NCBI RefSeq assembly: GCF_022655055.1
Contig: NZ_CP093384.1
Coordinates: 744,001-808,000, forward strand
DNA: 64,000 bases
Direction of reading: 5' to 3'
Origin: Vagococcus sp. CY52-2
GTDB lineage: Bacteria > Bacillota > Bacilli > Lactobacillales > Vagococcaceae
Part shown: piece after piece, positions 1 through 64,000 of the stretch
Position numbering within the stretch: the first letter of the stretch is position 1
Layout of the letters: each line of letters begins with the position of its first letter
Made by a program: the position numbers and the translations under genes
The notes under the pieces: generated by a model
Database searches by the model: none
The model's input: only the letters and a program-made list of their open reading frames with translations
Told to the model about the DNA's origin: nothing

Positions 1-1375
<1,375 letters not shown>

Positions 1376-1393
1376 CAAGGAGGGAAAGTCATT

Positions 1394-1813
1394 ATGAGTA
1401 CCTTTATGGTTAATATTGTTACGCCAGATGGATTGATTTATGAGCACGAAGCAAAATTTTTGGTTGCAAATACTCAAGCAGGTTCGCTTGGTATTTTGCC
1501 CAAACATTGCCCGTTGATTGCCCCTTTAAAAATTGATGCTGTACGGATTGATAGAGAAGAAAATGTTAACGACTGGGTTGCAGTAAATGGTGGCGTTATT
1601 GAAGTGCGTGACAACGTGGTTTCAATTGTTGCTAACAGTGCTGAAACAGGAGAAAATATTGATATCTCACGAGCTGAACAAGCTAAGAAGCGTGCAGAAC
1701 AAAAAATTGAAGCTGCTAAAAACGAGCAAAATCAATCGATTGATATGGCTAGGGCTGAAATAGCACTCTATCGAGCGTTAAATCGGCTTAATGTGGCGAA
1801 TAAAAGAAGGTAA
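1394..1813 (+). CDS. atpC: ATP synthase F1 subunit epsilon
   Basis: The epsilon subunit of the central stalk couples rotation to catalysis and can inhibit ATP hydrolysis. The 139-residue length is normal. The N-terminal beta-sandwich (MVNIVTPDGLIYEHEA, then GILPKHCPLIAPL) is followed by an alpha-helical C-terminal domain rich in Ala, Glu and Lys ending in ALNRLNVANKRR. The start ATG is preceded by AAGGAGGG at 1377-1384. The stop codon lies inside the stem of the operon terminator, so atpC is the last gene of the atp operon. Confidence 0.97.
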   Translation: MSTFMVNIVTPDGLIYEHEAKFLVANTQAGSLGILPKHCPLIAPLKIDAVRIDREENVNDWVAVNGGVIEVRDNVVSIVANSAETGENIDISRAEQAKKRAEQKIEAAKNEQNQSIDMARAEIALYRALNRLNVANKRR

Positions 1814-1846
1814 AGAAACATTTGTTTCTTTACCTTCTTCTCTTTT
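1806..1846 (+). terminator. Terminator of the atp operon
   Basis: A perfect 15-base inverted repeat (GAAGGTAAAGAAACA at 1806-1820 and its complement at 1823-1837) is followed by the pyrimidine-rich tract TTCTCTTTT. It contains the atpC stop codon. Confidence 0.9.
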
Positions 1847-1869
1847 ATAATGAAAGTGGAGGTGAGGAT

Positions 1870-2112
1870 ATGTCAGTTTTTGGAATTGATGCGTTAGTTA
1901 GGATCTTGAGCCATTTTATTTTTATTTACTTAACCTTTTGGACGTTAAATTCGTTGCGACTTGATGTTCTATTTAAAAAAGGAGTACAGTATGATAGACA
2001 AATCCGTTTAGCATATGTTTTTTTATCTGTAGCAATTGGGTTTCAAGTGAGTAACTTCTTTTTAGAAGTAATTTTTCTAGTGCGAAATTTTTTTGAGGGA
2101 ATGGTTCTCTAA
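1870..2112 (+). CDS. DUF1146 family small membrane protein (YwzB-like)
   Basis: This 80-residue protein has two predicted membrane segments, one near residues 10-28 (IFIYLTFWTLNSL region) and one near 50-75 (VFLSVAIGFQVSNFFLEVIF). It resembles the DUF1146/YwzB family, whose gene sits between atpC and murA in Bacillus and relatives; the position here matches. The ATG at 1870 is chosen because GGAGGTGAGG lies just upstream (1858-1867). An in-frame start at 1822 would fall inside the atp terminator hairpin. The function of the family is not known to me. Confidence 0.8.
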   Translation: MSVFGIDALVRILSHFIFIYLTFWTLNSLRLDVLFKKGVQYDRQIRLAYVFLSVAIGFQVSNFFLEVIFLVRNFFEGMVL

Positions 2113-2159
2113 GAAAATTATTAGGAAAATATGAATGAATTTCTTTTTCCATAAAATCA

Positions 2160-2168
2160 TGGTATACT
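2160..2168 (+). promoter_or_regulatory. Extended -10 promoter for murA
   Basis: TGG followed by TATACT (2163-2168) forms an extended -10 element about 48 bases before the murA start. No good -35 box is present, which fits the extended -10 class. Confidence 0.5.
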
Positions 2169-2215
2169 GATTAGGATTTGTAATAAGTTCCTTATATTTA
2201 TGGAGGGAAAAATTA

Positions 2216-3514
2216 ATGGAATATATAGCAGTTCGCGGTGGAAATCGCCTAGAAGGAAGCGTTAAAATCGAAGGAGCAAAAAATGCTGTATTGCCTATTT
2301 TAGCGGGAGCATTACTTGCTAATAAAGGAAAAACAACTATTACCAATGCGCCAATTTTGTCTGATGTATTTACAATGAATAATGTCATTAAGTATTTAAA
2401 TACAGATATCGAATTTATTGAAGAAGAAAACACGATTAAAATCGATGCAACAAAAGAATTAGAAACAGAAGCCCCATTTGAATATGTTAGCCAAATGAGA
2501 GCCTCTATTGTTGTGATGGGACCACTTTTAGCTCGTACTGGTCGAGCTAAAGTTGCCATGCCTGGTGGTTGTGCAATTGGAACACGACCAATTGATTTAC
2601 ATTTGAAAGGGTTTCAAGCATTAGGAGCTAAAATTACGCAACAAAATGGATACATTGAAGCTGTTGCTGATGAATTAGTTGGTGCCAGAATTTATTTAGA
2701 CTTTCCAAGTGTGGGTGCCACTCAAAATATTATGATGGCTGCTGTCCGTGCAAAAGGGACAACAGTGATTGAGAATGTTGCAAGAGAACCTGAAATCGTC
2801 GATTTAGCCATCTATTTAAATAAAATGGGAGCTAAAATCGTTGGTGCTGGGACAGAAACGATTCGCATTGAAGGGGTAACTGATTTATACGGGACAGAGC
2901 ATAGCGTGGTGCAGGATCGTATTGAAGCCGGGACCTTTATGGTAGCAGCAGCTGCAACGCAAGGAAATGTTTTTATTGAAGATGCTGTGGCAGAACATAA
3001 TAGTCCGCTGATTTCTAAATTAGTGGAAATGGGTGTAGATATTATTAATGAACAAAATGGGATTCGTGTCATTGGACCAAAATATTTGAAACCAACGGAT
3101 ATTAAAACACTACCACATCCTGGGTTTCCAACAGATATGCAAGCACAAATGAGTGTCTTGATGGTATTAGCCTCAGGGGATAGTGTGTTAACAGAAACTG
3201 TTTTTGAAAATCGATTCCAACATTTAGACGAATTACAACGTATGGGTGCTAAATACCGTATTTCCAATAGTGTGGCTTATATTAGTGGTGTTCCAAAGCT
3301 TCAAGGAGCACAAGTTAGTGCAACAGATTTACGTGCAGCAGCAGCTCTGATTATTGCTGGATTAGTTGCAACAGATGAAACACGAGTGACTAGATTAGAG
3401 CATTTAGACCGTGGATACTATAAATTCCATGAAAAATTAGCCAACCTTGGTGCAACAATCGAAAGAGTTGATGAAGATGTTGCTCATGAATCAATGGCAG
3501 AAGTAGTAAGTTAA
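2216..3514 (+). CDS. murA: UDP-N-acetylglucosamine 1-carboxyvinyltransferase
   Basis: MurA transfers enolpyruvate from PEP to UDP-GlcNAc, the first committed step of peptidoglycan synthesis, in the cytoplasm. The 432-residue length is standard. Lys22-Asn23 in [11 protein letters not shown] and the catalytic Cys119 in [10 protein letters not shown] are present; the Cys is the residue attacked by fosfomycin in this family. The start has GGAGGGAAAAATTA before ATG. Many low-GC Gram-positives carry two murA genes; the ywzB-murA position matches the main Bacillus copy (murAA). Its stability in Firmicutes is governed by ClpCP with ReoM/ReoY, and a ReoY-type gene is present at 52610-53155. Confidence 0.97.
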
Positions 3515-3540
3515 GCTCTATAATGAAGGAGGAAATTTAA

Positions 3541-3720
3541 TTGAGTTCAATAACTAAAAGAGTAGTCATACAATTGATGCTAGTTATTTTTGTGATTCTA
3601 TTATTGATTGGATTATTTTTCCTAGGTATTTTTATAGGGTATGTCTATGTTGGAAAAGGGCAATCAAGTGATGCCTTTAATCCATCGACATGGCACCATA
3701 TACTAGATTTTGTAAAATAA
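3541..3720 (+). CDS. epuA: EpuA-type small membrane protein (often annotated 'RNA polymerase subunit beta')
   Basis: This is a 59-residue ORF using a TTG start, with an excellent Shine-Dalgarno (AAGGAGG at 3526-3532). One hydrophobic segment spans residues about 10-38 (VIQLMLVIFVILLLIG onward). The short tail ends in WHHILDFVK, the conserved ending of EpuA proteins. EpuA homologues sit next to murA or endA in streptococci and enterococci. Databases often label the family 'DNA-directed RNA polymerase subunit beta', which seems a misnomer for a one-helix membrane protein. The role is unknown; co-transcription with murA suggests an envelope link. Confidence 0.75.
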   Translation: MSSITKRVVIQLMLVIFVILLLIGLFFLGIFIGYVYVGKGQSSDAFNPSTWHHILDFVK

Positions 3721-3726
3721 CTAATG

Positions 3727-3757
3727 ACCATCAACTCTTATGTTGGTGGTTATTTTT
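3727..3757 (+). terminator. Terminator after murA-epuA
   Basis: Stem ACCATCAAC (3727-3735) pairs with GTTGGTGGT (3742-3750), with one G-U pair and a six-base loop, followed by TATTTTTTAA. Confidence 0.8.
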
Positions 3758-3777
3758 TAAATTGTTAGGAAGATATG

Positions 3778-4053
3778 ATGAAAAAAATTATCATTTTACC
3801 TGTTCGTTTTTATCAAAAATTTATTTCTCCTTTATTTCCTAAAAGTTGTCGTTATCATCCAACGTGTTCTCAGTATATGATTGATGCGGTAAATTATCAT
3901 GGAGCGATTAAAGGATTTATCATGGGTACGGCTCGTATTTTAAGATGTCACCCTTTTGTTAAAGGTGGCATTGACTATGTACCACCAACATTTAGCATCA
4001 GGAAAAATCCAGATGAGACATATCGTGGACCATATAAAAGAGAAAAAAAATAA
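3778..4053 (+). CDS. yidD: Membrane protein insertion efficiency factor YidD
   Basis: YidD is a small membrane-associated protein that helps YidC-dependent insertion. The family core is visible: [20 protein letters not shown], then [16 protein letters not shown] and [16 protein letters not shown], with the three conserved Cys residues. Length is 91-92 residues. Two consecutive ATG codons (3775 and 3778) are possible starts; AGGAAG lies just before them, and 3778 gives better spacing. It stands alone, between two terminators, after murA. Confidence 0.93.
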
Positions 4054-4071
4054 ATGACTTAAAAGTTAACT

Positions 4072-4103
4072 TAGACCTTTTTTATTAACGGTCTATTTTT
4101 TTA
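4072..4103 (+). terminator. Terminator after yidD
   Basis: Short stem TAGACC (4072-4077) / GGTCTA (4090-4095), then a run of seven T. The stem is only six base pairs, hence the lower confidence. Confidence 0.55.
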
Positions 4104-4109
4104 TTTTAG

Positions 4110-4124
4110 AATTGTCTGAAAATT
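4110..4124 (+). promoter_or_regulatory. CodY-like box upstream of livJ
   Basis: AATTGTCTGAAAATT matches the CodY consensus AATTTTCWGAAAATT at 14 of 15 positions (G for T at position 5). It lies four bases before the -35 box of the livJ promoter. CodY senses branched-chain amino acids and GTP, so control of a branched-chain amino acid importer makes biological sense. Confidence 0.7.
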
Positions 4125-4127
4125 CTG

Positions 4128-4156
4128 TTGACTTATATTTAATATTAACTTATATT
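4128..4156 (+). promoter_or_regulatory. livJ promoter
   Basis: TTGACT (4128-4133), a 17-base spacer and TATATT (4151-4156) form a good housekeeping promoter about 46 bases before the livJ start. Confidence 0.7.
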
Positions 4157-4201
4157 AATAAATAACTTATTTAATTCTAATAAAGAAGTGAGGAAAGTAA
4201 A

Positions 4202-5371
4202 ATGAAAAAAATTCTAGGAATGCTTATGGGTGCAACGTTATTGTTATCTGCTTGTGGAACACCGGGTGGAGGAACTGCTCAAAATACGAAATCACAAAAA
4301 GATGCTGATACAGTCAAAATTGGTTTAAACATGGAATTATCTGGTGCAGCTGCTGGGTATGGTAACCAAGAAAAAGAAGGTGCCGAACTTGCAGTGAAAG
4401 AAATCAATAAAGCCGGTGGGATTAACGGTAAGAAAATTGATTTAGTTGTCAAAGATAATAAAAGTGATACGGCCGAAGCAGCAACAATTGCAACGAGTTT
4501 AACAACAAGCGACAATGTCATTGGAATGATCGGTCCAGCAACATCCGGTGCGACAAAAGCAGCTAGTCCAAACGCAACAAAAGCCAAAGTCCCAATTATC
4601 ACACCATCTGGGACCGATGATTCTATTACAGTAAATAATGGAACAGTTCAAGAATATATTTTTAGAACATGCTTTCAAGATTCTTTCCAAGGGGTTATCT
4701 TAGCTAACTATGCAACTGATAATTTGAAAGCGAAAAAAGCAGTGATCATTGGAGACGTATCAAGTGATTATGCAAAAGGATTAACTAAATCATTTAAAGA
4801 GACATTTAAAGGTGACATTGTGGCTGATGAAAAATTTAATGCGAAAGATAAAGATTTTAAAGCCATTCTAACAAAAATAAAAGACAAAGATTTTGATTTT
4901 ATTTACTTACCAGGCTATTACGAAGAAGCTGGTTTAATCATCAAACAGGCACGTGAAATGGGAATTGAACAGCCAATTATCGGGGCTGATGGATTCTCAG
5001 ATTCTAAATTAATTGATATTGCTGGTGATGAAAATATGAGTAATATCTACTATACGGCTCATTTTTCTGAAAAAGCACCTGCTTCAGATAAAGTAAAAAC
5101 ATTTATTGAGACATTTAAAAAAGAGTATGGTAAAACACCAAGCTCATTTAATGCGTTAGCATATGATTCTGTTTACATGGTTAAAGCTGCTTTAGAAGCT
5201 GAAAAAGAAAATACAAGTGAAGCATTAACAAAAGGTTTAGCAACATTAACAGACTTTGAAGGTGTGACAGGTACCATGACAATGGATAAAAATCATAATC
5301 CGAAAAAACCAGCTGTTGTAATCGGACTTGAAAAAGGCGAAGAAAACACAGCAGAAGTGGTAAATCCGTAA
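4202..5371 (+). CDS. livJ: Branched-chain amino acid ABC transporter substrate-binding lipoprotein
   Basis: This 389-residue lipoprotein is the extracellular binding component of a Liv-type importer. The signal peptide ends in the lipobox LSAC (acylated Cys near residue 18). The mature part is a periplasmic-binding type I fold: KIGLNMELSGAAAGYG, AVKEINKAGGINGKKI, and IGPATSGATKAASP are family hallmarks. GAGGAAAG precedes the ATG. It is the first gene of a six-gene transporter cluster and is separated from livH by a hairpin that probably lets it be made in excess over the membrane parts. Substrate is inferred from the family and the CodY-like box. Confidence 0.92.
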   Translation: MKKILGMLMGATLLLSACGTPGGGTAQNTKSQKDADTVKIGLNMELSGAAAGYGNQEKEGAELAVKEINKAGGINGKKIDLVVKDNKSDTAEAATIATSLTTSDNVIGMIGPATSGATKAASPNATKAKVPIITPSGTDDSITVNNGTVQEYIFRTCFQDSFQGVILANYATDNLKAKKAVIIGDVSSDYAKGLTKSFKETFKGDIVADEKFNAKDKDFKAILTKIKDKDFDFIYLPGYYEEAGLIIKQAREMGIEQPIIGADGFSDSKLIDIAGDENMSNIYYTAHFSEKAPASDKVKTFIETFKKEYGKTPSSFNALAYDSVYMVKAALEAEKENTSEALTKGLATLTDFEGVTGTMTMDKNHNPKKPAVVIGLEKGEENTAEVVNP

Positions 5372-5379
5372 AAAATCAT

Positions 5380-5417
5380 GAAAACCAAGGGACTGGACAA
5401 GAGTTCCTTGGTTTTTC
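5380..5417 (+). terminator. Hairpin between livJ and livH (partial terminator)
   Basis: AAAACCAAGG (5381-5390) pairs with CCTTGGTTTT (5406-5415) around a 15-base loop. The trailing T run is short and overlaps the stem, and the livH ribosome binding site follows at once. It probably ends some transcripts after livJ or protects the livJ 3' end. Confidence 0.65.
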
Positions 5418-5433
5418 AAAAGGAGGAGAAACA

Positions 5434-6309
5434 ATGAATGTCCTTCAACAATTAGTCAATGGACTCTCATTAGGAAGTATTTACGCACTATTAGCCCTAG
5501 GGTATACAATGGTGTATGGAATTATAAAGTTAATCAATTTTGCTCATGGTGAAATATATATGATTGGTGCTTTTATTGGGTACTATGTGGCTAATAACTT
5601 TGGTTTTGGCTTAGTTTTAACACTTTTAACATCTATGATTATCTGTGCGATTTTAGGGATGTTGATTGAATTTTTAGCTTATCGTCCACTTAGAAATTCA
5701 ACACGTATTGCAGCGCTTATTACAGCGATAGGGGTATCATTCTTACTACAATCATTAATGATCTATTTCGTGGGAGCAGATACAAAACCTTATCCTCAAT
5801 TAATGAAAAATATAACTTATGATTTAGGCATATGCCAAATTAGTAAAATTCAACTCGTGATTATCGCAACGTCAATTTTCTTAATGCTGTTATTACAATT
5901 TATCGTACAACAAACAAAAATGGGGCGTGCCATGCGTGCAGCAAGTGTTGATCCCGAAGCAGCTCAATTAATGGGGATAAATGTAAATTATACCATTTCA
6001 TTTACTTTTGCACTTGGCTCGTCATTAGCCGCTGCAGGTGGTGTATTAATTGGTCTTTACTATAATAGTATAGACCCAATGATGGGTGTTGCTCCTGGTC
6101 TTAAAGCGTTTATCGCTGCCGTGTTTGGTGGAATAGGGATTATTCCAGGTGCCGCACTTGGTGGGTTTGCGATCGGTATCATCGAAACGGTCGTGAGTGC
6201 TTTAGGTTTTACAGCTTATCGAGATGCAGCCGTTTACTTGATTTTAATTATTGTATTACTTGTTAAACCATCTGGATTATTAGGTAAAAATATTAAGGAA
6301 AAAGTGTAG
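5434..6309 (+). CDS. livH: Branched-chain amino acid ABC transporter permease LivH
   Basis: LivH is one of the two membrane permeases of the Liv importer. The 291 residues are mostly hydrophobic with about eight membrane segments. Family signatures are the N-terminal NGLSLGSIYALLALGYTMVYG and the cytoplasmic loop MRAASVDPEAAQLMGINV, which contacts the ATPase. AAAGGAGGAGA lies before the ATG. It is followed directly by livM. Confidence 0.93.
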   Translation: MNVLQQLVNGLSLGSIYALLALGYTMVYGIIKLINFAHGEIYMIGAFIGYYVANNFGFGLVLTLLTSMIICAILGMLIEFLAYRPLRNSTRIAALITAIGVSFLLQSLMIYFVGADTKPYPQLMKNITYDLGICQISKIQLVIIATSIFLMLLLQFIVQQTKMGRAMRAASVDPEAAQLMGINVNYTISFTFALGSSLAAAGGVLIGLYYNSIDPMMGVAPGLKAFIAAVFGGIGIIPGAALGGFAIGIIETVVSALGFTAYRDAAVYLILIIVLLVKPSGLLGKNIKEKV

Positions 6310-6318
6310 GTGATAACA

Positions 6319-7272
6319 ATGAAAGAACGATTGAAAATAAATGGGATTTGGTTAGCGATAATGGTCGTTATTTTTGCGATGCTGGCAATCACTTACTCGA
6401 CTGGATTGATGTCACCTGTTGTCGAAACAACATTAGTAATGATTGGTATCAACATTATTCTAGCAGCTGGACTTAACTTGGTTATTGGTATTTCTGGTCA
6501 ATTTTCTTTGGGACATGCAGGATTTATGGCGATTGGAGCTTATACAACGGCAATTATGACAATAAAGATGCCGTCAATTGTTGGGTTTTTAATTGGATTA
6601 GTTTTAGGTTGTATTCTTTCAGGAATTGTGGCACTTTTAGTTGGTATTCCAACTCTGCGTCTTTCTGGTGACTATTTAGCCATTGCAACATTAGGTGTAT
6701 CTGAAATTATTCGCTCATTGATTATGAATATGGATCAAATCACTAATGGTCCAGCCGGATTATTTGGTATTCCTCCTTTTGTAACCTGGTCAATGGTTTA
6801 TTTATTTGTTTGTATCACATTGATTTTGATGACAAATTATATTCATAGCGCAGCAGGACGTGCGACGTTATCTGTTCGAGAGAATCTAATCGCAGCAGAA
6901 TCTATGGGTGTGAATGTGACAAAGTATAAAGTGGTTGCTTTTGTGATTGGTGCCATGACCGCAGCCGTTGCTGGGGGAATGTATTCAAGCTATGTTCAAA
7001 CGATTGTGCCAGGGAACTTTGATTTTATGAAATCAATTGATATTCTAATCATCGTAGTATTTGGTGGAGTTGGAAGCATGACAGGAACTGTTGTAGCGGC
7101 CGTTTTACTTGGTGTATTGAATATGTATTTACAAGATTTTGGTGCCATTCGTATGATAATTTATGCGTTTGCTCTAGTTATCATCATGATTTTCAAACCT
7201 TCTGGCTTATTAGGAACAAAAGAATTTTCAGTGAAAAAATTATTGAGTAAAGGAGGTAAACAACATGTCTGA
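6319..7272 (+). CDS. livM: Branched-chain amino acid ABC transporter permease LivM
   Basis: The second permease, 317 residues, has the typical LNLVIGISGQFSLGHAGFMAIGAYT motif near residues 50-75 and the coupling loop SVRENLIAAESMGVNVTKYK. The ATG at 6319 is preferred over the in-frame GTG at 6310 because AGGTG at 6308-6312 is then well spaced. The C-terminus overlaps the livG start by eight bases, which suggests translational coupling. Confidence 0.92.
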   Translation: MKERLKINGIWLAIMVVIFAMLAITYSTGLMSPVVETTLVMIGINIILAAGLNLVIGISGQFSLGHAGFMAIGAYTTAIMTIKMPSIVGFLIGLVLGCILSGIVALLVGIPTLRLSGDYLAIATLGVSEIIRSLIMNMDQITNGPAGLFGIPPFVTWSMVYLFVCITLILMTNYIHSAAGRATLSVRENLIAAESMGVNVTKYKVVAFVIGAMTAAVAGGMYSSYVQTIVPGNFDFMKSIDILIIVVFGGVGSMTGTVVAAVLLGVLNMYLQDFGAIRMIIYAFALVIIMIFKPSGLLGTKEFSVKKLLSKGGKQHV

Positions 7273-8041
7273 GTTAAACATTAGTCATTTGACAAAGAAT
7301 TTTGGTGGATTAGCTGCTATTCAGGATTTAAATTTACATTTTGGTGATAATGAGTTGATTGGTTTAATCGGCCCAAATGGAGCGGGAAAAACGACGCTTT
7401 TTAACTTGATTACAGGTGTATATGAGCCAAGTTCTGGAAGTATTGAATTAACACATGATAGTAAGACAATAACGTTAAATGGTATTTCTCCGTTTAAAAT
7501 TGCGCAATTAGGTATTAGTCGAACGTTTCAAAATATTCGCTTGTTTAAAGAGTTGAGTGTTTTGGATAATGTTTTGATTGCAATGACCGCCAATGCTAAA
7601 GAAAGTGTGTTATCTGGCATGTTGCGGTTACCTTCTTTTTATAAAAAAGAAGATAAAATGAGAGAAGAAGCAACGAAATTATTAGGTCTATTTGAATTAG
7701 AGGACAAAAAAGATAATTTAGCGAAAAATTTGCCTTACGGGGAGCAACGCCGTTTAGAAATTGTTCGAGCTTTAGCAACAAAACCGAGCATTTTATTTTT
7801 AGATGAACCGGCAGCTGGGATGAACCCACAGGAAACAGAAGAATTAACCCAATTAATCAAACGAATTCAAAAAGAATTTGGGTTGACGATTGTCCTAATT
7901 GAACATGATATGTCGTTAGTTATGGAAGTCTGTGAGAGACTTTATGTATTAGAGTATGGGGCGTTAATTGCCTCAGGGACACCAGAAGAAATTAAGCAAG
8001 ATAAACGCGTTATTCAGGCGTATTTAGGTGGTGAAGAGTAA
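7265..8041 (+). CDS. livG: Branched-chain amino acid ABC transporter ATPase LivG
   Basis: LivG is one of two cytoplasmic ATPases driving the importer. In 258 residues it shows Walker A GPNGAGKT at 36-43, the Liv-type ISRTFQNIRLFKELSVLDNV Q-loop stretch, the signature LPYGEQRRLEI, Walker B ILFLDEP, and an H-loop in IEHDMSLV. AAAGGAGG (7250-7257) precedes the start. It overlaps livM by eight bases and livF by one. Confidence 0.95.
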   Translation: MSELNISHLTKNFGGLAAIQDLNLHFGDNELIGLIGPNGAGKTTLFNLITGVYEPSSGSIELTHDSKTITLNGISPFKIAQLGISRTFQNIRLFKELSVLDNVLIAMTANAKESVLSGMLRLPSFYKKEDKMREEATKLLGLFELEDKKDNLAKNLPYGEQRRLEIVRALATKPSILFLDEPAAGMNPQETEELTQLIKRIQKEFGLTIVLIEHDMSLVMEVCERLYVLEYGALIASGTPEEIKQDKRVIQAYLGGEE

Positions 8042-8745
8042 TGTTAAAAGTTGAAAATTTATCTGTGCATTATGGCATGATTCAGGCAGTAAAAGATGTG
8101 TCTTTTGAAGTAAATAAGGGAGAAATTGTCAGTTTAATTGGGGCTAACGGAGCTGGTAAAACGACTATTTTAAAAAGTTTATCAGGCTTAGTAAAGTCTT
8201 CAGGTGGTTCGATGACATTTAATAATGAAGATCTAACAAAAAAATCAGCTCCGACTATTGTAAAAAGCGGTTTAGTTCAAGTGCCAGAAGGTCGTCATAT
8301 TTTTGCAGGAATGACGGTTATGGAGAACTTGGAACTTGGTGGCTTTATTCATAATAATCATGATGAGAAAAAAGAAATTTTAGATTATATTTTTGAAACA
8401 TTCCCTGTGTTGAAAGAAAGATTAAAACAAGATGCCGCAACACTTTCAGGTGGAGAACAACAAATGCTTGCTATGGGGCGAGCGTTGATGACCAAACCAG
8501 ATTTATTATTACTGGATGAACCATCAATGGGACTTGCACCTATCTTTATTCGTGAGATTTTTCATATTATCGAACGGATTAACAAACAAGGAACAACCAT
8601 TCTTTTAATCGAACAAAATGCCAATATGGCGTTGAAACTTTCTGATAGAGGATATGTATTAGAAACAGGTCAAGTGGTGCTTAAAGGAAGCGGTAAAGAG
8701 TTATTAGAAAGTGAAGAAGTACAGAAAGCTTATTTAGGAGGATAG
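8041..8745 (+). CDS. livF: Branched-chain amino acid ABC transporter ATPase LivF
   Basis: LivF is the second ATPase, 234 residues. It shows Walker A GANGAGKT at 34-41, signature LSGGEQQMLA, Walker B LLLDEPSMGL and H-loop IEQN, where Asn-containing IEQNANMAL is usual for LivF. Start and livG stop overlap in TAATG, a classic coupled junction. The shorter length compared with LivG is normal for the family. Confidence 0.95.
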   Translation: MLKVENLSVHYGMIQAVKDVSFEVNKGEIVSLIGANGAGKTTILKSLSGLVKSSGGSMTFNNEDLTKKSAPTIVKSGLVQVPEGRHIFAGMTVMENLELGGFIHNNHDEKKEILDYIFETFPVLKERLKQDAATLSGGEQQMLAMGRALMTKPDLLLLDEPSMGLAPIFIREIFHIIERINKQGTTILLIEQNANMALKLSDRGYVLETGQVVLKGSGKELLESEEVQKAYLGG

Positions 8746-8749
8746 AGTT

Positions 8750-9400
8750 ATGTTAGTAAAAGACTATATGTCAACAGAAGTGATTACGACTTCCCCTGAA
8801 ACACCTGTTTTTCAAGCAATGGACTTAATGAAACAAAAAAATATTCACCGTTTGCCAGTTGTAAAAGACGATCAATTAGTTGGATTGGTCACTGAAGGAA
8901 CAATTCAAGAAGCGATGCCGTCAAAAGCAACCAGCTTAAGCGTGTATGAAGTGAATTATTTGTTAAATAAAATGACTGTAGCCGATGTGATGATTAAAGA
9001 CGTTCATACTATCAAGGCCGATGAATTTATTGAAGAAGCCATCAAGATTATGCGTGAGTATAATATTGGTGTGTTGCCTGTTGTGGATGTTAACAGGACT
9101 ATTCAAGGTATTATCACTAGTACAGATGCATTTGGTGCCTTTTTAGCTATTACTGGTTATGGAGAGAATGGGACGCGTGTTGCGATTTCAATTAAAGACG
9201 ATCATCCTGGTGTGTTGGCTGATTTAACGAAAGTATTAGCTCAAGATAAATTTAATATCGTTCAGATTATTGTGTATCGTCAAACAAAGAATGTTATTAT
9301 CGTGATACAAGTTGTCGAAAAAAATGCCACTAAATTAGAAAAATCACTAATTGACAATCAGTATGATGTTATTATGTGTTTAGAGACTGAAAGAAGCTAA
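8750..9400 (+). CDS. CBS-pair plus ACT domain protein (AcuB-like)
   Basis: The 216-residue protein has two CBS domains (about residues 1-60 and 75-135; MLVKDYMSTEVITTSP and MTVADVMIKDVHTIKAD open each half) and a C-terminal ACT-like domain (about 140-212, TRVAISIKDDHPGVLADLTKVL). CBS pairs bind adenosyl nucleotides, and ACT domains often bind amino acids. It begins four bases after livF with AGGAGG as its ribosome binding site, so it is the last gene of the liv operon. I infer that it senses energy or branched-chain amino acid state for the transporter. The AcuB name comes from a Bacillus acetoin operon and does not prove that role here. Confidence 0.82.
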   Translation: MLVKDYMSTEVITTSPETPVFQAMDLMKQKNIHRLPVVKDDQLVGLVTEGTIQEAMPSKATSLSVYEVNYLLNKMTVADVMIKDVHTIKADEFIEEAIKIMREYNIGVLPVVDVNRTIQGIITSTDAFGAFLAITGYGENGTRVAISIKDDHPGVLADLTKVLAQDKFNIVQIIVYRQTKNVIIVIQVVEKNATKLEKSLIDNQYDVIMCLETERS

Positions 9401-9418
9401 AAAGCTTCTTTTTCTCTT
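9391..9418 (+). terminator. Terminator of the liv operon
   Basis: AAGAAGCT (9391-9398) pairs perfectly with AGCTTCTT (9403-9410) around AAAA, followed by TTTCTCTT. The stop codon of the CBS/ACT gene lies at the loop edge. Confidence 0.85.
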
Positions 9419-9483
9419 AACAAAGGCAAAAATATATGGTATCCTATATGAGTTCGATGCATGAAAGGACTGAAATATTACAG

Positions 9484-9690
9484 ATGAAAAAAAATAAACC
9501 AGTTGAAGTTGAAATTAAAGAATTATCAACTCATGATGAATTGTTAATTGGAAAAAAAGTCATTGGAAAAGTAACAAAATTGTCAGATAAAAAATTTGAA
9601 GTTGAAACAACAGATGGTATTTTAGGTGTATACAAAACACAAGACGATGCCTACGAAGAAGCATTAAAATATTGGAATTTAAATAATTAA
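9484..9690 (+). CDS. DUF2969 family protein
   Basis: This is a 68-residue, Lys-rich protein matching what I know of DUF2969: a charged N-terminus (KKNKPVEVEIKEL), then GKKVIGKVTKL, a beta-rich core and a C-terminal DDAYEEALKYWNLN. The family is found in Lactobacillales and has no known function. The ATG at 9484 is preferred; AAAGGA lies 14 bases upstream, rather far. An upstream frame to 9436 exists but has no binding site. It is monocistronic, before the tRNA pair. Confidence 0.7.
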   Translation: MKKNKPVEVEIKELSTHDELLIGKKVIGKVTKLSDKKFEVETTDGILGVYKTQDDAYEEALKYWNLNN

Positions 9691-9708
9691 AAAAATTTAA
9701 AAAAGTAC

Positions 9709-9737
9709 TTGATTTTTTTTTTGAAATTAGTTATTAT
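9709..9737 (+). promoter_or_regulatory. Promoter of the tRNA-Tyr/tRNA-Gln unit
   Basis: TTGATT (9709-9714), a 17-base spacer and TATTAT (9732-9737), about 32 bases before the mature tRNA-Tyr end. Confidence 0.7.
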
Positions 9738-9769
9738 ATGGAAGTCGGGTTGATAAACTTGATTGATAC

Positions 9770-9850
9770 GGAGGGGTAGCGAAGTGGCTAAACGCGGCGG
9801 ACTGTAAATCCGCTCCTTCGGGTTCGGCAGTTCGAATCTGCCCCCCTCCA
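9770..9850 (+). tRNA. tRNA-Tyr (anticodon GTA)
   Basis: The acceptor stem GGAGGGG (9770-9776) pairs with CCCCTCC (9843-9849), discriminator A. The anticodon loop reads CTGTAAA with GTA. The long variable arm, the class II feature of bacterial tRNA-Tyr, is present (CTCCTTCGGGTTCGG region), and the T loop is TTCGAAT. CCA is not encoded. It is co-transcribed with tRNA-Gln, eight bases on. Confidence 0.97.
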
Positions 9851-9858
9851 TTTCTTAT

Positions 9859-9930
9859 TGGGCTATAGCCAAGCGGTAAGGCAACGGACTTTGACTCCGT
9901 CACTCGTTGGTTCGAATCCAGCTAGCCCAG
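9859..9930 (+). tRNA. tRNA-Gln (anticodon TTG)
   Basis: The acceptor stem TGGGCTA (9859-9865) pairs with TAGCCCA (9923-9929), discriminator G. The anticodon loop reads CTTTGAC with TTG. The T loop is TTCGAATC. CCA is not encoded. Lactobacillales usually make Gln-tRNA by amidating Glu-tRNA(Gln). Confidence 0.97.
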
Positions 9931-9934
9931 TATT

Positions 9935-9970
9935 ATCTAACACTGAAATCGGTGTTAGATTTTTTTTTAT
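9935..9970 (+). terminator. Terminator of the tRNA unit
   Basis: ATCTAACAC (9935-9943) pairs with GTGTTAGAT (9952-9960), followed by a run of T. Confidence 0.9.
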
Positions 9971-10027
9971 TTTCTTTTGTGGTATGATAGAGGTGTATTA
10001 ACTTAACTATAAAGGAGATTTAATCAC

Positions 10028-10219
10028 ATGGGCGAATTATCTGAAAAATTAGTATCTCAAATTCTAGAATATCGTGACATTTTATCGAGCAATGAAGTAA
10101 TGGAAACTATCAAAGACAAAGCTCAAATGGTATTTCCAACAAAAGAATACGATGCACCAACTAAAACTAAAAAATTGAAGCAAAATCAACGTAAATGGCG
10201 TGCAAAAAATCATTATTAA
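10028..10219 (+). CDS. Small basic protein of unknown function
   Basis: I do not recognise this 63-residue protein. It has an amphipathic N-terminus (MGELSEKLVSQILEYRDIL) and a strongly basic C-terminus (TKTKKLKQNQRKWRAKNHY), so RNA, DNA or ribosome binding is possible. It looks real: AAAGGAG sits nine bases before the ATG, an extended -10 (TGG TATGAT, 9980-9988) lies upstream, and a strong terminator follows at 10237. No membrane segment or signal peptide is seen. Confidence 0.7.
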   Translation: MGELSEKLVSQILEYRDILSSNEVMETIKDKAQMVFPTKEYDAPTKTKKLKQNQRKWRAKNHY

Positions 10220-10236
10220 TTAGTCATTAAGTTATT

Positions 10237-10262
10237 AGGAGTAGGGAACTACTCCTTTTTTC
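10237..10262 (+). terminator. Terminator after the small basic protein gene
   Basis: AGGAGTAG (10237-10244) pairs with CTACTCCT (10249-10256) around GGAA, followed by a T run. Confidence 0.88.
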
Positions 10263-10289
10263 TATTTTATTTCGTTATGATATATAATG

Positions 10290-10331
10290 TTGTCATTGAT
10301 TATAAAAATAGCTATAATATAGATAATGACA
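10290..10331 (+). promoter_or_regulatory. gntR promoter framed by an inverted repeat
   Basis: TTGTCA (10290-10295), a 17-base spacer and TATAAT (10313-10318) give a near-consensus promoter. TGTCATT at 10291-10297 and its complement AATGACA at 10325-10331 flank the -10 box, so one arm covers the -35 and the other the start region. This suggests autoregulation by the GntR protein encoded next. Confidence 0.65.
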
Positions 10332-10350
10332 TTTAAAAGGACGTGAATAA

Positions 10351-11058
10351 ATGACTCCAAAGTTACCTGTTTATATTCAGATACATGATAAGATAAAACA
10401 AGAAATAGAAGATGGTATCTGGAAGATTGGTGACAGGTTACCTTCTGAAAGGGAATTGTCTGAAGTATTTGGCGTGAGTCGTATGACACTAAGACAGGCT
10501 ATTCAAACGTTAGCAGATGAGGGAATACTGGAGAGAAAAATTGGTTCCGGTACATATATTGCAAGGCAAAAAGTACAAGAGACGATGATAGGAACGACTA
10601 GTTTTTCAGATATTATTCGTTCTCAGGGAAGCCAACCTTCTAGTAAAACATTGTCTTACTTTGTGACTGCACCAAGCTCCAGTGAAATGGAAAAACTACG
10701 ATTGACAAAAGATCAAAAGATTTTAAAAATGGAACGAATACGTTATTCAGATGATATACCAATTTGTTTTGAAGTAGCAAGCATTCCTCATCATTTGATT
10801 GAAGATTTTAGTAAAGAGGAAATCACACGTTCTTTATATAACGTAATGGTTAGTCAAGGACATGGAGTGATTGGAAAATCTTCTCAAACGATATCTGCGC
10901 TAAATGCGTCTGAAAAAATCGCACATTATTTAGAATTGAAAAAAGGCGATGCAGTCTTACGTTTACGACAAGTATCTTATTTTGATAATGGCACACCGTT
11001 TGAATACGTTAGAAGTCAATACGCAGGTGAGCGTTTTGAGTTTTACTTAGAAAAATAA
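10351..11058 (+). CDS. GntR/HutC-family transcriptional regulator
   Basis: The 235-residue regulator has an N-terminal winged helix-turn-helix (about residues 5-70; GDRLPSERELSEVFGVSRMTLRQAIQTLADEGIL is the GntR core) and a C-terminal UTRA ligand domain (about 85-230). UTRA domains of this type often bind phosphorylated sugars, as in NagR/YvoA, but no sugar genes lie nearby, so the effector and targets are unknown. Its own promoter is framed by an inverted repeat. AAAAGGA precedes the ATG. Confidence 0.9.
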   Translation: MTPKLPVYIQIHDKIKQEIEDGIWKIGDRLPSERELSEVFGVSRMTLRQAIQTLADEGILERKIGSGTYIARQKVQETMIGTTSFSDIIRSQGSQPSSKTLSYFVTAPSSSEMEKLRLTKDQKILKMERIRYSDDIPICFEVASIPHHLIEDFSKEEITRSLYNVMVSQGHGVIGKSSQTISALNASEKIAHYLELKKGDAVLRLRQVSYFDNGTPFEYVRSQYAGERFEFYLEK

Positions 11059-11060
11059 AA

Positions 11061-11100
11061 AATAAATCCTGGAGCAGTAGTGCTCTAGGATTTATTTATT
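11061..11100. terminator. Bidirectional terminator between gntR and yigZ
   Basis: AATAAATCCTGGAGCA (11061-11076) pairs with the complement at 11081-11096 around GTAG (16 pairs with one G-U). A/T tracts on both sides serve the converging genes. Confidence 0.88.
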
Positions 11101-11729
11101 GGAACCTCACAGTAGTCTAACGCCCCTTTTTTTAATGAAAATTGAGCATTCAGTAGGTTTGTAATACTTTCTTCAAAAGTTGTCACACTGACTTCATCTA
11201 CCATAATGTGTAAGGTAACTGTATCGCTAAATTCAGTGTCGCTAAGGGTGTATTCGGGGTGATTAGTTAGAAAATGTTCTAACTTACCATGGATGGAATA
11301 GTCCACTGTCACAATCATCTCTTGTTGCAATTTTCCTTCGACTAACCCGATGTGCTCAATGGCTTCAGAAACAGATGAACTATAAGCACGAATCAAGCCA
11401 CCAGCACCAAGTTTTGTACCACCAAAGTATCTTGTCACAACAGCTAAAACATTTCGTAGTTTTTTTACCTTTAACACTTCAAGCATCGGGACACCTGCTG
11501 TTCCACTTGGTTCACCGTCATCGCTTGAACGTTGGATTTCTTGTTTATCTCCAAGAACGTAAGCGACACAATTATGATTAGCTTTCCAATGTTTTTTTTT
11601 GATTTGTTGAATGATTTCTTTTGCTTCATCTTCTGTTTCTATTCGCCTTAAGTGGCAGATAAAAGACGATTTTTTTATGACGATTTCATAATCGCCATCT
11701 TGTTTTATGGTATAGTAATTTAATAGCAT
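11085..11729 (-). CDS. YigZ/IMPACT family protein
   Basis: This 214-residue protein is of the YigZ/YvyE family. The N-terminal UPF0029/IMPACT domain (about residues 15-125) carries KSSFICHLRRI, the DDGEPSGTAGVPML signature and RYFGGTKLGAGGLIRAYS; a C-terminal DUF1949 domain follows. Members are linked to translation control or protein turnover, without a firm biochemical role. The ATG at 11729 is chosen because GGGGGT lies seven bases upstream; a TTG at 11744 would add five residues. The gene converges on gntR and diverges from the next lipoprotein. Confidence 0.88.
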   Translation of the reverse strand: MLLNYYTIKQDGDYEIVIKKSSFICHLRRIETEDEAKEIIQQIKKKHWKANHNCVAYVLGDKQEIQRSSDDGEPSGTAGVPMLEVLKVKKLRNVLAVVTRYFGGTKLGAGGLIRAYSSSVSEAIEHIGLVEGKLQQEMIVTVDYSIHGKLEHFLTNHPEYTLSDTEFSDTVTLHIMVDEVSVTTFEESITNLLNAQFSLKKGALDYCEVPINKS

Positions 11730-11783
11730 ATAGGTAACCCCCAAAAAATTAATTTAGTAAAATGTTTTAAAAGGAGAATGATT

Positions 11784-12356
11784 ATGCAAAAAAAACGAAT
11801 AGGGTTGTTAGTGTTAGTCATGGTATTCGTCTTAAGTGCCTGTACATCTACAAAGAATGACACCACACATGATTCAAGTACAGATATGACAAGTGACATT
11901 AATAAAAAAGATAAACTTGTTTATACCTTAGAATATGATCATCATCAATATCAGTTTAACATGCTTGATGGTTGGCGTAAATTTCCAAACAGTGATAAGT
12001 CGATTGCTTTTTTATTGGGAAACAAAGATTCTAAGTCATTTATGTCTGCGGGATTTGAAGAAAAAGGAAATAAGACGTTAGAGGATTATAAAACAGACTA
12101 TTTAAAAAAATTAAATGATGCTAACGCGACTGTTGTGATTGAACCAGAAAAAAAAGAACTAAATGGGTGGGATGCCTATTATCTTGGTGTTGAAATGAAA
12201 GATAATAAAAATCGTGTCTTAACCTATCGAATTTATTTGGTAGAAACACCTGATTATTTTATTAACCTTGGTGCATGGACAAGTGAAGAGAATCCAAAAG
12301 AAGCAACTATTCAAGGTCTAGATGATATTTTATCAACCTTTAAAGAAAAAGATTAG
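11784..12356 (+). CDS. Putative lipoprotein of unknown function
   Basis: This 190-residue secreted lipoprotein has a signal peptide (basic QKKR, hydrophobic GLLVLVMVFVL) and lipobox LSAC near residue 19. A low-complexity Ser/Thr/Asp linker follows, then a folded region with YTLEYDHHQYQFNMLDGW and a C-terminal stretch about a tolerated 'ETPDYFINLGAWTSEENP'. The shape resembles PsbP-like or DUF4367-like surface proteins, but I cannot name the family. ATG 11784 fits AAGGAG at 11771-11776; the ATG at 11778 is too close to it. Confidence 0.75.
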   Translation: MQKKRIGLLVLVMVFVLSACTSTKNDTTHDSSTDMTSDINKKDKLVYTLEYDHHQYQFNMLDGWRKFPNSDKSIAFLLGNKDSKSFMSAGFEEKGNKTLEDYKTDYLKKLNDANATVVIEPEKKELNGWDAYYLGVEMKDNKNRVLTYRIYLVETPDYFINLGAWTSEENPKEATIQGLDDILSTFKEKD

Positions 12357-12360
12357 AATA

Positions 12361-12400
12361 AAAGCATGACTTTTCAATAATAGAAAAGTCATGCTTTTTT
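12361..12400. terminator. Bidirectional terminator
   Basis: AAAGCATGACTTTTC (12361-12375) pairs perfectly with 12383-12397, with a seven-base loop and T tract, serving the lipoprotein gene and the opposing hydrolase gene. Confidence 0.9.
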
Positions 12401-13324
12401 CTATAGTCGGTGACGTATCCAATCATAAATATCTAATGTGACATCTAACGATTCTTTTTCATTTAATATTTCATGTCTTAAATCATTATATAAGCGAAGC
12501 GTGACATCCTTAAAGTAATTGTCACTCAATTCTAGAGCTAATTTTCTAGGGCCTTTTCCATAGTTTCCAACAGGATCTTTTTCGCCGCTAATAATTAACA
12601 CTGGCAAATCACGTTGGATGGTGATAAACCAATGTTTTTTTGTGGCGTCATCCATAAGAGAAAGAAGTGTATAGAATCCATTATTTGTAAAAATAAACCC
12701 ACACTGTTCATCTTGTTCGTAAGATTCGACGTTATCAGGGTTTTTAGAGAGCCAACTAAAAGGAGAATGAGCTGGTTTAAACTTTTGATTAAATGAACCA
12801 AACAATAATTTATCCATGGCAGGATTTTTTGTCTTAGGAGAGACTATATTCAATCCTTTCGCCATTTTAACCCCAAAACTTATCTCTTTGCGTCGGTTAG
12901 TTGATCCCATTAAAATAGCGCCTTTAACAAGATGTGAGTATTTCTTTAAATAGTTTCTCACCACAAAAGATCCCATACTATGACCTAAAATAAACAAAGG
13001 AGTATCCGGATAACGACTTTTTGCATATTGGGTAATTTGAAAAGTATCCTCCACTACAATAGAGGCACTATCACCTTCACAGAAAAAACCATGTAGAGGA
13101 TTATCCATATCCACTGATTCACCATGACCTAGGTGATCGTGTCCAATGACTAGGATGTCATGAGCAGATAAATAGCGCGCTAATGGGTCATATCGTTCGA
13201 CGTACTCTGCCATACCGTGTACGACTTGTAAGATTGCTTTTGGTTTTTTAGTGGAATTATACCAGATAATACCATTTAAATCTGTATTACCATCTAAAGA
13301 TTCAATAACAAATTTTTTCTTCAT
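12401..13324 (-). CDS. Alpha/beta hydrolase, monoacylglycerol lipase/lysophospholipase-like
   Basis: The 307-residue protein is a serine hydrolase of the Hydrolase_4 type. The nucleophile elbow is GHSMGS (in LFILGHSMGSFVV), the cap region follows, SGEKDPVGN holds the likely acid, and the His lies in LYNDLRHEILNE. VVHGMAEYVERYDPLA is typical of monoglyceride lipases and YtpA. The ATG at 13324 has GAAAGGG upstream; an in-frame ATG at 13348 lacks one. It is cytoplasmic, with no signal peptide. The substrate is inferred only from family likeness. Confidence 0.85.
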   Translation of the reverse strand: MKKKFVIESLDGNTDLNGIIWYNSTKKPKAILQVVHGMAEYVERYDPLARYLSAHDILVIGHDHLGHGESVDMDNPLHGFFCEGDSASIVVEDTFQITQYAKSRYPDTPLFILGHSMGSFVVRNYLKKYSHLVKGAILMGSTNRRKEISFGVKMAKGLNIVSPKTKNPAMDKLLFGSFNQKFKPAHSPFSWLSKNPDNVESYEQDEQCGFIFTNNGFYTLLSLMDDATKKHWFITIQRDLPVLIISGEKDPVGNYGKGPRKLALELSDNYFKDVTLRLYNDLRHEILNEKESLDVTLDIYDWIRHRL

Positions 13325-13422
13325 AATTATACCCTTTCTATAATCCAATTTATCCTTATTATAGTCTATTTAAAAGTGAGTCACTAGTATAATGCGTAGA
13401 TTATTTATAGGAGGAGATAATA

Positions 13423-14727
13423 TTGTATAAAACATTGCAGGGACGTCAGTTGTTAAAACAAGAAATACCTCATCCATTAAGAAAATACTTAAAAAAGGAT
13501 AACAGCATAAAAAAAGTTAAAGCGATGACGTATAGTAAAAAAGATATTACCTGTCGTCGTTGTGGACATGTCAATAATCAAGATTCTTGTCAGATAAATG
13601 GTGGCTTTTATTGTGATTATTGTCTTAATATGGGAAGGGTGACAAGTGAAGATGTTTTATATCGTATCCCAAAAAGCCCTCGAAAAACGTCACAAAAAAC
13701 ACATTGTTTTTGGCAAGGAGAACTAACTAAACAGCAAGCATGCATCTCTCAAGAAATATTAGATTCTTACCGTCGTACACGACATCATTTTGTTCATGCA
13801 GTGACAGGGGCTGGTAAAACAGAGATGCTATTTCCTTTAATAGAACAAGTGTTGACAGATGGAAAAGTTATTGGAATAGCCACTCCACGCATTGATGTGT
13901 GTTTAGAATTGTATCCCAGAATGAAAGAGGCATTTCAAGATACGACAATCAATTTGTTATATGGCCATTCTTCTCAAACATATAATGGCGCATCTTTCAT
14001 TATTTGTACGACACATCAACTTATGCGTTTTTATCGTTATTTTGATGTATTGGTTATAGATGAAGCCGATGCGTTTCCTTATGTTCATTCTGATGAATTA
14101 CAGTATGTAGCAAAACAGTCATTAGAAAAAAAGGGATGTTTTGTTTTTCTAACTGCTACGAGTAATCCAAGACTAGAACATTATTCTAATACGGAAAAAA
14201 GTATGCTAGCTAAACGGTTTCATGGACAAGACTTACCTGTTCCTAAAACAATCTATTGTCGGAATTTAGCCATAAATTTACGAAAAGGAAAATTGCCTAA
14301 AAAAATGAGGATGGAAATAGAAGCAAGTGATCAATCTTATATTCTTTTCTTTCCGGATATTGCTTTAATGTCTATGGTTTATCCTGTTGTTAAGAAAACA
14401 TGGCAGAAAAAAAAGGTCGCAATGGTACATGCATCATCTGATACTAGGGAACAAGTGGTGAAACAAATGAGAGAAGGGAAGATTGATCTGTTACTAAGTA
14501 CAACGATTTTAGAACGAGGGGTTACATTTAAAAATATTTCCGTCATGGTAGTATGTGCGGATCACCGAGTATTTAATCGTGCGAGTTTAGTTCAAATTGC
14601 AGGACGAGTGGGCCGAAGTGTGAATTATCCGACCGGACACGTCATCTTTTTGCATGAAGGAAAAAATCAGGCCATGGTATCAGCTATAAAAGAAATAAAA
14701 CAAATGAATAAAGAGGCTAAGAGATGA
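13423..14727 (+). CDS. comFA: Competence DNA uptake helicase ComFA
   Basis: ComFA is a membrane-associated DEAD-box ATPase that helps pull single-stranded DNA into the cell. A four-Cys zinc site is visible (Cys44, Cys47, Cys64, Cys67), followed by Walker A AVTGAGKTEM, the DEAD-type box VIDEADAF, the motif FLTATSNP and a C-terminal helicase lobe ending with QIAGRVGRS. The start is TTG, eight bases after GGAGGAG. The 434-residue length is normal. The gene overlaps comFC by four bases (ATGA). Confidence 0.92.
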   Translation: MYKTLQGRQLLKQEIPHPLRKYLKKDNSIKKVKAMTYSKKDITCRRCGHVNNQDSCQINGGFYCDYCLNMGRVTSEDVLYRIPKSPRKTSQKTHCFWQGELTKQQACISQEILDSYRRTRHHFVHAVTGAGKTEMLFPLIEQVLTDGKVIGIATPRIDVCLELYPRMKEAFQDTTINLLYGHSSQTYNGASFIICTTHQLMRFYRYFDVLVIDEADAFPYVHSDELQYVAKQSLEKKGCFVFLTATSNPRLEHYSNTEKSMLAKRFHGQDLPVPKTIYCRNLAINLRKGKLPKKMRMEIEASDQSYILFFPDIALMSMVYPVVKKTWQKKKVAMVHASSDTREQVVKQMREGKIDLLLSTTILERGVTFKNISVMVVCADHRVFNRASLVQIAGRVGRSVNYPTGHVIFLHEGKNQAMVSAIKEIKQMNKEAKR

Positions 14728-15410
14728 AGTGTGTGTTGTGTCACGGGGTATTAAAGAACCAAGTAACATTTCGAGAACTGTTATTAGGTAGTCAGATTAA
14801 AAATCATTGTTGCGATAAATGCCATAGTCAATTTCAGCCAATTAATCCGTTGCTTGAAAAGAGATGTATCTATTGTCGGAAAGTGTCACGAGAAACTGTA
14901 TGCGAAGATTGTTTATATTGGGAAAAAAACCAAATAATCTTAGAGCCACATCATGCCTTATATGAGTACAATGAGTCTATGAGTGAATTTATGACCAGTT
15001 ATAAATTTCAAGGAAATCGTACACTAGCAAAAGCTTTTAGTTCTGATATTAATCAAGTGTTTAAACAGTTGACTTATGATATGGTTATCCCTATTCCTTT
15101 ATCTAAAAAACGATTAGCTGATCGTGGGTTTCATCAAGTGGAAACACTGTTAGAAGATGCATATGTTGATTATGAGTCGATATTAAAAAAAAGAAGACAC
15201 ACGAGAAAACAATCAGGCAAAACAAAAGAAGAACGTCTTAAAACGATTCATCCATTTTACTTAAATCAATCTGACCAAGATATTATCTATCAAAAAACGA
15301 TTATTTTAGTTGATGATGTTTACACAACAGGAAGTACGATATTGCAGGCAAAACGTTATCTTTTGAGTAAACATGCTAAAAAAGTCATAACGTTTTCCTT
15401 AGCAAGGTGA
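14724..15410 (+). CDS. comFC: ComFC phosphoribosyltransferase-like competence protein
   Basis: The 228-residue ComFC/GntX-type protein has an N-terminal zinc-ribbon part with several Cys pairs (CVLC, CCDKC, CIYC, CEDC) and a C-terminal type I phosphoribosyltransferase domain with the PRPP motif IILVDDVYTTGSTI. It works with ComFA in transformation. The start codon overlaps the comFA stop. Both competence genes look intact, which is compatible with natural transformation but does not prove it. Confidence 0.9.
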   Translation: MKCVLCHGVLKNQVTFRELLLGSQIKNHCCDKCHSQFQPINPLLEKRCIYCRKVSRETVCEDCLYWEKNQIILEPHHALYEYNESMSEFMTSYKFQGNRTLAKAFSSDINQVFKQLTYDMVIPIPLSKKRLADRGFHQVETLLEDAYVDYESILKKRRHTRKQSGKTKEERLKTIHPFYLNQSDQDIIYQKTIILVDDVYTTGSTILQAKRYLLSKHAKKVITFSLAR

Positions 15411-15439
15411 AAATAATGAAGCGTTTTCTATCAAAGTGT

Positions 15440-15468
15440 TTGTCATTTTATGATAAGTTCGATATAAT
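15440..15468 (+). promoter_or_regulatory. hpf promoter
   Basis: TTGTCA (15440-15445), a 17-base spacer and TATAAT (15463-15468). The transcript would start near 15475, giving a leader of about 80 bases. Confidence 0.75.
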
Positions 15469-15477
15469 AAAGGTGGG

Positions 15478-15523
15478 AAGATAAGGGGATTAAATTAAGT
15501 CTTAAACGTTCTTATCTTTTTAG
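15478..15523 (+). promoter_or_regulatory. Hairpin in the hpf leader, terminator-like
   Basis: AAGATAAG (15478-15485) pairs with CTTATCTT (15511-15518) around a 25-base loop, followed by TTTTAG. It lies between the promoter and the start codon, so it could act as an attenuator or shape mRNA stability. Confidence 0.45.
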
Positions 15524-15553
15524 TTTTAGTGATAGATGAAAGGGGTAATAGTT

Positions 15554-16108
15554 ATGTTTAGATACAATGTAAGAGGCGAGAACATTGAAGTTACTCAAGC
15601 CATAAGAGAATATGTAGAGAAAAAAATTGGCAAATTAGAAAAATATTTTACAAATGTGCCGGAATCAACAGCACATGTTAATTTAAAAGTGTATTCTGAT
15701 AAAAATGCTAAAGTGGAAGTAACCATTCCATTACCATACTTAGTACTTAGAGCTGAAGAAACTTCTCCAGATTTATACGGAAGCATTGACTTAGTGGTCG
15801 ACAAGTTGGAGCGACAAATTAGAAAGTACAAAACAAAAATTAATCGTAAATCAAGAGAGACTGCCTTAGATGTAACCAAAGAAATGGTATTTTCTCCCAA
15901 TAATTCTACAGAACAACATGACGAACCAGATTTAGAAATTGTTCGAACAAAACGTTTATCATTAAAACCTATGGATAGTGAAGAAGCAGTCTTACAAATG
16001 AACATGTTAGGTCATAACTTCTTTATTTTTGAAGATGCAGAAACAAATGGAACAAGCATTGTTTACAAACGTAAAGATGGTAAATATGGTTTAATTGAAA
16101 CAAATTAA
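15554..16108 (+). CDS. hpf: Ribosome hibernation-promoting factor, long form
   Basis: The 184-residue long HPF makes inactive 100S ribosome dimers in slow growth. The N-terminal domain (about residues 1-100, MFRYNVRGENIEVTQAIREYV) binds the 30S subunit. After a linker, the C-terminal dimerisation domain (about 125-184, EIVRTKRLSLKPMDSEEAV and MNMLGHNFFIFEDAET) joins two ribosomes. The ATG at 15554 is preferred, with AAAGGGG at 15540-15546; the upstream ATG at 15536 has no good site. The gene has its own promoter and a strong terminator after it. Confidence 0.95.
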   Translation: MFRYNVRGENIEVTQAIREYVEKKIGKLEKYFTNVPESTAHVNLKVYSDKNAKVEVTIPLPYLVLRAEETSPDLYGSIDLVVDKLERQIRKYKTKINRKSRETALDVTKEMVFSPNNSTEQHDEPDLEIVRTKRLSLKPMDSEEAVLQMNMLGHNFFIFEDAETNGTSIVYKRKDGKYGLIETN

Positions 16109-16114
16109 TAAATA

Positions 16115-16163
16115 AAAACACTTCGTAGAAAGTCATAAAATACTTTCTACGAAGTGTTTTTAT
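16115..16163 (+). terminator. Terminator after hpf
   Basis: A perfect 19-base stem (16115-16133 with 16142-16160), eight-base loop, then T residues. Confidence 0.92.
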
Positions 16164-16198
16164 CATTTATATTATCAAGTACCCCATACGATATCAAC

Positions 16199-16227
16199 TT
16201 GTGAAGGGAAGATAAATCTGATAAACT
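16199..16227 (+). promoter_or_regulatory. Promoter of the ABC-F gene
   Basis: TTGTGA (16199-16204), a 17-base spacer and TAAACT (16222-16227), about 31 bases before the start codon. Confidence 0.55.
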
Positions 16228-16257
16228 GATTAGGATTAAATAGAGACGGGTGATCAG

Positions 16258-18150
16258 ATGAAGCTTTTACGAGCAGATAATTTAGATAAAAATTATGGAA
16301 CAAAGCAATTATTAGATAATGTTTCTTTTTTAATAAAAGAAAAAGATCGTATTGGGTTAATCGGAATTAATGGAACAGGTAAATCAACGTTGATTAAGAT
16401 TTTATCAGGAAAAGATCATGCAGAAAAGGGATCGATTGATTACCCAAATGATTATAAAATTGGTTATCTTTCGCAAGATACCATCTTTTCTGAAGATATT
16501 TCAGTATTAGATGCTGTCTTTGATGATGATACACCTGTTATGAAAGCTATTCGTTCGTATGAGAAAGCATTGGTTGATTTGGCACAAGATGGAGAAAATC
16601 CAGCAGTACAAAAAGCTTACGAAAAAGCTGAAGAAGCAATGAATAAAGAAGATGCTTGGTTAGCTGAGACAAGTGCTAAAACCATTTTAAATAAATTAGG
16701 CATTTTATTTTTAGATAAAAAAGTATCAGAGCTATCTGGAGGCCAACAAAAAAGACTAGGATTGGCACAAGTCTTAATCCAATCACCTGATTTACTTCTT
16801 TTAGATGAACCAACCAACCATTTAGATTATGAAACCATTCAATGGCTAGAAGATTATCTGAATCATTATCAAGGGTCACTCATCGTGATAACGCATGATC
16901 GCTACTTTTTAGATCGTGTGACGAATCGAATATTTGAATTAGCTAACGGAACATTACACGAATACACAGGAAATTATCAAGCTTATTTAGTGCAACGAGC
17001 AGAACGTGAAGAACAAGAAAAGAAAAGCTTACACAAAAATAAACAGCTATTTAAGCAAGAACTTGCTTGGATGCGAGCTGGTGTAAAAGCTCGTGGCACG
17101 AAACAACAAGCTAGAATTAATCGCTTTAATGATTTGAAAGATAAAGTAAGTGGTTCAAGTGATAAGGGAAACTTAGAATTTTCAGTTGGTACAAAACGAT
17201 TAGGTAAAAAAGTCATTGAAATAGAACATGCTAATTTTAAAATAGCTAATCAAGTTATTTTAAAAGACTTTGAGTTGTTAGTCCAAGCTAATGAACGATT
17301 AGGCATTACAGGAGAAAATGGTTCTGGAAAATCAACCTTGCTAAATCTTATTGCTGGGAATTTAACGTTGGATAGTGGTGTGATTGAGTTAGGAGAAACA
17401 GTCAATATCGGGTATTATACCCAAACGAATGATACATTAGATGAAAGCAAACGCATTATTTCTTATTTACAAGAAATTGCTGAAGAAGTAAAACAACAAG
17501 ATGGTACAGTGATTAGTGTCACAGAGATGTTAGAGCGATTTTTATTTCCAAGAAATGTGCACGGGACATTGATTAGTAAATTGTCAGGTGGCGAGAAACG
17601 CCGTCTGTACTTACTTAGCATTTTAATCCAACAACCAAATGTGTTACTATTAGATGAGCCAACGAATGATCTAGATGTCGAAACATTAACTATTTTGGAA
17701 GATTATCTGTCTGATTTTCCGGGTGCAGTTATTGCTGTTAGTCATGATCGTTATTTTTTAGATAAAACAATGGACAAGTTACTCATTTTTAAAGGACAAG
17801 GTGACATGACAACTTTTTATGGCTCAATGAGTGATTATGTTGAGCAGACAGGTGAGCAAGAGTCAGTTGAGAAAACTACTAAATCAACTACAACTAAAAA
17901 AGTTGATAAAGTAGTCTCTAATGATGGTGAGAAAAAGAAATTGACTTATAAAGAAAAAATTGAATGGGATACAATTGAAGAAGAAATTGCCCAATTAGAA
18001 GAGAATATTGAGTCATTGAACGAACAAATGTTAGACAATAGTAGTGATGCTATAAAATTACAAGATTTGCAAGCGACACTAACAACTACCGAACAAACTC
18101 TTGAAGACAAACTTGAGAGATGGGAATATCTTAGTGAATTTGCTGATTAA
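16258..18150 (+). CDS. ABC-F family ATPase, Uup-like
   Basis: This 630-residue soluble protein has two ABC ATPase domains in one chain: Walker A GINGTGKST (about 35-43), signature LSGGQQKRLGLAQ, then the ABC-F linker with basic residues, and a second domain with Walker A GENGSGKST and LSGGEKRRLYLL. The C-terminal tail (about 545-630) is a Glu/Lys-rich coiled coil as in Uup. There is no membrane part, so it is not a transporter; ABC-F proteins act on ribosomes. A Uup-type housekeeping role is likelier than antibiotic resistance. Confidence 0.88.
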   Translation: MKLLRADNLDKNYGTKQLLDNVSFLIKEKDRIGLIGINGTGKSTLIKILSGKDHAEKGSIDYPNDYKIGYLSQDTIFSEDISVLDAVFDDDTPVMKAIRSYEKALVDLAQDGENPAVQKAYEKAEEAMNKEDAWLAETSAKTILNKLGILFLDKKVSELSGGQQKRLGLAQVLIQSPDLLLLDEPTNHLDYETIQWLEDYLNHYQGSLIVITHDRYFLDRVTNRIFELANGTLHEYTGNYQAYLVQRAEREEQEKKSLHKNKQLFKQELAWMRAGVKARGTKQQARINRFNDLKDKVSGSSDKGNLEFSVGTKRLGKKVIEIEHANFKIANQVILKDFELLVQANERLGITGENGSGKSTLLNLIAGNLTLDSGVIELGETVNIGYYTQTNDTLDESKRIISYLQEIAEEVKQQDGTVISVTEMLERFLFPRNVHGTLISKLSGGEKRRLYLLSILIQQPNVLLLDEPTNDLDVETLTILEDYLSDFPGAVIAVSHDRYFLDKTMDKLLIFKGQGDMTTFYGSMSDYVEQTGEQESVEKTTKSTTTKKVDKVVSNDGEKKKLTYKEKIEWDTIEEEIAQLEENIESLNEQMLDNSSDAIKLQDLQATLTTTEQTLEDKLERWEYLSEFAD

Positions 18151-18174
18151 TAAATCATTGTTTGAGGGGTAATT

Positions 18175-19122
18175 ATGGAAGAAGCATATTTAGAATTAGG
18201 CCGAGAGATATTAAATAAAGGTCATGAAAAGACTGATCGTACAGGTACTGGGACAAAAAGTCTTTTTGGTTACCAGATGCGTTTTGATTTAAGTCAAGGA
18301 TTTCCTCTGTTGACAACCAAACGTATTCCATTTTCTTTAGTGAAAAGTGAATTGTTATGGTTCCTTAAAGGTGATACAAACATTAAATATTTGTTAGAAA
18401 ATAACAACCATATTTGGGATGAATGGGCTTTTGAGAGATATGTCAAAAGTGAAGACTACAAAGGACCTGACATGACCGACTTTGGTCGTCGATGTTTAGT
18501 AGATGAAGAATTCAATCAAGCGTATCAAAAAGAGATGACTTCTTTTAGAGAAAAAATGTTAATGGATGATGAATTTGCTGAAAAATATGGCGAATTAGGA
18601 AATATTTATGGTTCTCAGTGGCGTCGTTGGAAAACGTCAACAGGAGACACCATCGACCAATTACAAGATGTGATTGATATGATTCGACACACTCCAGACT
18701 CTAGACGGTTAATCGTGTCAGCATGGAATCCAGAAGATGTGCCATCGATGGCTTTACCACCATGTCACACGTTATTTCAATTTTATGTAGCAGATGGAAA
18801 ATTAAGTTGCCAATTGTATCAACGTAGTGCAGACGTCTTTTTAGGTGTTCCGTTTAATATTGCAAGTTATGCTTTATTAACACATTTAATTGCACATGAA
18901 ACGAATCTTGAAGTGGGAGAGTTTGTTCATACATTAGGGGATGCTCATCTGTACAGTAATCATATCGAGCAAATGACAGAACAACTTTCAAGACAACAAC
19001 GAGAGTTACCAACACTTTGGTTAAATAAAGAAAAACAATCAGTGTTTGATTTTGATATGGATGACATCAAGATTGAAGGATACCAGCCACATCCGAGTAT
19101 TAAGGCACCAATTGCGGTGTAG
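18175..19122 (+). CDS. thyA: Thymidylate synthase
   Basis: ThyA methylates dUMP to dTMP with methylene-tetrahydrofolate. At 315 residues it is the longer form with an insert after the first 90 residues ([19 protein letters not shown] region), common in lactobacilli and enterococci. The catalytic Cys197 lies in [12 protein letters not shown], and [12 protein letters not shown] is present near the C-terminus. GAGGGGTAA precedes the ATG. It forms a unit with folA, which regenerates tetrahydrofolate. Confidence 0.97.
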
Positions 19123-19149
19123 GGGAAATTTGGGAGGAAATAAAGAAAT

Positions 19150-19644
19150 ATGATAGCAGCAATATGGGCTCAAGATGAAAATGGTTTAATTGGGAAAGAT
19201 GATAAATTACCGTGGTATTTACCAGATGACTTACAATTTTTCAAACAAATGACGGAAAATAATACGATTGTGATGGGAAGGAAAACGTTTGAAGGAATGG
19301 GTAAAAATCTATTGCCTAATCGTCAAACCATTGTGTTAACATCAGACCAATCTTATGATGGGAATGGTGCGATTGTCATGCATTCGGTAGATGATGTATT
19401 GAAATATGCCGAAGAATTTGATGGGATTACTTTTATCACTGGTGGTGGTGAGATTTATAAAACATTCTTGCCTTACACTGATGTATTATATCGTACGTTG
19501 ATTCAATCAACATTTGAAGGAGATACTTATTTTCCTTATATTGATTGGGGAGAGTGGAATATTGTTAGTACCAGCGAAGGCACTGTTAACGATGATAATC
19601 CATACCCACATGATTTTGAGACATACCAACGCCATCAATCGTAA
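19150..19644 (+). CDS. folA: Dihydrofolate reductase
   Basis: FolA reduces dihydrofolate made by ThyA back to tetrahydrofolate; it is the target of trimethoprim. The 164 residues begin MIAAIWAQDENGLIGKDDKLPWYLPDDLQFFK, with the catalytic acidic residue in LPDDLQ and the NADPH-binding VMGRKTFEGMGK and FITGGGEIY. GGGAGGAAA lies upstream. It is 27 bases from thyA, so the two are co-transcribed. Confidence 0.97.
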   Translation: MIAAIWAQDENGLIGKDDKLPWYLPDDLQFFKQMTENNTIVMGRKTFEGMGKNLLPNRQTIVLTSDQSYDGNGAIVMHSVDDVLKYAEEFDGITFITGGGEIYKTFLPYTDVLYRTLIQSTFEGDTYFPYIDWGEWNIVSTSEGTVNDDNPYPHDFETYQRHQS

Positions 19645-19651
19645 CACCACC

Positions 19652-19692
19652 AAAGGGACTGATGAATGATCTTGTTCACCAGTCTTTTTCTT
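19652..19692 (+). terminator. Terminator after thyA-folA
   Basis: GACTG (19657-19661) and TGAA pair with TTCA and CAGTC (19680-19684) around a central loop, with A and T tracts outside. Confidence 0.75.
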
Positions 19693-19830
19693 TAGAACAA
19701 AAAAGAAATATTAAAAATTTTACAAAGCGTCTTTTTTTCATTGAAAAAAATAATTAACAGTGAGATACTTTATTTTGATAGTATAATAATGGGGGTATTT
19801 TACGCGACCATTAATGAGGAGAATCAATCA

Positions 19831-21948
19831 ATGAGCCAAAGAAATAAAGGGAATTTTTTATTCAGTAAAAACAAACGAGGAAAAAAAACGAAATCTCATG
19901 TCCCCATCAGACTAGATATTTTGTTTTTTATTGTGTTTATATTATTCACTATGTTAATTGTGAAATTATCTGATTTACAAATTAAAAATCAAGAAAAATA
20001 TAAAGCAATTGTCTCAAATGGTCAAAAGAAAATTATTGAAGAAAAAGCACCTAGAGGGTATATATATGATTCAAAAGGAAATGTTTTAGTTGGAAATAAA
20101 GCCACACAAGCAATTCTGTTTACTCGATCAGCAGGAATGAATGCAAATGACATTCGTAAAGTGAGTCAAGATATTGTCAAATTAATTGATATCGAACCAG
20201 ATAAGTTAACGGATAGAGATAAAAAAGATTATTGGTTATCTAAGCCAGAAAATCTAGTTGAGGCACAAAAACGATTGACTGTTTCTGACAAAGTAAACGC
20301 AAATGGGCAAGAGTTGTCTAATAGTGATTTATATACGAAAACCGTTGATAAGGTGAAAGATAGTGAGATTAAGTTTAATCAAGAAGAAATGAAAGAAGCC
20401 TCTATTTTCAAACGAATCAATGGTGCGGCAGCCTTGGAACCTGTCACAATAAAAAATGATAATGTGACACCTGAAGAAATTGCAAAAGTTGGGGAAAATA
20501 CAGCGGCTATTTCTGGACTATCTGCTGGAACAGATTGGGAGAGAGACTATCCTGAAAAAGATCAAATTCGTTCCATTCTTGGAACGGTATCAACTGAGAA
20601 ACAAGGGTTACCTGAAGATGAGATTGATGAATATTTGAAAAAAGGCTATCAACGAAATGATCGTGTAGGGTTAAGTTATCTTGAAAAATCATATGAAGAC
20701 ACGTTAAAAGGTAAAAAAGGGCAAGCCGAAGTTGTGACTGATAAAGATCAAAAAATTGTGTCGAAAAAAGAAGTGAAAGCAAGTGAAAAAGGCGATAATT
20801 TAATGCTGACAATTAACCTTGATTTTCAACATAAGGTAGAAGAAATTGCTAAACGTCACTTTGAATCACTTCAACAGGCAGGAAAAACTCAGTATTCTCC
20901 CGGAGTATATGTGGTAGTTACTAATCCAAACAATGGTGAAGTGTTATCAATGGTAGGTCTTAGTAAAGATCCAGAAACTGGGGAATTGGTAGATGATACA
21001 TTAGGAACCATCAATAAAGCTTTTGTGCCAGGTTCTTCTATCAAGGCGGCTACTGTAATGGCTGGTTATGAAAATGGGGTCATTAAAGGCAATCAAACCT
21101 TTATTGATGAACCATTAGTTTTTAGTGATGGAACGAGAAAAACGTCTCTTTTCAATCAGTATTCATCTATTGCGTTAACAACACAACAAGCACTTGAAGT
21201 CTCTTCGAATGTCTATATGATGAAAATTGCATTAGGTATGATGGGAGTTGAGTACGTTCCAGGGATGTCTTTACCTGTCGATACTAGTATTTTTGATAAA
21301 TTACGAAAAACCTACGAAGAATTTGGTTTAGGAACAAAAACAGGGATCGATATTCCCCAAGAATCTGTGGGTGTGTTGAATAAAAATTATAAAGATAAAG
21401 ATGGGAAGTATATTCCTGGTATTATGGCCAGTGCATTGGATTTATCTTTTGGTAACTATGAAGCATATACACCTATTCAATTGGCACAATATGTGTCAAC
21501 AGTCGCTAATGGTGGAACACGATACGCGCCTCATGTAGTAAAAGGAATTTATGGTAATAGTGAGAATGGTGAATTGGGAAAAGAGAAAGAATTGATTCAA
21601 CCAAAAGTAATGAGTAAAATTGAAGGTAGAGAAGAGGAATTTGATATTATTCAAGAAGGAATGTATCAAGTTGTCAATGGATCAATGGGAACTGGGAATG
21701 AACTACAAGGAGCGAGTCTTCCAATTGCAGCAAAAACAGGGACAGCTGAAACATTTGCAGTTGATCCGAAAACAAATCAAGCAGTATCCGTTATAAATAG
21801 TACGATTGTGGGTTACGCACCTTATAATGATCCAAAAGTGGCGGTTAGTGTGATGATTCCCCAAATTAGTGATGATAACATGGCAACTAATCGTTTGATA
21901 TTAAAAGAAGTGATAAATGCCTATAATGAAGAGTATAATAAACAATAA
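19831..21948 (+). CDS. Class B penicillin-binding protein (transpeptidase, PBP2b-like)
   Basis: The 705-residue monofunctional transpeptidase crosslinks peptidoglycan at the membrane surface. A short basic cytoplasmic head is followed by one membrane segment (about residues 27-50, LDILFFIVFILFTMLIV), the PBP dimer domain starting APRGYIYDSKGN, and the transpeptidase domain with SSIK (Ser402), SSN (458-460) and KTG (635-637), all three motifs intact. ATG 19831 is chosen for GAGGAGA at 19816-19822; an open frame to 19741 lacks a binding site. Class B type and distance from a division cluster suggest the elongation enzyme, but I cannot settle PBP2b against other class B types. Confidence 0.88.
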   Translation: MSQRNKGNFLFSKNKRGKKTKSHVPIRLDILFFIVFILFTMLIVKLSDLQIKNQEKYKAIVSNGQKKIIEEKAPRGYIYDSKGNVLVGNKATQAILFTRSAGMNANDIRKVSQDIVKLIDIEPDKLTDRDKKDYWLSKPENLVEAQKRLTVSDKVNANGQELSNSDLYTKTVDKVKDSEIKFNQEEMKEASIFKRINGAAALEPVTIKNDNVTPEEIAKVGENTAAISGLSAGTDWERDYPEKDQIRSILGTVSTEKQGLPEDEIDEYLKKGYQRNDRVGLSYLEKSYEDTLKGKKGQAEVVTDKDQKIVSKKEVKASEKGDNLMLTINLDFQHKVEEIAKRHFESLQQAGKTQYSPGVYVVVTNPNNGEVLSMVGLSKDPETGELVDDTLGTINKAFVPGSSIKAATVMAGYENGVIKGNQTFIDEPLVFSDGTRKTSLFNQYSSIALTTQQALEVSSNVYMMKIALGMMGVEYVPGMSLPVDTSIFDKLRKTYEEFGLGTKTGIDIPQESVGVLNKNYKDKDGKYIPGIMASALDLSFGNYEAYTPIQLAQYVSTVANGGTRYAPHVVKGIYGNSENGELGKEKELIQPKVMSKIEGREEEFDIIQEGMYQVVNGSMGTGNELQGASLPIAAKTGTAETFAVDPKTNQAVSVINSTIVGYAPYNDPKVAVSVMIPQISDDNMATNRLILKEVINAYNEEYNKQ

Positions 21949-22034
21949 ATGAATTTTATGTATTTAAAACTGTAAAGGAGAAATCCTTAACAAATTTGTG
22001 AAAAAGACTAGAAATTTTAAATAAAACATGATAT

Positions 22035-22068
22035 GATATTCAAGTGTCAAGTGTGATACTTGAATATC
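22035..22068 (+). promoter_or_regulatory. Inverted repeat in the rpmG promoter/leader
   Basis: GATATTCAAGT (22035-22045) and its exact complement ACTTGAATATC (22058-22068) are 12 bases apart. The left arm overlaps a possible -10 (TATGAT, 22032-22037). It could be an operator or a leader hairpin ahead of rpmG. Confidence 0.6.
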
Positions 22069-22092
22069 TAATTTATTTCGGAGGGAAACATA

Positions 22093-22242
22093 ATGCGCGT
22101 AAATATTACTTTAGAATGTACAGAATGTAAAGAAAGAAATTATCTTTCAAACAAAAACAAACGTAACAATCCTGAACGTTTAGAAGTTAAAAAATATTGT
22201 CCACGTGAACGTAAAGTGACGTTACACCGTGAAACAAAATAA
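22093..22242 (+). CDS. rpmG: 50S ribosomal protein L33
   Basis: This 49-residue L33 begins [18 protein letters not shown] and ends [14 protein letters not shown]. It has CTEC and one later Cys, but the fourth zinc ligand position is Glu (CPRE), so the zinc ribbon is incomplete; enterococcal L33 proteins show the same ending. GGAGGG (22080-22085) precedes the ATG. It has its own terminator. It follows the PBP gene, a pairing also found in other Lactobacillales. Confidence 0.96.
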
Positions 22243-22256
22243 TTTTTTGAATTATG

Positions 22257-22296
22257 AGCTAGAAACCTTTTGTAGTAAGGGTTCTAGCTATTTTTT
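22257..22296 (+). terminator. Terminator after rpmG
   Basis: AGCTAGAA (22257-22264) pairs with TTCTAGCT (22282-22289), with an inner CC/GG, followed by ATTTTTT. Confidence 0.88.
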
Positions 22297-22793
22297 ATGC
22301 TTAATTTTATCGAGTGAATATGGTTTTGAATACGGTTTGTTTGAAAAGTTTTGAAAGTAGGATTTGTTTTAACAGAATGTTTAAGAGCTGGACTTTCTTC
22401 TTTTTTATTTAAATAGAAATATTACTCATTTAAAAAATGGAAAATGTTATCATTAAAATAGTAGTGAATCGTTAAAAAATACAATGTTCAAGTTATTTTG
22501 AATGTAAGCATAGGAGAAAATAAAAATGAATTTAAAATTGTCGGCCTCCAATCTTTTTCAAAATTAAATTTGGCTAATTTTTTTGATAATTTGTTCTTTG
22601 ATCTTTTTGTCCTCCAATATACTAAACTTTTTCCTTTTTAATTCCACCATTTATTATAGCTCACTGACTTATTTAATCAATATGTTATAAATAGCTAAAC
22701 TTTAGTCATTATTTTAATAAAATAAAACGATATCTTTTTGCTTAATCGATTTTGTGTTATGATTTAATAAAATGTTCATTATTGGATGTAATT
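22297..22793. other. Gene-poor gap with broken sequence
   Basis: No full gene is seen in about 500 bases. On the + strand, AGGAG at 22512-22516 precedes ATG 22526, but the frame closes after 13 codons (MNLKLSASNLFQN). On the - strand, TTGATT (22680-22675) and TATAAT (22658-22653), 16 bases apart, form a good promoter pointing at a 28-codon frame (22650-22564). Two CTCCAAT copies (22547-22553, 22613-22619) occur. I read it as decayed genes, or possibly a small RNA made on the - strand. Confidence 0.4.
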
Positions 22794-23171
22794 ATGAAAA
22801 AATATTATTTAATGATTGTGTTATTTGGGTTATTTCTTTTAGCAGGATGTGGTCATAAAGCAACAGGAGATAAAGCATTATATGGTGAAGTTAAAAGTGC
22901 CTTAACTAGTAAAATAGATTCATATGATGATGAGAAGAAAAAAGAAGTGAAAGAGGAATACGGTTTAGATAAAAAATCACTCGATGACTTACCTTTGGCT
23001 ATTTATAATATAAAAGGTCGTTATGTTGGAGTGATTAAGTTAGATTCTAATGATGAGTTCTTTTATTATAGTGTTAAAAAGAAAAAAATTGTGACAAAAA
23101 TTGATGAAACTATTTTGCCACAAGACTTGGAATCTTTCACACCAATCTATAGTCAAAACAATTTTAATTGA
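22794..23171 (+). CDS. Small putative lipoprotein
   Basis: This is a 125-residue lipoprotein with a short signal peptide (MKKYYLMIVLFGLFLL) and lipobox LAGC at about residues 17-20. The mature part is Lys/Glu/Asp-rich (SYDDEKKKEVKEEYGLDKKS) and ends without a membrane anchor. I do not recognise a family. ATG 22794 is chosen because the signal peptide begins there; GGATG upstream is a weak binding site. An extended -10 (TATGAT at 22758-22763) precedes it. It borders the broken gap, so it may be part of an exchanged segment. Confidence 0.7.
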   Translation: MKKYYLMIVLFGLFLLAGCGHKATGDKALYGEVKSALTSKIDSYDDEKKKEVKEEYGLDKKSLDDLPLAIYNIKGRYVGVIKLDSNDEFFYYSVKKKKIVTKIDETILPQDLESFTPIYSQNNFN

Positions 23172-23226
23172 CAATGTCCATTAAATTCCCTAAAATAACA
23201 GAAATACACATAAATGGGGGAATATT

Positions 23227-23943
23227 ATGAAAAAGATTATAGGGATTTCAGCTAATGAAGTGGTTGATGCAGGAGAAACATTGCATCATTTACCAATTTC
23301 GTATTTACCGGCCGGCTATGTTCGTGCAGTTCAAGAGGTCGGAGGAACTCCCCTTGTTTTACCAATTAGTCAACCTAAAGAAGCTAAAACTTATATTGAT
23401 TTGGTTGATAAATTAATTTTGACTGGAGGACAAAATGTCTCACCATCGCTTTATTCCTCTAATCAATCGAGTGAGGCCTTTTCTTTATTAGAAAGAGATT
23501 TATTTGAAATAGCTCTTATAGAAGAAGCGATTAAGCAGAAAAAACCTATTTTTGGTGTGTGCCGTGGCATGCAGTTATTGAATGTCTACTTAGGCGGAAC
23601 TTTGCATCAAGATTTAAGTTTGCGTCAACCAGAACCAATCCGCCATATGCAAGCCCCTATTGAACGATGGATTGCTACACATGATATCTTCTTTGAGAAG
23701 GATAGTGTTTTAACCCCCATTTATGGTGCAAAAGCCACAGTTAATTCGTTTCATTTTCAAAGTATCAACAAAATTGGCAATGATTTGAAAATAACAGCAG
23801 TCAGCGAAGATGGTGTGGTAGAATCAATCGAATCATCTTCCGATAATCATAAAATACTAGGTGTACAGTGGCATCCAGATTTTTCATATAATGTAAATGA
23901 TAAAGAAAAAGGTGTATTTGATTTTATTGTCAATTCATTTTAA
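23227..23943 (+). CDS. Class I glutamine amidotransferase, gamma-glutamyl-GABA hydrolase (PuuD) family
   Basis: The 238-residue enzyme belongs to Peptidase_C26. The nucleophile Cys112 lies in FGVCRGMQLLN, the Gly-rich LILTGGQNVSPSLY precedes it, and the catalytic His is in VQWHPDF. PuuD hydrolyses gamma-glutamyl-GABA in putrescine breakdown, but no putrescine genes lie nearby, so the substrate here is open. GGGGGA precedes the ATG. It is cytoplasmic. Confidence 0.87.
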   Translation: MKKIIGISANEVVDAGETLHHLPISYLPAGYVRAVQEVGGTPLVLPISQPKEAKTYIDLVDKLILTGGQNVSPSLYSSNQSSEAFSLLERDLFEIALIEEAIKQKKPIFGVCRGMQLLNVYLGGTLHQDLSLRQPEPIRHMQAPIERWIATHDIFFEKDSVLTPIYGAKATVNSFHFQSINKIGNDLKITAVSEDGVVESIESSSDNHKILGVQWHPDFSYNVNDKEKGVFDFIVNSF

Positions 23944-23963
23944 GTTTATTTTACTTTTATTAG

Positions 23964-23992
23964 TTGACAAGTGACGTTTTTTTTTTTAAACT
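23964..23992 (+). promoter_or_regulatory. Promoter of the DHA2 transporter transcript
   Basis: TTGACA (23964-23969) is a consensus -35; 17 bases on lies TAAACT (23987-23992) as a weak -10. The transcript would have a leader of about 108 bases. Confidence 0.6.
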
Positions 23993-24017
23993 GATAACGG
24001 AATAAATCGTACAGATA

Positions 24018-24036
24018 ACACAAGGTTAACTTGTGT
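24018..24036 (+). promoter_or_regulatory. Palindrome ACACAAG-N5-CTTGTGT in the transporter leader
   Basis: Two perfect seven-base arms lie 11 bases upstream of the leader terminator. It could be an operator for a regulator or the first hairpin of an attenuator. AAGG within it sits five bases before a three-codon frame (TTG TGT CGA TAG, 24031-24042). Confidence 0.55.
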
Positions 24037-24046
24037 CGATAGAGAG

Positions 24047-24083
24047 GCGAAATTTATCTTTAAGGATAAGTTTCGCTTTTTTT
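24047..24083 (+). terminator. Intrinsic terminator within the transporter leader
   Basis: GCGAAATTTATC (24047-24058) pairs with GATAAGTTTCGC (24065-24076), 12 pairs with one T-G, six-base loop, then seven T. It lies after the promoter and just before the ribosome binding site of the MFS gene, which makes it an attenuator candidate. Confidence 0.8.
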
Positions 24084-24106
24084 ATGGAAAAATGGAGGGA
24101 ATTTTT

Positions 24107-25468
24107 ATGTCAGAAAAGAAATTTCATGTTAATTTAGCTGTTCTAGCAACTGGTATGATGGCTTTTTCGGGAGTGTTAATTGAAACAGCAATGAACGTGA
24201 CGTTTCCAACGTTAATGGAAGATTTTAGTATTTCAACATCACAAGTACAATGGGTGACAACCATTTATCTGTTGATGATCTCAATCGTTGTACCACTATC
24301 ATCTTATTTAATTAAAAATATCAGTCGTCGTAAGTTGTTTACGGTTTCAAGTATATTATTTTTAGTTGGTGTTGTGGTTGATGCTTTTGCTGGTGGGTTT
24401 ATCACGCTACTTGTTGGGCGAGTACTTCAAGGGATTGCCACAGGGATTGCATTGCCATTAATGTTTAATATCATTTTAACAAAAGTTCCAATGGAAAAAA
24501 GAGGAATGATGATAGGAATTGGTAATTTAACAACATCAATTGCCCCAGCGATGGGACCCACATATGGTGGAGTCCTAACAACAACGCTAGATTGGACTTA
24601 TATTTATAAGTTGTTGATCCCGGTTTTAATTGTATCTACATTGGTTGGTTTATATGCTATTCCAGAAGAAGACACATCAGTGAGTGATTCAATTAATGCT
24701 AAAGCCGTTCTTTATTTATCTGTGATGTTTACTGGATTATTGATGTTCTTTAGTTATTTAGAACAACCATTAGGATGGGTAGCATTAGTGGTTGGATTAA
24801 TTAGTGCATGGTTATTCTATAAAACAAATAAACAAAAAACATTGCTTAATTTAGTTGTCTTTAAAAATGCACGGTTCACTATTTATTTGATGTCATTTTT
24901 GGTTTATCAAATTCTGTTACTCGGTGTATCGTTTGTTTTACCAAACTTTATTCAAATCGTTCAAGGGGTTCCAGCATCTAAGGCGGGAATGATGATGTTT
25001 CCAGGTGCGTTAGTCGGTGCGTTATTTGCACCGATTTCAGGAAAAATATTAGATAAATTAGGCTTTAAAAAGCCAATAGGTGTGGGAGTATTATTTGCAA
25101 TTTTAGGTTGGTTAATGTTAATTATGGTCATTCAAACAGGAAACATTGCCTTAATTATTTTATCTCATGTCACTTTTATGATTGGTGTTGGGTTGTCTTA
25201 TAGTAATGTCATGACAGTTGGATTATCTTCTATAAAAGAAGACTTACAAGATGATGGGAATGCTGTTTTTAGTACATTACAACAATTTATGGGGGCTATT
25301 TCAACCTCATTTGTGGCTATTGTGGTTGGGTTATTCCAATCAGGAAAAAGCAATTTTATTCAAGGAACAAGTACTGGATCGAAAGTAGCATTAATTTCTC
25401 TATTTGTTTTGTTACTTGTCAGTAGTTTCTTTGTTATTAAGACATTTAAAAATAAACAAAACCTCTAA
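24107..25468 (+). CDS. MFS multidrug exporter, DHA2 (EmrB/LmrB-like) family
   Basis: The 453-residue polytopic protein fits a 14-helix DHA2 proton antiporter. Early helices carry NVTFPTLMEDF, TSQVQWVTTIYLLMISIVVPLS and LVGRVLQGIATGIALPLMFN; motif C-like GNLTTSIAPAMGPTYGGVL is in helix 5. The best start is ATG 24107, since GGAGGG (24094-24099) is well placed; an ATG at 24092 is upstream of it. A leader terminator suggests conditional expression. Substrate is unknown; relatives export lincosamides and other drugs. Confidence 0.88.
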   Translation: MSEKKFHVNLAVLATGMMAFSGVLIETAMNVTFPTLMEDFSISTSQVQWVTTIYLLMISIVVPLSSYLIKNISRRKLFTVSSILFLVGVVVDAFAGGFITLLVGRVLQGIATGIALPLMFNIILTKVPMEKRGMMIGIGNLTTSIAPAMGPTYGGVLTTTLDWTYIYKLLIPVLIVSTLVGLYAIPEEDTSVSDSINAKAVLYLSVMFTGLLMFFSYLEQPLGWVALVVGLISAWLFYKTNKQKTLLNLVVFKNARFTIYLMSFLVYQILLLGVSFVLPNFIQIVQGVPASKAGMMMFPGALVGALFAPISGKILDKLGFKKPIGVGVLFAILGWLMLIMVIQTGNIALIILSHVTFMIGVGLSYSNVMTVGLSSIKEDLQDDGNAVFSTLQQFMGAISTSFVAIVVGLFQSGKSNFIQGTSTGSKVALISLFVLLLVSSFFVIKTFKNKQNL

Positions 25469-25489
25469 TAATTTTTAGAGGTTTTTTTA
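25459..25489 (+). terminator. Terminator after the DHA2 transporter
   Basis: AACCTCTA (25460-25467) pairs with TAGAGGTT (25476-25483), followed by T residues; it overlaps the stop codon. Confidence 0.88.
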
Positions 25490-25573
25490 ACCAATATTTA
25501 ATATAAAATGTGAGTTTATTATATAGATTAACTATAGTGAGTATCGTATGATATGGGTGAGGTGATGAGAAAA

Positions 25574-25747
25574 ATGGCTTTAACAAGAAAAAAATTTTAT
25601 AATGACATGACAAAAACAGAAGCTAAATTGTATGATCAATACAAACAACAAATGAAAATGGATCACCTGAAAAAAATAAAAAAAGAATTAAAAGAAATTG
25701 AGAAATCAATACAATCTATTCAACTTGATATGATAGATAAAAAATAG
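25574..25747 (+). CDS. Small coiled-coil protein of unknown function
   Basis: This 57-residue, highly charged protein (Lys about one quarter) is predicted to be one long helix or coiled coil: EAKLYDQYKQQM and KKELKEIEKSIQSIQLDMI show heptad-like spacing. I do not recognise a family. GAGGTGAT ends eight bases before ATG 25574; ATG 25565 in the same frame is possible but too close to that site. It stands alone between two efflux genes, with no clear terminator after it. Confidence 0.55.
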   Translation: MALTRKKFYNDMTKTEAKLYDQYKQQMKMDHLKKIKKELKEIEKSIQSIQLDMIDKK

Positions 25748-25824
25748 GATAAATTAATCATTATTTAAGTTATGTTTAAATAGTAAATTTTTTTTGATAA
25801 AATAAATAATAAATGAACGATGTA

Positions 25825-25872
25825 CTTTCATTTAGAGAACATTGGAGTATAATGTATATGCATAAATGAAAG
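25825..25872 (+). promoter_or_regulatory. Promoter of the second MFS gene flanked by an inverted repeat
   Basis: TATAAT at 25848-25853 is the -10. CTTTCATTTA (25825-25834), at the -35 position, and its exact complement TAAATGAAAG (25863-25872), just after the start point, flank it. The right arm also contains part of the ribosome binding site. Confidence 0.6.
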
Positions 25873-25888
25873 GGTGAATATAATTTCG

Positions 25889-27106
25889 ATGAAAGTTGAC
25901 TGGAAGCGAAACATGTATATTGCATGGATTGGTTGTTTCTTTACAGGCGCAAGTTATAGTTTGGTGATGCCATTTATTTCAATATACATTGAACAATTAG
26001 GTGCACCTAGTAATAAAGTGGAATTTTATGCAGGATTATCTATTAGTTTAACGGCGTTATCGGCTGCAATGGTTTCTCCACTGTGGGGGAGTCTAGCAGA
26101 TAGAAAAGGGCGTAAGTTAATGATGATAAGAGCTGCAGCAGGAATGACCGTTACTATGGGCTCATTGGCGTTTGTTCCAAATGTTTTTTGGTTGTTATTT
26201 ATGAGGTTTTGTAATGGCTTATTATCTGGTTATGTTCCAAATGCTACGGCAATGATTGCCTCCCAAGCACCAAAGGACAAAAATGGTATGGCTTTGGGAA
26301 CTCTTGCTACTGGTGCTGTAGCAGGTAGTTTGATTGGCCCATCACTTGGTGGCTTATTAGCACAAACAGTGGGGATAAAAAATGTTTTCTTAGTAACAGG
26401 AAGTATTTTATTTATGACGACTTTATTAACTATCTTTTTTATCCATGAAGACTTTGAGCCAGTTGAAAAAAAAGACATGGTATCTACCAAAGAAGTTTTT
26501 AAAAGCATTAAGCATCCTAAAGTATTAATTGGTTTATTTATTACAACTGCCATTATTCAAATAGGGATGACAAGTATCAGTCCTATTTTAACACTATATG
26601 TCAGAGAACTTGGTGGAAAGACAGGTAATATTTTGTTCGTTAGTGGTTTAATAGTGTCTGTAGCAGGTGTATCTGAATTTTTCTCGGCACCATTTTTAGG
26701 GAAATTAGGAGATAGAATTGGGAGTCAATATGTCTTGTTAGGTGGATTGATCTTATCATTTTTATTTATTTTTCCTATGTCATTTGTTCAGTCGCCCTTT
26801 CAGTTAGGGGTATGTCGTTTTCTGTTAGGTTTTTCAACAGGTGCATTGATGCCGTCTGTGAATACCTTAATTAGTAAAATTACACCGATGAATGGAGTTG
26901 GACGTATCTTTAGTTTTAACCAAATGTTTACCAGTATGGGACAAGTTGCAGGACCAATGGTTGGTTCCTTTGTTGCTAATGGATTTGGTTATCGTTCGGT
27001 CTTCATTGCAACAAGTTTATTGATTTTAATGAATATTACAATTAGTTTTTTTAATTTTAAGCATCAATTATCAATACGTGAGTTGATTAATGAATTTAAG
27101 CGTTAA
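25889..27106 (+). CDS. MFS multidrug exporter, DHA1 (MdtG-like)
   Basis: The 405-residue protein has about 12 membrane segments. Motif A appears as LWGSLADRKGRKLMMIRAA after helix 2, motif C-like GALATGAVAGSLIGPSLGGLL (here GTLATGAVAG...) in helix 5, and a second motif A-like FLGKLGDRIGSQY midway. A drug exporter of the MdtG or Bcr type is likely. ATG 25889 is chosen with AAAGGGTGA upstream; the GTG at 25874 overlaps that site. An inverted repeat around its promoter suggests regulation. Confidence 0.87.
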   Translation: MKVDWKRNMYIAWIGCFFTGASYSLVMPFISIYIEQLGAPSNKVEFYAGLSISLTALSAAMVSPLWGSLADRKGRKLMMIRAAAGMTVTMGSLAFVPNVFWLLFMRFCNGLLSGYVPNATAMIASQAPKDKNGMALGTLATGAVAGSLIGPSLGGLLAQTVGIKNVFLVTGSILFMTTLLTIFFIHEDFEPVEKKDMVSTKEVFKSIKHPKVLIGLFITTAIIQIGMTSISPILTLYVRELGGKTGNILFVSGLIVSVAGVSEFFSAPFLGKLGDRIGSQYVLLGGLILSFLFIFPMSFVQSPFQLGVCRFLLGFSTGALMPSVNTLISKITPMNGVGRIFSFNQMFTSMGQVAGPMVGSFVANGFGYRSVFIATSLLILMNITISFFNFKHQLSIRELINEFKR

Positions 27107-27110
27107 ATAA

Positions 27111-27150
27111 AAAACATGTAAGAGAAAAATTCTCCTACATGTTTTTATTT
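27111..27150. terminator. Bidirectional terminator
   Basis: AAAACATGTA (27111-27120) pairs with TACATGTTTT (27136-27145); an inner GAGAA/TTCTC extends the stem. It serves the MFS gene and the opposing DUF2929 gene. Confidence 0.88.
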
Positions 27151-27336
27151 TTTAGATTTTTTTGTATTGCTTGGTGCTGCCACTTCACCAATAAGCATAA
27201 CAATGGCACAAGCAATTAAAGATACAATCACAGTTCCAGTGAAGTTATAATCAGTCACACCATGAAGTGCGCCACCAATATAACTAACCACTTGTCCTAA
27301 TAAAATTGCCCAGATAAAAACAACAATTCTTCCCAT
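27145..27336 (-). CDS. DUF2929 family small membrane protein (YjzD-like)
   Basis: The 63-residue protein has two membrane segments (IVVFIWAILLGQVVSYIGGAL and VIVSLIACAIVMLIGEV) and a short basic tail. The order and length match the YjzD/DUF2929 family of Bacillus and Lactobacillales. ATG 27336 has GAGGTG eight bases upstream. Function unknown to me. It diverges from dnaE. Confidence 0.75.
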   Translation of the reverse strand: MGRIVVFIWAILLGQVVSYIGGALHGVTDYNFTGTVIVSLIACAIVMLIGEVAAPSNTKKSKK

Positions 27337-27434
27337 GTTTAATGCACCTCTTTTCAAGAATTAGTTTACCAATCTTTACTTTAAAAGTAAAGGATTCCTA
27401 GATTAGTTTATAAAGAGGGAACGGATTATTATGG

Positions 27435-27440
27435 TATACT
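27435..27440 (+). promoter_or_regulatory. Extended -10 promoter of dnaE
   Basis: TATGG then TATACT (27435-27440), with TG one base before the hexamer, 29 bases before the dnaE start. Confidence 0.5.
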
Positions 27441-27468
27441 AAAATAAGAAAATTAATGGAGGGGTTTC

Positions 27469-30400
27469 ATGAATTTGGGACAGTTACAAGTTAGAACAGA
27501 GTATTCATTATTATCTAGTACCAATCGCATTGAAGAACTTGTGTATGAAGCTAAAAATCGTGGCTATACAAGTTTAGCAATAACAGATATTGATACCCTT
27601 CATGGTGTCGTTATTTTTTATCAAGAATGTTTAAAACAACACATCAAACCTATTATTGGAATGACGTTAACCTATAAAACAACAGAAGAAACGGAAGCAG
27701 AGATCATACTTCTAGCTAAAAATCTGTCTGGATATCATCATTTAATGAAAATTGCAACAAAAAAGTCGATGACTGAAAGGCGAGAATCCTTTTCGTTAAG
27801 GGATGCATTTCATGATTTAAATGACTTGATTGCTATTCTACCTTGGCAAAAGAATGAGTTATATCAATTGCAACAAGCGACAAGCAGTGAGCAAATGGAG
27901 AAAAGAACCATAGAATTACTAGAACTATTAAAGCACTGTGATGTTTATGGTGGTATAAATGTTTCGCGATTGAAAGAGGAAGAACGAGATTTTTGGGGTT
28001 ATTATTATAAAAAATATAATCTACCGCCAGTTGCTTTACAAGATGTTCGGTATTTAAATCCTAGTGATGATTTCTCTGTCGCAGTGTTAGAACACATTGA
28101 AAGTGGAGAGCTGATATCGCTTGATTTTGAACAATTATCTGGTGATTATTATTTACCTCAAGCAACAGATTTTACTAAATGGTATCATGAAAAAAATTTA
28201 GATGAGGCTTTGTCAAATATTGAAACGATTGTGTCATCCATTGATTTACAGATCCCACTACAACAGAAATTATTGCCAAGTTTTCCAGTTCCAAATAATG
28301 AAAAAGCTGATACCTATTTACGTAGATTATGCCAAGAGGGGTTATCATGTCGCTTAAATGGTCAAGTGAATGAAACGTATCAAGCACGTTTGAATATGGA
28401 GTTAGACGTCATTCATGAGATGGGATACGATGATTATTTTTTAATTGTGTGGGACGTGATGAAATATGCTAGAGATCATCATATCGTGACTGCCTGTCGT
28501 GGATCAGCTGCAGGATCTCTTGTGTCTTATGTATTACAAATAACCAATGTTGATCCGATTCAGTATCAGTTATTATTCGAACGATTTTTAAACAAAGAAC
28601 GTTACACCATGCCTGACATTGATATGGACATACCTGATAATAGACGGGAAGAATTACTTCAATATGTTAATCATAAATACGGTAAAAACCGTGTTGCGCA
28701 AATCGCTACGTTTGGTACTTTAGCAGCAAAAATGGCTGTTAGAGATGTGAGTCGAGTTTTTGGTTTGTCACAAAATGAAGCGAACAAATGGGCAAATGCT
28801 ATTCCAAAAGATTTGAAGATTACATTAAGTGAAGCATATGATAAATCAAAGACGTTACGCGAATTAGTAGGGCATTCCTACAAAAACAAATTATTATTTG
28901 ATACGGCAAAACGGATTGAAGGGTTACCTAGGCATGTATCGACTCATGCGGCAGGAGTCGTGATTAGTGATCAAGATTTAACAAACTTAATTCCATTACA
29001 AGAAGGAAACAATGGTATTCCATTAACGCAATTTGCTATGGGAGAAGTAGAAGAAATTGGTTTATTAAAAATGGATTTTCTAGGATTGAGAAATTTATCT
29101 ATTATTGGAAACGCCTTGTCATCTATCGAATATCAGACAGGTAGGCCCTTGTCTTTAGAAGATATCCCTTTAGACGATGACAAAACGTTGGAACTATTTA
29201 GACAAGGAAATACTGTTGGTGTGTTTCAATTTGAATCAAAAGGAATTAAGAATGTCCTGCGTAAATTAGGACCGACATCTATTGAAGATATCGCGTCAGT
29301 GAATGCCCTCTATCGTCCTGGACCAATGGAAAACATTGAGACGTTTGTTAAGAGAAAAAAAGGTATTGAAGCAATTCATTACCCACATGATAGCTTGAAA
29401 GACATATTAGGCTATACATATGGCGTGATTGTTTACCAAGAACAGGTGATGCAAGTAGCTTCAAAAATGGCAGGATTTAGTTTGGGAGAGGCAGACATTC
29501 TACGCCGAGCGATTAGTAAAAAGAGTAAAGACGTACTTGATACTGAGCGAGAGCATTTTGTCAGTGGGGCAGTGGGACAAGGCTATACAAAAGACGTCGC
29601 AATGCAAGTGTACGATTACATTGAACGTTTTGCTAATTATGGGTTTAATCGGTCTCATGCGGTAGTTTATTCAGTTATTGCCTATCAGATGGCTTATTTA
29701 AAAGTGCATTACCCAACCGCATTTTTCCAAGCTATTTTGCACTCAGTAAAAAATAATCCAGCAAAAATGACTGAATACATCGTAGAAGCAAAAGAGGCTG
29801 GTTTAATCATTATTCCTCCAGATATTAATAAAAGTGAATACAGTTTTACCTTTTATAAAGGGTCAATCATCTATGGTTTTTCTTCAGTTAAAGGGATTCG
29901 TAAAGATTTCATTCAACACATGTTGACAGTCAGAAAAGAAGATGGCCCGTTTAAATCATTAGAAAATTTTTTAATGCGTTTGAATGGCAAGTGGTTAAAG
30001 AAAGCGAATATTTTACCATTAATCTATATTGGGGCATTTGACAGATTGCATCAAAATCGTAAACAATTAATGATTGACCTAGATAGTATGATACAAAATA
30101 TTGAATACAGTGGTGGTAGCGCAGATTTATTAGATGTGTTAACCTTGAAGAAGGAAATATGTGAAGATTTTACTGTGGAAGAAAAATTAGAGCAAGAAGT
30201 TGACTATTTAGGTACCTATGTGTCTGCTCATCCGGTTGATTTTTATACAAGTAAATTAGTTAATCTTCCTATAGTAAAAGCTAAAGATTTGTTGGCAAAT
30301 CAAGAAGTGACAGTATTACTTTATTCATCTAGTATTAAAAAGATACGTACCAAAAAAGGTGAATCCATGGCATTTTTAGAAGGAACTGATCAAACTGGAA

Positions 30401-30789
30401 AATTATCTGTTACATTGTTTCCGACTATTTATCGAAGTGTACAATCTATACTTAGTGAACATGAGGTGTATGTTGTTCGTGGTAAGGTAGAAAAAAGTAA
30501 GTATAATCAAGAATGGCAAATTATAGCGAACACCGTTGAATTAGCTAAGGATATGAGAGACAGGATGAAATGTTTTATAAATATAACACCCGAAAATGAC
30601 AAAAACCAATTGTTAGTAGATTTACAAAATGTGTTATTATCACATCATGGTGAAAATCCTGTTATTTTAGTATTCCGTCATAAAGGGCAAAACACCTTGC
30701 TAAATCAAGCATATTGGGTAGAGAACACACCAAACTTAATGAAAGAAGTCCATTCTTTATTAGGTGAAGGAATGATCATATTTAAGTAA
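27469..30789 (+). CDS. dnaE: DNA polymerase III subunit alpha, DnaE type
   Basis: DnaE is a replicative polymerase; in low-GC Gram-positives it extends primers on the lagging strand next to PolC. The N-terminal PHP domain (residues 1-200) begins NLGQLQVRTEYSLLSST, with DIDTLHGV. The palm holds PDIDMDIPDNRREEL, where the catalytic Asp residues lie. GSAAGSLVSYVL precedes it, and an OB domain lies near residues 950-1040. The 1106-residue length is typical of the Firmicute DnaE. It starts with GGAGGGG before ATG. Confidence 0.96.
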   Translation: MNLGQLQVRTEYSLLSSTNRIEELVYEAKNRGYTSLAITDIDTLHGVVIFYQECLKQHIKPIIGMTLTYKTTEETEAEIILLAKNLSGYHHLMKIATKKSMTERRESFSLRDAFHDLNDLIAILPWQKNELYQLQQATSSEQMEKRTIELLELLKHCDVYGGINVSRLKEEERDFWGYYYKKYNLPPVALQDVRYLNPSDDFSVAVLEHIESGELISLDFEQLSGDYYLPQATDFTKWYHEKNLDEALSNIETIVSSIDLQIPLQQKLLPSFPVPNNEKADTYLRRLCQEGLSCRLNGQVNETYQARLNMELDVIHEMGYDDYFLIVWDVMKYARDHHIVTACRGSAAGSLVSYVLQITNVDPIQYQLLFERFLNKERYTMPDIDMDIPDNRREELLQYVNHKYGKNRVAQIATFGTLAAKMAVRDVSRVFGLSQNEANKWANAIPKDLKITLSEAYDKSKTLRELVGHSYKNKLLFDTAKRIEGLPRHVSTHAAGVVISDQDLTNLIPLQEGNNGIPLTQFAMGEVEEIGLLKMDFLGLRNLSIIGNALSSIEYQTGRPLSLEDIPLDDDKTLELFRQGNTVGVFQFESKGIKNVLRKLGPTSIEDIASVNALYRPGPMENIETFVKRKKGIEAIHYPHDSLKDILGYTYGVIVYQEQVMQVASKMAGFSLGEADILRRAISKKSKDVLDTEREHFVSGAVGQGYTKDVAMQVYDYIERFANYGFNRSHAVVYSVIAYQMAYLKVHYPTAFFQAILHSVKNNPAKMTEYIVEAKEAGLIIIPPDINKSEYSFTFYKGSIIYGFSSVKGIRKDFIQHMLTVRKEDGPFKSLENFLMRLNGKWLKKANILPLIYIGAFDRLHQNRKQLMIDLDSMIQNIEYSGGSADLLDVLTLKKEICEDFTVEEKLEQEVDYLGTYVSAHPVDFYTSKLVNLPIVKAKDLLANQEVTVLLYSSSIKKIRTKKGESMAFLEGTDQTGKLSVTLFPTIYRSVQSILSEHEVYVVRGKVEKSKYNQEWQIIANTVELAKDMRDRMKCFINITPENDKNQLLVDLQNVLLSHHGENPVILVFRHKGQNTLLNQAYWVENTPNLMKEVHSLLGEGMIIFK

Positions 30790-30857
30790 TTTATTTCTTA
30801 AAAAAACATTAGAAGAAAAAATGTATTTTCAATTTTTTTTCAATTTTTACAGGATAG

Positions 30858-31928
<1,071 letters not shown>

Positions 31929-31961
31929 TACAAATAAAAAATACTAAGGAGCGTTTTTTAC

Positions 31962-33716
31962 ATGAAAAAAACAAAAATTGTTTGTACAATCGGTCCAGCA
32001 AGTGAATCTGTAGACACATTAGTTGAATTAATGAACTCAGGGATGAACGTTGCTCGTTTAAACTTCTCACATGGAGACTTTGAAGAACATGGAGCACGTA
32101 TTAAAAACATTCGTGAAGCAGCAAAAATTACTGGTAAAACAATTGCAATTTTACTAGATACAAAAGGTCCAGAAATTCGTACGCATAATATGAAAGATGG
32201 CATTGTTGAATTAACTACTGGGGATATTGTTCGTATTGCAATGAGCGAAGTGGAAGGAACAAAAGAAAAATTCTCAATTACATATCCAGGTTTAATTGAT
32301 GATGTTCATGTAGGAAGCCACATCCTTTTAGATGATGGATTAATTGACTTAGAAGTAATCGAAATTGATTTAGTTAACAAAGAAATCGTCACAAAAGTAT
32401 TAAACGAAGGTGTATTGAAAAATAAAAAAGGTGTTAACGTACCAAATGTAAGTATTAACTTACCTGGTATCACTGAAAAAGATGCGGCTGATATTCGTTT
32501 CGGTATTGAAAACGATGTTGACTTCATCGCAGCAAGTTTCGTTCGTCGCCCAAGTGACGTATTAGAAATTACTGAAATCTTAGAACAAGAAAATGCGACA
32601 CATATTCAAATTATTTCTAAAATCGAAAACCAAGAAGGTATTGATAACTTAGATGATATCTTAAAAGTATCTAGTGGTTTAATGGTTGCACGTGGTGACA
32701 TGGGTGTTGAAATTCCAACTGAAAATGTACCAGTTGTACAAAAAGAAATGATTAGAAAATGTAATGCTTTAGGTAAACCAGTTGTTACAGCAACACAAAT
32801 GTTAGACTCTATGCAAAAAAATCCTCGTCCAACACGTGCAGAAGCAAGTGATGTGGCGAATGCAATTTATGATGGAACTGACGCTGTTATGTTATCTGGT
32901 GAAACAGCTGCTGGGGAATACCCAATTGAAGCAGTTAAAACAATGAGAAATATTGCAGTACGTACAGAAGCTGATTTAACGGATCGTGATGCTTATGCTC
33001 TTAAATTACATAAAAAAACTGATATGACTGAATCAATTGGTCAAGCAGTTGGACATACAGCGAAAAACCTAGATATCCAAACAATTGTAGCGGCAACTCA
33101 ATCTGGACATACTGCACGTATGATTTCTAAATATCGTCCAAAAGCTCATATTGTAGCCGCAACATTTACTGACCGTGTGGCTAGAAGTTTAGCATTAAAC
33201 TGGGGCGTATTCCCAACTGTTACAACTAAACCAGATTCAACTGATGAGATGTTTAGTTTAGCAACTAAAATTGCTAAAGAAACTGGATTCTCTAAAGAAG
33301 GAGAGTTGATTATCATTACTGCTGGTGCGCCTATTGGTGAAAAAGGAACAACTAACTTAATGAAAATTCAGTTAATTGGTTCTAAATTATGTGATGGACA
33401 AGGAATTGGCGACACAGCCGTTTCTGCTAAAGCAGTTGTAGCAACTTCAGCTCAAGAAGCAAATGATGCTATGGAAGAAGATGCAATCTTAGTTGTAAAA
33501 ACAACCGATAAAGAGTATATGCCAGCAATTAAAAAAGCTTCAGCTCTTGTTGTTGAAGAAGGTGGATTAACAAGCCATGCAGCGGTTGTGGCAATTGCGG
33601 AAAATATTCCAGTTGTTGTTGGAGTTGAAAATGCAACATCACTTATCTCAAGTGGTACTGTGTTAACAGTTGATTCACGCCAAGGATTTATCTATGCAGG
33701 CGAAACAACTATTTAA
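31962..33716 (+). CDS. pyk: Pyruvate kinase, long form
   Basis: Pyk makes pyruvate and ATP from PEP. The 584 residues include the usual catalytic core ([42 protein letters not shown], and the [15 protein letters not shown] loop) plus an extra C-terminal domain of about 100 residues resembling PEP-utilising enzymes ([11 protein letters not shown] near 550), as in Bacillus and enterococci. It forms an operon with pfkA, linking the two committed steps of glycolysis. Confidence 0.97.
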
Positions 33717-33741
33717 TGAGTAAATGATGAGTGTTTGACAC

Positions 33742-33780
33742 AATAAGAGTGGGAGTGGTTAGCTCCTGCTCTTTATTTGT
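33742..33780 (+). terminator. Terminator after pfkA-pyk
   Basis: AAGAG-T-GGAG pairs with CTCC-TG-CTCTT (33745-33773), with a T-rich tail. Confidence 0.75.
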
Positions 33781-33887
33781 CTACGTGTATAAAAAGCGGG
33801 TTAAAAAAATATTTTAAATAACTATGGCTTTTTTTTTTAGTGGTGTGTAGAATGGTTTAGATTAGACTTTTAGAAGGGAGAAAACAT

Positions 33888-35048
33888 ATGACAAATAAAA
33901 AAAATATGATGTATTTAGCCATTTCCAATCTATTTTTAGTGTTTTTAGGAGCTGGCTTAGTTATTCCGGTTATGCCAATGTTAAAAGAAGATATGCATTT
34001 ATCTGGCTCAACAATGGGATTGATGATTTCTGTTTTTGCTGTTTTACAGTTAATTGTGTCGCCTATCGCGGGTAGTTTATCAGATAAAGTCGGTCGAAAA
34101 TTAATCATTGCAGCTGGTATGTTAATCTTTGCAGTATCTGAATTAATTTTTGGTTTAGGCCAAGTCGTTAGTTGGTTGTACATCTCTCGTGGACTTGGTG
34201 GGATTGCTGCGGCACTAATCATGCCATCTGTTACCGCGTATGTAGCAGACGTCACAACATTTGAAGAACGTCCAAAAGCTATGGGGTTAGTGTCTGCCGC
34301 CATTAGTGGTGGATTTATTATTGGACCCGGAGTTGGTGGATTTTTAGCTCATTTTGGAATGCGAGTGCCTTTTTTTGCGGCAGCTCTCTTATCTTTTATC
34401 GGGTTTATTATGACAATGTTAATTTTAAAAGAGCCTAAGAAGCAATTAGTACATGGTCAAGTTGCAGAAAAAGGTTCTGTTATGGATATTTTAAAAGATC
34501 CTATTTTTACATTTCCGTTCATCGTGATTTTAATTTCATCATTTGGTTTACAATCATTTGAGTCCATCTATAGTATTATGGCAACAATCAATTTTAATTT
34601 TAGTACATCAGAAATTGCTGCGATTATTACAGTTAGTGGGGTATTAGCCTTAATTTGTCAGGTCGTTTTCTTTGATGGCATTATCAAGAAAATTGGTGAG
34701 GTCGGATTAATTCGAGTGTCATTTTTTGCGAGCGCTATATTCGTTGGTGTTATAGCTTTCACCGATAGTAAATGGGTTGTTGTATTATCAACTTTTGTTG
34801 TGTTTTTAGCGTTTGATTTATTGCGACCAGGTATTACAACGTACCTATCTAAACATGCAGGAGATAGACAAGGGACAGTGAATGGATTAAATTCAACCTT
34901 TACAAGTTTTGGAAATATATTAGGACCAATGGCTTCAGGGATGTTATTTGATATCAATCATTTTTATCCATATTATGTGTCAGCAATTGTTTTATTAATA
35001 ACTAGTTTTTTATCATTAATGTGGAAAAAAGAATTACCAGAAAAATAA
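33888..35048 (+). CDS. MFS multidrug exporter, NorA/EmeA-like
   Basis: The 386-residue 12-helix DHA1 exporter has the length and pattern of NorA and enterococcal EmeA: LGAGLVIPVMPMLKEDM in helix 1, motif A IAGSLSDKVGRKLIIAAG, and GGIAAALIMPSVTAYVAD in helix 4. Motif C is present as GGFIIGPGVGGFLA. Known relatives export fluoroquinolones and dyes; this role is inferred. AGAAGGGAG precedes the ATG. It is the third drug-type MFS gene in the window. It is flanked by terminators and so single. Confidence 0.88.
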   Translation: MTNKKNMMYLAISNLFLVFLGAGLVIPVMPMLKEDMHLSGSTMGLMISVFAVLQLIVSPIAGSLSDKVGRKLIIAAGMLIFAVSELIFGLGQVVSWLYISRGLGGIAAALIMPSVTAYVADVTTFEERPKAMGLVSAAISGGFIIGPGVGGFLAHFGMRVPFFAAALLSFIGFIMTMLILKEPKKQLVHGQVAEKGSVMDILKDPIFTFPFIVILISSFGLQSFESIYSIMATINFNFSTSEIAAIITVSGVLALICQVVFFDGIIKKIGEVGLIRVSFFASAIFVGVIAFTDSKWVVVLSTFVVFLAFDLLRPGITTYLSKHAGDRQGTVNGLNSTFTSFGNILGPMASGMLFDINHFYPYYVSAIVLLITSFLSLMWKKELPEK

Positions 35049-35083
35049 GAGATAATTGAGCAGTGACTCAGTTATCTCTTTTG
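35047..35083 (+). terminator. Terminator after the NorA-like gene
   Basis: AAGAGATAA (35047-35055) pairs with TTATCTCTT (35072-35080); an inner TGAG/CTCA extends the stem. Confidence 0.85.
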
Positions 35084-35260
35084 TTATGTACGTTATAACA
35101 TATGATGAAATCAAATAGCTCATGGTAGGGATTATTTACTCTATTATAGTATGGACAAACTGGTTAAATTGATTGGAGAAAAAGTTTGATTGGAATTTTT
35201 AATAAACTAATGAATAAATTATGATATAATGTGAGAACAACGAAAGGATGGGCAGAATAC

Positions 35261-36133
35261 ATGAAAGATTTAATAGGTAGCGTGTGGAGCGGATTAATTA
35301 TTGATGAAAACGACCAGTTATTTTTTGTTCAAAAAAATGGTGTGACGTTTCATTTAAATAAATCTGAAGGTGAGTTTAAAATAGGAGATATTGTAGAAGG
35401 ATTTGGTTATGAAAATCAAAAACACGATCGTATTTTTACAACTAATATTCCAGAGATTCAACAACATAAATTTGGATTTGCTGAAGTAGTTGATTCAAGA
35501 CGTGACTTAGGCGTGTTTGTTGATATTGGATTGCCAGATAAAGAAGTCGTGGTGTCGCTTGATGAATTACCAGAGATGAAACCATTATGGCCTAAAAAAG
35601 GCGATAAATTATTAGTGAGATTATCAGTTGATGAAAAAGCAAGACTTTGGGCTAATTTAGCAGATGATATGACATTTTTAGCTATGTCAAAAGCAGCGGA
35701 TGAAGAAACAATGAAAAATAAAAATATTACGGGGGTGGTGTATCGCTTAAAAATGGTGGGAACGTTTGTCTTGACAGATGACCATTATGTGGCCTTTATT
35801 CATCCATCTGAGAGATACGAAGAACCTAGACTTGGACAAATTGTTGAAGGCCGAGTGATTGGTGTTCGTCCAGATGGCATGCTAAATATGTCTTTAAAAC
35901 CAAGAGCGTATGAAGTTATTTCTGATGATGCACAAATGATTTTAACATTTTTAGAACGTTCTAAAGATGGCATGATTCCATTTAGTGATAAATCAACACC
36001 AGAGGAAATCAAACAAACTTTTGCTATCAGTAAAGGTCAATTTAAACGAGCGTTAGGCTCATTGATGAAAGAAAAAAGAATTACTCAAAAAGATGGTAAG
36101 ACATACCTAATAAAAGATGAAACATCTAATTGA
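35261..36133 (+). CDS. cvfB: S1-domain RNA-binding protein CvfB
   Basis: The 290-residue protein is of the CvfB (YitL) family: several S1/OB-like RNA-binding domains (FAEVVDSRRDLGVFVDIGLPDKEVVV is one, GRVIGVRPDGMLNMSLKPRAYE a later one) and a C-terminal winged helix (EEIKQTFAISKGQFKRALGSLMKEKRI). In staphylococci CvfB affects virulence gene expression. ATG 35261 has AAAGGA 12 bases upstream; an ORF extension to 35231 has no better site. A -10 TATAAT (35225-35230) precedes it. Confidence 0.9.
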   Translation: MKDLIGSVWSGLIIDENDQLFFVQKNGVTFHLNKSEGEFKIGDIVEGFGYENQKHDRIFTTNIPEIQQHKFGFAEVVDSRRDLGVFVDIGLPDKEVVVSLDELPEMKPLWPKKGDKLLVRLSVDEKARLWANLADDMTFLAMSKAADEETMKNKNITGVVYRLKMVGTFVLTDDHYVAFIHPSERYEEPRLGQIVEGRVIGVRPDGMLNMSLKPRAYEVISDDAQMILTFLERSKDGMIPFSDKSTPEEIKQTFAISKGQFKRALGSLMKEKRITQKDGKTYLIKDETSN

Positions 36134-36140
36134 GAATAGG

Positions 36141-36169
36141 TTGATTTTGTACATTAGATAAATTATAAT
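36141..36169 (+). promoter_or_regulatory. fur promoter
   Basis: TTGATT (36141-36146), a 17-base spacer and TATAAT (36164-36169). Confidence 0.75.
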
Positions 36170-36195
36170 CTATATAAGGTCATTTGGTTTTTAAA

Positions 36196-36210
36196 TGATA
36201 ATAATTATAA
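36196..36210 (+). promoter_or_regulatory. Fur box
   Basis: TGATAATAATTATAA matches the 7-1-7 Fur core TGATAAT-N-ATTATCA at all but one arm position. It lies about 20 bases after the predicted start point and 20 bases before the fur start codon, suggesting autoregulation. Confidence 0.75.
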
Positions 36211-36230
36211 ATAAGGATGTGCAAGCTACT

Positions 36231-36686
36231 ATGGAACAGCAAAGCCTTGCGTTACAACGGATAAAAGATCAATTGTATGAAGCAAACTATAAACTAACAC
36301 CACAACGTGAAGCCACAGTACAAGTGTTGTTAGAAAATGAGAAAGATCATTTATCGGCTGAAGAAATCTATATGCTCGTGAAATTAAAAACACCTGATAT
36401 TGGTTTAGCGACTGTTTACCGTACGCTTGAAATGTTGACAGAATTAAGTATTTTAGATAAAGTGAATTTTAATGATGGTCTAGCAAGGTATGATATGCGA
36501 AAAGAAGGTGCCAAACATTTTCATCATCATCTTCTTTGTTTAGAATGTGGAAATATCGATGAAATTGAAGAGGATTTATTAGGTGAGGTTGAAAAGATAG
36601 TCGAAAATCGTTACTTTTTTAAAGTAACAGATCATCGCCTAACCTTTCATGGTATCTGTCAGGCTTGCCAAAAAAAAAACAAGTGA
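36231..36686 (+). CDS. fur: Ferric uptake regulator Fur
   Basis: This 151-residue metalloregulator represses iron uptake genes when Fe(II) is abundant. The winged helix (about residues 20-85) includes YKLTPQREATVQVLLEN and GLATVYRTLEML. The metal-binding HHHHLLCLECGNIDEIEED, DHRLTFHGIC and the CxxC pairs (CLEC, CQAC) for structural zinc follow. The DHRLTFHGIC ending favours Fur over PerR or Zur. ATG 36231 is chosen; the frame open to 36195 runs through the Fur box. GGATG upstream is a weak binding site. Confidence 0.9.
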   Translation: MEQQSLALQRIKDQLYEANYKLTPQREATVQVLLENEKDHLSAEEIYMLVKLKTPDIGLATVYRTLEMLTELSILDKVNFNDGLARYDMRKEGAKHFHHHLLCLECGNIDEIEEDLLGEVEKIVENRYFFKVTDHRLTFHGICQACQKKNK

Positions 36687-36715
36687 TTCTAATAAATAGA
36701 TCACTTGTTTTTTTT
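36676..36715. terminator. Bidirectional terminator after fur
   Basis: AAAACAAGTGAT (36676-36687) pairs with ATCACTTGTTTT (36700-36711), with A and T tracts on both sides. It overlaps the fur stop codon. Confidence 0.9.
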
Positions 36716-37511
36716 ATTCTATATAAAGTGGCGGATGCTCCCTTCTTAAAAAATCCTCTCTATTAGGAACATAGAGAAATTTAAAATTGTCAGCATCAAT
36801 ATGAATCGATGGGTTAACTAGGTAATTTTCTTTTTCAAAAAAAATAATTTGCTCACTGACCAATCCTCTGACTAACTCAAACTCTATTGGTAAAATAATT
36901 TGTTTTGTTAGTTTTTTGGTTGTTCTGTTTATTAGATTAAGTTTCACCATAATAACAGGATTTAATGGCCTTTTTTCATAGAAAATTCGTTTAGATTGTT
37001 TGTATTCTGGATTGTTTTTGTTGATGATTGGGCAGGTTGCTGTAGTAAGCGATTGGTTTTCTAAGATGATATTGAGATCATCTCTTGTGGCACTTGTTAA
37101 CGCAATAAGTTCAAACTCTTGATTTAATAAACGTTTTACCTTAGCGTCTTTACTGAAAAATTCTTGTTTAGCAAGTTCAGATAAATGTTCATCAACTTTT
37201 TGACCAACGTATTTTTCTGCCTCTTGACATTCTTTTATAAATGATTGGTAGATAGGCATTGATATAAAGAAAAATCCCATAATAGAAAAAAGGATTAGGA
37301 ATATCGGAGCAGACCACCAAGGAAATGGGAAGTCAACCATAACAAATATTGTGAGAATGAGAGAAACAGGTATGACAAAAATTAATGACAGATAAAAGTA
37401 TGTTTTTTTATGTTGATAAATAAGTTCAAATTCATCTGTATAATTTTGACTATTTATGTTTAAAAAATCTAATAGTTCAATGTTTTTATATGTTTCTTTC
37501 TTTGGAAACAC
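36714..37511 (-). CDS. Membrane protein of unknown function
   Basis: This 265-residue protein has two adjacent membrane segments (about residues 40-60 and 68-88, around FVIPVSLILTIFVMVDF and APIFLILFSIMGFFFI). A long C-terminal cytoplasmic or surface domain (about 95-265) follows. I recognise no family. The start is probably GTG 37511, because GGAGG lies seven bases upstream; an in-frame ATG farther up (37595) would cover that site. It is divergent from xerD. Confidence 0.65.
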   Translation of the reverse strand: MFPKKETYKNIELLDFLNINSQNYTDEFELIYQHKKTYFYLSLIFVIPVSLILTIFVMVDFPFPWWSAPIFLILFSIMGFFFISMPIYQSFIKECQEAEKYVGQKVDEHLSELAKQEFFSKDAKVKRLLNQEFELIALTSATRDDLNIILENQSLTTATCPIINKNNPEYKQSKRIFYEKRPLNPVIMVKLNLINRTTKKLTKQIILPIEFELVRGLVSEQIIFFEKENYLVNPSIHIDADNFKFLYVPNREDFLRREHPPLYIE

Positions 37512-37662
37512 CTCTGATCCTCCTTCCATTTGACCAATATGTTTATTGTATAATTTAACGATTGAAATGTCTATGTAAAATAAAAAAATTTGCATGATAT
37601 TTTAAAGATAGTATTTGCCATTAAAAACTGTTAAAATAATTACTATTGACTGGAGGCTCGTT

Positions 37663-38562
37663 ATGAAAACATACATTGAAGACTATTTATATTTTTTAAA
37701 AATTGAACGTGGCTTGTCACAAAATACCATTGTGAGTTATCAACGGGATTTAAACCAGTATCAAGCATACTTAATTGAAAAAAATATTTCTTCAATAGAT
37801 GAGGTTGATCGGTTTGTGATTATGGATTTTTTGACTTATTTAAAAGAGTCTGGAAAGTCATCTACGACAATCATTCGCATGGTTTCAAGTTTGAGAAAAT
37901 TTCATCAATTTCTTCGTCAAGAACGCTACACTGAATCAGATCCTATGCAATATATTGATACGCCGAAAAAAAGACAAACGTTGCCTAAAACATTATCCAT
38001 AGAAGAAGTCGAAAAAATTATAGAATCCCCTGATACGACAACGGTATTAGGCATAAGAGACAGAGCAATTTTAGAAGTGATGTATGCGACTGGGCTTCGT
38101 GTAACAGAGTTGATTACATTAACATTGAGTGATTTGCATTTATCTATCGGGTTGTTAAAAACGTTAGGAAAAGGGGATAAAGAGCGAATTGTTCCTTTAG
38201 GGGATCAAGCAATTCATTGGATTAATAGGTATTTAGAGGAATCTAGACCTGAGCTGTCAATTAAAAATAAAACAGATCTTTCAAATGATTTTTTATTTTT
38301 AAATTATCAAGGGAAAGGTTTTTCCAGACAAGGTATTTGGAAGAATTTAAAAGTCTACGTGAGTCAGGCAGGTATTACTAAAGATGTAACACCACACACG
38401 TTACGTCATAGTTTTGCCACTCATTTATTAGAAAATGGAGCTGATTTACGTATTGTTCAGGAATTGTTGGGACATGCAGATATTTCAACCACACAAATTT
38501 ATACACATATTAGCAAACAACGTTTGGCAGACGTGTATAAAGAGCACTTTCCAAGAGCGTGA
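37663..38562 (+). CDS. xerD: Site-specific tyrosine recombinase XerD
   Basis: XerD with XerC or XerS resolves chromosome dimers at dif before division. The 299-residue enzyme has an N-terminal SAM-like DNA-binding part (FLKIERGLSQNTIVSYQRDL) and a catalytic domain with Arg in ATGLRVTELI, HTLRHSFATHLLENG and LGHADISTTQIYTH carrying the His, Arg and nucleophile Tyr. ATG 37663 has TGGAGG upstream. The neighbour order xerD-scpA-scpB-rluB is conserved. It is a housekeeping copy, not phage-borne. Confidence 0.94.
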   Translation: MKTYIEDYLYFLKIERGLSQNTIVSYQRDLNQYQAYLIEKNISSIDEVDRFVIMDFLTYLKESGKSSTTIIRMVSSLRKFHQFLRQERYTESDPMQYIDTPKKRQTLPKTLSIEEVEKIIESPDTTTVLGIRDRAILEVMYATGLRVTELITLTLSDLHLSIGLLKTLGKGDKERIVPLGDQAIHWINRYLEESRPELSIKNKTDLSNDFLFLNYQGKGFSRQGIWKNLKVYVSQAGITKDVTPHTLRHSFATHLLENGADLRIVQELLGHADISTTQIYTHISKQRLADVYKEHFPRA

Positions 38563-38571
38563 GGGGACAAA

Positions 38572-39342
38572 ATGGAAGAATTACAGGTAAAATTGGATAT
38601 TTTTGAAGGGCCACTTGATTTGCTGCTTCATTTGATTAAAACTTTGGAAATAGATATTTATGATATTCCAATTGCTGAGATTACAGAGCAATATATGACA
38701 TACATTCAAACGATGCGTACGCTTGATTTGGAGATTGCAGGGGAATTTTTAGTAATGGCAGCTACTTTGATGTCGATAAAAAGTAAGATGTTATTACCGC
38801 AAGAAGTCATAGAGATGGACGAAGATAATGAATTCGAAGCAGTTGATCCAAGAGAAGCGTTGGTTCAGCAATTACTTGATTATAAAAAATTTAAGTATGT
38901 TGCCACCGTGCTTAAAGAAATGGAAACAGAACGTGGGGATTATTTTACGAAAGAAGTCACTGATTTATCCATGTATCAAAAAGAAGCAGTGCCACTTGAA
39001 CCAAATGAAATAACAACCATTGATTTATTTTTAGCGATACATGATGTGATGAGGCGAGCTAAAGAGATGGAACCACTTGAGACAAATATAGTCATGGAAG
39101 ATTATACAATTGATGATCGCATTGGTTTTGTGATGTCTAAGATAGAGAAGTTATCTAGTGGAGAGTCTGTGTTATTTACAGATTTATTTACTCATTATAT
39201 ACGCTCAGAAATTGTCATGACATTTTTAGCTATATTAGAGTTAATAAAAAATAGAGAATTGGTTGTGAAACAATCAAGTAGCGATGATATGATTAAGATT
39301 TATAAAAAAGAAGGTACAACAGATGTTAGTTCAGAAAATTGA
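38572..39342 (+). CDS. scpA: Segregation and condensation protein A
   Basis: ScpA is the kleisin of the SMC-ScpAB condensin, which organises and separates chromosomes. The 256 residues begin LQVKLDIFEGPLDLLLHLIKTLEIDIYDIPI, the SMC-head binding N-terminus, and end in a winged helix (FLAILELIKNRELVVKQ). It overlaps scpB by 20 bases, so the two subunits are translated together. Confidence 0.96.
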   Translation: MEELQVKLDIFEGPLDLLLHLIKTLEIDIYDIPIAEITEQYMTYIQTMRTLDLEIAGEFLVMAATLMSIKSKMLLPQEVIEMDEDNEFEAVDPREALVQQLLDYKKFKYVATVLKEMETERGDYFTKEVTDLSMYQKEAVPLEPNEITTIDLFLAIHDVMRRAKEMEPLETNIVMEDYTIDDRIGFVMSKIEKLSSGESVLFTDLFTHYIRSEIVMTFLAILELIKNRELVVKQSSSDDMIKIYKKEGTTDVSSEN

Positions 39343-39913
39343 AGCACTATTATTTGTTTCAGGTGAAGAAGGCATTCGTATGAACGAATTAAGTCATCTA
39401 ACACAAGAAACAACGGCAAACGTTTATCAAGCTGTAGAAGAATTAAAAGAAAAATATGATATAGATACTAGCAGTGCGTTGACTATTTTAGAAGTCGGCG
39501 ACCGATTTATGATGACAACTAAAAAGAAAATGGCAGAATTATTAAAACATTACGCACAGTCATCTGTTAATCAAAAATTATCAAGAATAGCTTTAGAAAC
39601 GTTAGCTATTATTGCTTATAAGCAACCCATTACTCGTTCAGAAATTGAACAGATTAGAGGGGTTCAAAGTTCTGGATCAATCCAACGATTAGTACATAAA
39701 CAGTTGATTGAAGAAAAGGGACGAGTAGAAGGTCCTGGACGAGCAATTTTATACGGAACAACGGCTTACTTTTTTGATTATTTTGGATTAAAAAGTATGG
39801 ATGATTTACCAGATATTCATGAGTTGGGTGAAGAATTAGATGAAGATAATGAGTCAACCAATTTATTTTTTGACCGATTTAAAGAGCAATTTGATGAGAA
39901 GAAAGAAGAGTGA
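39323..39913 (+). CDS. scpB: Segregation and condensation protein B
   Basis: ScpB is the kite subunit that binds ScpA. The 196-residue protein has two winged helices: QKIEALLFVSGEEGIRMNEL and LETLAIIAYKQPITRSEIEQIRGVQSSGSIQRLV, both conserved. The acidic tail is typical. It overlaps the upstream scpA and, if GTG 39910 were used, the next gene. Confidence 0.96.
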   Translation: MLVQKIEALLFVSGEEGIRMNELSHLTQETTANVYQAVEELKEKYDIDTSSALTILEVGDRFMMTTKKKMAELLKHYAQSSVNQKLSRIALETLAIIAYKQPITRSEIEQIRGVQSSGSIQRLVHKQLIEEKGRVEGPGRAILYGTTAYFFDYFGLKSMDDLPDIHELGEELDEDNESTNLFFDRFKEQFDEKKEE

Positions 39914-39918
39914 AAAGA

Positions 39919-40641
39919 ATGGAACGATTACAAAAAGTGATGGCACATTGTGGTGTGGCGTCAAGAAGGAAATCAGAAGAATTAATCCAAGCAGGGCGTG
40001 TAACAGTTAATGGAAAGAAAGTAACAGAATTAGGTATTAAAGTGACCCCATCTGATAAAATTGAAGTTGATGGAGTCCCAATTTATCAAGAACAGCCAGT
40101 TTATTATTTATTTTACAAACCAAAAAATGTCATTTCAGCTGTTTCAGATGATAAAGATCGCCCAGTTGTTAATGACTACTTTACAAGAGTACCTGAACGT
40201 ATTTTCCCAGTAGGTCGTTTAGATTATGATACATCTGGTTTATTATTAATGACTAATGATGGCGAGTTTGCTAATTTATTGACGCATCCAAAACATGAGA
40301 TTGATAAAGTTTACGTAGCAAAAGTAAAAGGTATTGCAACAAAAGAGGCATTAAAACCATTACGCAATGGTATTCGTATTGAAGGGCGAAAAACGGCGCC
40401 AGCTAGATTTAAAGTGCTATCAACTGATCATAGAAAAGGAACGTCAGTTGTGGAATTGATTATTCATGAAGGTCGTAATCATCAGGTAAAAAATATGTTA
40501 GCTGCAGTTAATTTACCTGTTATGAAATTAAAACGTGAAAAAGTTGGAACGCTTGATTTAGTTGGGTTAAATCCTGGTGATTACAGAGAGTTAACTAGAA
40601 AAGAAGTGAGTCAGTTATATGTTTTGGCTAATAAAGAGTAA
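39919..40641 (+). CDS. rluB: 23S rRNA pseudouridine synthase RluB
   Basis: RluB isomerises a uridine in 23S rRNA. In 240 residues it has an N-terminal S4 RNA-binding domain (MERLQKVMAHCGVASRRKSEELI) and the RsuA-type catalytic domain with the Asp in FPVGRLDYDTSGLLLMTNDG. ATG 39919 matches the family start; an in-frame GTG at 39910 is possible. It lies at the end of the xerD-scpAB-rluB group, before the FMN riboswitch. Confidence 0.93.
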   Translation: MERLQKVMAHCGVASRRKSEELIQAGRVTVNGKKVTELGIKVTPSDKIEVDGVPIYQEQPVYYLFYKPKNVISAVSDDKDRPVVNDYFTRVPERIFPVGRLDYDTSGLLLMTNDGEFANLLTHPKHEIDKVYVAKVKGIATKEALKPLRNGIRIEGRKTAPARFKVLSTDHRKGTSVVELIIHEGRNHQVKNMLAAVNLPVMKLKREKVGTLDLVGLNPGDYRELTRKEVSQLYVLANKE

Positions 40642-40700
40642 GTTTTTATTGATTTTTTAAATAATTAAGATATAATAAACTTATAAAAATATTAAAGGTC

Positions 40701-40823
40701 GTCTTCACGGGCAGGGTGTAATTCCCGACCGGTGGTTAAAGTCCACGAACCATTTATCTTATGATGAATGGCCGATTTGGTGAAATTCCAATACCGACAG
40801 TTAGAGTCTGGAGTAAAGAAGAT
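40701..40823 (+). ncRNA. FMN riboswitch (RFN element)
   Basis: The conserved RFN segments are all seen: TCTTCACGGGCAGGGTG, AATTCCCGACCGGTGG, CCACGAAC, then GCCGATTTGGTGAAATTCC, ACCGACAGTTAGAGTCTGG and AAGAAGA closing the base stem. It lies in the leader of ribU. Binding of FMN should favour the downstream terminator and cut riboflavin import. Confidence 0.95.
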
Positions 40824-40843
40824 AGGGCTTATTTGAGTATACA

Positions 40844-40909
40844 ATCAAGTAAACCACTGTTTTTTTGCGCGCGTAAACGGCAAGAAAGCAGTTTTTTTGT
40901 GTACTTGAT
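40844..40909 (+). terminator. Expression platform of the FMN riboswitch
   Basis: ACTGTTTTTTTGC (40856-40868) pairs with GCAAGAAAGCAGT (40880-40892), 13 pairs including two G-U, then six T (40893-40898). An outer helix, ATCAAGTA (40844-40851) with TACTTGAT (40902-40909), encloses it beyond the T tract and may compete with or support termination. Confidence 0.75.
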
Positions 40910-40952
40910 CCAAGTCTTTTCCGGGGATGGTCCTGAATAGGGGGATTTTCTT

Positions 40953-41531
40953 ATGAACACAGGTAAGACAGAAAAAATGGTGACACTGTCATTATTGGCG
41001 GGGATTGCGTATCTTTTGATGTTTCTTGAGATACCAATTTTACCAGTATTTGGGTGGCTAAAATTAGATTTTAGTGACATTCCAATTTTAATTGGCACAT
41101 TTTTATATGGTCCAGTTAGTGGTATTTTAGTAGCATTTATTCGTTCAACGCTAAATTTCATCACAAGTGGTGGAAATCTAGGAGCTTTAATCGGTAACGG
41201 AGCTGGATTTTTAGCAACAGTATGCTACTTGTTGCCAATTTATAGCATGATGAAGAAAAAACATTCAAACAAAAATTTAATTCAAGGTATTATGTATGCC
41301 ACAGTTTTAATGACAATTTTCATGAGTGTAGCAAACTATTTTGTTATTACACCATTTTATCTAAATGTATTGGGAATGGATTTTGGTATGTCTATTGCAA
41401 CCATGATTCTTTACGGGATTATTCCTTTTAACCTTATTAAAGGAACAGCCGTTGGAGTCGCATTCTTTGTTGTTTACAAAAAAGTCATACCAGTACTTGA
41501 AAAAAGACTCGCAAAAAAAGTTAGAAATTAA
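40953..41531 (+). CDS. ribU: Riboflavin ECF transporter substrate-binding protein RibU
   Basis: RibU is the S component that binds riboflavin in the membrane and works with a shared ECF energy module encoded elsewhere. The 192-residue protein has about six membrane segments. LKLDFSDIPILIGTFLYGPVSGILVAFIR is the RibU signature. AGGGGG lies upstream of the ATG, and the FMN riboswitch in the leader supports the substrate call. Confidence 0.95.
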   Translation: MNTGKTEKMVTLSLLAGIAYLLMFLEIPILPVFGWLKLDFSDIPILIGTFLYGPVSGILVAFIRSTLNFITSGGNLGALIGNGAGFLATVCYLLPIYSMMKKKHSNKNLIQGIMYATVLMTIFMSVANYFVITPFYLNVLGMDFGMSIATMILYGIIPFNLIKGTAVGVAFFVVYKKVIPVLEKRLAKKVRN

Positions 41532-41536
41532 GTTAT

Positions 41537-41566
41537 TAAACAACCAGATGATGGTTGTTTTTTTGT
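41537..41566 (+). terminator. Terminator after ribU
   Basis: AAACAACCA pairs with TGGTTGTTT (41538-41560) around GATGA, followed by T residues. Confidence 0.9.
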
Positions 41567-41679
41567 TATCGCTAAAATAGTTTATAAGAAAATATAAAAA
41601 TTAGACAAATATGTTTGAAATATTTGTAAACTTAATTTAATATATGTTATATATCGTTTTTTTATAGAGGAGTATGAAC

Positions 41680-43542
41680 ATGCGCAAAAGAAAATATATC
41701 AAAGGGATTGATGGCTTAAGGGCAATCGCAGTCATCGGGGTCATCCTATACCATTTGATGCCCCAATCGGTATCAGGAGGTTTTTTAGGAGTTCCTTTAT
41801 TTTTTGTCATTTCAGGCTATTTAATGACAGACATACTCCTATTTGAGTGGGAAAGTAGACAAAAAATTAAAATTAGCGATTTTTATTTTAGACGAGTCAA
41901 GCGAATTTATCCTTCCCTAATTGTTCTCTTTATTGTAACAGGAAGCGTATTTGCATTTATTTCTCGCAAATACTTATTAAATTTTAAAGCAATTATTGCC
42001 TCGAGTTTATTTAATGTTAATAATTTTTGGCAGATAGCGAATGGTTTTTCTTATTTCGATCGTTTTTCGAATGAGTCACCTTTTACACATTTGTGGTCTC
42101 TATCGATTGAGGGGCAGTTTTATTTATTTTGGCCAATTATTTTAGCGATTTTATTGTATAAAGTAAAAGATTATAAAAAAATAAATCAATTTATTTTATT
42201 TATCACTGGGTTATCGGCTGTGTTGATGATGGCATTTTATACACCAGAATCCATTAATCGCATTTATTATGGAACAGATACGCGACTTTTTTCGGTCATG
42301 TTAGGGTCATCCTTAGCTTTTTTATTAAGAACGCAAGAAGAAAGAATAACCTCACTTCATTTTGGAAAAAAACTATTAGTTTTTATCACTGGACTTATTT
42401 TAATAATAGGGTCGTTTGTTCTTTTTTCTGATAATAATGCTTTTGTTTATCGTGGTGGTATGTTGTTATTTAGTGTGATTGCAATGATTGTTTTAGGATT
42501 AATTGTCGAAATAGAAGGATTTAGTAACGCGTTAACTAATCCAATCATTCGTTGGATAGGCTCTAGAAGTTATGAAATTTATTTATGGCAATTACCTGTT
42601 ATGGTTGTGTATACAGATCAACTAAAATGGGATGGAACAAATGCTCTCATGCATGGCGTGATTCAGTTAGTGATCATTGGTATCTTATCTGAGTTAACGT
42701 ATCGTTTAGTTAGTCGTTTAAGACGGATTGGTAGTATGAAAGAGTTGATTGGGTTAATTGAATCACTTTTCAAAAAAAATGTTCCTGTTTTAGTGGTACT
42801 AGTATTATTTTTAGGAACCTTTGTATATGGCGTCGCTGTTTCGCCATCAGGTAAAATGGATTCTGCTGTTGCGCTTCAAAGGAAATTAGAGCAAAATAAA
42901 CAGGCTGTTGAGCAACATAACAAAGAATTATCTCAATCGAGTGAAAAAAAATCCGCGTCAAAGACCAATACATCGAGTAGTGAACAAACAAGTACAACAG
43001 AAACGTCTGATAGTTCAGAAACAAACTCACCTTCAGGTCTTAGTTCCGTTCAAAAAGAGAAAATTGCTAAAGTTTCTCTGGGGGCTGTAGGAGATTCTGT
43101 GTTACTAAGCGCTGCACCAGAGTTACAAACTTATTTTCCAAAGAGTCATATTGACGCAGAAGTTGGTCGTCAATTAGTTGATAGTCAAGAGATTTTTGAA
43201 AAGTTAAATAAAAATAAACAGCTTGGTGACGTGGTATTAGTCGTTTTAGGTACAAATGGTAGTTTTAAAGAAAGTGATATTGATAAAATGATGCAGCAAA
43301 TTGGTAATAGGCCAGTCTTTTTTGTCAATACGTTAGTTGATAGACCTTGGCAAGCATCTGTAAATGATACGTTAGCTAAGGCTGCTGCTAAATATGATAA
43401 TGCCCATTTGATTGATTGGAAATCTTATGCAGAAGGTCATAGAGAGTGGTTTGATGAAGATGGTATTCATTTGGTTCCAAATGGTGGGGAATATTTTAGT
43501 GAACTAGTAGCAACAGAAGTATTAAAAGTATTACCGAATTAA
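41680..43542 (+). CDS. oatA: Peptidoglycan O-acetyltransferase OatA-like
   Basis: This 620-residue membrane enzyme acetylates MurNAc O-6, which blocks lysozyme. The N-terminal acyltransferase-3 domain has about 11 membrane segments (residues 1-380; KGIDGLRAIAVIGVILYHL, FFVISGYLMTDIL, SLSIEGQFYLFWP). A Ser/Thr/Lys-rich linker (about 405-450) leads to an extracellular SGNH esterase-like domain with VGDSVLLSA and the Asp/His pair in DEDGIHLVPNGG. ATG 41680 fits GAGGAG seven bases upstream; ATG 41674 is an alternative. A role in wall lipid or polysaccharide acylation cannot be excluded. Confidence 0.87.
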   Translation: MRKRKYIKGIDGLRAIAVIGVILYHLMPQSVSGGFLGVPLFFVISGYLMTDILLFEWESRQKIKISDFYFRRVKRIYPSLIVLFIVTGSVFAFISRKYLLNFKAIIASSLFNVNNFWQIANGFSYFDRFSNESPFTHLWSLSIEGQFYLFWPIILAILLYKVKDYKKINQFILFITGLSAVLMMAFYTPESINRIYYGTDTRLFSVMLGSSLAFLLRTQEERITSLHFGKKLLVFITGLILIIGSFVLFSDNNAFVYRGGMLLFSVIAMIVLGLIVEIEGFSNALTNPIIRWIGSRSYEIYLWQLPVMVVYTDQLKWDGTNALMHGVIQLVIIGILSELTYRLVSRLRRIGSMKELIGLIESLFKKNVPVLVVLVLFLGTFVYGVAVSPSGKMDSAVALQRKLEQNKQAVEQHNKELSQSSEKKSASKTNTSSSEQTSTTETSDSSETNSPSGLSSVQKEKIAKVSLGAVGDSVLLSAAPELQTYFPKSHIDAEVGRQLVDSQEIFEKLNKNKQLGDVVLVVLGTNGSFKESDIDKMMQQIGNRPVFFVNTLVDRPWQASVNDTLAKAAAKYDNAHLIDWKSYAEGHREWFDEDGIHLVPNGGEYFSELVATEVLKVLPN

Positions 43543-43545
43543 AAA

Positions 43546-43590
43546 AACCTACAGCTTTCATTTCAGAAAGCTGGTAGGTTTATTTTTTTA
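43546..43590. terminator. Bidirectional terminator between oatA and ferredoxin
   Basis: AACCTAC-AGCTTTC (43546-43559) pairs with GAAAGCT-G-GTAGGTT (43566-43580), one bulged G, with A and T tracts outside. Confidence 0.88.
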
Positions 43591-43786
43591 ATTCAATAGC
43601 ACGAGTAGGGCACTTTTGATAAGCAGATAATATTTCTTCAGGTAATGGATCTTTAAAATTAATGTCTAATTGATCGCTGTCTTTGAATCGTACGATGCCA
43701 TTGTCATAGTAATCAAAAACATCTGGTGCTTTTAATTGACACAAGCCACAAGCAATGCATTTTTCTGGTATAATTTTACATAGCAT
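43580..43786 (-). CDS. Ferredoxin, single [4Fe-4S] type
   Basis: The 68-residue electron carrier has CIACGLCQLKAPDVFD near residues 10-25 (three ligands in CxxCxxC) and the fourth Cys in YQKCPTRAI near residue 59, the Bacillus-type single-cluster ferredoxin layout. It is divergent from ypbB, the same neighbourhood as Bacillus fer. AAAGGAG precedes its ATG on the minus strand. Its redox partner is not visible here. Confidence 0.92.
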   Translation of the reverse strand: MLCKIIPEKCIACGLCQLKAPDVFDYYDNGIVRFKDSDQLDINFKDPLPEEILSAYQKCPTRAIELKK

Positions 43787-43813
43787 AAAAAAACTCCTTT
43801 GAGGTGATAGTTT

Positions 43814-44875
43814 TTGTTCATAGAAGATGTGATATTATATTGTTTTAAATCAGGTGAGGTGATGCGCTACTCTACATTGTACCATCTTTTAAAAGGTAAG
43901 AAAACAACCTCTGTTTTGAGTTACGGAAAATTATACACTCTACTAGATTATTTTTGTTTGTTTCCTAAATTATCTAAGCCGCAATTTAATTCAAGTATTC
44001 ATTCGCTGATTCAAAAGGGTCATCTACAGCAAATGGATAGTCAATTGGCTAAGATAACGAATCAGGGTAAAGACATATTAAAATATAACGTATTGTCTCA
44101 ACTTTCTATCAAAGGATTTCATTTTTATAAATATGATGACGTCTTTTGGCAACGTTTATTGTTCGTGTCACAGGTTATTTCTTATAAAAGCTATCAGAAC
44201 GCAGATTATTTACCAATTGATAATGATCCTATACACCAGTTACAAGTCAAACAATGGTTATTTCAACATAATAGTGATCAGCTAGTAAAAGAATTTTTTA
44301 GCGAATGGGAGCAATTAATCAAACACTTAACTGAAGAGGAGCAAGATATGTTGGTAGGACAATTAGTTGGCCATGAGGTGGTTGGTTATACGCTGTCCCA
44401 GTTAGCTTTACAAAAAAATTATGATAAAGTATATGCGTATCTACTTTATAAAAGTGCACTTCATAAAATGTTGATACAGATAAATGACTCTTGTGATTAT
44501 TATATATTGATGAACTCGCTAGTTGATATGGTAGAAAAAGAAAAAGAGCAAGATACAGTTGATTTAACGGATTATTTACTATCAAAAGGGCATACTATTA
44601 AACAAGTGGCACATATGAGACGTCTGAAGGAAAGCACTATTATGGATCATTTTATTGAAATAAATATGAGTAAGCCGTCTGATGAATACATGTCTTACAT
44701 ACCAAAAGAAGTGTGTCAACACTTAGAAGATTATCTTAAAGAATACCCCAATTATAAGAGTTGGAAGTATTCGCAAGTCGTCTCAAAGATACCGACCTTA
44801 ACATTTTATGAGTTTAAGTTTTATCAATTTTATTTGTGGGAAAAAAAAGGGGGGGTAAGTAGTGGTATTAGATAA
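43814..44875 (+). CDS. YpbB-like helix-turn-helix protein
   Basis: The 353-residue protein resembles YpbB, encoded just before the RecQ helicase (RecS) in Bacillus. Most of it is helical with no clear catalytic motif. The C-terminal part (about 255-350) has a helix-turn-helix-like stretch ([26 protein letters not shown]) of the type found at the end of RecQ proteins. I infer that it supplies this domain to the shorter RecQ next door. The start is TTG, six bases after GAGGTGAT. It overlaps recQ by 14 bases. Confidence 0.75.
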
Positions 44876-46298
44876 ATTTTTAAAACAAAGATTTGGATTT
44901 GACCTGTTTCATCAGGGACAAAAAGAAACTATTGAGTCTATCTTAAATGGACAATCAACTCTATCTATTTTGCCAACAGGGGCTGGAAAATCTTTGTGTT
45001 ATCAATTTCCAAGTTACTATCAAAATAATGGACAAACGATTGTTGTGTCTCCTCTAATTTCTTTAATGGAAGATCAGGTATCCCTTTTAAGAAAACAAGG
45101 TGAAAAATCAGTTATAGCAATAAATAGTTTATTAGAAAAACGGTCAAAAAAATATGTATTAACTCATCTCAATCACTATCGTTTTATTTTTATCAGTCCA
45201 GAATCCTTAAGCCAACCTGATATACTCGCGTATTTTAAATTATTACATATCAGTTTACTTGTTGTTGATGAAGCACATTGTATTTCCCAATGGGGTCATG
45301 ATTTTAGACCAAGTTATTTGGCGTTAAAAACGATTAAAAATCAATTGGGAAATCCTTTGATTTTAGCATTGACTGCTACGGCGACTGCTGAAGTGAAAAA
45401 AGATATTTGTGAGCAACTATTTGAAGAAAATCAGTATGTCGAGATTTGTGAGTCGGTGAATCGTGAAAATATTTACTACCAAGTAGTTGAAACAGATGAT
45501 AAACTTCTTTACTTAGAGTCTTTTTTGGCGGATAAACAAGTACCGGGAATCATTTATTTTTCTAGTAAAAAAGAAGCAGATAGAGTGGCTGAATGGCTCA
45601 ACCAAAGGATTCCCTATACCGTACAAAGCTACCATGCTGATTTGTCTAATGATGATCGTATTCGAATTCAGGAGCAATTTATTTATGACGAGGTACGTGT
45701 ATTGTGTGCAACGAGTGCATTTGGCATGGGAATTAATAAGGTGAATATTCGATTTGTGATTCATTATCATTTACCAAATAGCTTAGAAAATTTTGTTCAG
45801 GAATCAGGTCGTGCGGGTCGAGACGGTCACCAAAGTTTATCTTTAATTTTATACCAACCTGGTGATGAACAGATTCATTTTTTCTTGCAGGAGCAAACAT
45901 ATCAAGAAAAAGAGGATTTATTATTTTTAGAAAATAAATCTGTTGAAGAACGAAAACTATTTGAGTTAGCTATGACTGAAGGACAAAAAAAATGGTTGAA
46001 TCAAATTGACATGACCCATCAAGGGTGGCTTTTTTATAAAGAAAACTTAATGAGAAAGAAGAGACAACATGAATTAAACCTTTATAACATGATAGAATAT
46101 TGTCAGAGCAACCATTGTAGGCGTGAGTTAATACAACATTATTTTGGTGAATACCAAGATAATGGACAGCAGAATTGTTGTGATAATTGCCAACATGAAC
46201 AACCTGATATCAATGTGTTTAGAACAGAAGAAAAAAAAGTAGGAACATTCATAAATTCACAAGATAAATTAGAAAAAATGTTTTTTTTAAGGTTTTAG
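44862..46298 (+). CDS. recQ: ATP-dependent DNA helicase RecQ, short form
   Basis: The 478-residue RecQ unwinds 3'-tailed DNA in repair. Walker A is in [12 protein letters not shown], the DEAH box in [19 protein letters not shown], motif [12 protein letters not shown], and motif [16 protein letters not shown] zinc-binding part follows (CRRE, CCDNC). It ends soon after, without winged-helix and HRDC domains, like Bacillus RecS. The start is GTG, inside the end of ypbB, so translation is coupled. Confidence 0.92.
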
Positions 46299-46358
46299 AG
46301 CGACATATTGTGCTAATTATGATAAAATGGTTTCAGATATTTTGAGGAGGTAGTATTT

Positions 46359-47018
46359 TTGAGTAAGGATAAGAGTAATTTAACAGAAGATAAAAAAGAA
46401 GAATTAAACGAGCAAGAATCTTGGGATCAAGAAATATATGAAGATGATGGTTCAAGAACTAATAGACGTTCTAAATCTGAAAAAAGAACCTGGTTTGTAG
46501 TCAGTATTATTGTGATATTATTTTTGATTGTCTTAATTCCTACTGGTGCCATTATTTATTCTCAAATGAGTGGAAACTTAAATAGTGGGAAAACGGCATC
46601 ACCAACTAGTTCAACGAGTGTTGTTAGTAGTAGTACTACAAAAGAATCTGAAACAAAATCAACCGAGTCAGCAAAATCTAGTACTGAAATGACAGAATCT
46701 TCATCTACTACTGTAGAAAGCACTTCTGAAACATTTAGTGATGTGGAAGTACCTAAAAATGACCCATCAACAAGAGGTCAAGTTACTCAAAATGAAACAG
46801 AGCAAAATCAAAATGATCAAACTAATACACAAAATCAAGGTCAACCAGCATCTCAAACCCCTGGTGGTGGAACTGTGTCATATGGTCAAGGAGATAGCAC
46901 AAGATCATTATGGAAAATTTCTCAAGAAGCTGGTATTACTTTAGACCAACTTTATCAATTAAATCCAGGTGTGACAGCTGAAAATGTCCAACCAGGGCAA
47001 GCAATTAGAGTGAAATAA
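46359..47018 (+). CDS. LysM-domain membrane protein
   Basis: This 219-residue protein has an acidic/basic cytoplasmic head (about 1-45), one membrane segment (about 46-67, WFVVSIIVILFLIVLIPTG), a long Ser/Thr/Glu/Gln-rich spacer (about 75-170) and a C-terminal LysM (about 172-218, SLWKISQEAGITLDQLYQLNPG) that binds peptidoglycan outside the cell. The start is TTG, eight bases after GAGGAGG. Its place after recQ matches Bacillus ypbE, so it is probably the same gene. Confidence 0.85.
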   Translation: MSKDKSNLTEDKKEELNEQESWDQEIYEDDGSRTNRRSKSEKRTWFVVSIIVILFLIVLIPTGAIIYSQMSGNLNSGKTASPTSSTSVVSSSTTKESETKSTESAKSSTEMTESSSTTVESTSETFSDVEVPKNDPSTRGQVTQNETEQNQNDQTNTQNQGQPASQTPGGGTVSYGQGDSTRSLWKISQEAGITLDQLYQLNPGVTAENVQPGQAIRVK

Positions 47019-47027
47019 TAATCATTT

Positions 47028-47051
47028 AAGTCGTCTTAGGGCGGCTTTTTG
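47028..47051 (+). terminator. Terminator after the LysM gene
   Basis: AAGTCGTC (47028-47035) pairs with GGCGGCTT (47040-47047) around TTAG, then T residues. Confidence 0.8.
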
Positions 47052-47082
47052 ATTAGTGTAAAAAGGAAGAGGAAAGACGTCG

Positions 47083-47772
47083 ATGAGTAAACAGATTCAA
47101 GTGGCAATTGATGGACCAGCATCTGCTGGAAAAAGTACGGTAGCAAAAATTTTAGCCAAAAAAATGGGATATATTTATTGTGATACAGGCGCAATGTATC
47201 GCGTTGTGACGTATCATGCTTTAGAACATAAAATTAATTTAAAAAACACTGACGAATTAATGAATGCTTTATCTCATCTAAACATTTCTTTTGATTATGT
47301 TGAAGGCATTCAACATGTTTATGCTAATGGAGTGGATGTAACAGATGCGATTCGTATGCCAGACGTAACAAACCATGTGTCTGAAGTGGCGGCTATTAAA
47401 GAAGTCAGACACGAATTAGTTAATCGTCAAAAAAATATATCAGCTTCGCAAAATATTGTGATGGATGGTCGAGATATTGGAACGGTTGTATTACCGGATG
47501 CGGATTTAAAAATATTTTTAGTTGCAAGTGTTAAAGAAAGAGCGGAACGTCGCTATAAAGAAAATAGAACAAAAGGCATTATGACAAGCCTAGACGAACT
47601 ACAAAAAGAAATAGAAGATAGGGATTATTATGACTCACATCGGAAAGAGTCTCCTTTAGTTCAAGCAAACGACGCAATAAAAGTGGATACAACAGGATTA
47701 TCTATAGAAGAAGTTGTAAAAGTTATAGAAAATGAACTTAAAAAGGTAATTTCATCTCAAAATAATAGATAA
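47083..47772 (+). CDS. cmk: Cytidylate kinase
   Basis: Cmk phosphorylates CMP and dCMP. The 229 residues have the P-loop [13 protein letters not shown] at about 9-21, YCDTGAMYR, and the [19 protein letters not shown] motif, all typical. GAGGAAAG lies before the ATG. The cmk-rpsA-der-hup order is conserved in Bacillus and Lactobacillales. Confidence 0.97.
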
Positions 47773-47856
47773 TACTAGTAAAGTCTTTTTATTTTATGTA
47801 GAATATAAGTAAGTAGTAAAAATCAAGTAAGTGTTGCTTAGGAGGATAAGGATATT

Positions 47857-49026
47857 ATGGCAGATGAAACAATGTTAGATGCAATTGAAAGTGTTCAAGA
47901 TGTAAGAGTTGGTGATTTAGTACAAGGTGAAATTTTAGCCGTTGATGATAATAAGCAAGCTGTTGTTGGCATTATCGGTGCTGGAGTTGAAGGTGTCATT
48001 CCTTTAAAAGAATTATCAACGATTCCAGTGGAAAACGTCACAGACGTTGTTTCAATTGGTGATATTATGGATTTAGTTGTTATTTCTGAAATCGGAAAAG
48101 ATAAAGAAAATGGTAGCTATCTATTGTCTAAACGTCGCTTAGATGCACGTAAAATATGGCAAGAAATTGAAGATAAATTTAAAGATGGTGAACTAATCGA
48201 AGGACCTGTAACAGATGTTGTTAAAGGTGGGTTAGTTGTTGATGTTGGTGTGAGAGGATTTGTTCCTGCATCAATGGTATCTGATCACTTCGTATCAGAT
48301 TTTTCTGAATACAAAGGTCAAACCTTAACGTTTAAAATTGTTGAAATTGAACCATCAGAAAACCGTCTAATCCTTTCTCATAGAGCCGTGTTAGAAGCAG
48401 AAAAAGCAAACGCAAAAGAAGAGGTTTTTGGTAAATTAGTTGCCGGTGACGTGGTGACTGGTAAAGTGGCTCGTTTAACAGACTTTGGAGCTTTTGTTGA
48501 TTTAGGTGGAGTGGACGGATTAGTTCATGTGTCTGAAATTTCACATGCTCATGTGTCAAAACCATCCGATGTTTTAACTTCTGGTGAAGAAGTGACCGTA
48601 AAAGTATTAAGCGTTGACCCAGAAAAAGAACGTGTGTCATTGTCAATTAAAGAAACATTGCCTGGACCATGGGATGATATTGAATCAAAAGCAAGTGTTG
48701 GTTCAGTCTTGGAAGGAACAGTGAAACGATTGACAACGTTTGGGGCATTCGTTGAGGTATTACCAGGCGTTGAAGGATTGGTTCATATTTCTCAAATCTC
48801 ACACAAACATATTGCAACACCTCATGAAGAATTAAATGAAGGTGACGTAGTCCAAGTGAAAGTACTTGATGTGTCTGAAGAAAATAGACGTATTGGACTA
48901 AGTATTAAAGCCCTACAAGAAAAAGAAGACGAAGTAGTCGTAGAAGAAGACGATTATGTTATGCCAGAAGAGTCAACAGGCTTTACATTAGGTGATGTGT
49001 TAGGTGAAGATTTAACAGGTAAATAA
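47857..49026 (+). CDS. rpsA: 30S ribosomal protein S1 homologue (four S1 domains)
   Basis: The 389-residue protein carries four S1 RNA-binding repeats; the third and fourth are clear (VVTGKVARLTDFGAFVDLGGVDGLVHVSEI and VLEGTVKRLTTFGAFVEVLPG VEGLVHISQI). It is shorter than the six-repeat proteobacterial S1, as is usual in Firmicutes (YpfD). The acidic tail is Glu/Val-rich. AGGAGGATAAGG precedes the ATG. In low-GC Gram-positives its role in translation is less essential than in E. coli. Confidence 0.93.
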   Translation: MADETMLDAIESVQDVRVGDLVQGEILAVDDNKQAVVGIIGAGVEGVIPLKELSTIPVENVTDVVSIGDIMDLVVISEIGKDKENGSYLLSKRRLDARKIWQEIEDKFKDGELIEGPVTDVVKGGLVVDVGVRGFVPASMVSDHFVSDFSEYKGQTLTFKIVEIEPSENRLILSHRAVLEAEKANAKEEVFGKLVAGDVVTGKVARLTDFGAFVDLGGVDGLVHVSEISHAHVSKPSDVLTSGEEVTVKVLSVDPEKERVSLSIKETLPGPWDDIESKASVGSVLEGTVKRLTTFGAFVEVLPGVEGLVHISQISHKHIATPHEELNEGDVVQVKVLDVSEENRRIGLSIKALQEKEDEVVVEEDDYVMPEESTGFTLGDVLGEDLTGK

Positions 49027-49032
49027 AAAAAC

Positions 49033-49058
49033 GTCAGCTTACGAGCTGACTTTTTTTA
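49033..49058 (+). terminator. Terminator after rpsA
   Basis: GTCAGCT (49033-49039) pairs with AGCTGAC (49044-49050), loop TACG, followed by seven T. Confidence 0.9.
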
Positions 49059-49148
49059 TGAATTATTTGACATTTACCTTGCACCAACCGTGGCTTCGGG
49101 TTAAACTACATAAGGATAAAAAAGTAAAAGGATAAAGGAGGAATGACT

Positions 49149-50459
49149 ATGTCAATCCCTACACTAGCGATTGTTGGACGTCCAAACGTTGGAAAATCAA
49201 CCCTGTTCAATCGTATGGCTGGAGAGAGAATTTCTATCGTGGAAGATGTTCCTGGTGTCACTCGTGATAGAATTTATGCCCATTCTGAATGGTTGGGACG
49301 TGAATTTAGCATTATTGATACTGGTGGAATCGAGATGAGTGATGAGCCTTTTATGGATCAAATTAAACACCAAGCTCAAATAGCTATTGAAGAAGCAGAT
49401 GTGATTATTTTAGTGACAAGTGGTCGTGAAGGAGTCACTGATGCGGATGAATATGTGGCTAAGATATTATATAAAAGTGATAAACCAGTCATTTTAGCAG
49501 TAAATAAAGTAGATAATCCTGAAATGCGTAGTGATATTTATGAATTCTATTCACTTGGATTAGGCGAACCAATCCCTGTTTCAGGAAGTCACGGTATTGG
49601 CTTAGGGGACGTATTAGATGAAGCCATTAAACATTTTAAACCAGTTGAAGCTGAGGAAGAAGACGATATTATTCGTTTTAGTTTGATTGGTCGACCAAAT
49701 GTTGGAAAATCATCTCTTATTAATGCCATACTAGGTGAAGATAGAGTAATCGTTTCTAACGTTGCTGGAACGACACGTGATGCGATTGATACGTCTTTTG
49801 TATCAAATACAGGCCAAGAGTTTATCATGATTGATACTGCTGGTATGAGAAAAAAAGGTAAAGTCTATGAAAACACAGAAAAATATAGTGCGATGCGTGC
49901 AATGCGTGCGATCGACCGCTCTGATGTAGTATTAGTTGTATTGAACGCAGAAGAAGGAATCCGCGAGTACGATAAACGGATTGCTGGATTTGCTCATGAT
50001 GCAGGGAAGGGTATTGTGATTGTTGTCAATAAATGGGATACATTAGATAAAGACAATCATACGATGAAAGAATTTGAAGAAGACATTCGCTCTGAATTCA
50101 GATACCTTGATTATGCCCCAATAGTCTATGTATCAGCTAAGACAAAACAACGTTTGCATCAATTACCTGAAATCATTGAGACCGTGAGTCAAAATCAAAC
50201 ATTACGTATTCCATCATCTATTTTAAATGATGTGATTATGGATGCAGTGGCAATCAACCCAACACCGACTGACAAAGGGAAACGTTTGAAGATATTTTAT
50301 GCGACACAAGTTGCCATCAAACCACCCACCTTTGTTGTGTTTGTTAATGAAGAAGAATTAATGCATTTCTCTTACTCAAGATTTTTAGAAAATCAAATAA
50401 GACGTGCTTTCGAGTTTGAAGGAACGCCTATTCGAATCCTTACAAGACGAAGAAAATAG
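49149..50459 (+). CDS. der: Ribosome biogenesis GTPase Der (EngA)
   Basis: Der has two tandem GTPase domains needed for 50S assembly. The 436 residues show [13 protein letters not shown] (domain 1, about 9-21), a G3 DTGG, then [13 protein letters not shown] (domain 2), [11 protein letters not shown] and VNKWDTLDK, followed by a C-terminal KH-like domain (about 350-436). ATG 49149 is chosen; the ATG at 49143 abuts AAGGAGGA. Confidence 0.97.
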
Positions 50460-50485
50460 GTTATTTTAACATACTATTTTTATTT

Positions 50486-50514
50486 TTGCAAAAAAAAATT
50501 AAAAAAGCTAAAAT
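50486..50514 (+). promoter_or_regulatory. hup promoter
   Basis: TTGCAA (50486-50491), a 17-base spacer and TAAAAT (50509-50514). The long leader (about 170 bases) holds a perfect nine-base hairpin, AGAAATATT (50573-50581) with AATATTTCT (50589-50597). Confidence 0.6.
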
Positions 50515-50688
50515 ATCAATCATTTCTTTGATTAACCTTGCTAAATCAATGTTCTTATGGTATCTTTGTTTAAGAAATATTGTAATCGAATATTTCTACT
50601 CATGCCTATTGAGTGATTCAAAAGCATGATTTAGAAAACATGATGTCACATAAAACATCGAATCTTTTTCGAGGAGGTGAAATTAATA

Positions 50689-50964
50689 ATGGCAAATAAA
50701 GCAGAATTAATCGAAAAAGTTGCAGAAGCAACTGGATTAACTAAAAAAGATGCGACAGCATCAGTAGACGCTGTATTTACTTCAATTCAAGAATTTTTAT
50801 CTGAAGGTGAAAAAGTTCAATTAATCGGATTCGGAAACTTCGAAGTACGTGAAAGAGCTGCCCGTAAAGGACGTAACCCACAAACAGGTGAAGAAATTCA
50901 AATCGCTGCAAGTAAAGTACCTGCATTTAAACCAGGTAAAGCGTTAAAAGATGCAGTTAAATAA
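50689..50964 (+). CDS. hup: DNA-binding protein HU
   Basis: HU is a small histone-like protein that bends and compacts DNA. The 91 residues start [22 protein letters not shown] and contain [24 protein letters not shown], the beta-arm region, and the end [15 protein letters not shown] 50689 has GAGGAGGTG upstream; a GTG at 50677 overlaps that site. A strong terminator follows. Confidence 0.97.
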
Positions 50965-50972
50965 AACTGTTA

Positions 50973-51009
50973 AAGCAAGTATCGAATTTTTGATACTTGC
51001 TTTTTTTTA
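50973..51009 (+). terminator. Terminator after hup
   Basis: GCAAGTATC (50975-50983) pairs with GATACTTGC (50992-51000), followed by eight T. Confidence 0.92.
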
Positions 51010-51087
51010 TAAAGTTAAACGAATTTCTAGGAAAAAACATAGAAATCAGATAGAATGGATTAGACAAATAGAATGAGGGTGATTATG

Positions 51088-51330
51088 ATGCATTGGATTT
51101 CAGTATTAATCGTAGGAAGTATTATTGGTGCAGTTGCAACATTAATAACAGGAAAAAAAGACTCACAAGGTTGCTTATTTAACCTTGTAGCAGGGTTATT
51201 AGGCTCTGCAATCGGACAAAAAATGTTTGGTGATGATTGGGGAGGACAATTAGCTGGTATGGCGTTGGTTCCTTCTATTTTAGGAGCCATTATTATTGTT
51301 GCCATTGCTTCTATTTTCCAAAAAAAATAG
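51088..51330 (+). CDS. GlsB/YeaQ/YmgE family stress membrane protein
   Basis: This 80-residue membrane protein of the transglycosylase-associated family has about three membrane segments: ISVLIVGSIIGAVATLITG, LFNLVAGLLGSAIGQKMFG and LVPSILGAIIIVAIASIF, with the Gly-rich spacing typical of the family. In enterococci GlsB belongs to a general stress set, but Gls24 is not next to it here. ATG 51088 is chosen for spacing from GAGGGTGA; ATG 51085 is also possible. Confidence 0.85.
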   Translation: MHWISVLIVGSIIGAVATLITGKKDSQGCLFNLVAGLLGSAIGQKMFGDDWGGQLAGMALVPSILGAIIIVAIASIFQKK

Positions 51331-51356
51331 AACATCACAGATGAAGGAGAAAAAAT

Positions 51357-52601
51357 ATGTCATATAGTAAACAAATGTTAGAAGCATTATCATCTGGAGA
51401 CTTAGCTCAAGCGACGGTTTATTTTAATGAAGCTTTGTCACAGGATTTACCAGAAGAAAAATTACAATTAGCAGATAATTTGTATCAACTAGGCTTTCTT
51501 GAAGAAGCGAGCACGTTGTTTAAAGATTTGTTGAGTCTTTATCCTGATGAGGATAGTTTGAAAATATCTTTAGGAGAAATTGCGATTGAAGAAGATAAGC
51601 TAGAAGAAGCGTTTGAATGGTTAGAACAAATTAAGCCAAGCAGCGAATTATATGCACAAAGCTTATTGACGTTAGCCGATATTTATCAAATGATGGACAT
51701 TCCTGAAGTGAGCGAACAAAAATTAAAAGAAGCTAAAACGATACTGCCAAATGAGCCATTGATTGATTTAGCACTAGGAGAATTATATTTCTCAACTGAA
51801 AGCTATCAAAATGCTATTATAACGTATGAGATGATAAAAGAAACGTACTCAACCTTTGAGTCGCCAATTGATTTAGATGAGCGTATAGGAGTATCTTTGT
51901 CAAGAATTGGGGAGTATGAAGAAGCAGTGACCTTTTTAGAATCTGCTATTAAACAATCTGAAACAGTGGAGCGATTGTTTCAGTTGGCTCTTTGTTACTA
52001 TCAAATTAGAGAAAATGAACGCAGTATTCAACTTTTAACAAAAGTTAGCGAGATGAATCCTGAATTTAATCAAGTTTATTACCCATTGGCACAAATCCTG
52101 TTTGATGAAGGACGATATGATGACGCATTAGAAGTAGCTGAAAAAGGAATTCATGTTAATCCTTATGATGTGTCTGTCTATCATTTAGCGTCAGAAGCAT
52201 CTTATCAACTAAATCAAAAAGACCAGGCAAAAATGTATTTAGAGGAAGTTATCTCATTGGAATTAGATAGTGATATTTCAAAACTAAAACTAGCTGAACT
52301 GTTATTGAAAGAGGAAGAATATGAAGAAGCCATCCATTTAGTTTCGACATTAGATATTTTAGATCAAGGTGAAGCCTATTGGTACTTAGCACAAGCTTAT
52401 AATGGTTTAGAAGAGTATGCAGATGCGAAAAAATATTATGAGTTAGCTCATCCATATATGGATATTGACGCTGATTTCTTAAAAGATTATGGTATCTTTT
52501 TACGAGAAGAAGGACAATTAGACAAATCAAAAGAGGTATTACAAGCCTATTTGACAATGGTTCCAGATGATTTGATGATTGTTACAATGTTGGAAGAGTA
52601 G
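51357..52601 (+). CDS. Tetratricopeptide-repeat protein (YpiA-like)
   Basis: The 414-residue soluble protein is built of about ten TPR-like helical pairs, such as ALSSGDLAQATVYFNEALS, YQNAIITYEMI, GEYEEAVTFLESAIKQ and GRYDDALEVAEKGIHVNP. TPR proteins mediate protein contacts. It directly precedes and overlaps the reoY gene, as YpiA precedes YpiB in Bacillus. I infer that the two work together, but there is no firm function for the TPR member. AAGGAG precedes the ATG. Confidence 0.88.
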   Translation: MSYSKQMLEALSSGDLAQATVYFNEALSQDLPEEKLQLADNLYQLGFLEEASTLFKDLLSLYPDEDSLKISLGEIAIEEDKLEEAFEWLEQIKPSSELYAQSLLTLADIYQMMDIPEVSEQKLKEAKTILPNEPLIDLALGELYFSTESYQNAIITYEMIKETYSTFESPIDLDERIGVSLSRIGEYEEAVTFLESAIKQSETVERLFQLALCYYQIRENERSIQLLTKVSEMNPEFNQVYYPLAQILFDEGRYDDALEVAEKGIHVNPYDVSVYHLASEASYQLNQKDQAKMYLEEVISLELDSDISKLKLAELLLKEEEYEEAIHLVSTLDILDQGEAYWYLAQAYNGLEEYADAKKYYELAHPYMDIDADFLKDYGIFLREEGQLDKSKEVLQAYLTMVPDDLMIVTMLEE

Positions 52602-52609
52602 TGAAGAAT

Positions 52610-53155
52610 ATGATTAATTTAGAGGACAAACGAGCCTTTATCACCTGGCTAGTGGAAACTATTACGCTAAAAGAAAAAGAAGCTTATTGGATTTTAAATT
52701 ATTTACTTAATCATGATGCCATACTTAATCGCGTCGTGTTTGTTGAACAAGCAGATAAAACGCCTAGAGGTCTTGTGATAGCCGCTACAAGGGAAAATCA
52801 GGATGGACTCGTTTTATTTAAAGAAACCCAGCCTTTTACTGATGCCCAACAAATATTTCATGAGATTAGAATGAATTATAAAGATACCTTATACATCGAA
52901 GTTTATTTCGAACATCGTGAATTCAATCAATTGTATCAAACAGTCACAGAAGATAATCCGTTTCTTAGTGCGTTTGATTTGATTCCAACAGAGATGTTTC
53001 ATCGTATAGAAAACGATTTTAAACAAAAACAATCCGAAAAAGAAGAGGAATATTTATTAACCAAAATAAATGATGCGATTGACTCAAACAATCAACAAGA
53101 GTTTATTTATTGGTCAGATGAATACCAAAAAAGAAAAAACAAAAGTGGTGGATAA
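52610..53155 (+). CDS. reoY: ReoY/YpiB family protein, likely MurA stability factor
   Basis: The 181-residue protein matches the ReoY (YpiB) family: DKRAFITWLVETITLKEKEAYWILNYLLNH is the first conserved block, followed by TPRGLVIAATRE and an LFxE-type middle, and a C-terminal UPF0302/IDEAL-type tail (NDAIDSNNQQEFIYWSDEYQK). In Listeria and related species ReoY, with ReoM, promotes ClpCP degradation of MurA. ATG 52610 is preferred; GTG 52601 overlaps the TPR stop. The target murA is in this same window at 2216-3514. Confidence 0.85.
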   Translation: MINLEDKRAFITWLVETITLKEKEAYWILNYLLNHDAILNRVVFVEQADKTPRGLVIAATRENQDGLVLFKETQPFTDAQQIFHEIRMNYKDTLYIEVYFEHREFNQLYQTVTEDNPFLSAFDLIPTEMFHRIENDFKQKQSEKEEEYLLTKINDAIDSNNQQEFIYWSDEYQKRKNKSGG

Positions 53156-53179
53156 TCTCCCTCACTTTTGTTTTTTTGC
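53136..53179. terminator. Bidirectional terminator between reoY and yitT
   Basis: AACAAAAGTG (53138-53147) pairs with CACTTTTGTT (53163-53172), with A and T tracts outside. Confidence 0.85.
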
Positions 53180-54049
53180 TTGTTCATGTAACTCTTGCAA
53201 TTCTTTATAAGTAAAGCCTTCTCCTGAGACTTCATTGATGTTGAAAAAAGTCATAAAGGCACGCGGATCAATCTCATAACAAATTTCTTTGATACGACTC
53301 ATCTCAATAATGCTTGCAACACAATAAACCATTTGTCTACTTTCTTTTGAAAAGCCACCTTCGCTATTAATATAGGTTACACCGCGATCTAATTCTTTCA
53401 TAATGGTATCGCCTATTTGTCTATCATGGTCTGAGACAATAAAAACGGCCTTAGCACCATAGGACGCATCTTGTACAAAATCCACCACTCGGCTGAATAC
53501 AAAGACAGCAATCAGCGTGTACATCATTTCTTTAAGTGATAAATAGCTTAGAGACAACAGTAAGACACATATATCTAATGTAAACAACGACCGTCCAATC
53601 GTCATACCTAAACGTCTCTCGATGATACGAGCAATAATGTCTGTTCCACCAGTCGTCCCACCATATTTATACACGATTCCACTACCAATTCCACCGCAAA
53701 TCCCTGCAAGAAGTGCGGCAATTAAAATATCGTTATCAACAGAAATGTTTAAAGGTATTTTTTGCCAAACCCACAAGTTTAATGACAAGGATAAGGAACC
53801 GACTAATGTTAAAATAAGTGGTTCTAATCCGAGTAACTTTAGTCCAACCAAAATAAGCGGAATATTTAAAATAAGGGTAGTCAGTGCAGGGTCAACATGA
53901 AAAAGATTATAGATAATCAATGCAATTCCCGTCATCCCGCCTTCAGCTAACTTGTTTGCTATATTAAAATTAACCAAACCAAAGCTAAAAATACTCGCTC
54001 CAATAAAAATCATGATACAATTAATAAAAAATTGCCTGTTTATACGCAT
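53162..54049 (-). CDS. YitT family membrane protein (DUF161/DUF2179)
   Basis: The 295-residue protein has five to six membrane segments in the first 200 residues (NCIMIFIGASIFSFGLVNF, GGIGSGIVYKYGGTTGGTDIIARII) and a C-terminal DUF2179 domain (about 210-290; VTYINSEGGFSKESRQMVYCVAS). The family is common in Firmicutes with several paralogues, and its substrate is unknown. GGGGG lies before the ATG on the minus strand. It is divergent from the MazG-like gene. Confidence 0.9.
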   Translation of the reverse strand: MRINRQFFINCIMIFIGASIFSFGLVNFNIANKLAEGGMTGIALIIYNLFHVDPALTTLILNIPLILVGLKLLGLEPLILTLVGSLSLSLNLWVWQKIPLNISVDNDILIAALLAGICGGIGSGIVYKYGGTTGGTDIIARIIERRLGMTIGRSLFTLDICVLLLSLSYLSLKEMMYTLIAVFVFSRVVDFVQDASYGAKAVFIVSDHDRQIGDTIMKELDRGVTYINSEGGFSKESRQMVYCVASIIEMSRIKEICYEIDPRAFMTFFNINEVSGEGFTYKELQELHEQAKKQK

Positions 54050-54177
54050 AGTTTGCCCCCAAAAACCATATTTACATCATTTAGTTTCATCTTATCATTA
54101 TTGTCTAAGGAGGGCAACAAGGGCAACAGATAATAAAAACTAGGTGTATTTTGGAATATTTTTAAAAGGAGTTTGTC

Positions 54178-54525
54178 ATGGAAAAAATAGAGAAGTTAAC
54201 TCAAATGCAAAAAGAAGTGGATGATTACATCCAACAATTTAAAACAGGCTATTTTTCCCCTCTTGCTCAAATGGCAAGATTAACCGAAGAAATGGGAGAA
54301 TTAGCTAGAGAGATTAATCATTACTACGGAGAAAAATCAAAAAAATTAACTGAGAAGCCAAAAACAGTAGAAGAAGAATTAGGCGATGTTTTCATTGTTC
54401 TGTTAATCATGGCGAATTCTTTAGACATTGATTTAACAAAAGTATTTGAAGATAACATGAAAAAGTTTTATGCTAGAGATAGTCATCGCTTTGAACGAGT
54501 GGATGAGGGAAAAAGTATGAAGTAG
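54178..54525 (+). CDS. MazG-like nucleotide pyrophosphohydrolase (YpjD-like)
   Basis: This is a 115-residue, all-helical MazG-type enzyme. The metal-binding motif ExxE...ExxD appears as RLTEEMGELAREINHYYG and EEELGDVFIVLLIMANS. Such enzymes hydrolyse non-canonical or excess nucleoside triphosphates. The gene precedes cca, as ypjD precedes the dapB-cca group in Bacillus. AAAAGGAG precedes the ATG. Confidence 0.9.
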   Translation: MEKIEKLTQMQKEVDDYIQQFKTGYFSPLAQMARLTEEMGELAREINHYYGEKSKKLTEKPKTVEEELGDVFIVLLIMANSLDIDLTKVFEDNMKKFYARDSHRFERVDEGKSMK

Positions 54526-54538
54526 AAAGTTGATAAAA

Positions 54539-55744
54539 ATGAAAATAAATGAGTTACCAATCGAATTTAAACATGCTTTACCGGTTTTAAAAGAACTTAA
54601 TCGTCATGGTTATGAAGCCTATTTTGTTGGTGGAAGTGTCAGAGATGTGATTCTACATCAGACCATTCATGATGTCGATATTGCAACCAGTGCGTTTCCA
54701 GAAGAAATTAAAGAGATATTTCCACGAACAATTGATGTTGGTATTGAACATGGTACAGTCCTTGTTTTATATCATCAAGATCAATATGAAATTACCACAT
54801 TTCGTACGGAGTCAACCTATCAGGATTATCGACGACCCGATAAGGTGACGTTTGTTAGAACTCTTGAAGAAGATTTAAAACGACGTGATTTCACCATGAA
54901 TGCCTTAGCTATGACACTTGATGGAGAGATTGTCGATTTATTTGAAGGCATCGAATCCATTCATGAAAAAGAGATTAAAGCAGTCGGGAATCCTGATGAA
55001 CGGTTTAGTGAAGATGCTCTTCGAATGATGCGCGCCTTGAGATTTGCTAGTCAATTAGATTTTAATATTGAAGTGAAAACAGAAGAGGCGATAGCCAAAA
55101 ATCATTTATTACTCGAAAAAATTGCCATTGAACGCATTTATATTGAATGGGTTAAATTGTTAATGGGGTCCCATCGGAAAAAAGGATTACGTCCTTTCGT
55201 TGAAACAAATTGTTATAAATGTTGCCCAGAATTATCGAATAAAAAAGATGAGTTGATGAGTTTTTCAGATGTTACCCCTACGATGTTGTTAACAAGTGAA
55301 GAATTAGCTTGGAGTTGCCTATTAATTGCATTAAAAGAGACAAAGATTAAATCATTTTTTACAAAATGGAAAGCATCAAAACACTTATCTAACGTGGTTA
55401 GTCAAGTAGTCACGTATTATAATCATCGTTTGGAAAAAGACTGGGATGCTCAATCTTTATATGATGCAGGGGTAGAAGTTATTTCTTTAGTTGAACAAGC
55501 AAGAGCCTTCTTTAGCTTGTCAAATGATGAAACATTGTATTTAGAAACATATGATCAATTACCTATTAAATCAATGACTGATTTGAGTATTTCAGGTCGT
55601 GATATTTTATCATTTACTAATAAAAAGCCAGGACCTTGGTTAGGAAATGTTTTATCATTTAGTGAAAAACAAGTGTTGAATGGCCATTGGGAAAATGATA
55701 AAGCCACGTTATTAAAAAATATCAACGAAATGGTGGTGGATTAG
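54539..55744 (+). CDS. cca: CCA-adding tRNA nucleotidyltransferase
   Basis: Cca adds or repairs the 3' CCA end of tRNAs; both tRNA genes in this window lack encoded CCA and depend on it. The 401-residue class II enzyme has the nucleotidyltransferase head (AYFVGGSVRDVILHQTIHDVDIATSA), the RRDFTMNALAM motif, and EDALRMMRALRFASQL. ATG 54539 is preferred; TTG 54530 is in frame. The binding site is poor (GAAAG), perhaps relying on reinitiation from the gene before. Confidence 0.93.
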   Translation: MKINELPIEFKHALPVLKELNRHGYEAYFVGGSVRDVILHQTIHDVDIATSAFPEEIKEIFPRTIDVGIEHGTVLVLYHQDQYEITTFRTESTYQDYRRPDKVTFVRTLEEDLKRRDFTMNALAMTLDGEIVDLFEGIESIHEKEIKAVGNPDERFSEDALRMMRALRFASQLDFNIEVKTEEAIAKNHLLLEKIAIERIYIEWVKLLMGSHRKKGLRPFVETNCYKCCPELSNKKDELMSFSDVTPTMLLTSEELAWSCLLIALKETKIKSFFTKWKASKHLSNVVSQVVTYYNHRLEKDWDAQSLYDAGVEVISLVEQARAFFSLSNDETLYLETYDQLPIKSMTDLSISGRDILSFTNKKPGPWLGNVLSFSEKQVLNGHWENDKATLLKNINEMVVD

Positions 55745-56104
55745 ATGGATTATGACATGATATTTGAAGTCACAAAACGATACACAGCAAAAGAATTAGG
55801 ATCAGGAACATTGAATGTATTAGGCACCCCTGGTCTTATTGCAATGGTTGAGAATGTTTGCATGAATGCTATTGAAAAAGATTTAGAAACAGGATATACC
55901 TCTGTGGGCTCTTCAATTGACATTAATCATATGCGACCTTCCATAACAGGGGCATTAATTAAAATCATTGCGACATTGAAAGAATCTGATGAAAAATCTT
56001 TTCATTTTACTTATAAAGCATATGACCAAGATAGATTGATAGCTACAGGAAAGCATACTCGTGTTAAAGTAAATACCATGACATTTATGGAACGTATTAA
56101 ATAG
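55745..56104 (+). CDS. Hotdog-fold thioesterase, FlK-like
   Basis: This 119-residue protein matches the fluoroacetyl-CoA thioesterase-like family in layout: VLGTPGLIAMVENVCMNAI near 28-45 with the Thr and Glu, and TSVGSSIDINHMRPS near 58-72 with the His. It acts on small acyl-CoA esters in relatives; the real substrate here is unknown. Its ATG follows the cca stop directly, so it is part of the same transcript. Confidence 0.82.
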   Translation: MDYDMIFEVTKRYTAKELGSGTLNVLGTPGLIAMVENVCMNAIEKDLETGYTSVGSSIDINHMRPSITGALIKIIATLKESDEKSFHFTYKAYDQDRLIATGKHTRVKVNTMTFMERIK

Positions 56105-56219
56105 TAATAGATATAATTTGTGAAAAGATTAATAAAGTTGTTTATTTTTTTTATTAATCATGTTACAATAAATGTGTAAGAAAGATGATAAGTTTCTAAT
56201 TGGAAAGAGGAGATCATTT

Positions 56220-56678
56220 ATGGCAAAAACAATGACAGGTTTTAAATTTTATTTCAGAAATGGTGAAACATGGACAATAGACCGTGAATGCATTGGCGAT
56301 TTATGGATTAGTAAAGTATCAACAAGTTATGGACGTATCAATGGAAGTGATTTTCAAAAAATTAGACCATGTGAAGGGTTTAAAATTGAGATTTTAAGTG
56401 AAGCAGATCATGTCCAAACAGATGACATTAACTTAGGTGGATTAGAGTCAGGTATGTTTGAACGTGCGACAAAATATCAAGATATTGAAAAAATGGATAT
56501 TGTTTTTGATGATGGAACAAGTGATTTAATTTACTTCCCATATAAAGATAAAGAGACACCTGGTCAAGAAGGATTAGATAATGTTCATCAAACAACAAAA
56601 ATATCTAAAAATGGTCATTTATATATTGTTATTGATGAAAAAAAATCAGTTGATGAGGTTTATGGAGAATTTTTATAA
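56220..56678 (+). CDS. Conserved protein of unknown function
   Basis: This 152-residue soluble protein begins MAKTMTGFKFYFRNGETWTI and carries a beta-rich pattern (DLWISKVSTSYGRI, YLYF-like strands) and an acidic C-terminus. I know similar proteins only as unannotated ones in enterococci and relatives. ATG 56220 has AAAGAGGAG upstream; the open frame to 56172 does not. It has its own strong terminator. Confidence 0.7.
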   Translation: MAKTMTGFKFYFRNGETWTIDRECIGDLWISKVSTSYGRINGSDFQKIRPCEGFKIEILSEADHVQTDDINLGGLESGMFERATKYQDIEKMDIVFDDGTSDLIYFPYKDKETPGQEGLDNVHQTTKISKNGHLYIVIDEKKSVDEVYGEFL

Positions 56679-56697
56679 AATTAAATTATGTTTAGTT

Positions 56698-56732
56698 AAA
56701 GAGTTATGTCACTTTGACATAACTCTTTTTTA
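56698..56732 (+). terminator. Terminator after the conserved protein gene
   Basis: AAAGAGTTATGTCA (56698-56711) pairs with TGACATAACTCTTT (56715-56728), loop CTT, then T residues. Confidence 0.92.
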
Positions 56733-56763
56733 TGTTTTTAAATTCACAAGGAACTCTAAAAAA

Positions 56764-57203
56764 ATGCATGCAAAAATAATTAAAAAACACGCAAATACCT
56801 TTATTATATTGATATTAGTGTGACAAAATATTGGAAAGATAATCAAGATAAACACAATACACGCCCAACGAGCATTAAAGTTCAACTCTATGCAGATGGT
56901 AAGAAAAGTGATGAAGCTGTTGAATTGAATGAGGGCAATCGTTGGACATGTACATGGAACAAATTCGTCAAAAAAGAAAATGGAAAAACAATTGATTATA
57001 CAGTGAAAGAAATAAGGAAAGTACCAGGTTATACAAAAAGTGTGAATGACACGAATATTGGTCACATCATTATTACCAATACTTTAAATAATAAGTCCCA
57101 TAATAGTCTACCAAACACTGGTGAAAAGAATGATATTCTACTATTTATAAGTGAATTAGTTATCCTTATGATTAGTGCGATAGTTATCTGGTATGTGAAG
57201 TAA
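56764..57203 (+). pseudogene. Remnant of a CnaB-domain LPXTG surface protein
   Basis: The + strand retains only the end of a wall-anchored adhesin. From about 56811 the frame reads one CnaB-type domain (IDISVTKYWKDNQD, SIKVQLYADGKKS, VKEIRKVPGYTKS), then LPNTGEK, a hydrophobic segment and the tail WYVK, the sortase signal. An in-frame stop lies at 56781. Just upstream, in another frame, AAGGA and ATG 56764 begin a signal-like stretch (MHAKIIKKHANTFIILILV) that stops at 56821. I read this as a large internal deletion joining the first and last parts out of frame. Normal CnaB adhesins have many hundreds of residues. Confidence 0.75.
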
Positions 57204-57258
57204 CATAGAGTAAAAGAATAATACGACGTCCTCAGCTATTTAGTAACTGAAGGGGTGT

Positions 57259-57693
57259 TTAGTTGAGTTCTTTTTCTAGTAACACACAGATAATACCATC
57301 TTCGATGAATTCATCAGAGACCACTTGGTAACCTAATTTTTGATAAAAACCAATGGCTTGCTTTTCACCATGAACCCGAGACAGCGTACAGTGTTGTTTT
57401 TTACCAATTTGTTCTAGCTCTAAAATGAGTCGCCTACCAAGTCCTTGGTTACGCATCATTTTGTGGACACATAACCTATCTGGACGTAAAGTAGTCTCGT
57501 CATCTTGTTGGTATCTAATCGTTCCAACAGGACTTTTATCATGATAGATGACTAGATAAAAGGTGCTATCGATATCGAGGTCATCAAATTCAGATTTTAA
57601 GGATATGCCTTGTTCCTGGACGAAGACCAGTGTTCTTAAATAAAATGCAGCAGCTTTGTTCCAAGGGGCGTTATTAAAGACAATTTGAATCAT
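57259..57693 (-). CDS. GNAT family N-acetyltransferase
   Basis: The 144-residue protein has the GNAT fold: VGTIRYQQDDE, the acetyl-CoA motif LCVHKMMRNQGLGRRLI (Q/RxxGxG/A form) and GFYQKLGYQVVSDEF near the end. It is like ElaA/YjcF-type acetyltransferases of unknown substrate. AAGGAGAG precedes the ATG on the minus strand. It is divergent from the hydrolase gene. Confidence 0.88.
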   Translation of the reverse strand: MIQIVFNNAPWNKAAAFYLRTLVFVQEQGISLKSEFDDLDIDSTFYLVIYHDKSPVGTIRYQQDDETTLRPDRLCVHKMMRNQGLGRRLILELEQIGKKQHCTLSRVHGEKQAIGFYQKLGYQVVSDEFIEDGIICVLLEKELN

Positions 57694-57761
57694 ATGATTC
57701 TCTCCTTTTCAAATAGATAGTTTCAGTGTATCATACTACTATCTGAATGTTGGAGGTAAGT

Positions 57762-58682
57762 ATGAAAAAGGTATTAATTTATGGACTAGTGATTCTAGTT
57801 ATTGTAATTATTATAGGGCTAGGTGCAGGAGTTAATTATTTATTTAACTATGCAGTTGTAGCAGGGAAAAAAGATTTTATTAATGACGTAAAACAAGAAA
57901 AAATTGACAAAGATTGGCAGTTTTCAGCAAATCATTTAAGTGAATGGACAATAAACAGTGATGATGGATTAAAGTTAGTCGCTAAAAAAGTCACACATGA
58001 TACACCAAGTAAAAAAGTTGCGATTGTAGCTCATGGCTATATGGGGAAAAGTGATCTTATGGGGCAATATGCTCAACTGTTTTATGATGATGGGTTTGAT
58101 GTATTGGTGCCAGATAATCGTGCTCATGGGAAGAGTGAAGGAAAATATGTGGGATTTGGCTGGTTAGATCGAAACGATTATGTGAAGTGGATTAACACAG
58201 TGATAAAAGAATATGGTGAACAGGTTGACATTGTTCTGTATGGTTTAAGCATGGGAGCAGCAACTGTTATGATGACAAGTGGTGAGAAGTTACCAGAGCA
58301 AGTGAAGGTCATCATTGAAGATTGTGGGTATGATTCAGTAAACAATGAGTTGGCTTTTCAGTTAAACGATATGTTTCATCTGCCATCTTTTCCAATGATT
58401 CCACTAGCTTCTGGTTACACGAAACTTCGTGCTGGGTATTCATTTAGTGAAGCGAGTGCTGTCAAACAATTAGAAAAAAATAGATTACCAATGTTATTTA
58501 TCCATGGAGATCAAGATGATTTTGTTCCCAAAGAAATGGTTTATGAGGTATATAATGCCACAAAAGGACCGAAAGAATTAGTTATTTTCGAAGGAGCAAA
58601 ACATGCAGATTCGTTAAAAAAACACCCGGAAGAATACAAAAAAACAATCGAAACTTTTTTAGCGAAGTATCTGCCAAAATAG
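57762..58682 (+). CDS. Membrane-anchored alpha/beta hydrolase
   Basis: This 306-residue serine hydrolase has one N-terminal membrane segment (about 3-25, VLIYGLVILVIVIIIGLGAG), probably a signal anchor placing the catalytic domain outside. The nucleophile is in LYGLSMGAAT, the acid in HGDQDDFVPKEM and the His in FEGAKHADSL; the oxyanion region is VAHGYMGKS. It resembles the YfhR/Bem46-type family of Firmicutes. GGAGGTA precedes the ATG. Substrate unknown. Confidence 0.85.
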   Translation: MKKVLIYGLVILVIVIIIGLGAGVNYLFNYAVVAGKKDFINDVKQEKIDKDWQFSANHLSEWTINSDDGLKLVAKKVTHDTPSKKVAIVAHGYMGKSDLMGQYAQLFYDDGFDVLVPDNRAHGKSEGKYVGFGWLDRNDYVKWINTVIKEYGEQVDIVLYGLSMGAATVMMTSGEKLPEQVKVIIEDCGYDSVNNELAFQLNDMFHLPSFPMIPLASGYTKLRAGYSFSEASAVKQLEKNRLPMLFIHGDQDDFVPKEMVYEVYNATKGPKELVIFEGAKHADSLKKHPEEYKKTIETFLAKYLPK

Positions 58683-58692
58683 GTAAGACGCA

Positions 58693-58721
58693 TTGACAGG
58701 TAGAGGTTTTTTCATTATAAT
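58693..58721 (+). promoter_or_regulatory. alaS promoter
   Basis: A full consensus promoter: TTGACA (58693-58698), 17 bases, TATAAT (58716-58721). Confidence 0.88.
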
Positions 58722-58727
58722 TTATAT

Positions 58728-58947
58728 GCAACTTAAGGACATATTTTTAAATGATTAAATGAATCAGAGAGCGCTTGTTTGGTGAGAGAGTGCAACTAAT
58801 TTAAAAATGCTCCCTTATGACTTTGATAGTAACCTATCACGTGTTTTCGCGTTAAGAAAGTAAAAGAGGTAATGACTGTCAAAGCATCATTGCAATCAAG
58901 GTGGTACCGCGGTAAACGTCCTTGACTGCATGGGTGCTTTTTTATTA
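58728..58947 (+). ncRNA. T-box leader of alaS (tRNA-Ala responsive)
   Basis: The T-box sequence AAGGTGGTACCGCGG lies at 58899-58913. Upstream is a stem I region with GAATCAGAGAGCGC, GGTGAGAGAGTGC and a likely Ala specifier GCT at 58809-58811. Downstream, AGCATCATTGCAATCAAGG (58883-58901) can pair with CCTTGACTGCATGGGTGCT (58920-58938), followed by T6, to form the terminator. Uncharged tRNA-Ala should block it and allow alaS expression. Confidence 0.92.
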
Positions 58948-58965
58948 TTTTTAGGAGGAATATGA

Positions 58966-61611
58966 ATGAAACAATTATCAAGTAGTCAGGTTAGACAATT
59001 ATTTTTAGATTTTTTTGAAACAAAAGGGCATAAAATTGAACCAAGTGCCTCTCTTGTCCCAATTGATGATCCAACCTTGTTATGGATTAACTCTGGTGTG
59101 GCGACATTAAAAAAATATTTTGATGGGTCTGTTGTACCTGAAAATCCAAGAATTACTAACGCTCAAAAAAGTATTCGTACTAATGATATTGAAAATGTTG
59201 GGAAAACAGCGCGTCATCATACGATGTTTGAAATGTTAGGAAACTTCTCAGTAGGAGACTACTTTAAAAACGAAGCGATCCATTGGGCTTGGGAATTATT
59301 AACAGGTGAAAAATGGTTTGGTTTGGATAAAGATAAATTATATGTGACGGTTCATCCTGATGATGAAGAAGCATTTCGTATTTGGCATGAAGAAGTCGGC
59401 TTACCAAAAGAGTCTATTGTTAAATTAGAAGAAAACTTCTGGGATATTGGGGCTGGTCCATGTGGTCCAAACTCTGAAATATTTTTTGATAGAGGACAAG
59501 AATACAATGATGTGGCAGAAGATGACCCAGAAAATTACCCAGGTGGCGAAAATGAACGCTATTTAGAAATTTGGAACTTAGTATTCTCAGAATTTAATCA
59601 TACTGAAAACAATGAGTATTTACCATTGCCACATAAAAACATTGATACGGGGATGGGATTAGAACGTATGGTGTCTATTTTCCAAGATGCTAAAACAAAC
59701 TTTGAAACAGATTTATTTATTCCAATCATTGAAGCAACTCAAAAAATGTCTGATGGCAAAGAATATGGTAAAGATAGCGCAACAGATACGTCTTTCAAAG
59801 TCATTGCTGATCATATTCGTGCGGTATCATTTGCAATTGGCGATGGGGCGTTGCCATCAAATGAAGGGCGTGGTTATGTCTTACGTCGATTGATTCGTCG
59901 TGCGGTGATGCATGGTAAAAAACTAGGAATTGATAAAGCCTTTTTAGTTGATTTAGTGCCTGTTGTTGGACAAATTATGGAAAGTTATTACCCAGAAATT
60001 GTCGAAAAACAAGACTTTATTCAAAAAGTCATCAAAACAGAGGAAGAAAGATTCCACGAAACAATTAATGATGGTTTATCCATTATCAGCGACTTAATCA
60101 AAGACATGAAAGCAGCTAATCAAACTGTTTTATCCGGTAAAGATATCTTTAAATTATATGATACCTATGGCTTCCCAGTAGAATTGACCGAAGAGATGGC
60201 TCAAGACGAAGGATTAAGTGTGGATCACGAAGGATTTGAAGTCGAAATGACGGCTCAAAGAGATCGTGCTCGTGCGGCTCGTTCGAAAGAAGAGTCAATG
60301 TCTGTTCAATCTTCTCTATTAACTGATATTAAAGTAGTGAGTGAATTTGTGGGCTATACGGAAGACACAGTGGATGCTAAATTAATGGTGATTATCCAAG
60401 ATGATGAGATTAAAGAGGCGACAACTGAAGGTAATGCGCAATTAATTTTTGGTCAAACACCTTTCTATGCTGAGATGGGTGGACAAGTGGCTGATAAAGG
60501 GTCAATTTATAATGCAGCAGGTGATTTGGTTGCCAATGTGGTAAACGTTAAAAAAGCACCAAATGGCCAATCATTACATCAAGTGGAAGTGTTTGGTGAA
60601 TTAAAAACAGACGACACATATCAATTAGTGATTGATAAAGAATTACGTCAACGCATCACAAAAAATCATACAGCGACTCACTTATTACATCGTGCGTTAA
60701 AAGATGTATTGGGAGAGCATGCTAATCAAGCAGGGTCACTTGTTGCACCAGGTTATTTACGTTTTGACTTTACTCATTTTGAACAAGTGACTCCTGACGA
60801 GTTAAAACAAATGGAAGAAATCGTGAACGAAAAAATTTGGGCACACTTACCAGTTGTCACAGTTGAAACAGATATTGATTCAGCAAAAGAGATGGGCGCG
60901 ATGGCACTATTCGGTGAAAAATATGGTAAAAATGTTCGTGTGGTAAATGTTGATGGTTACTCTATCGAATTATGTGGTGGGGTTCATGTAAGCAACACTT
61001 CTGATATTGGGGTTTTCAAAATTGTTTCTGAATCAGGAATTGGTGCAGGTGTTCGACGTATCGAAGCTGTGACAAGTAAAGAAGCCTATGAAGCCTTTAG
61101 AGAAGAAGAAGGATTACTCCGTCAAGTAGCTAAATGTGTTAAAGCACCTCAACTAAAAGATACTGTTCAACGTGTGGAACAATTACAAGAACAATTAAAA
61201 CAAGCACAAAAAGAAGTAGAACAATTAAGTGCAAAATTAGCTAACGCTGAAGCAGAAGATGTGTTTAAGGACATCAAAGAAGTAGATGGCGTGACTTATA
61301 TTGCGTCAAAAGTCGCTGTCAAAGACATGAACCAATTACGTCAATTAGCTGACCAATGGAAACAAAAATCACTATCTGATATTTTAGTCTTAGGATTAGT
61401 ACAAGGCGAGAAAGTTAACTTACTTGTCAGTATGACAAAAGAGATGAATGATCAAGGATTAAAATCAGGTGATTTAATCAAAGCAATCGCGCCACTTGTT
61501 GGCGGTGGCGGTGGTGGTCGTCCTGACATGGCTCAAGCGGGTGGTAAAAATCCAGAAGGGTTACAATCAGCAATTGATTCAGTAGAATCATGGATTAAAG
61601 AACATAAATAA
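58966..61611 (+). CDS. alaS: Alanyl-tRNA synthetase
   Basis: AlaS charges tRNA-Ala. The 881 residues include the class II catalytic core ([46 protein letters not shown]), the editing domain with [11 protein letters not shown] and the Cys in [15 protein letters not shown], a coiled coil (about 720-760) and the C-Ala domain ([15 protein letters not shown]). Length and order are normal. AGGAGG precedes ATG 58966, and the T-box in the leader supports the identity. Confidence 0.98.
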
Positions 61612-61617
61612 TTATTT

Positions 61618-61655
61618 AACTGGTTGTTATTTTTGACGTGACAACCAGTTTTTTC
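61618..61655 (+). terminator. Terminator after alaS
   Basis: AACTGGTTGT (61619-61628) pairs with ACAACCAGTT (61641-61650), followed by TTTT. Confidence 0.88.
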
Positions 61656-61693
61656 GGCTCTTTGTCAAATAGGACTGATGAGTTAAATCTATA

Positions 61694-61736
61694 AGATGAT
61701 GAATTTGAGGGTAATCTCAGATTTATCATCTTTTTT
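61694..61736 (+). terminator. Second hairpin before the IS element
   Basis: AGATGAT (61694-61700) pairs with ATCATCT (61725-61731), inner GAG/CTC, then T6. No gene lies between this and the alaS terminator, so it may belong to a lost gene or guard the IS element from readthrough. Confidence 0.6.
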
Positions 61737-61749
61737 ATATGTATTGAAA

Positions 61750-61770
61750 ACCACCTGCTATGCGGGTGGT
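61750..61770 (+). repeat. Left-end hairpin of the IS200 element
   Basis: ACCACCTGC (61750-61758) pairs with GCGGGTGGT (61762-61770), one T-G pair, loop TAT. Such subterminal hairpins are the TnpA binding sites in this family. Confidence 0.8.
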
Positions 61771-61869
61771 TCTAAAAAGCTTCCAGCGCGGCATTAAAAA
61801 ATCCTCTTAAAATGATAAGATAGGCTTGTTTTCCCGACCACAAACTATCAAATCACAAGGAGGTTCCTT

Positions 61870-62304
61870 ATGAAAAAGGACACTCAAAGTTTATCACACA
61901 CAACATGGAAATGTAAGTATCACATAGTTTTTGCACAAAAGTATAGACGCCAAATAATTTATGGAGAATATAATAAAAGTGTTGAAATCATAGAAGCTAA
62001 TGCCTGTAAGGATTACATACATATGTTAGTAAGCATTCCACCTAAACTTAGTGTTTTTGGTTTTATAGGTTATTTAAAAGGAAAAAGTAGTTTAATGATT
62101 TTTGATAGACATGCAGAGCTAAAATATCGTGATGGAAACAGAAAATTTTGGTGTCGAGGTTATTATGTAGATACGGTTGGAAGAAATAAAAGGCAAATTG
62201 AAGAATACATAAGAAATCAAATTCAAGAAGATTATGTAGCAGATCAGCTTACATTATTTGAAGAATGTGATCCATTTACTGGAGAAAAAAATAAAAAGAA
62301 ATAA
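61870..62304 (+). pseudogene. tnpA: IS200/IS605 transposase TnpA, damaged active site
   Basis: The 144-residue frame is a Y1 HUH transposase: TTWKCKYHIVFAQKYRRQ, IPPKLSVFGFIGYLKGKSSLMIF, GNRKFWCRGYYVDTVGRN and the tyrosine helix IEEYIRNQ (Tyr113). Two defects are seen. The HUH motif reads Tyr49-Ile-His51 where the family has His-x-His. Between IIYGE and VEIIEA about a dozen residues of the usual first helix are missing. AAGGAGG lies before the ATG. The frame is open but the enzyme is likely dead. Confidence 0.8.
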
Positions 62305-62316
62305 TAGCTAATCTTT

Positions 62317-62434
62317 TTAGGATTAGCGAGTAAACGTGGTGCACGAGGGGAAACCCTTCGGTAAGCCTTTTAGGCTTAGGCCGGGAAAAGAGGCTTTCAG
62401 CCGAAGAACAAACCTCCAGTTCACACTGGAGGTT
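62317..62434 (+). ncRNA. Folded RNA-like segment between tnpA and the IS right end
   Basis: A GC-rich stretch in an AT-rich genome holds several nested stems: TAAGCCT (62362-62368) with AGGCTTA (62372-62378); CTTCGG (62356-62361) with CCGAAG (62401-62406); GGCT (62392-62395) with AGCC (62399-62402), which competes with the former; and GGG/CCC at 62348-62356. No frame runs through it. Position next to the right end is where TnpB-type elements encode their guide RNA, but no tnpB is present. Confidence 0.45.
62411..62434 (+). repeat. Right-end hairpin of the IS200 element
   Basis: AACCTCCAGT (62411-62420) pairs with ACTGGAGGTT (62425-62434), loop TCAC, then TTT. It may also stop transcription from tnpA. 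Confidence 0.8.
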
Positions 62435-62511
62435 TTGATTTGATAATAATGAATAAATTTTAGAGTTAATTTAAGCAAACTACTTTTCAAAGTATTAAAA
62501 ATGAGTTACAT

Positions 62512-62523
62512 TTGACTGGTCAA
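62512..62523 (+). promoter_or_regulatory. Possible MarR operator
   Basis: TTGAC-TG-GTCAA is a 5-2-5 palindrome 34 bases before the MarR gene. MarR proteins usually bind such sites in their own promoters. Confidence 0.5.
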
Positions 62524-62556
62524 CTATTGATTAATCACACATGAAAGGAGTAATAG

Positions 62557-62964
62557 ATGAATTTAAGAAAATTTAGCAAACTATTATATCAACTTAAACT
62601 TGCCAATCAAGAAATGACTACTAAATTTGAAAAAGAAACAGGATTTAGTATTACACGTTATGAATTAATGTTGTTTCTGAAAGAGAATGGACAGTGTTCG
62701 CAAACAAATTTGCAAAATGAGTTGAAAATAGATAGTGCTGCGGTCACTAGACATTTAAAGATTTTAGAAGAAAAAAATTATGTTATACGTGAAAGAAACA
62801 AAAATAATAATCGAGAAGTTGTTGTTAGAATTACAGAGAAGGCAACAAAAGAACTGGAACATTGTGAAAGAGAATTTAGTCATCCAAATAAAACGATGAT
62901 GTCGCCATTGAATGAGGAAGAAGAAAATACTCTACTAAATTTATTAACAAAATTAGTGAAATAA
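62557..62964 (+). CDS. MarR-family transcriptional regulator
   Basis: The 135-residue regulator has the winged helix at about residues 30-100: ITRYELMLFLKENGQCSQTNLQNELKIDSAAVTRHLKILEEKNYVIRERN. The helix order is typical of MarR. It sits before a broken quinone oxidoreductase-type gene and a nitroreductase, a set usually controlled by quinone- or oxidant-sensing MarR proteins. No Cys lies in the N-terminal helix; the single Cys residues (in GQCSQT and EHCERE) could sense redox change. GAAAGGAG precedes the ATG. Confidence 0.9.
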   Translation: MNLRKFSKLLYQLKLANQEMTTKFEKETGFSITRYELMLFLKENGQCSQTNLQNELKIDSAAVTRHLKILEEKNYVIRERNKNNNREVVVRITEKATKELEHCEREFSHPNKTMMSPLNEEEENTLLNLLTKLVK

Positions 62965-63002
62965 ATATAGGAAATTAGATTGGCGAATGAAGGAGAGGAC
63001 AG

Positions 63003-63494
63003 ATGTTTGCGTATCAAATAAAGCAATACGGAAAGCAAGAATAACTTTTTTTGAATGAAATACAAAAACCTGTACTGTCTAAGAATAGTATAATAATCAA
63101 AGTTCATTCAGCAAGTTTGAATCCAGTTGATTACAGAATTCGCAATGGTGATGCAAAATTTGTTTTGCGTTATTCAATGCGCTTGACACTGGGGCATGAT
63201 TTTTCAGGCGATATAGAAGCTGTGGATTCAAAAATTACACAATTTAGAGTAGGTGATTCTGTATACGGAAGAACACCGATGACAGGGGCTTTCCAAGAAT
63301 ACGTTGTTGTTGGTGAAAATGATATAGCAAAAGCATCAAAAAATCGTTCTTTTGTTGAATCGGAAAAATTGATTATTTCAATTCAAAAGATTTACCCTAT
63401 TTCAGAGATTAATACTGCTATGAAAGAAATAAGCAGCGGACGTGTGAAAAGGAAAATTGTAGTTGATTTTACGAATAAAGAGAGAAATGAGTAG
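63003..63494 (+). pseudogene. Broken zinc-type alcohol dehydrogenase/quinone oxidoreductase
   Basis: The frame starts at ATG 63003 (MFAYQIKQYGKQE), hits TAA at 63042 in codon 14, then continues in the same frame with the GroES-like domain (HSASLNPVDYRIRNGDAKF, LGHDFSGDIEAVDS, RVGDSVYGRTPMTGAFQEYVVV). After about KASKN it jumps to the family's C-terminal end (IYPISEINTAMKEISSGRVKRKIVVDF), so the Rossmann NADPH domain, some 160 residues, is gone. Two independent lesions mean it makes no working enzyme. Intact members reduce quinones with NADPH and are about 310-330 residues. Confidence 0.85.
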
Positions 63495-63571
63495 AATGAA
63501 GACTCATAAAAAGCGTAATAGCATAAATTGGTTTTTAAAAATTGTAAATATGAAATGGAAGAGGAAAGAAT

Positions 63572-64000
63572 ATGTCAAAAAATTTGGTAAACAATGATTT
63601 TTCAGAAATTATATTTGGAAGAAAGTCTGTTCGTGGATATGATGAAACAGTAAAAATATCTCATGAAGAAATGCTTGAAATGATTCAAGAAGCAACGACT
63701 GCACCATCATCAGTGAATATGCAACCTTGGCGTTTTGTCGTTGTTGAGAGTGATGAACAAAAATCTAAACTAAAACCATTAATTCGTTTCAATACAAAGC
63801 AAAATGATACTTCTTCAGCAATGGTTTTGATTTTTGGTGACATGCAATGCTATGAATTAGGGGAAGATATTTACAACCAAGCAGTTGAAGAAGGTAAAAT
63901 GCCAGCTGAAGTAAGAGACCAACAATTGGCTGCAATTATTCCATATTACAAAAGTTTTACTAAAGAACAAATGAATGATGTAGTAAAAATTGATTCAAGT
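63572..64000 (+). CDS. Nitroreductase family protein (3' end outside window)
   Basis: The 143 visible residues open a flavin-dependent NAD(P)H nitroreductase: IIFGRKSVRGYDETVKISHEEMLEMI, then EATTAPSSVNMQPWRFVVVES, the FMN-binding RxS and PSSxNxQPW motifs. AGAGGAAAG precedes ATG 63572. The frame is open to the window edge. It follows the MarR gene and the broken oxidoreductase, so it is probably a target of the same regulator. Confidence 0.9.
   Translation, partial: MSKNLVNNDFSEIIFGRKSVRGYDETVKISHEEMLEMIQEATTAPSSVNMQPWRFVVVESDEQKSKLKPLIRFNTKQNDTSSAMVLIFGDMQCYELGEDIYNQAVEEGKMPAEVRDQQLAAIIPYYKSFTKEQMNDVVKIDSS

Follow-up and report, generated by a model that had tools for sequence, protein, structure and literature searches.

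A conserved leader RNA before a clade of DHA2-type exporters in Lactobacillales is a candidate terminator-controlled riboswitch

We analysed a stretch of 64,000 nucleotides from Vagococcus sp. CY52-2 (contig NZ_CP093384.1, positions 744,001 to 808,000), referred to here as the window. In it, the leader of a DHA2-type MFS exporter gene holds a predicted structured RNA domain of ~60 nucleotides, which is common to many lactic acid bacteria and lies 5′ of the same exporter. We propose this leader as a candidate cis-acting riboswitch of the ON type, controlled through a terminator, a reading that we consider probable; its signal would be a small molecule, most likely one that the exporter removes. 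A sequence-only reading of the same DNA had described an attenuator in which ribosomes stall on a short leader peptide. The attenuator itself holds up, with a promoter of its own, a terminator directly upstream of the exporter gene's ribosome binding site and a competing antiterminator, but the leader-peptide stalling does not.

Our model suggests that transcription begins at the foot of a helix that we call P1. The nascent RNA would fold first as P1-internal loop-P2, which would constitute the sensor. The signal would stabilise this fold and keep the 3′ strand of P1 (GCGA...) out of the terminator, allowing readthrough into the exporter gene. With no signal, the longer terminator hairpin would win and transcription would stop some 25 nt short of the start codon. 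Sequence comparison establishes the conserved domain, the covariation of P2, the overlap with the terminator, where the promoter lies and, within the genomes searched, the restriction to one exporter clade. For the rest, we infer that P1 would act as the antiterminator in the cell, that the signal would turn the exporter on and that the RNA itself would bind this signal, a small molecule. Compared with riboswitches in general, the leader has both a structured 5′ domain and an overlapping expression platform. More tentatively, it might represent a new natural riboswitch class, one that responds directly to a small molecule, toxic or antimicrobial, by inducing the pump for it, and that has taken over the role of a MarR-type protein in one clade.

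Anatomy and conservation of the leader RNA

All features described here lie on the + strand, and the upstream neighbour of the exporter leader is a class-I glutamine amidotransferase gene (Peptidase C26). The leader begins with a promoter at 23964-23992, composed of TTGACA (23964-23969) and TAAACT (23987-23992) separated by 17 nt and matching the consensus at 10 of 12 positions; a promoter scan over 5 kb gave 27 sites, compared with 25.9 in shuffles, with no excess overall. Judging from the promoter position in relatives, transcription would start at 23999-24001, 7-9 nt 3′ of the -10 hexamer. The 5′ strand of P1, the candidate antiterminator, follows at 24002-24010 and consists of an ATAAA extension plus UCGU, with the CG/CG pairs invariant or nearly so. 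It leads into the near-invariant internal-loop strand UACAGAUA (24010-24017), the 5′ side of the putative binding site, in which each column is identical in 86-88 of 88 aligned rows. The P2 hairpin, ACACAAG-GTTAA-CTTGTGT (24018-24036), is a perfect 7+7 inverted repeat with arms at 24018-24024 and 24030-24036, and its assignment rests on pairing and covariation in relatives. The second internal-loop strand, CGA-N-AGAGG (24037-24047), forms the 3′ side of the putative binding site, and its CGA and AGAGGCG columns are shared by 86 or more of the 88 rows.

The 3′ strand of P1, GCGA plus TTTAT (24047-24057), doubles as the 5′ strand of an intrinsic terminator at 24047-24083. This terminator, recognised from its sequence, its fold energy and its relatives, has a stem of 12 bp (24047-24058 / 24065-24076) followed by T7 (24077-24083); the stem is absent from the output of an automated terminator scan of the same 5 kb. 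The ribosome binding site GGAGGG (24094-24099) and the exporter gene (24107-25468, with its ATG at 24107) complete the arrangement. Thus, the -35 hexamer, seven-base palindrome, 12-pair terminator with T7, ribosome binding site and start that had been read from the letters are all in place, and the frame TTG TGT CGA TAG is present at 24031-24042. The region 23998-24106 folds at -31.7 kcal/mol, compared with -15.9 (sd 2.79) for shuffled sequences (z = -5.66), and 0 of 200 shuffles was as low. The best NCBIfam match of the encoded protein is TIGR00711 (203.5 bits, 5.5e-60), below the curated cut-off of 230.2, and its match to Pfam MFS_1 (2.9e-48) passes the threshold. A second MFS exporter gene, MdtG-like (NF007372, 452 bits, below cut-off), lies just downstream at 25874-27106.

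By DNA similarity, the leader is present in every one of the 14 Vagococcus genomes searched (14 of 14). When 17 leaders from three families were aligned, the core was almost invariant and the hairpin sequence was variable. The common architecture comprises P1, written UCG(U)/(G)CGR; P2, the palindrome hairpin; and between them a loop made of UACAGAUA and CGA-N-ARAGG. In a plain MAFFT alignment of these 17 leaders, 97.2% of the cells were paired (100% in P2), with two-sided changes in 5 of the 6 P2 pairs. We also used a larger alignment of 89 rows, 87 of them distinct, which includes one chance viral match and comes to 88 rows once that match is removed; like a second alignment, it was fitted to the covariance model's own structure. 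Here 99.2% of the cells were paired overall and 98.8% in P2, and all six P2 pairs showed two-sided changes. Taken alone, this number of pairs arose in 96 of 500 shuffles, and the corresponding number in another run arose in 45 of 500. The model-fitted alignment held 131 double-changed cells, compared with 32.2 in shuffles, and its total of changed cells was reached by no shuffle. Its covariation score was 0.538, compared with 0.227 in shuffles, and all slid controls scored far lower. P2 is thus conserved as a pairing, as far as such an alignment demonstrates it.

Across the 88 rows, 21 columns are at least 97% identical, and the roughly 20 nucleotides conserved in the loop and P1 are the signature of a putative binding site. 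The counts out of 87 leaders given below refer to the distinct sequences among 126 rows (64 order-wide, 18 from family f9 and 44 from named genomes, with some genomes entered twice), and exclude 27 further named Lactobacillales loci and the locus L264. Of 87 distinct rows, 77 can form the third pair of P1, U-R, and in the other 10, set aside as gaps, the U faces a non-standard partner. L106 and L264 carry UACAGA, followed by A or G, in place of UACAGAUA before P2; these natural loop variants could possibly serve as a test of ligand contacts. In L105, P2 has grown to around a dozen pairs or more. Because the core is unchanged in this leader, the length of P2 appears to be free.

Promoter position and competition with the terminator

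A promoter-like hexamer pair was found in 80 of 87 leaders, compared with 125 of 870 shuffled upstream stretches, and in 71 of those 80 the -10 hexamer ends 11-17 nt 5′ of UCGUACAG. Since this placement is conserved, transcripts should start at the foot of P1, about 4-10 nt 5′ of the domain. By inspection, the 24 nt from the terminator to the start codon leave no room for a separate promoter.

A terminator hairpin with a T tail is present in 86 of 87 leaders, the remaining locus ending within the stem, and in 84 of 87 the 5′ strand of the terminator includes the 3′ strand of P1. Because the two strands are the same, the P1 and terminator folds are expected to compete. When the window RNA was folded stepwise, it adopted P1-P2 at 58, 62 and 74 nt; lengths of 66, 70 and 78 nt gave different folds, and the terminator had formed by 84 nt. 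All five leaders folded in this way have P1-P2 as their best fold at some intermediate length and none has it throughout, with L109 reaching it at 84 nt only. We also folded 11 leaders cut short of the 3′ strand of the terminator by a script rule. Eight of them formed P1-P2 with 6-7 P1 pairs and L110 formed it with 5, while L109 and L112 had no P1-P2 fold.

ATAAAT and ATTTAT, which had been put forward earlier as a weak antiterminator pairing, turn out to lengthen a conserved helix of 3-4 bp, UCGU/GCGA. Past this core, the ATAAA/TTTAT extension is weakly indicated. Beyond UCG/CGR, P1 showed little covariation gain: 13 of 300 permutations attained its pair counts and 65 of 300 its duplex energy.

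Distribution of the RNA and its link to one exporter clade

We trained a covariance model (R1) on 15 leaders and searched 395 genomes of Lactobacillales with E up to 0.01. It matched 64 genomes, with one match each; 15 of these genomes are the training set and one more is a near copy. An exporter match lies 47-300 nt downstream of all 64 motifs. By tblastn, the exporter was confirmed at 64 of 64 leaders (63 R1 genomes and G056) with 43-100% identity. A second model (R2), built from 64 leaders, matched 19 of 301 genomes in family f9, where 18 matches precede the exporter and one, of 23.5 bits, is a chance match. In a class-wide R2 scan with E up to 0.05, 14 of 398 genomes matched, and the five convincing matches (>60 bits) are all in Lactobacillales. 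A wider spread across the class was rejected, as the other nine matches are below 28 bits and none has the exporter within the 3 kb examined.

A pattern scan of named genomes returned at least 120 stretches, and the matches listed comprise 71 that are Lactobacillales by title and 49 others. Among these listed matches, the exporter is present at 69 of the 71 Lactobacillales loci; the sequence of the other two stops 67 and 152 nt past the start of the motif. The exporter is present at 0 of the 49 other loci, seven of which have less than 1,500 nt of downstream sequence. When R2 was applied to the first 80 pattern matches, the 44 Lactobacillales loci scored 35-73 bits, and the 36 others scored at most 26.9 bits or gave no match. 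Carrier genera include Enterococcus (E. avium, E. raffinosus, E. gallinarum and E. casseliflavus); among the matches listed, E. faecium and E. faecalis are not among the carriers identified by name. In four loci (L136, L140, L141 and L192, from E. durans, E. mundtii, E. thailandicus and one Enterococcus sp.), the gene on the far side of the leader from the exporter is a divergent ORF, which by eye resembles GyrI-like small-molecule-binding proteins. The single pattern match in viral contigs (25.7 bits) lies within a 225-codon frame on the opposite strand and was discarded as chance, and a search of plasmids with one E. mundtii leader-plus-exporter stretch gave no match.

The link also holds when the search starts from the exporter. 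In the best 68 exporter rows from the 395 genomes, of 45% identity and above, the RNA precedes 66 exporters, 64 by R1 and two (G093 and G056) by R2. The two exceptions are G282, where the exporter stands behind a MarR-type gene, and G288, which has neither the motif nor a MarR-type gene. None of 15 exporters taken from lower-identity rows scored above 11 bits for the motif. The G377 exporter carries the motif at 42% identity, and so exporter identity is a guide and not a border. In an exporter tree with 49 motif-bearing and 12 motif-less members, the motif rows, including the window's exporter, form one side of a branch with support 100/99. Within what was searched, the RNA is thus associated exclusively with one clade of DHA2 exporters, as far as motif matches trace it. 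The surroundings are far less constant: in 32 named loci, 32 upstream ORFs fall into 16 similarity clusters and 29 downstream ORFs into 15. Neighbours vary from clade to clade while the leader persists, so that RNA and exporter stay together. The operon partners in these 32 loci gave no ligand clue, and because one gene family alone carries the RNA, the ligand cannot be triangulated.

We then read the upstream ORF of 13 related exporters that are motif-less. In nine of them (L265, L267-L272, L278 and L020), a MarR-like ORF of 136-152 aa ends 27-41 nt before the exporter match. All five of these ORFs that were searched match Pfam MarR_2 (2.8e-14 to 1.2e-9), and the other four were assigned by resemblance. 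The remaining four relatives have a 170 aa ORF (L026) or other genes (L021, L266 and L280). The MarR-linked DHA2 exporters, of which L020 alone is in the tree, are 43-46% identical to the window's exporter and have a MarR-like ORF where the latter has the RNA. From gene order, the RNA is in the position that a putative ligand-sensing repressor occupies in relatives. This suggests that the RNA may have replaced a MarR-type repressor, and similar pumps seem to use either a protein sensor or an RNA sensor. If so, a MarR-type gene or an RNA before related pumps would offer a testable contrast between the two kinds of sensor.

Two further motif-less leaders drew our attention. The leader of L274, from family f4, has a -10-like site, then GGGCACTA-GAGAAAT-TAGTGCCC and, immediately upstream of the ribosome binding site, a run of T, and is perhaps another attenuator. 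L022 and L281, from genus g22, have in common another long leader, which contains GTACGAACTTTAGTTGACAGGGCTTCAGTTATGGCGATACA and looks conserved.

Alternative explanations and known systems

LicT/BglG RAT antiterminators are small hairpins with internal loops that overlap the 5′ strand of a terminator. In the same way, an RNA-binding protein could recognise the internal loop of the leader RNA and stabilise P1-P2. The geometry matches, since here too a small conserved hairpin with internal loops overlaps the terminator, and the strong sequence conservation would suit a protein site as well. However, no conserved gene accompanies the exporter, as judged from similarity clusters in the 32 named loci, each genome has one site (R1, E up to 0.01), and the Rfam bglG-cis-reg model scores 14.9 bits, compared with a gathering score of 80. 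We regard protein-dependent antitermination, which a conserved protein encoded elsewhere in the genome might carry out, as unlikely but as the main rival to the riboswitch. Regulation by a translating ribosome, which the sequence-only reading had favoured, is known for several resistance genes, and ribosome-mediated attenuators such as those of vmlR, lmo0919 and bmrCD need a translated leader frame. The leader described here shares with them a terminator in a resistance-type leader, and induction by a toxic compound is plausible for it, but it has no conserved leader frame. Aligning the leader across relatives, the check proposed with that reading, revealed compensatory changes in P2, but of 87 leaders one alone keeps the proposed frame, and conservation is likewise absent from every other frame that has a ribosome binding site. 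An NTG codon does precede YCGA in 77 of 87 leaders, but it sits within P2 and is missing in the other 10. A start codon preceded by a 4-nt Shine-Dalgarno core occurs in 20 of 87, in 18 of them just after the conserved GAGG, inside the terminator hairpin, and these frames range from 1 to 487 codons. Nor does a leader gene fit upstream of the domain, because the predicted start lies about 4-10 nt before it. Ribosome stalling on a leader peptide is thus very improbable.

The leader is short and highly conserved and has its own promoter and terminator, as would be expected if its terminated transcript acted chiefly in trans as a small RNA and leaky readthrough supplied the exporter. RNA and exporter clade go together in 64 of 64 loci when starting from the motif and in 66 of 68 when starting from the exporter, which favours a role in cis, and we give the trans-acting reading very little weight. 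Finally, the parts could be ordinary ones, with the palindrome serving as a DNA operator and the terminator closing the upstream transcript, the latter being the outcome that had been named as refuting the attenuator. Inverted repeats of this size are typical of operators, and MarR-type genes are found before related exporters. However, the palindrome is conserved in its pairing and not in its sequence, the opposite of an operator, and a promoter-like site stands just 5′ of the domain in 80 of 87 leaders. The domain also persists beside differing upstream genes (16 clusters in the 32 relatives), which argues against a terminator that merely closes the upstream transcript. This combination of ordinary parts is hardly credible. 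We continue with the riboswitch as the preferred reading.

No Rfam 15 family reached its gathering score at the leader, and 18 diverse relatives gave one tRNA elsewhere and nothing more. The best sub-threshold match was to PyrR (29.4 bits, compared with a gathering score of 54; E 0.015), and we rejected it, as the stems align over largely unrelated letters. A search of openly available literature found no description of the leader RNA; it may have been listed before, unnamed, as a terminated 5′ UTR. One start-site study of E. faecalis and E. faecium predicted leader elements with Rfam (PMC7724050) and, because its leader prediction as described relied on Rfam, would not have named this RNA.

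We therefore take the leader RNA for a new family within a known kind, and for a strong riboswitch candidate. By their published description, the nearest kind in architecture are guanidine-IV (mepA) and Gd4v, which are likewise ON-type, terminator-based and associated with exporter genes, and have conserved loop nucleotides (PMC9788692). As described there, however, these RNAs consist of two hairpins joined by a pseudoknot and precede mostly sugE, MATE, GNAT and transaminase genes in several phyla. The leader RNA, in contrast, has the order P1-loop-P2, shares P1 with its terminator and belongs to one MFS clade, in Lactobacillales only in what was searched. Its P2 loops differ in length and sequence among relatives, which speaks against a loop pseudoknot. 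According to the same source, ykkC-type riboswitches (guanidine-I and relatives) also precede efflux genes (PMC9788692). No Rfam 15 family, however, reaches its gathering score at the leader, in the window or in the 18 relatives. If our reading is true, an orphan riboswitch-like RNA would be added to genera including Enterococcus, with a size that suits quick biochemistry, and its ligand would point to the natural substrate of a DHA2 pump known now as a multidrug-type exporter alone. The sole matches in the window at Rfam gathering level are an FMN riboswitch (RF00050, 97.5 bits) and two tRNA genes, at 40697-40827 and 9770-9930.
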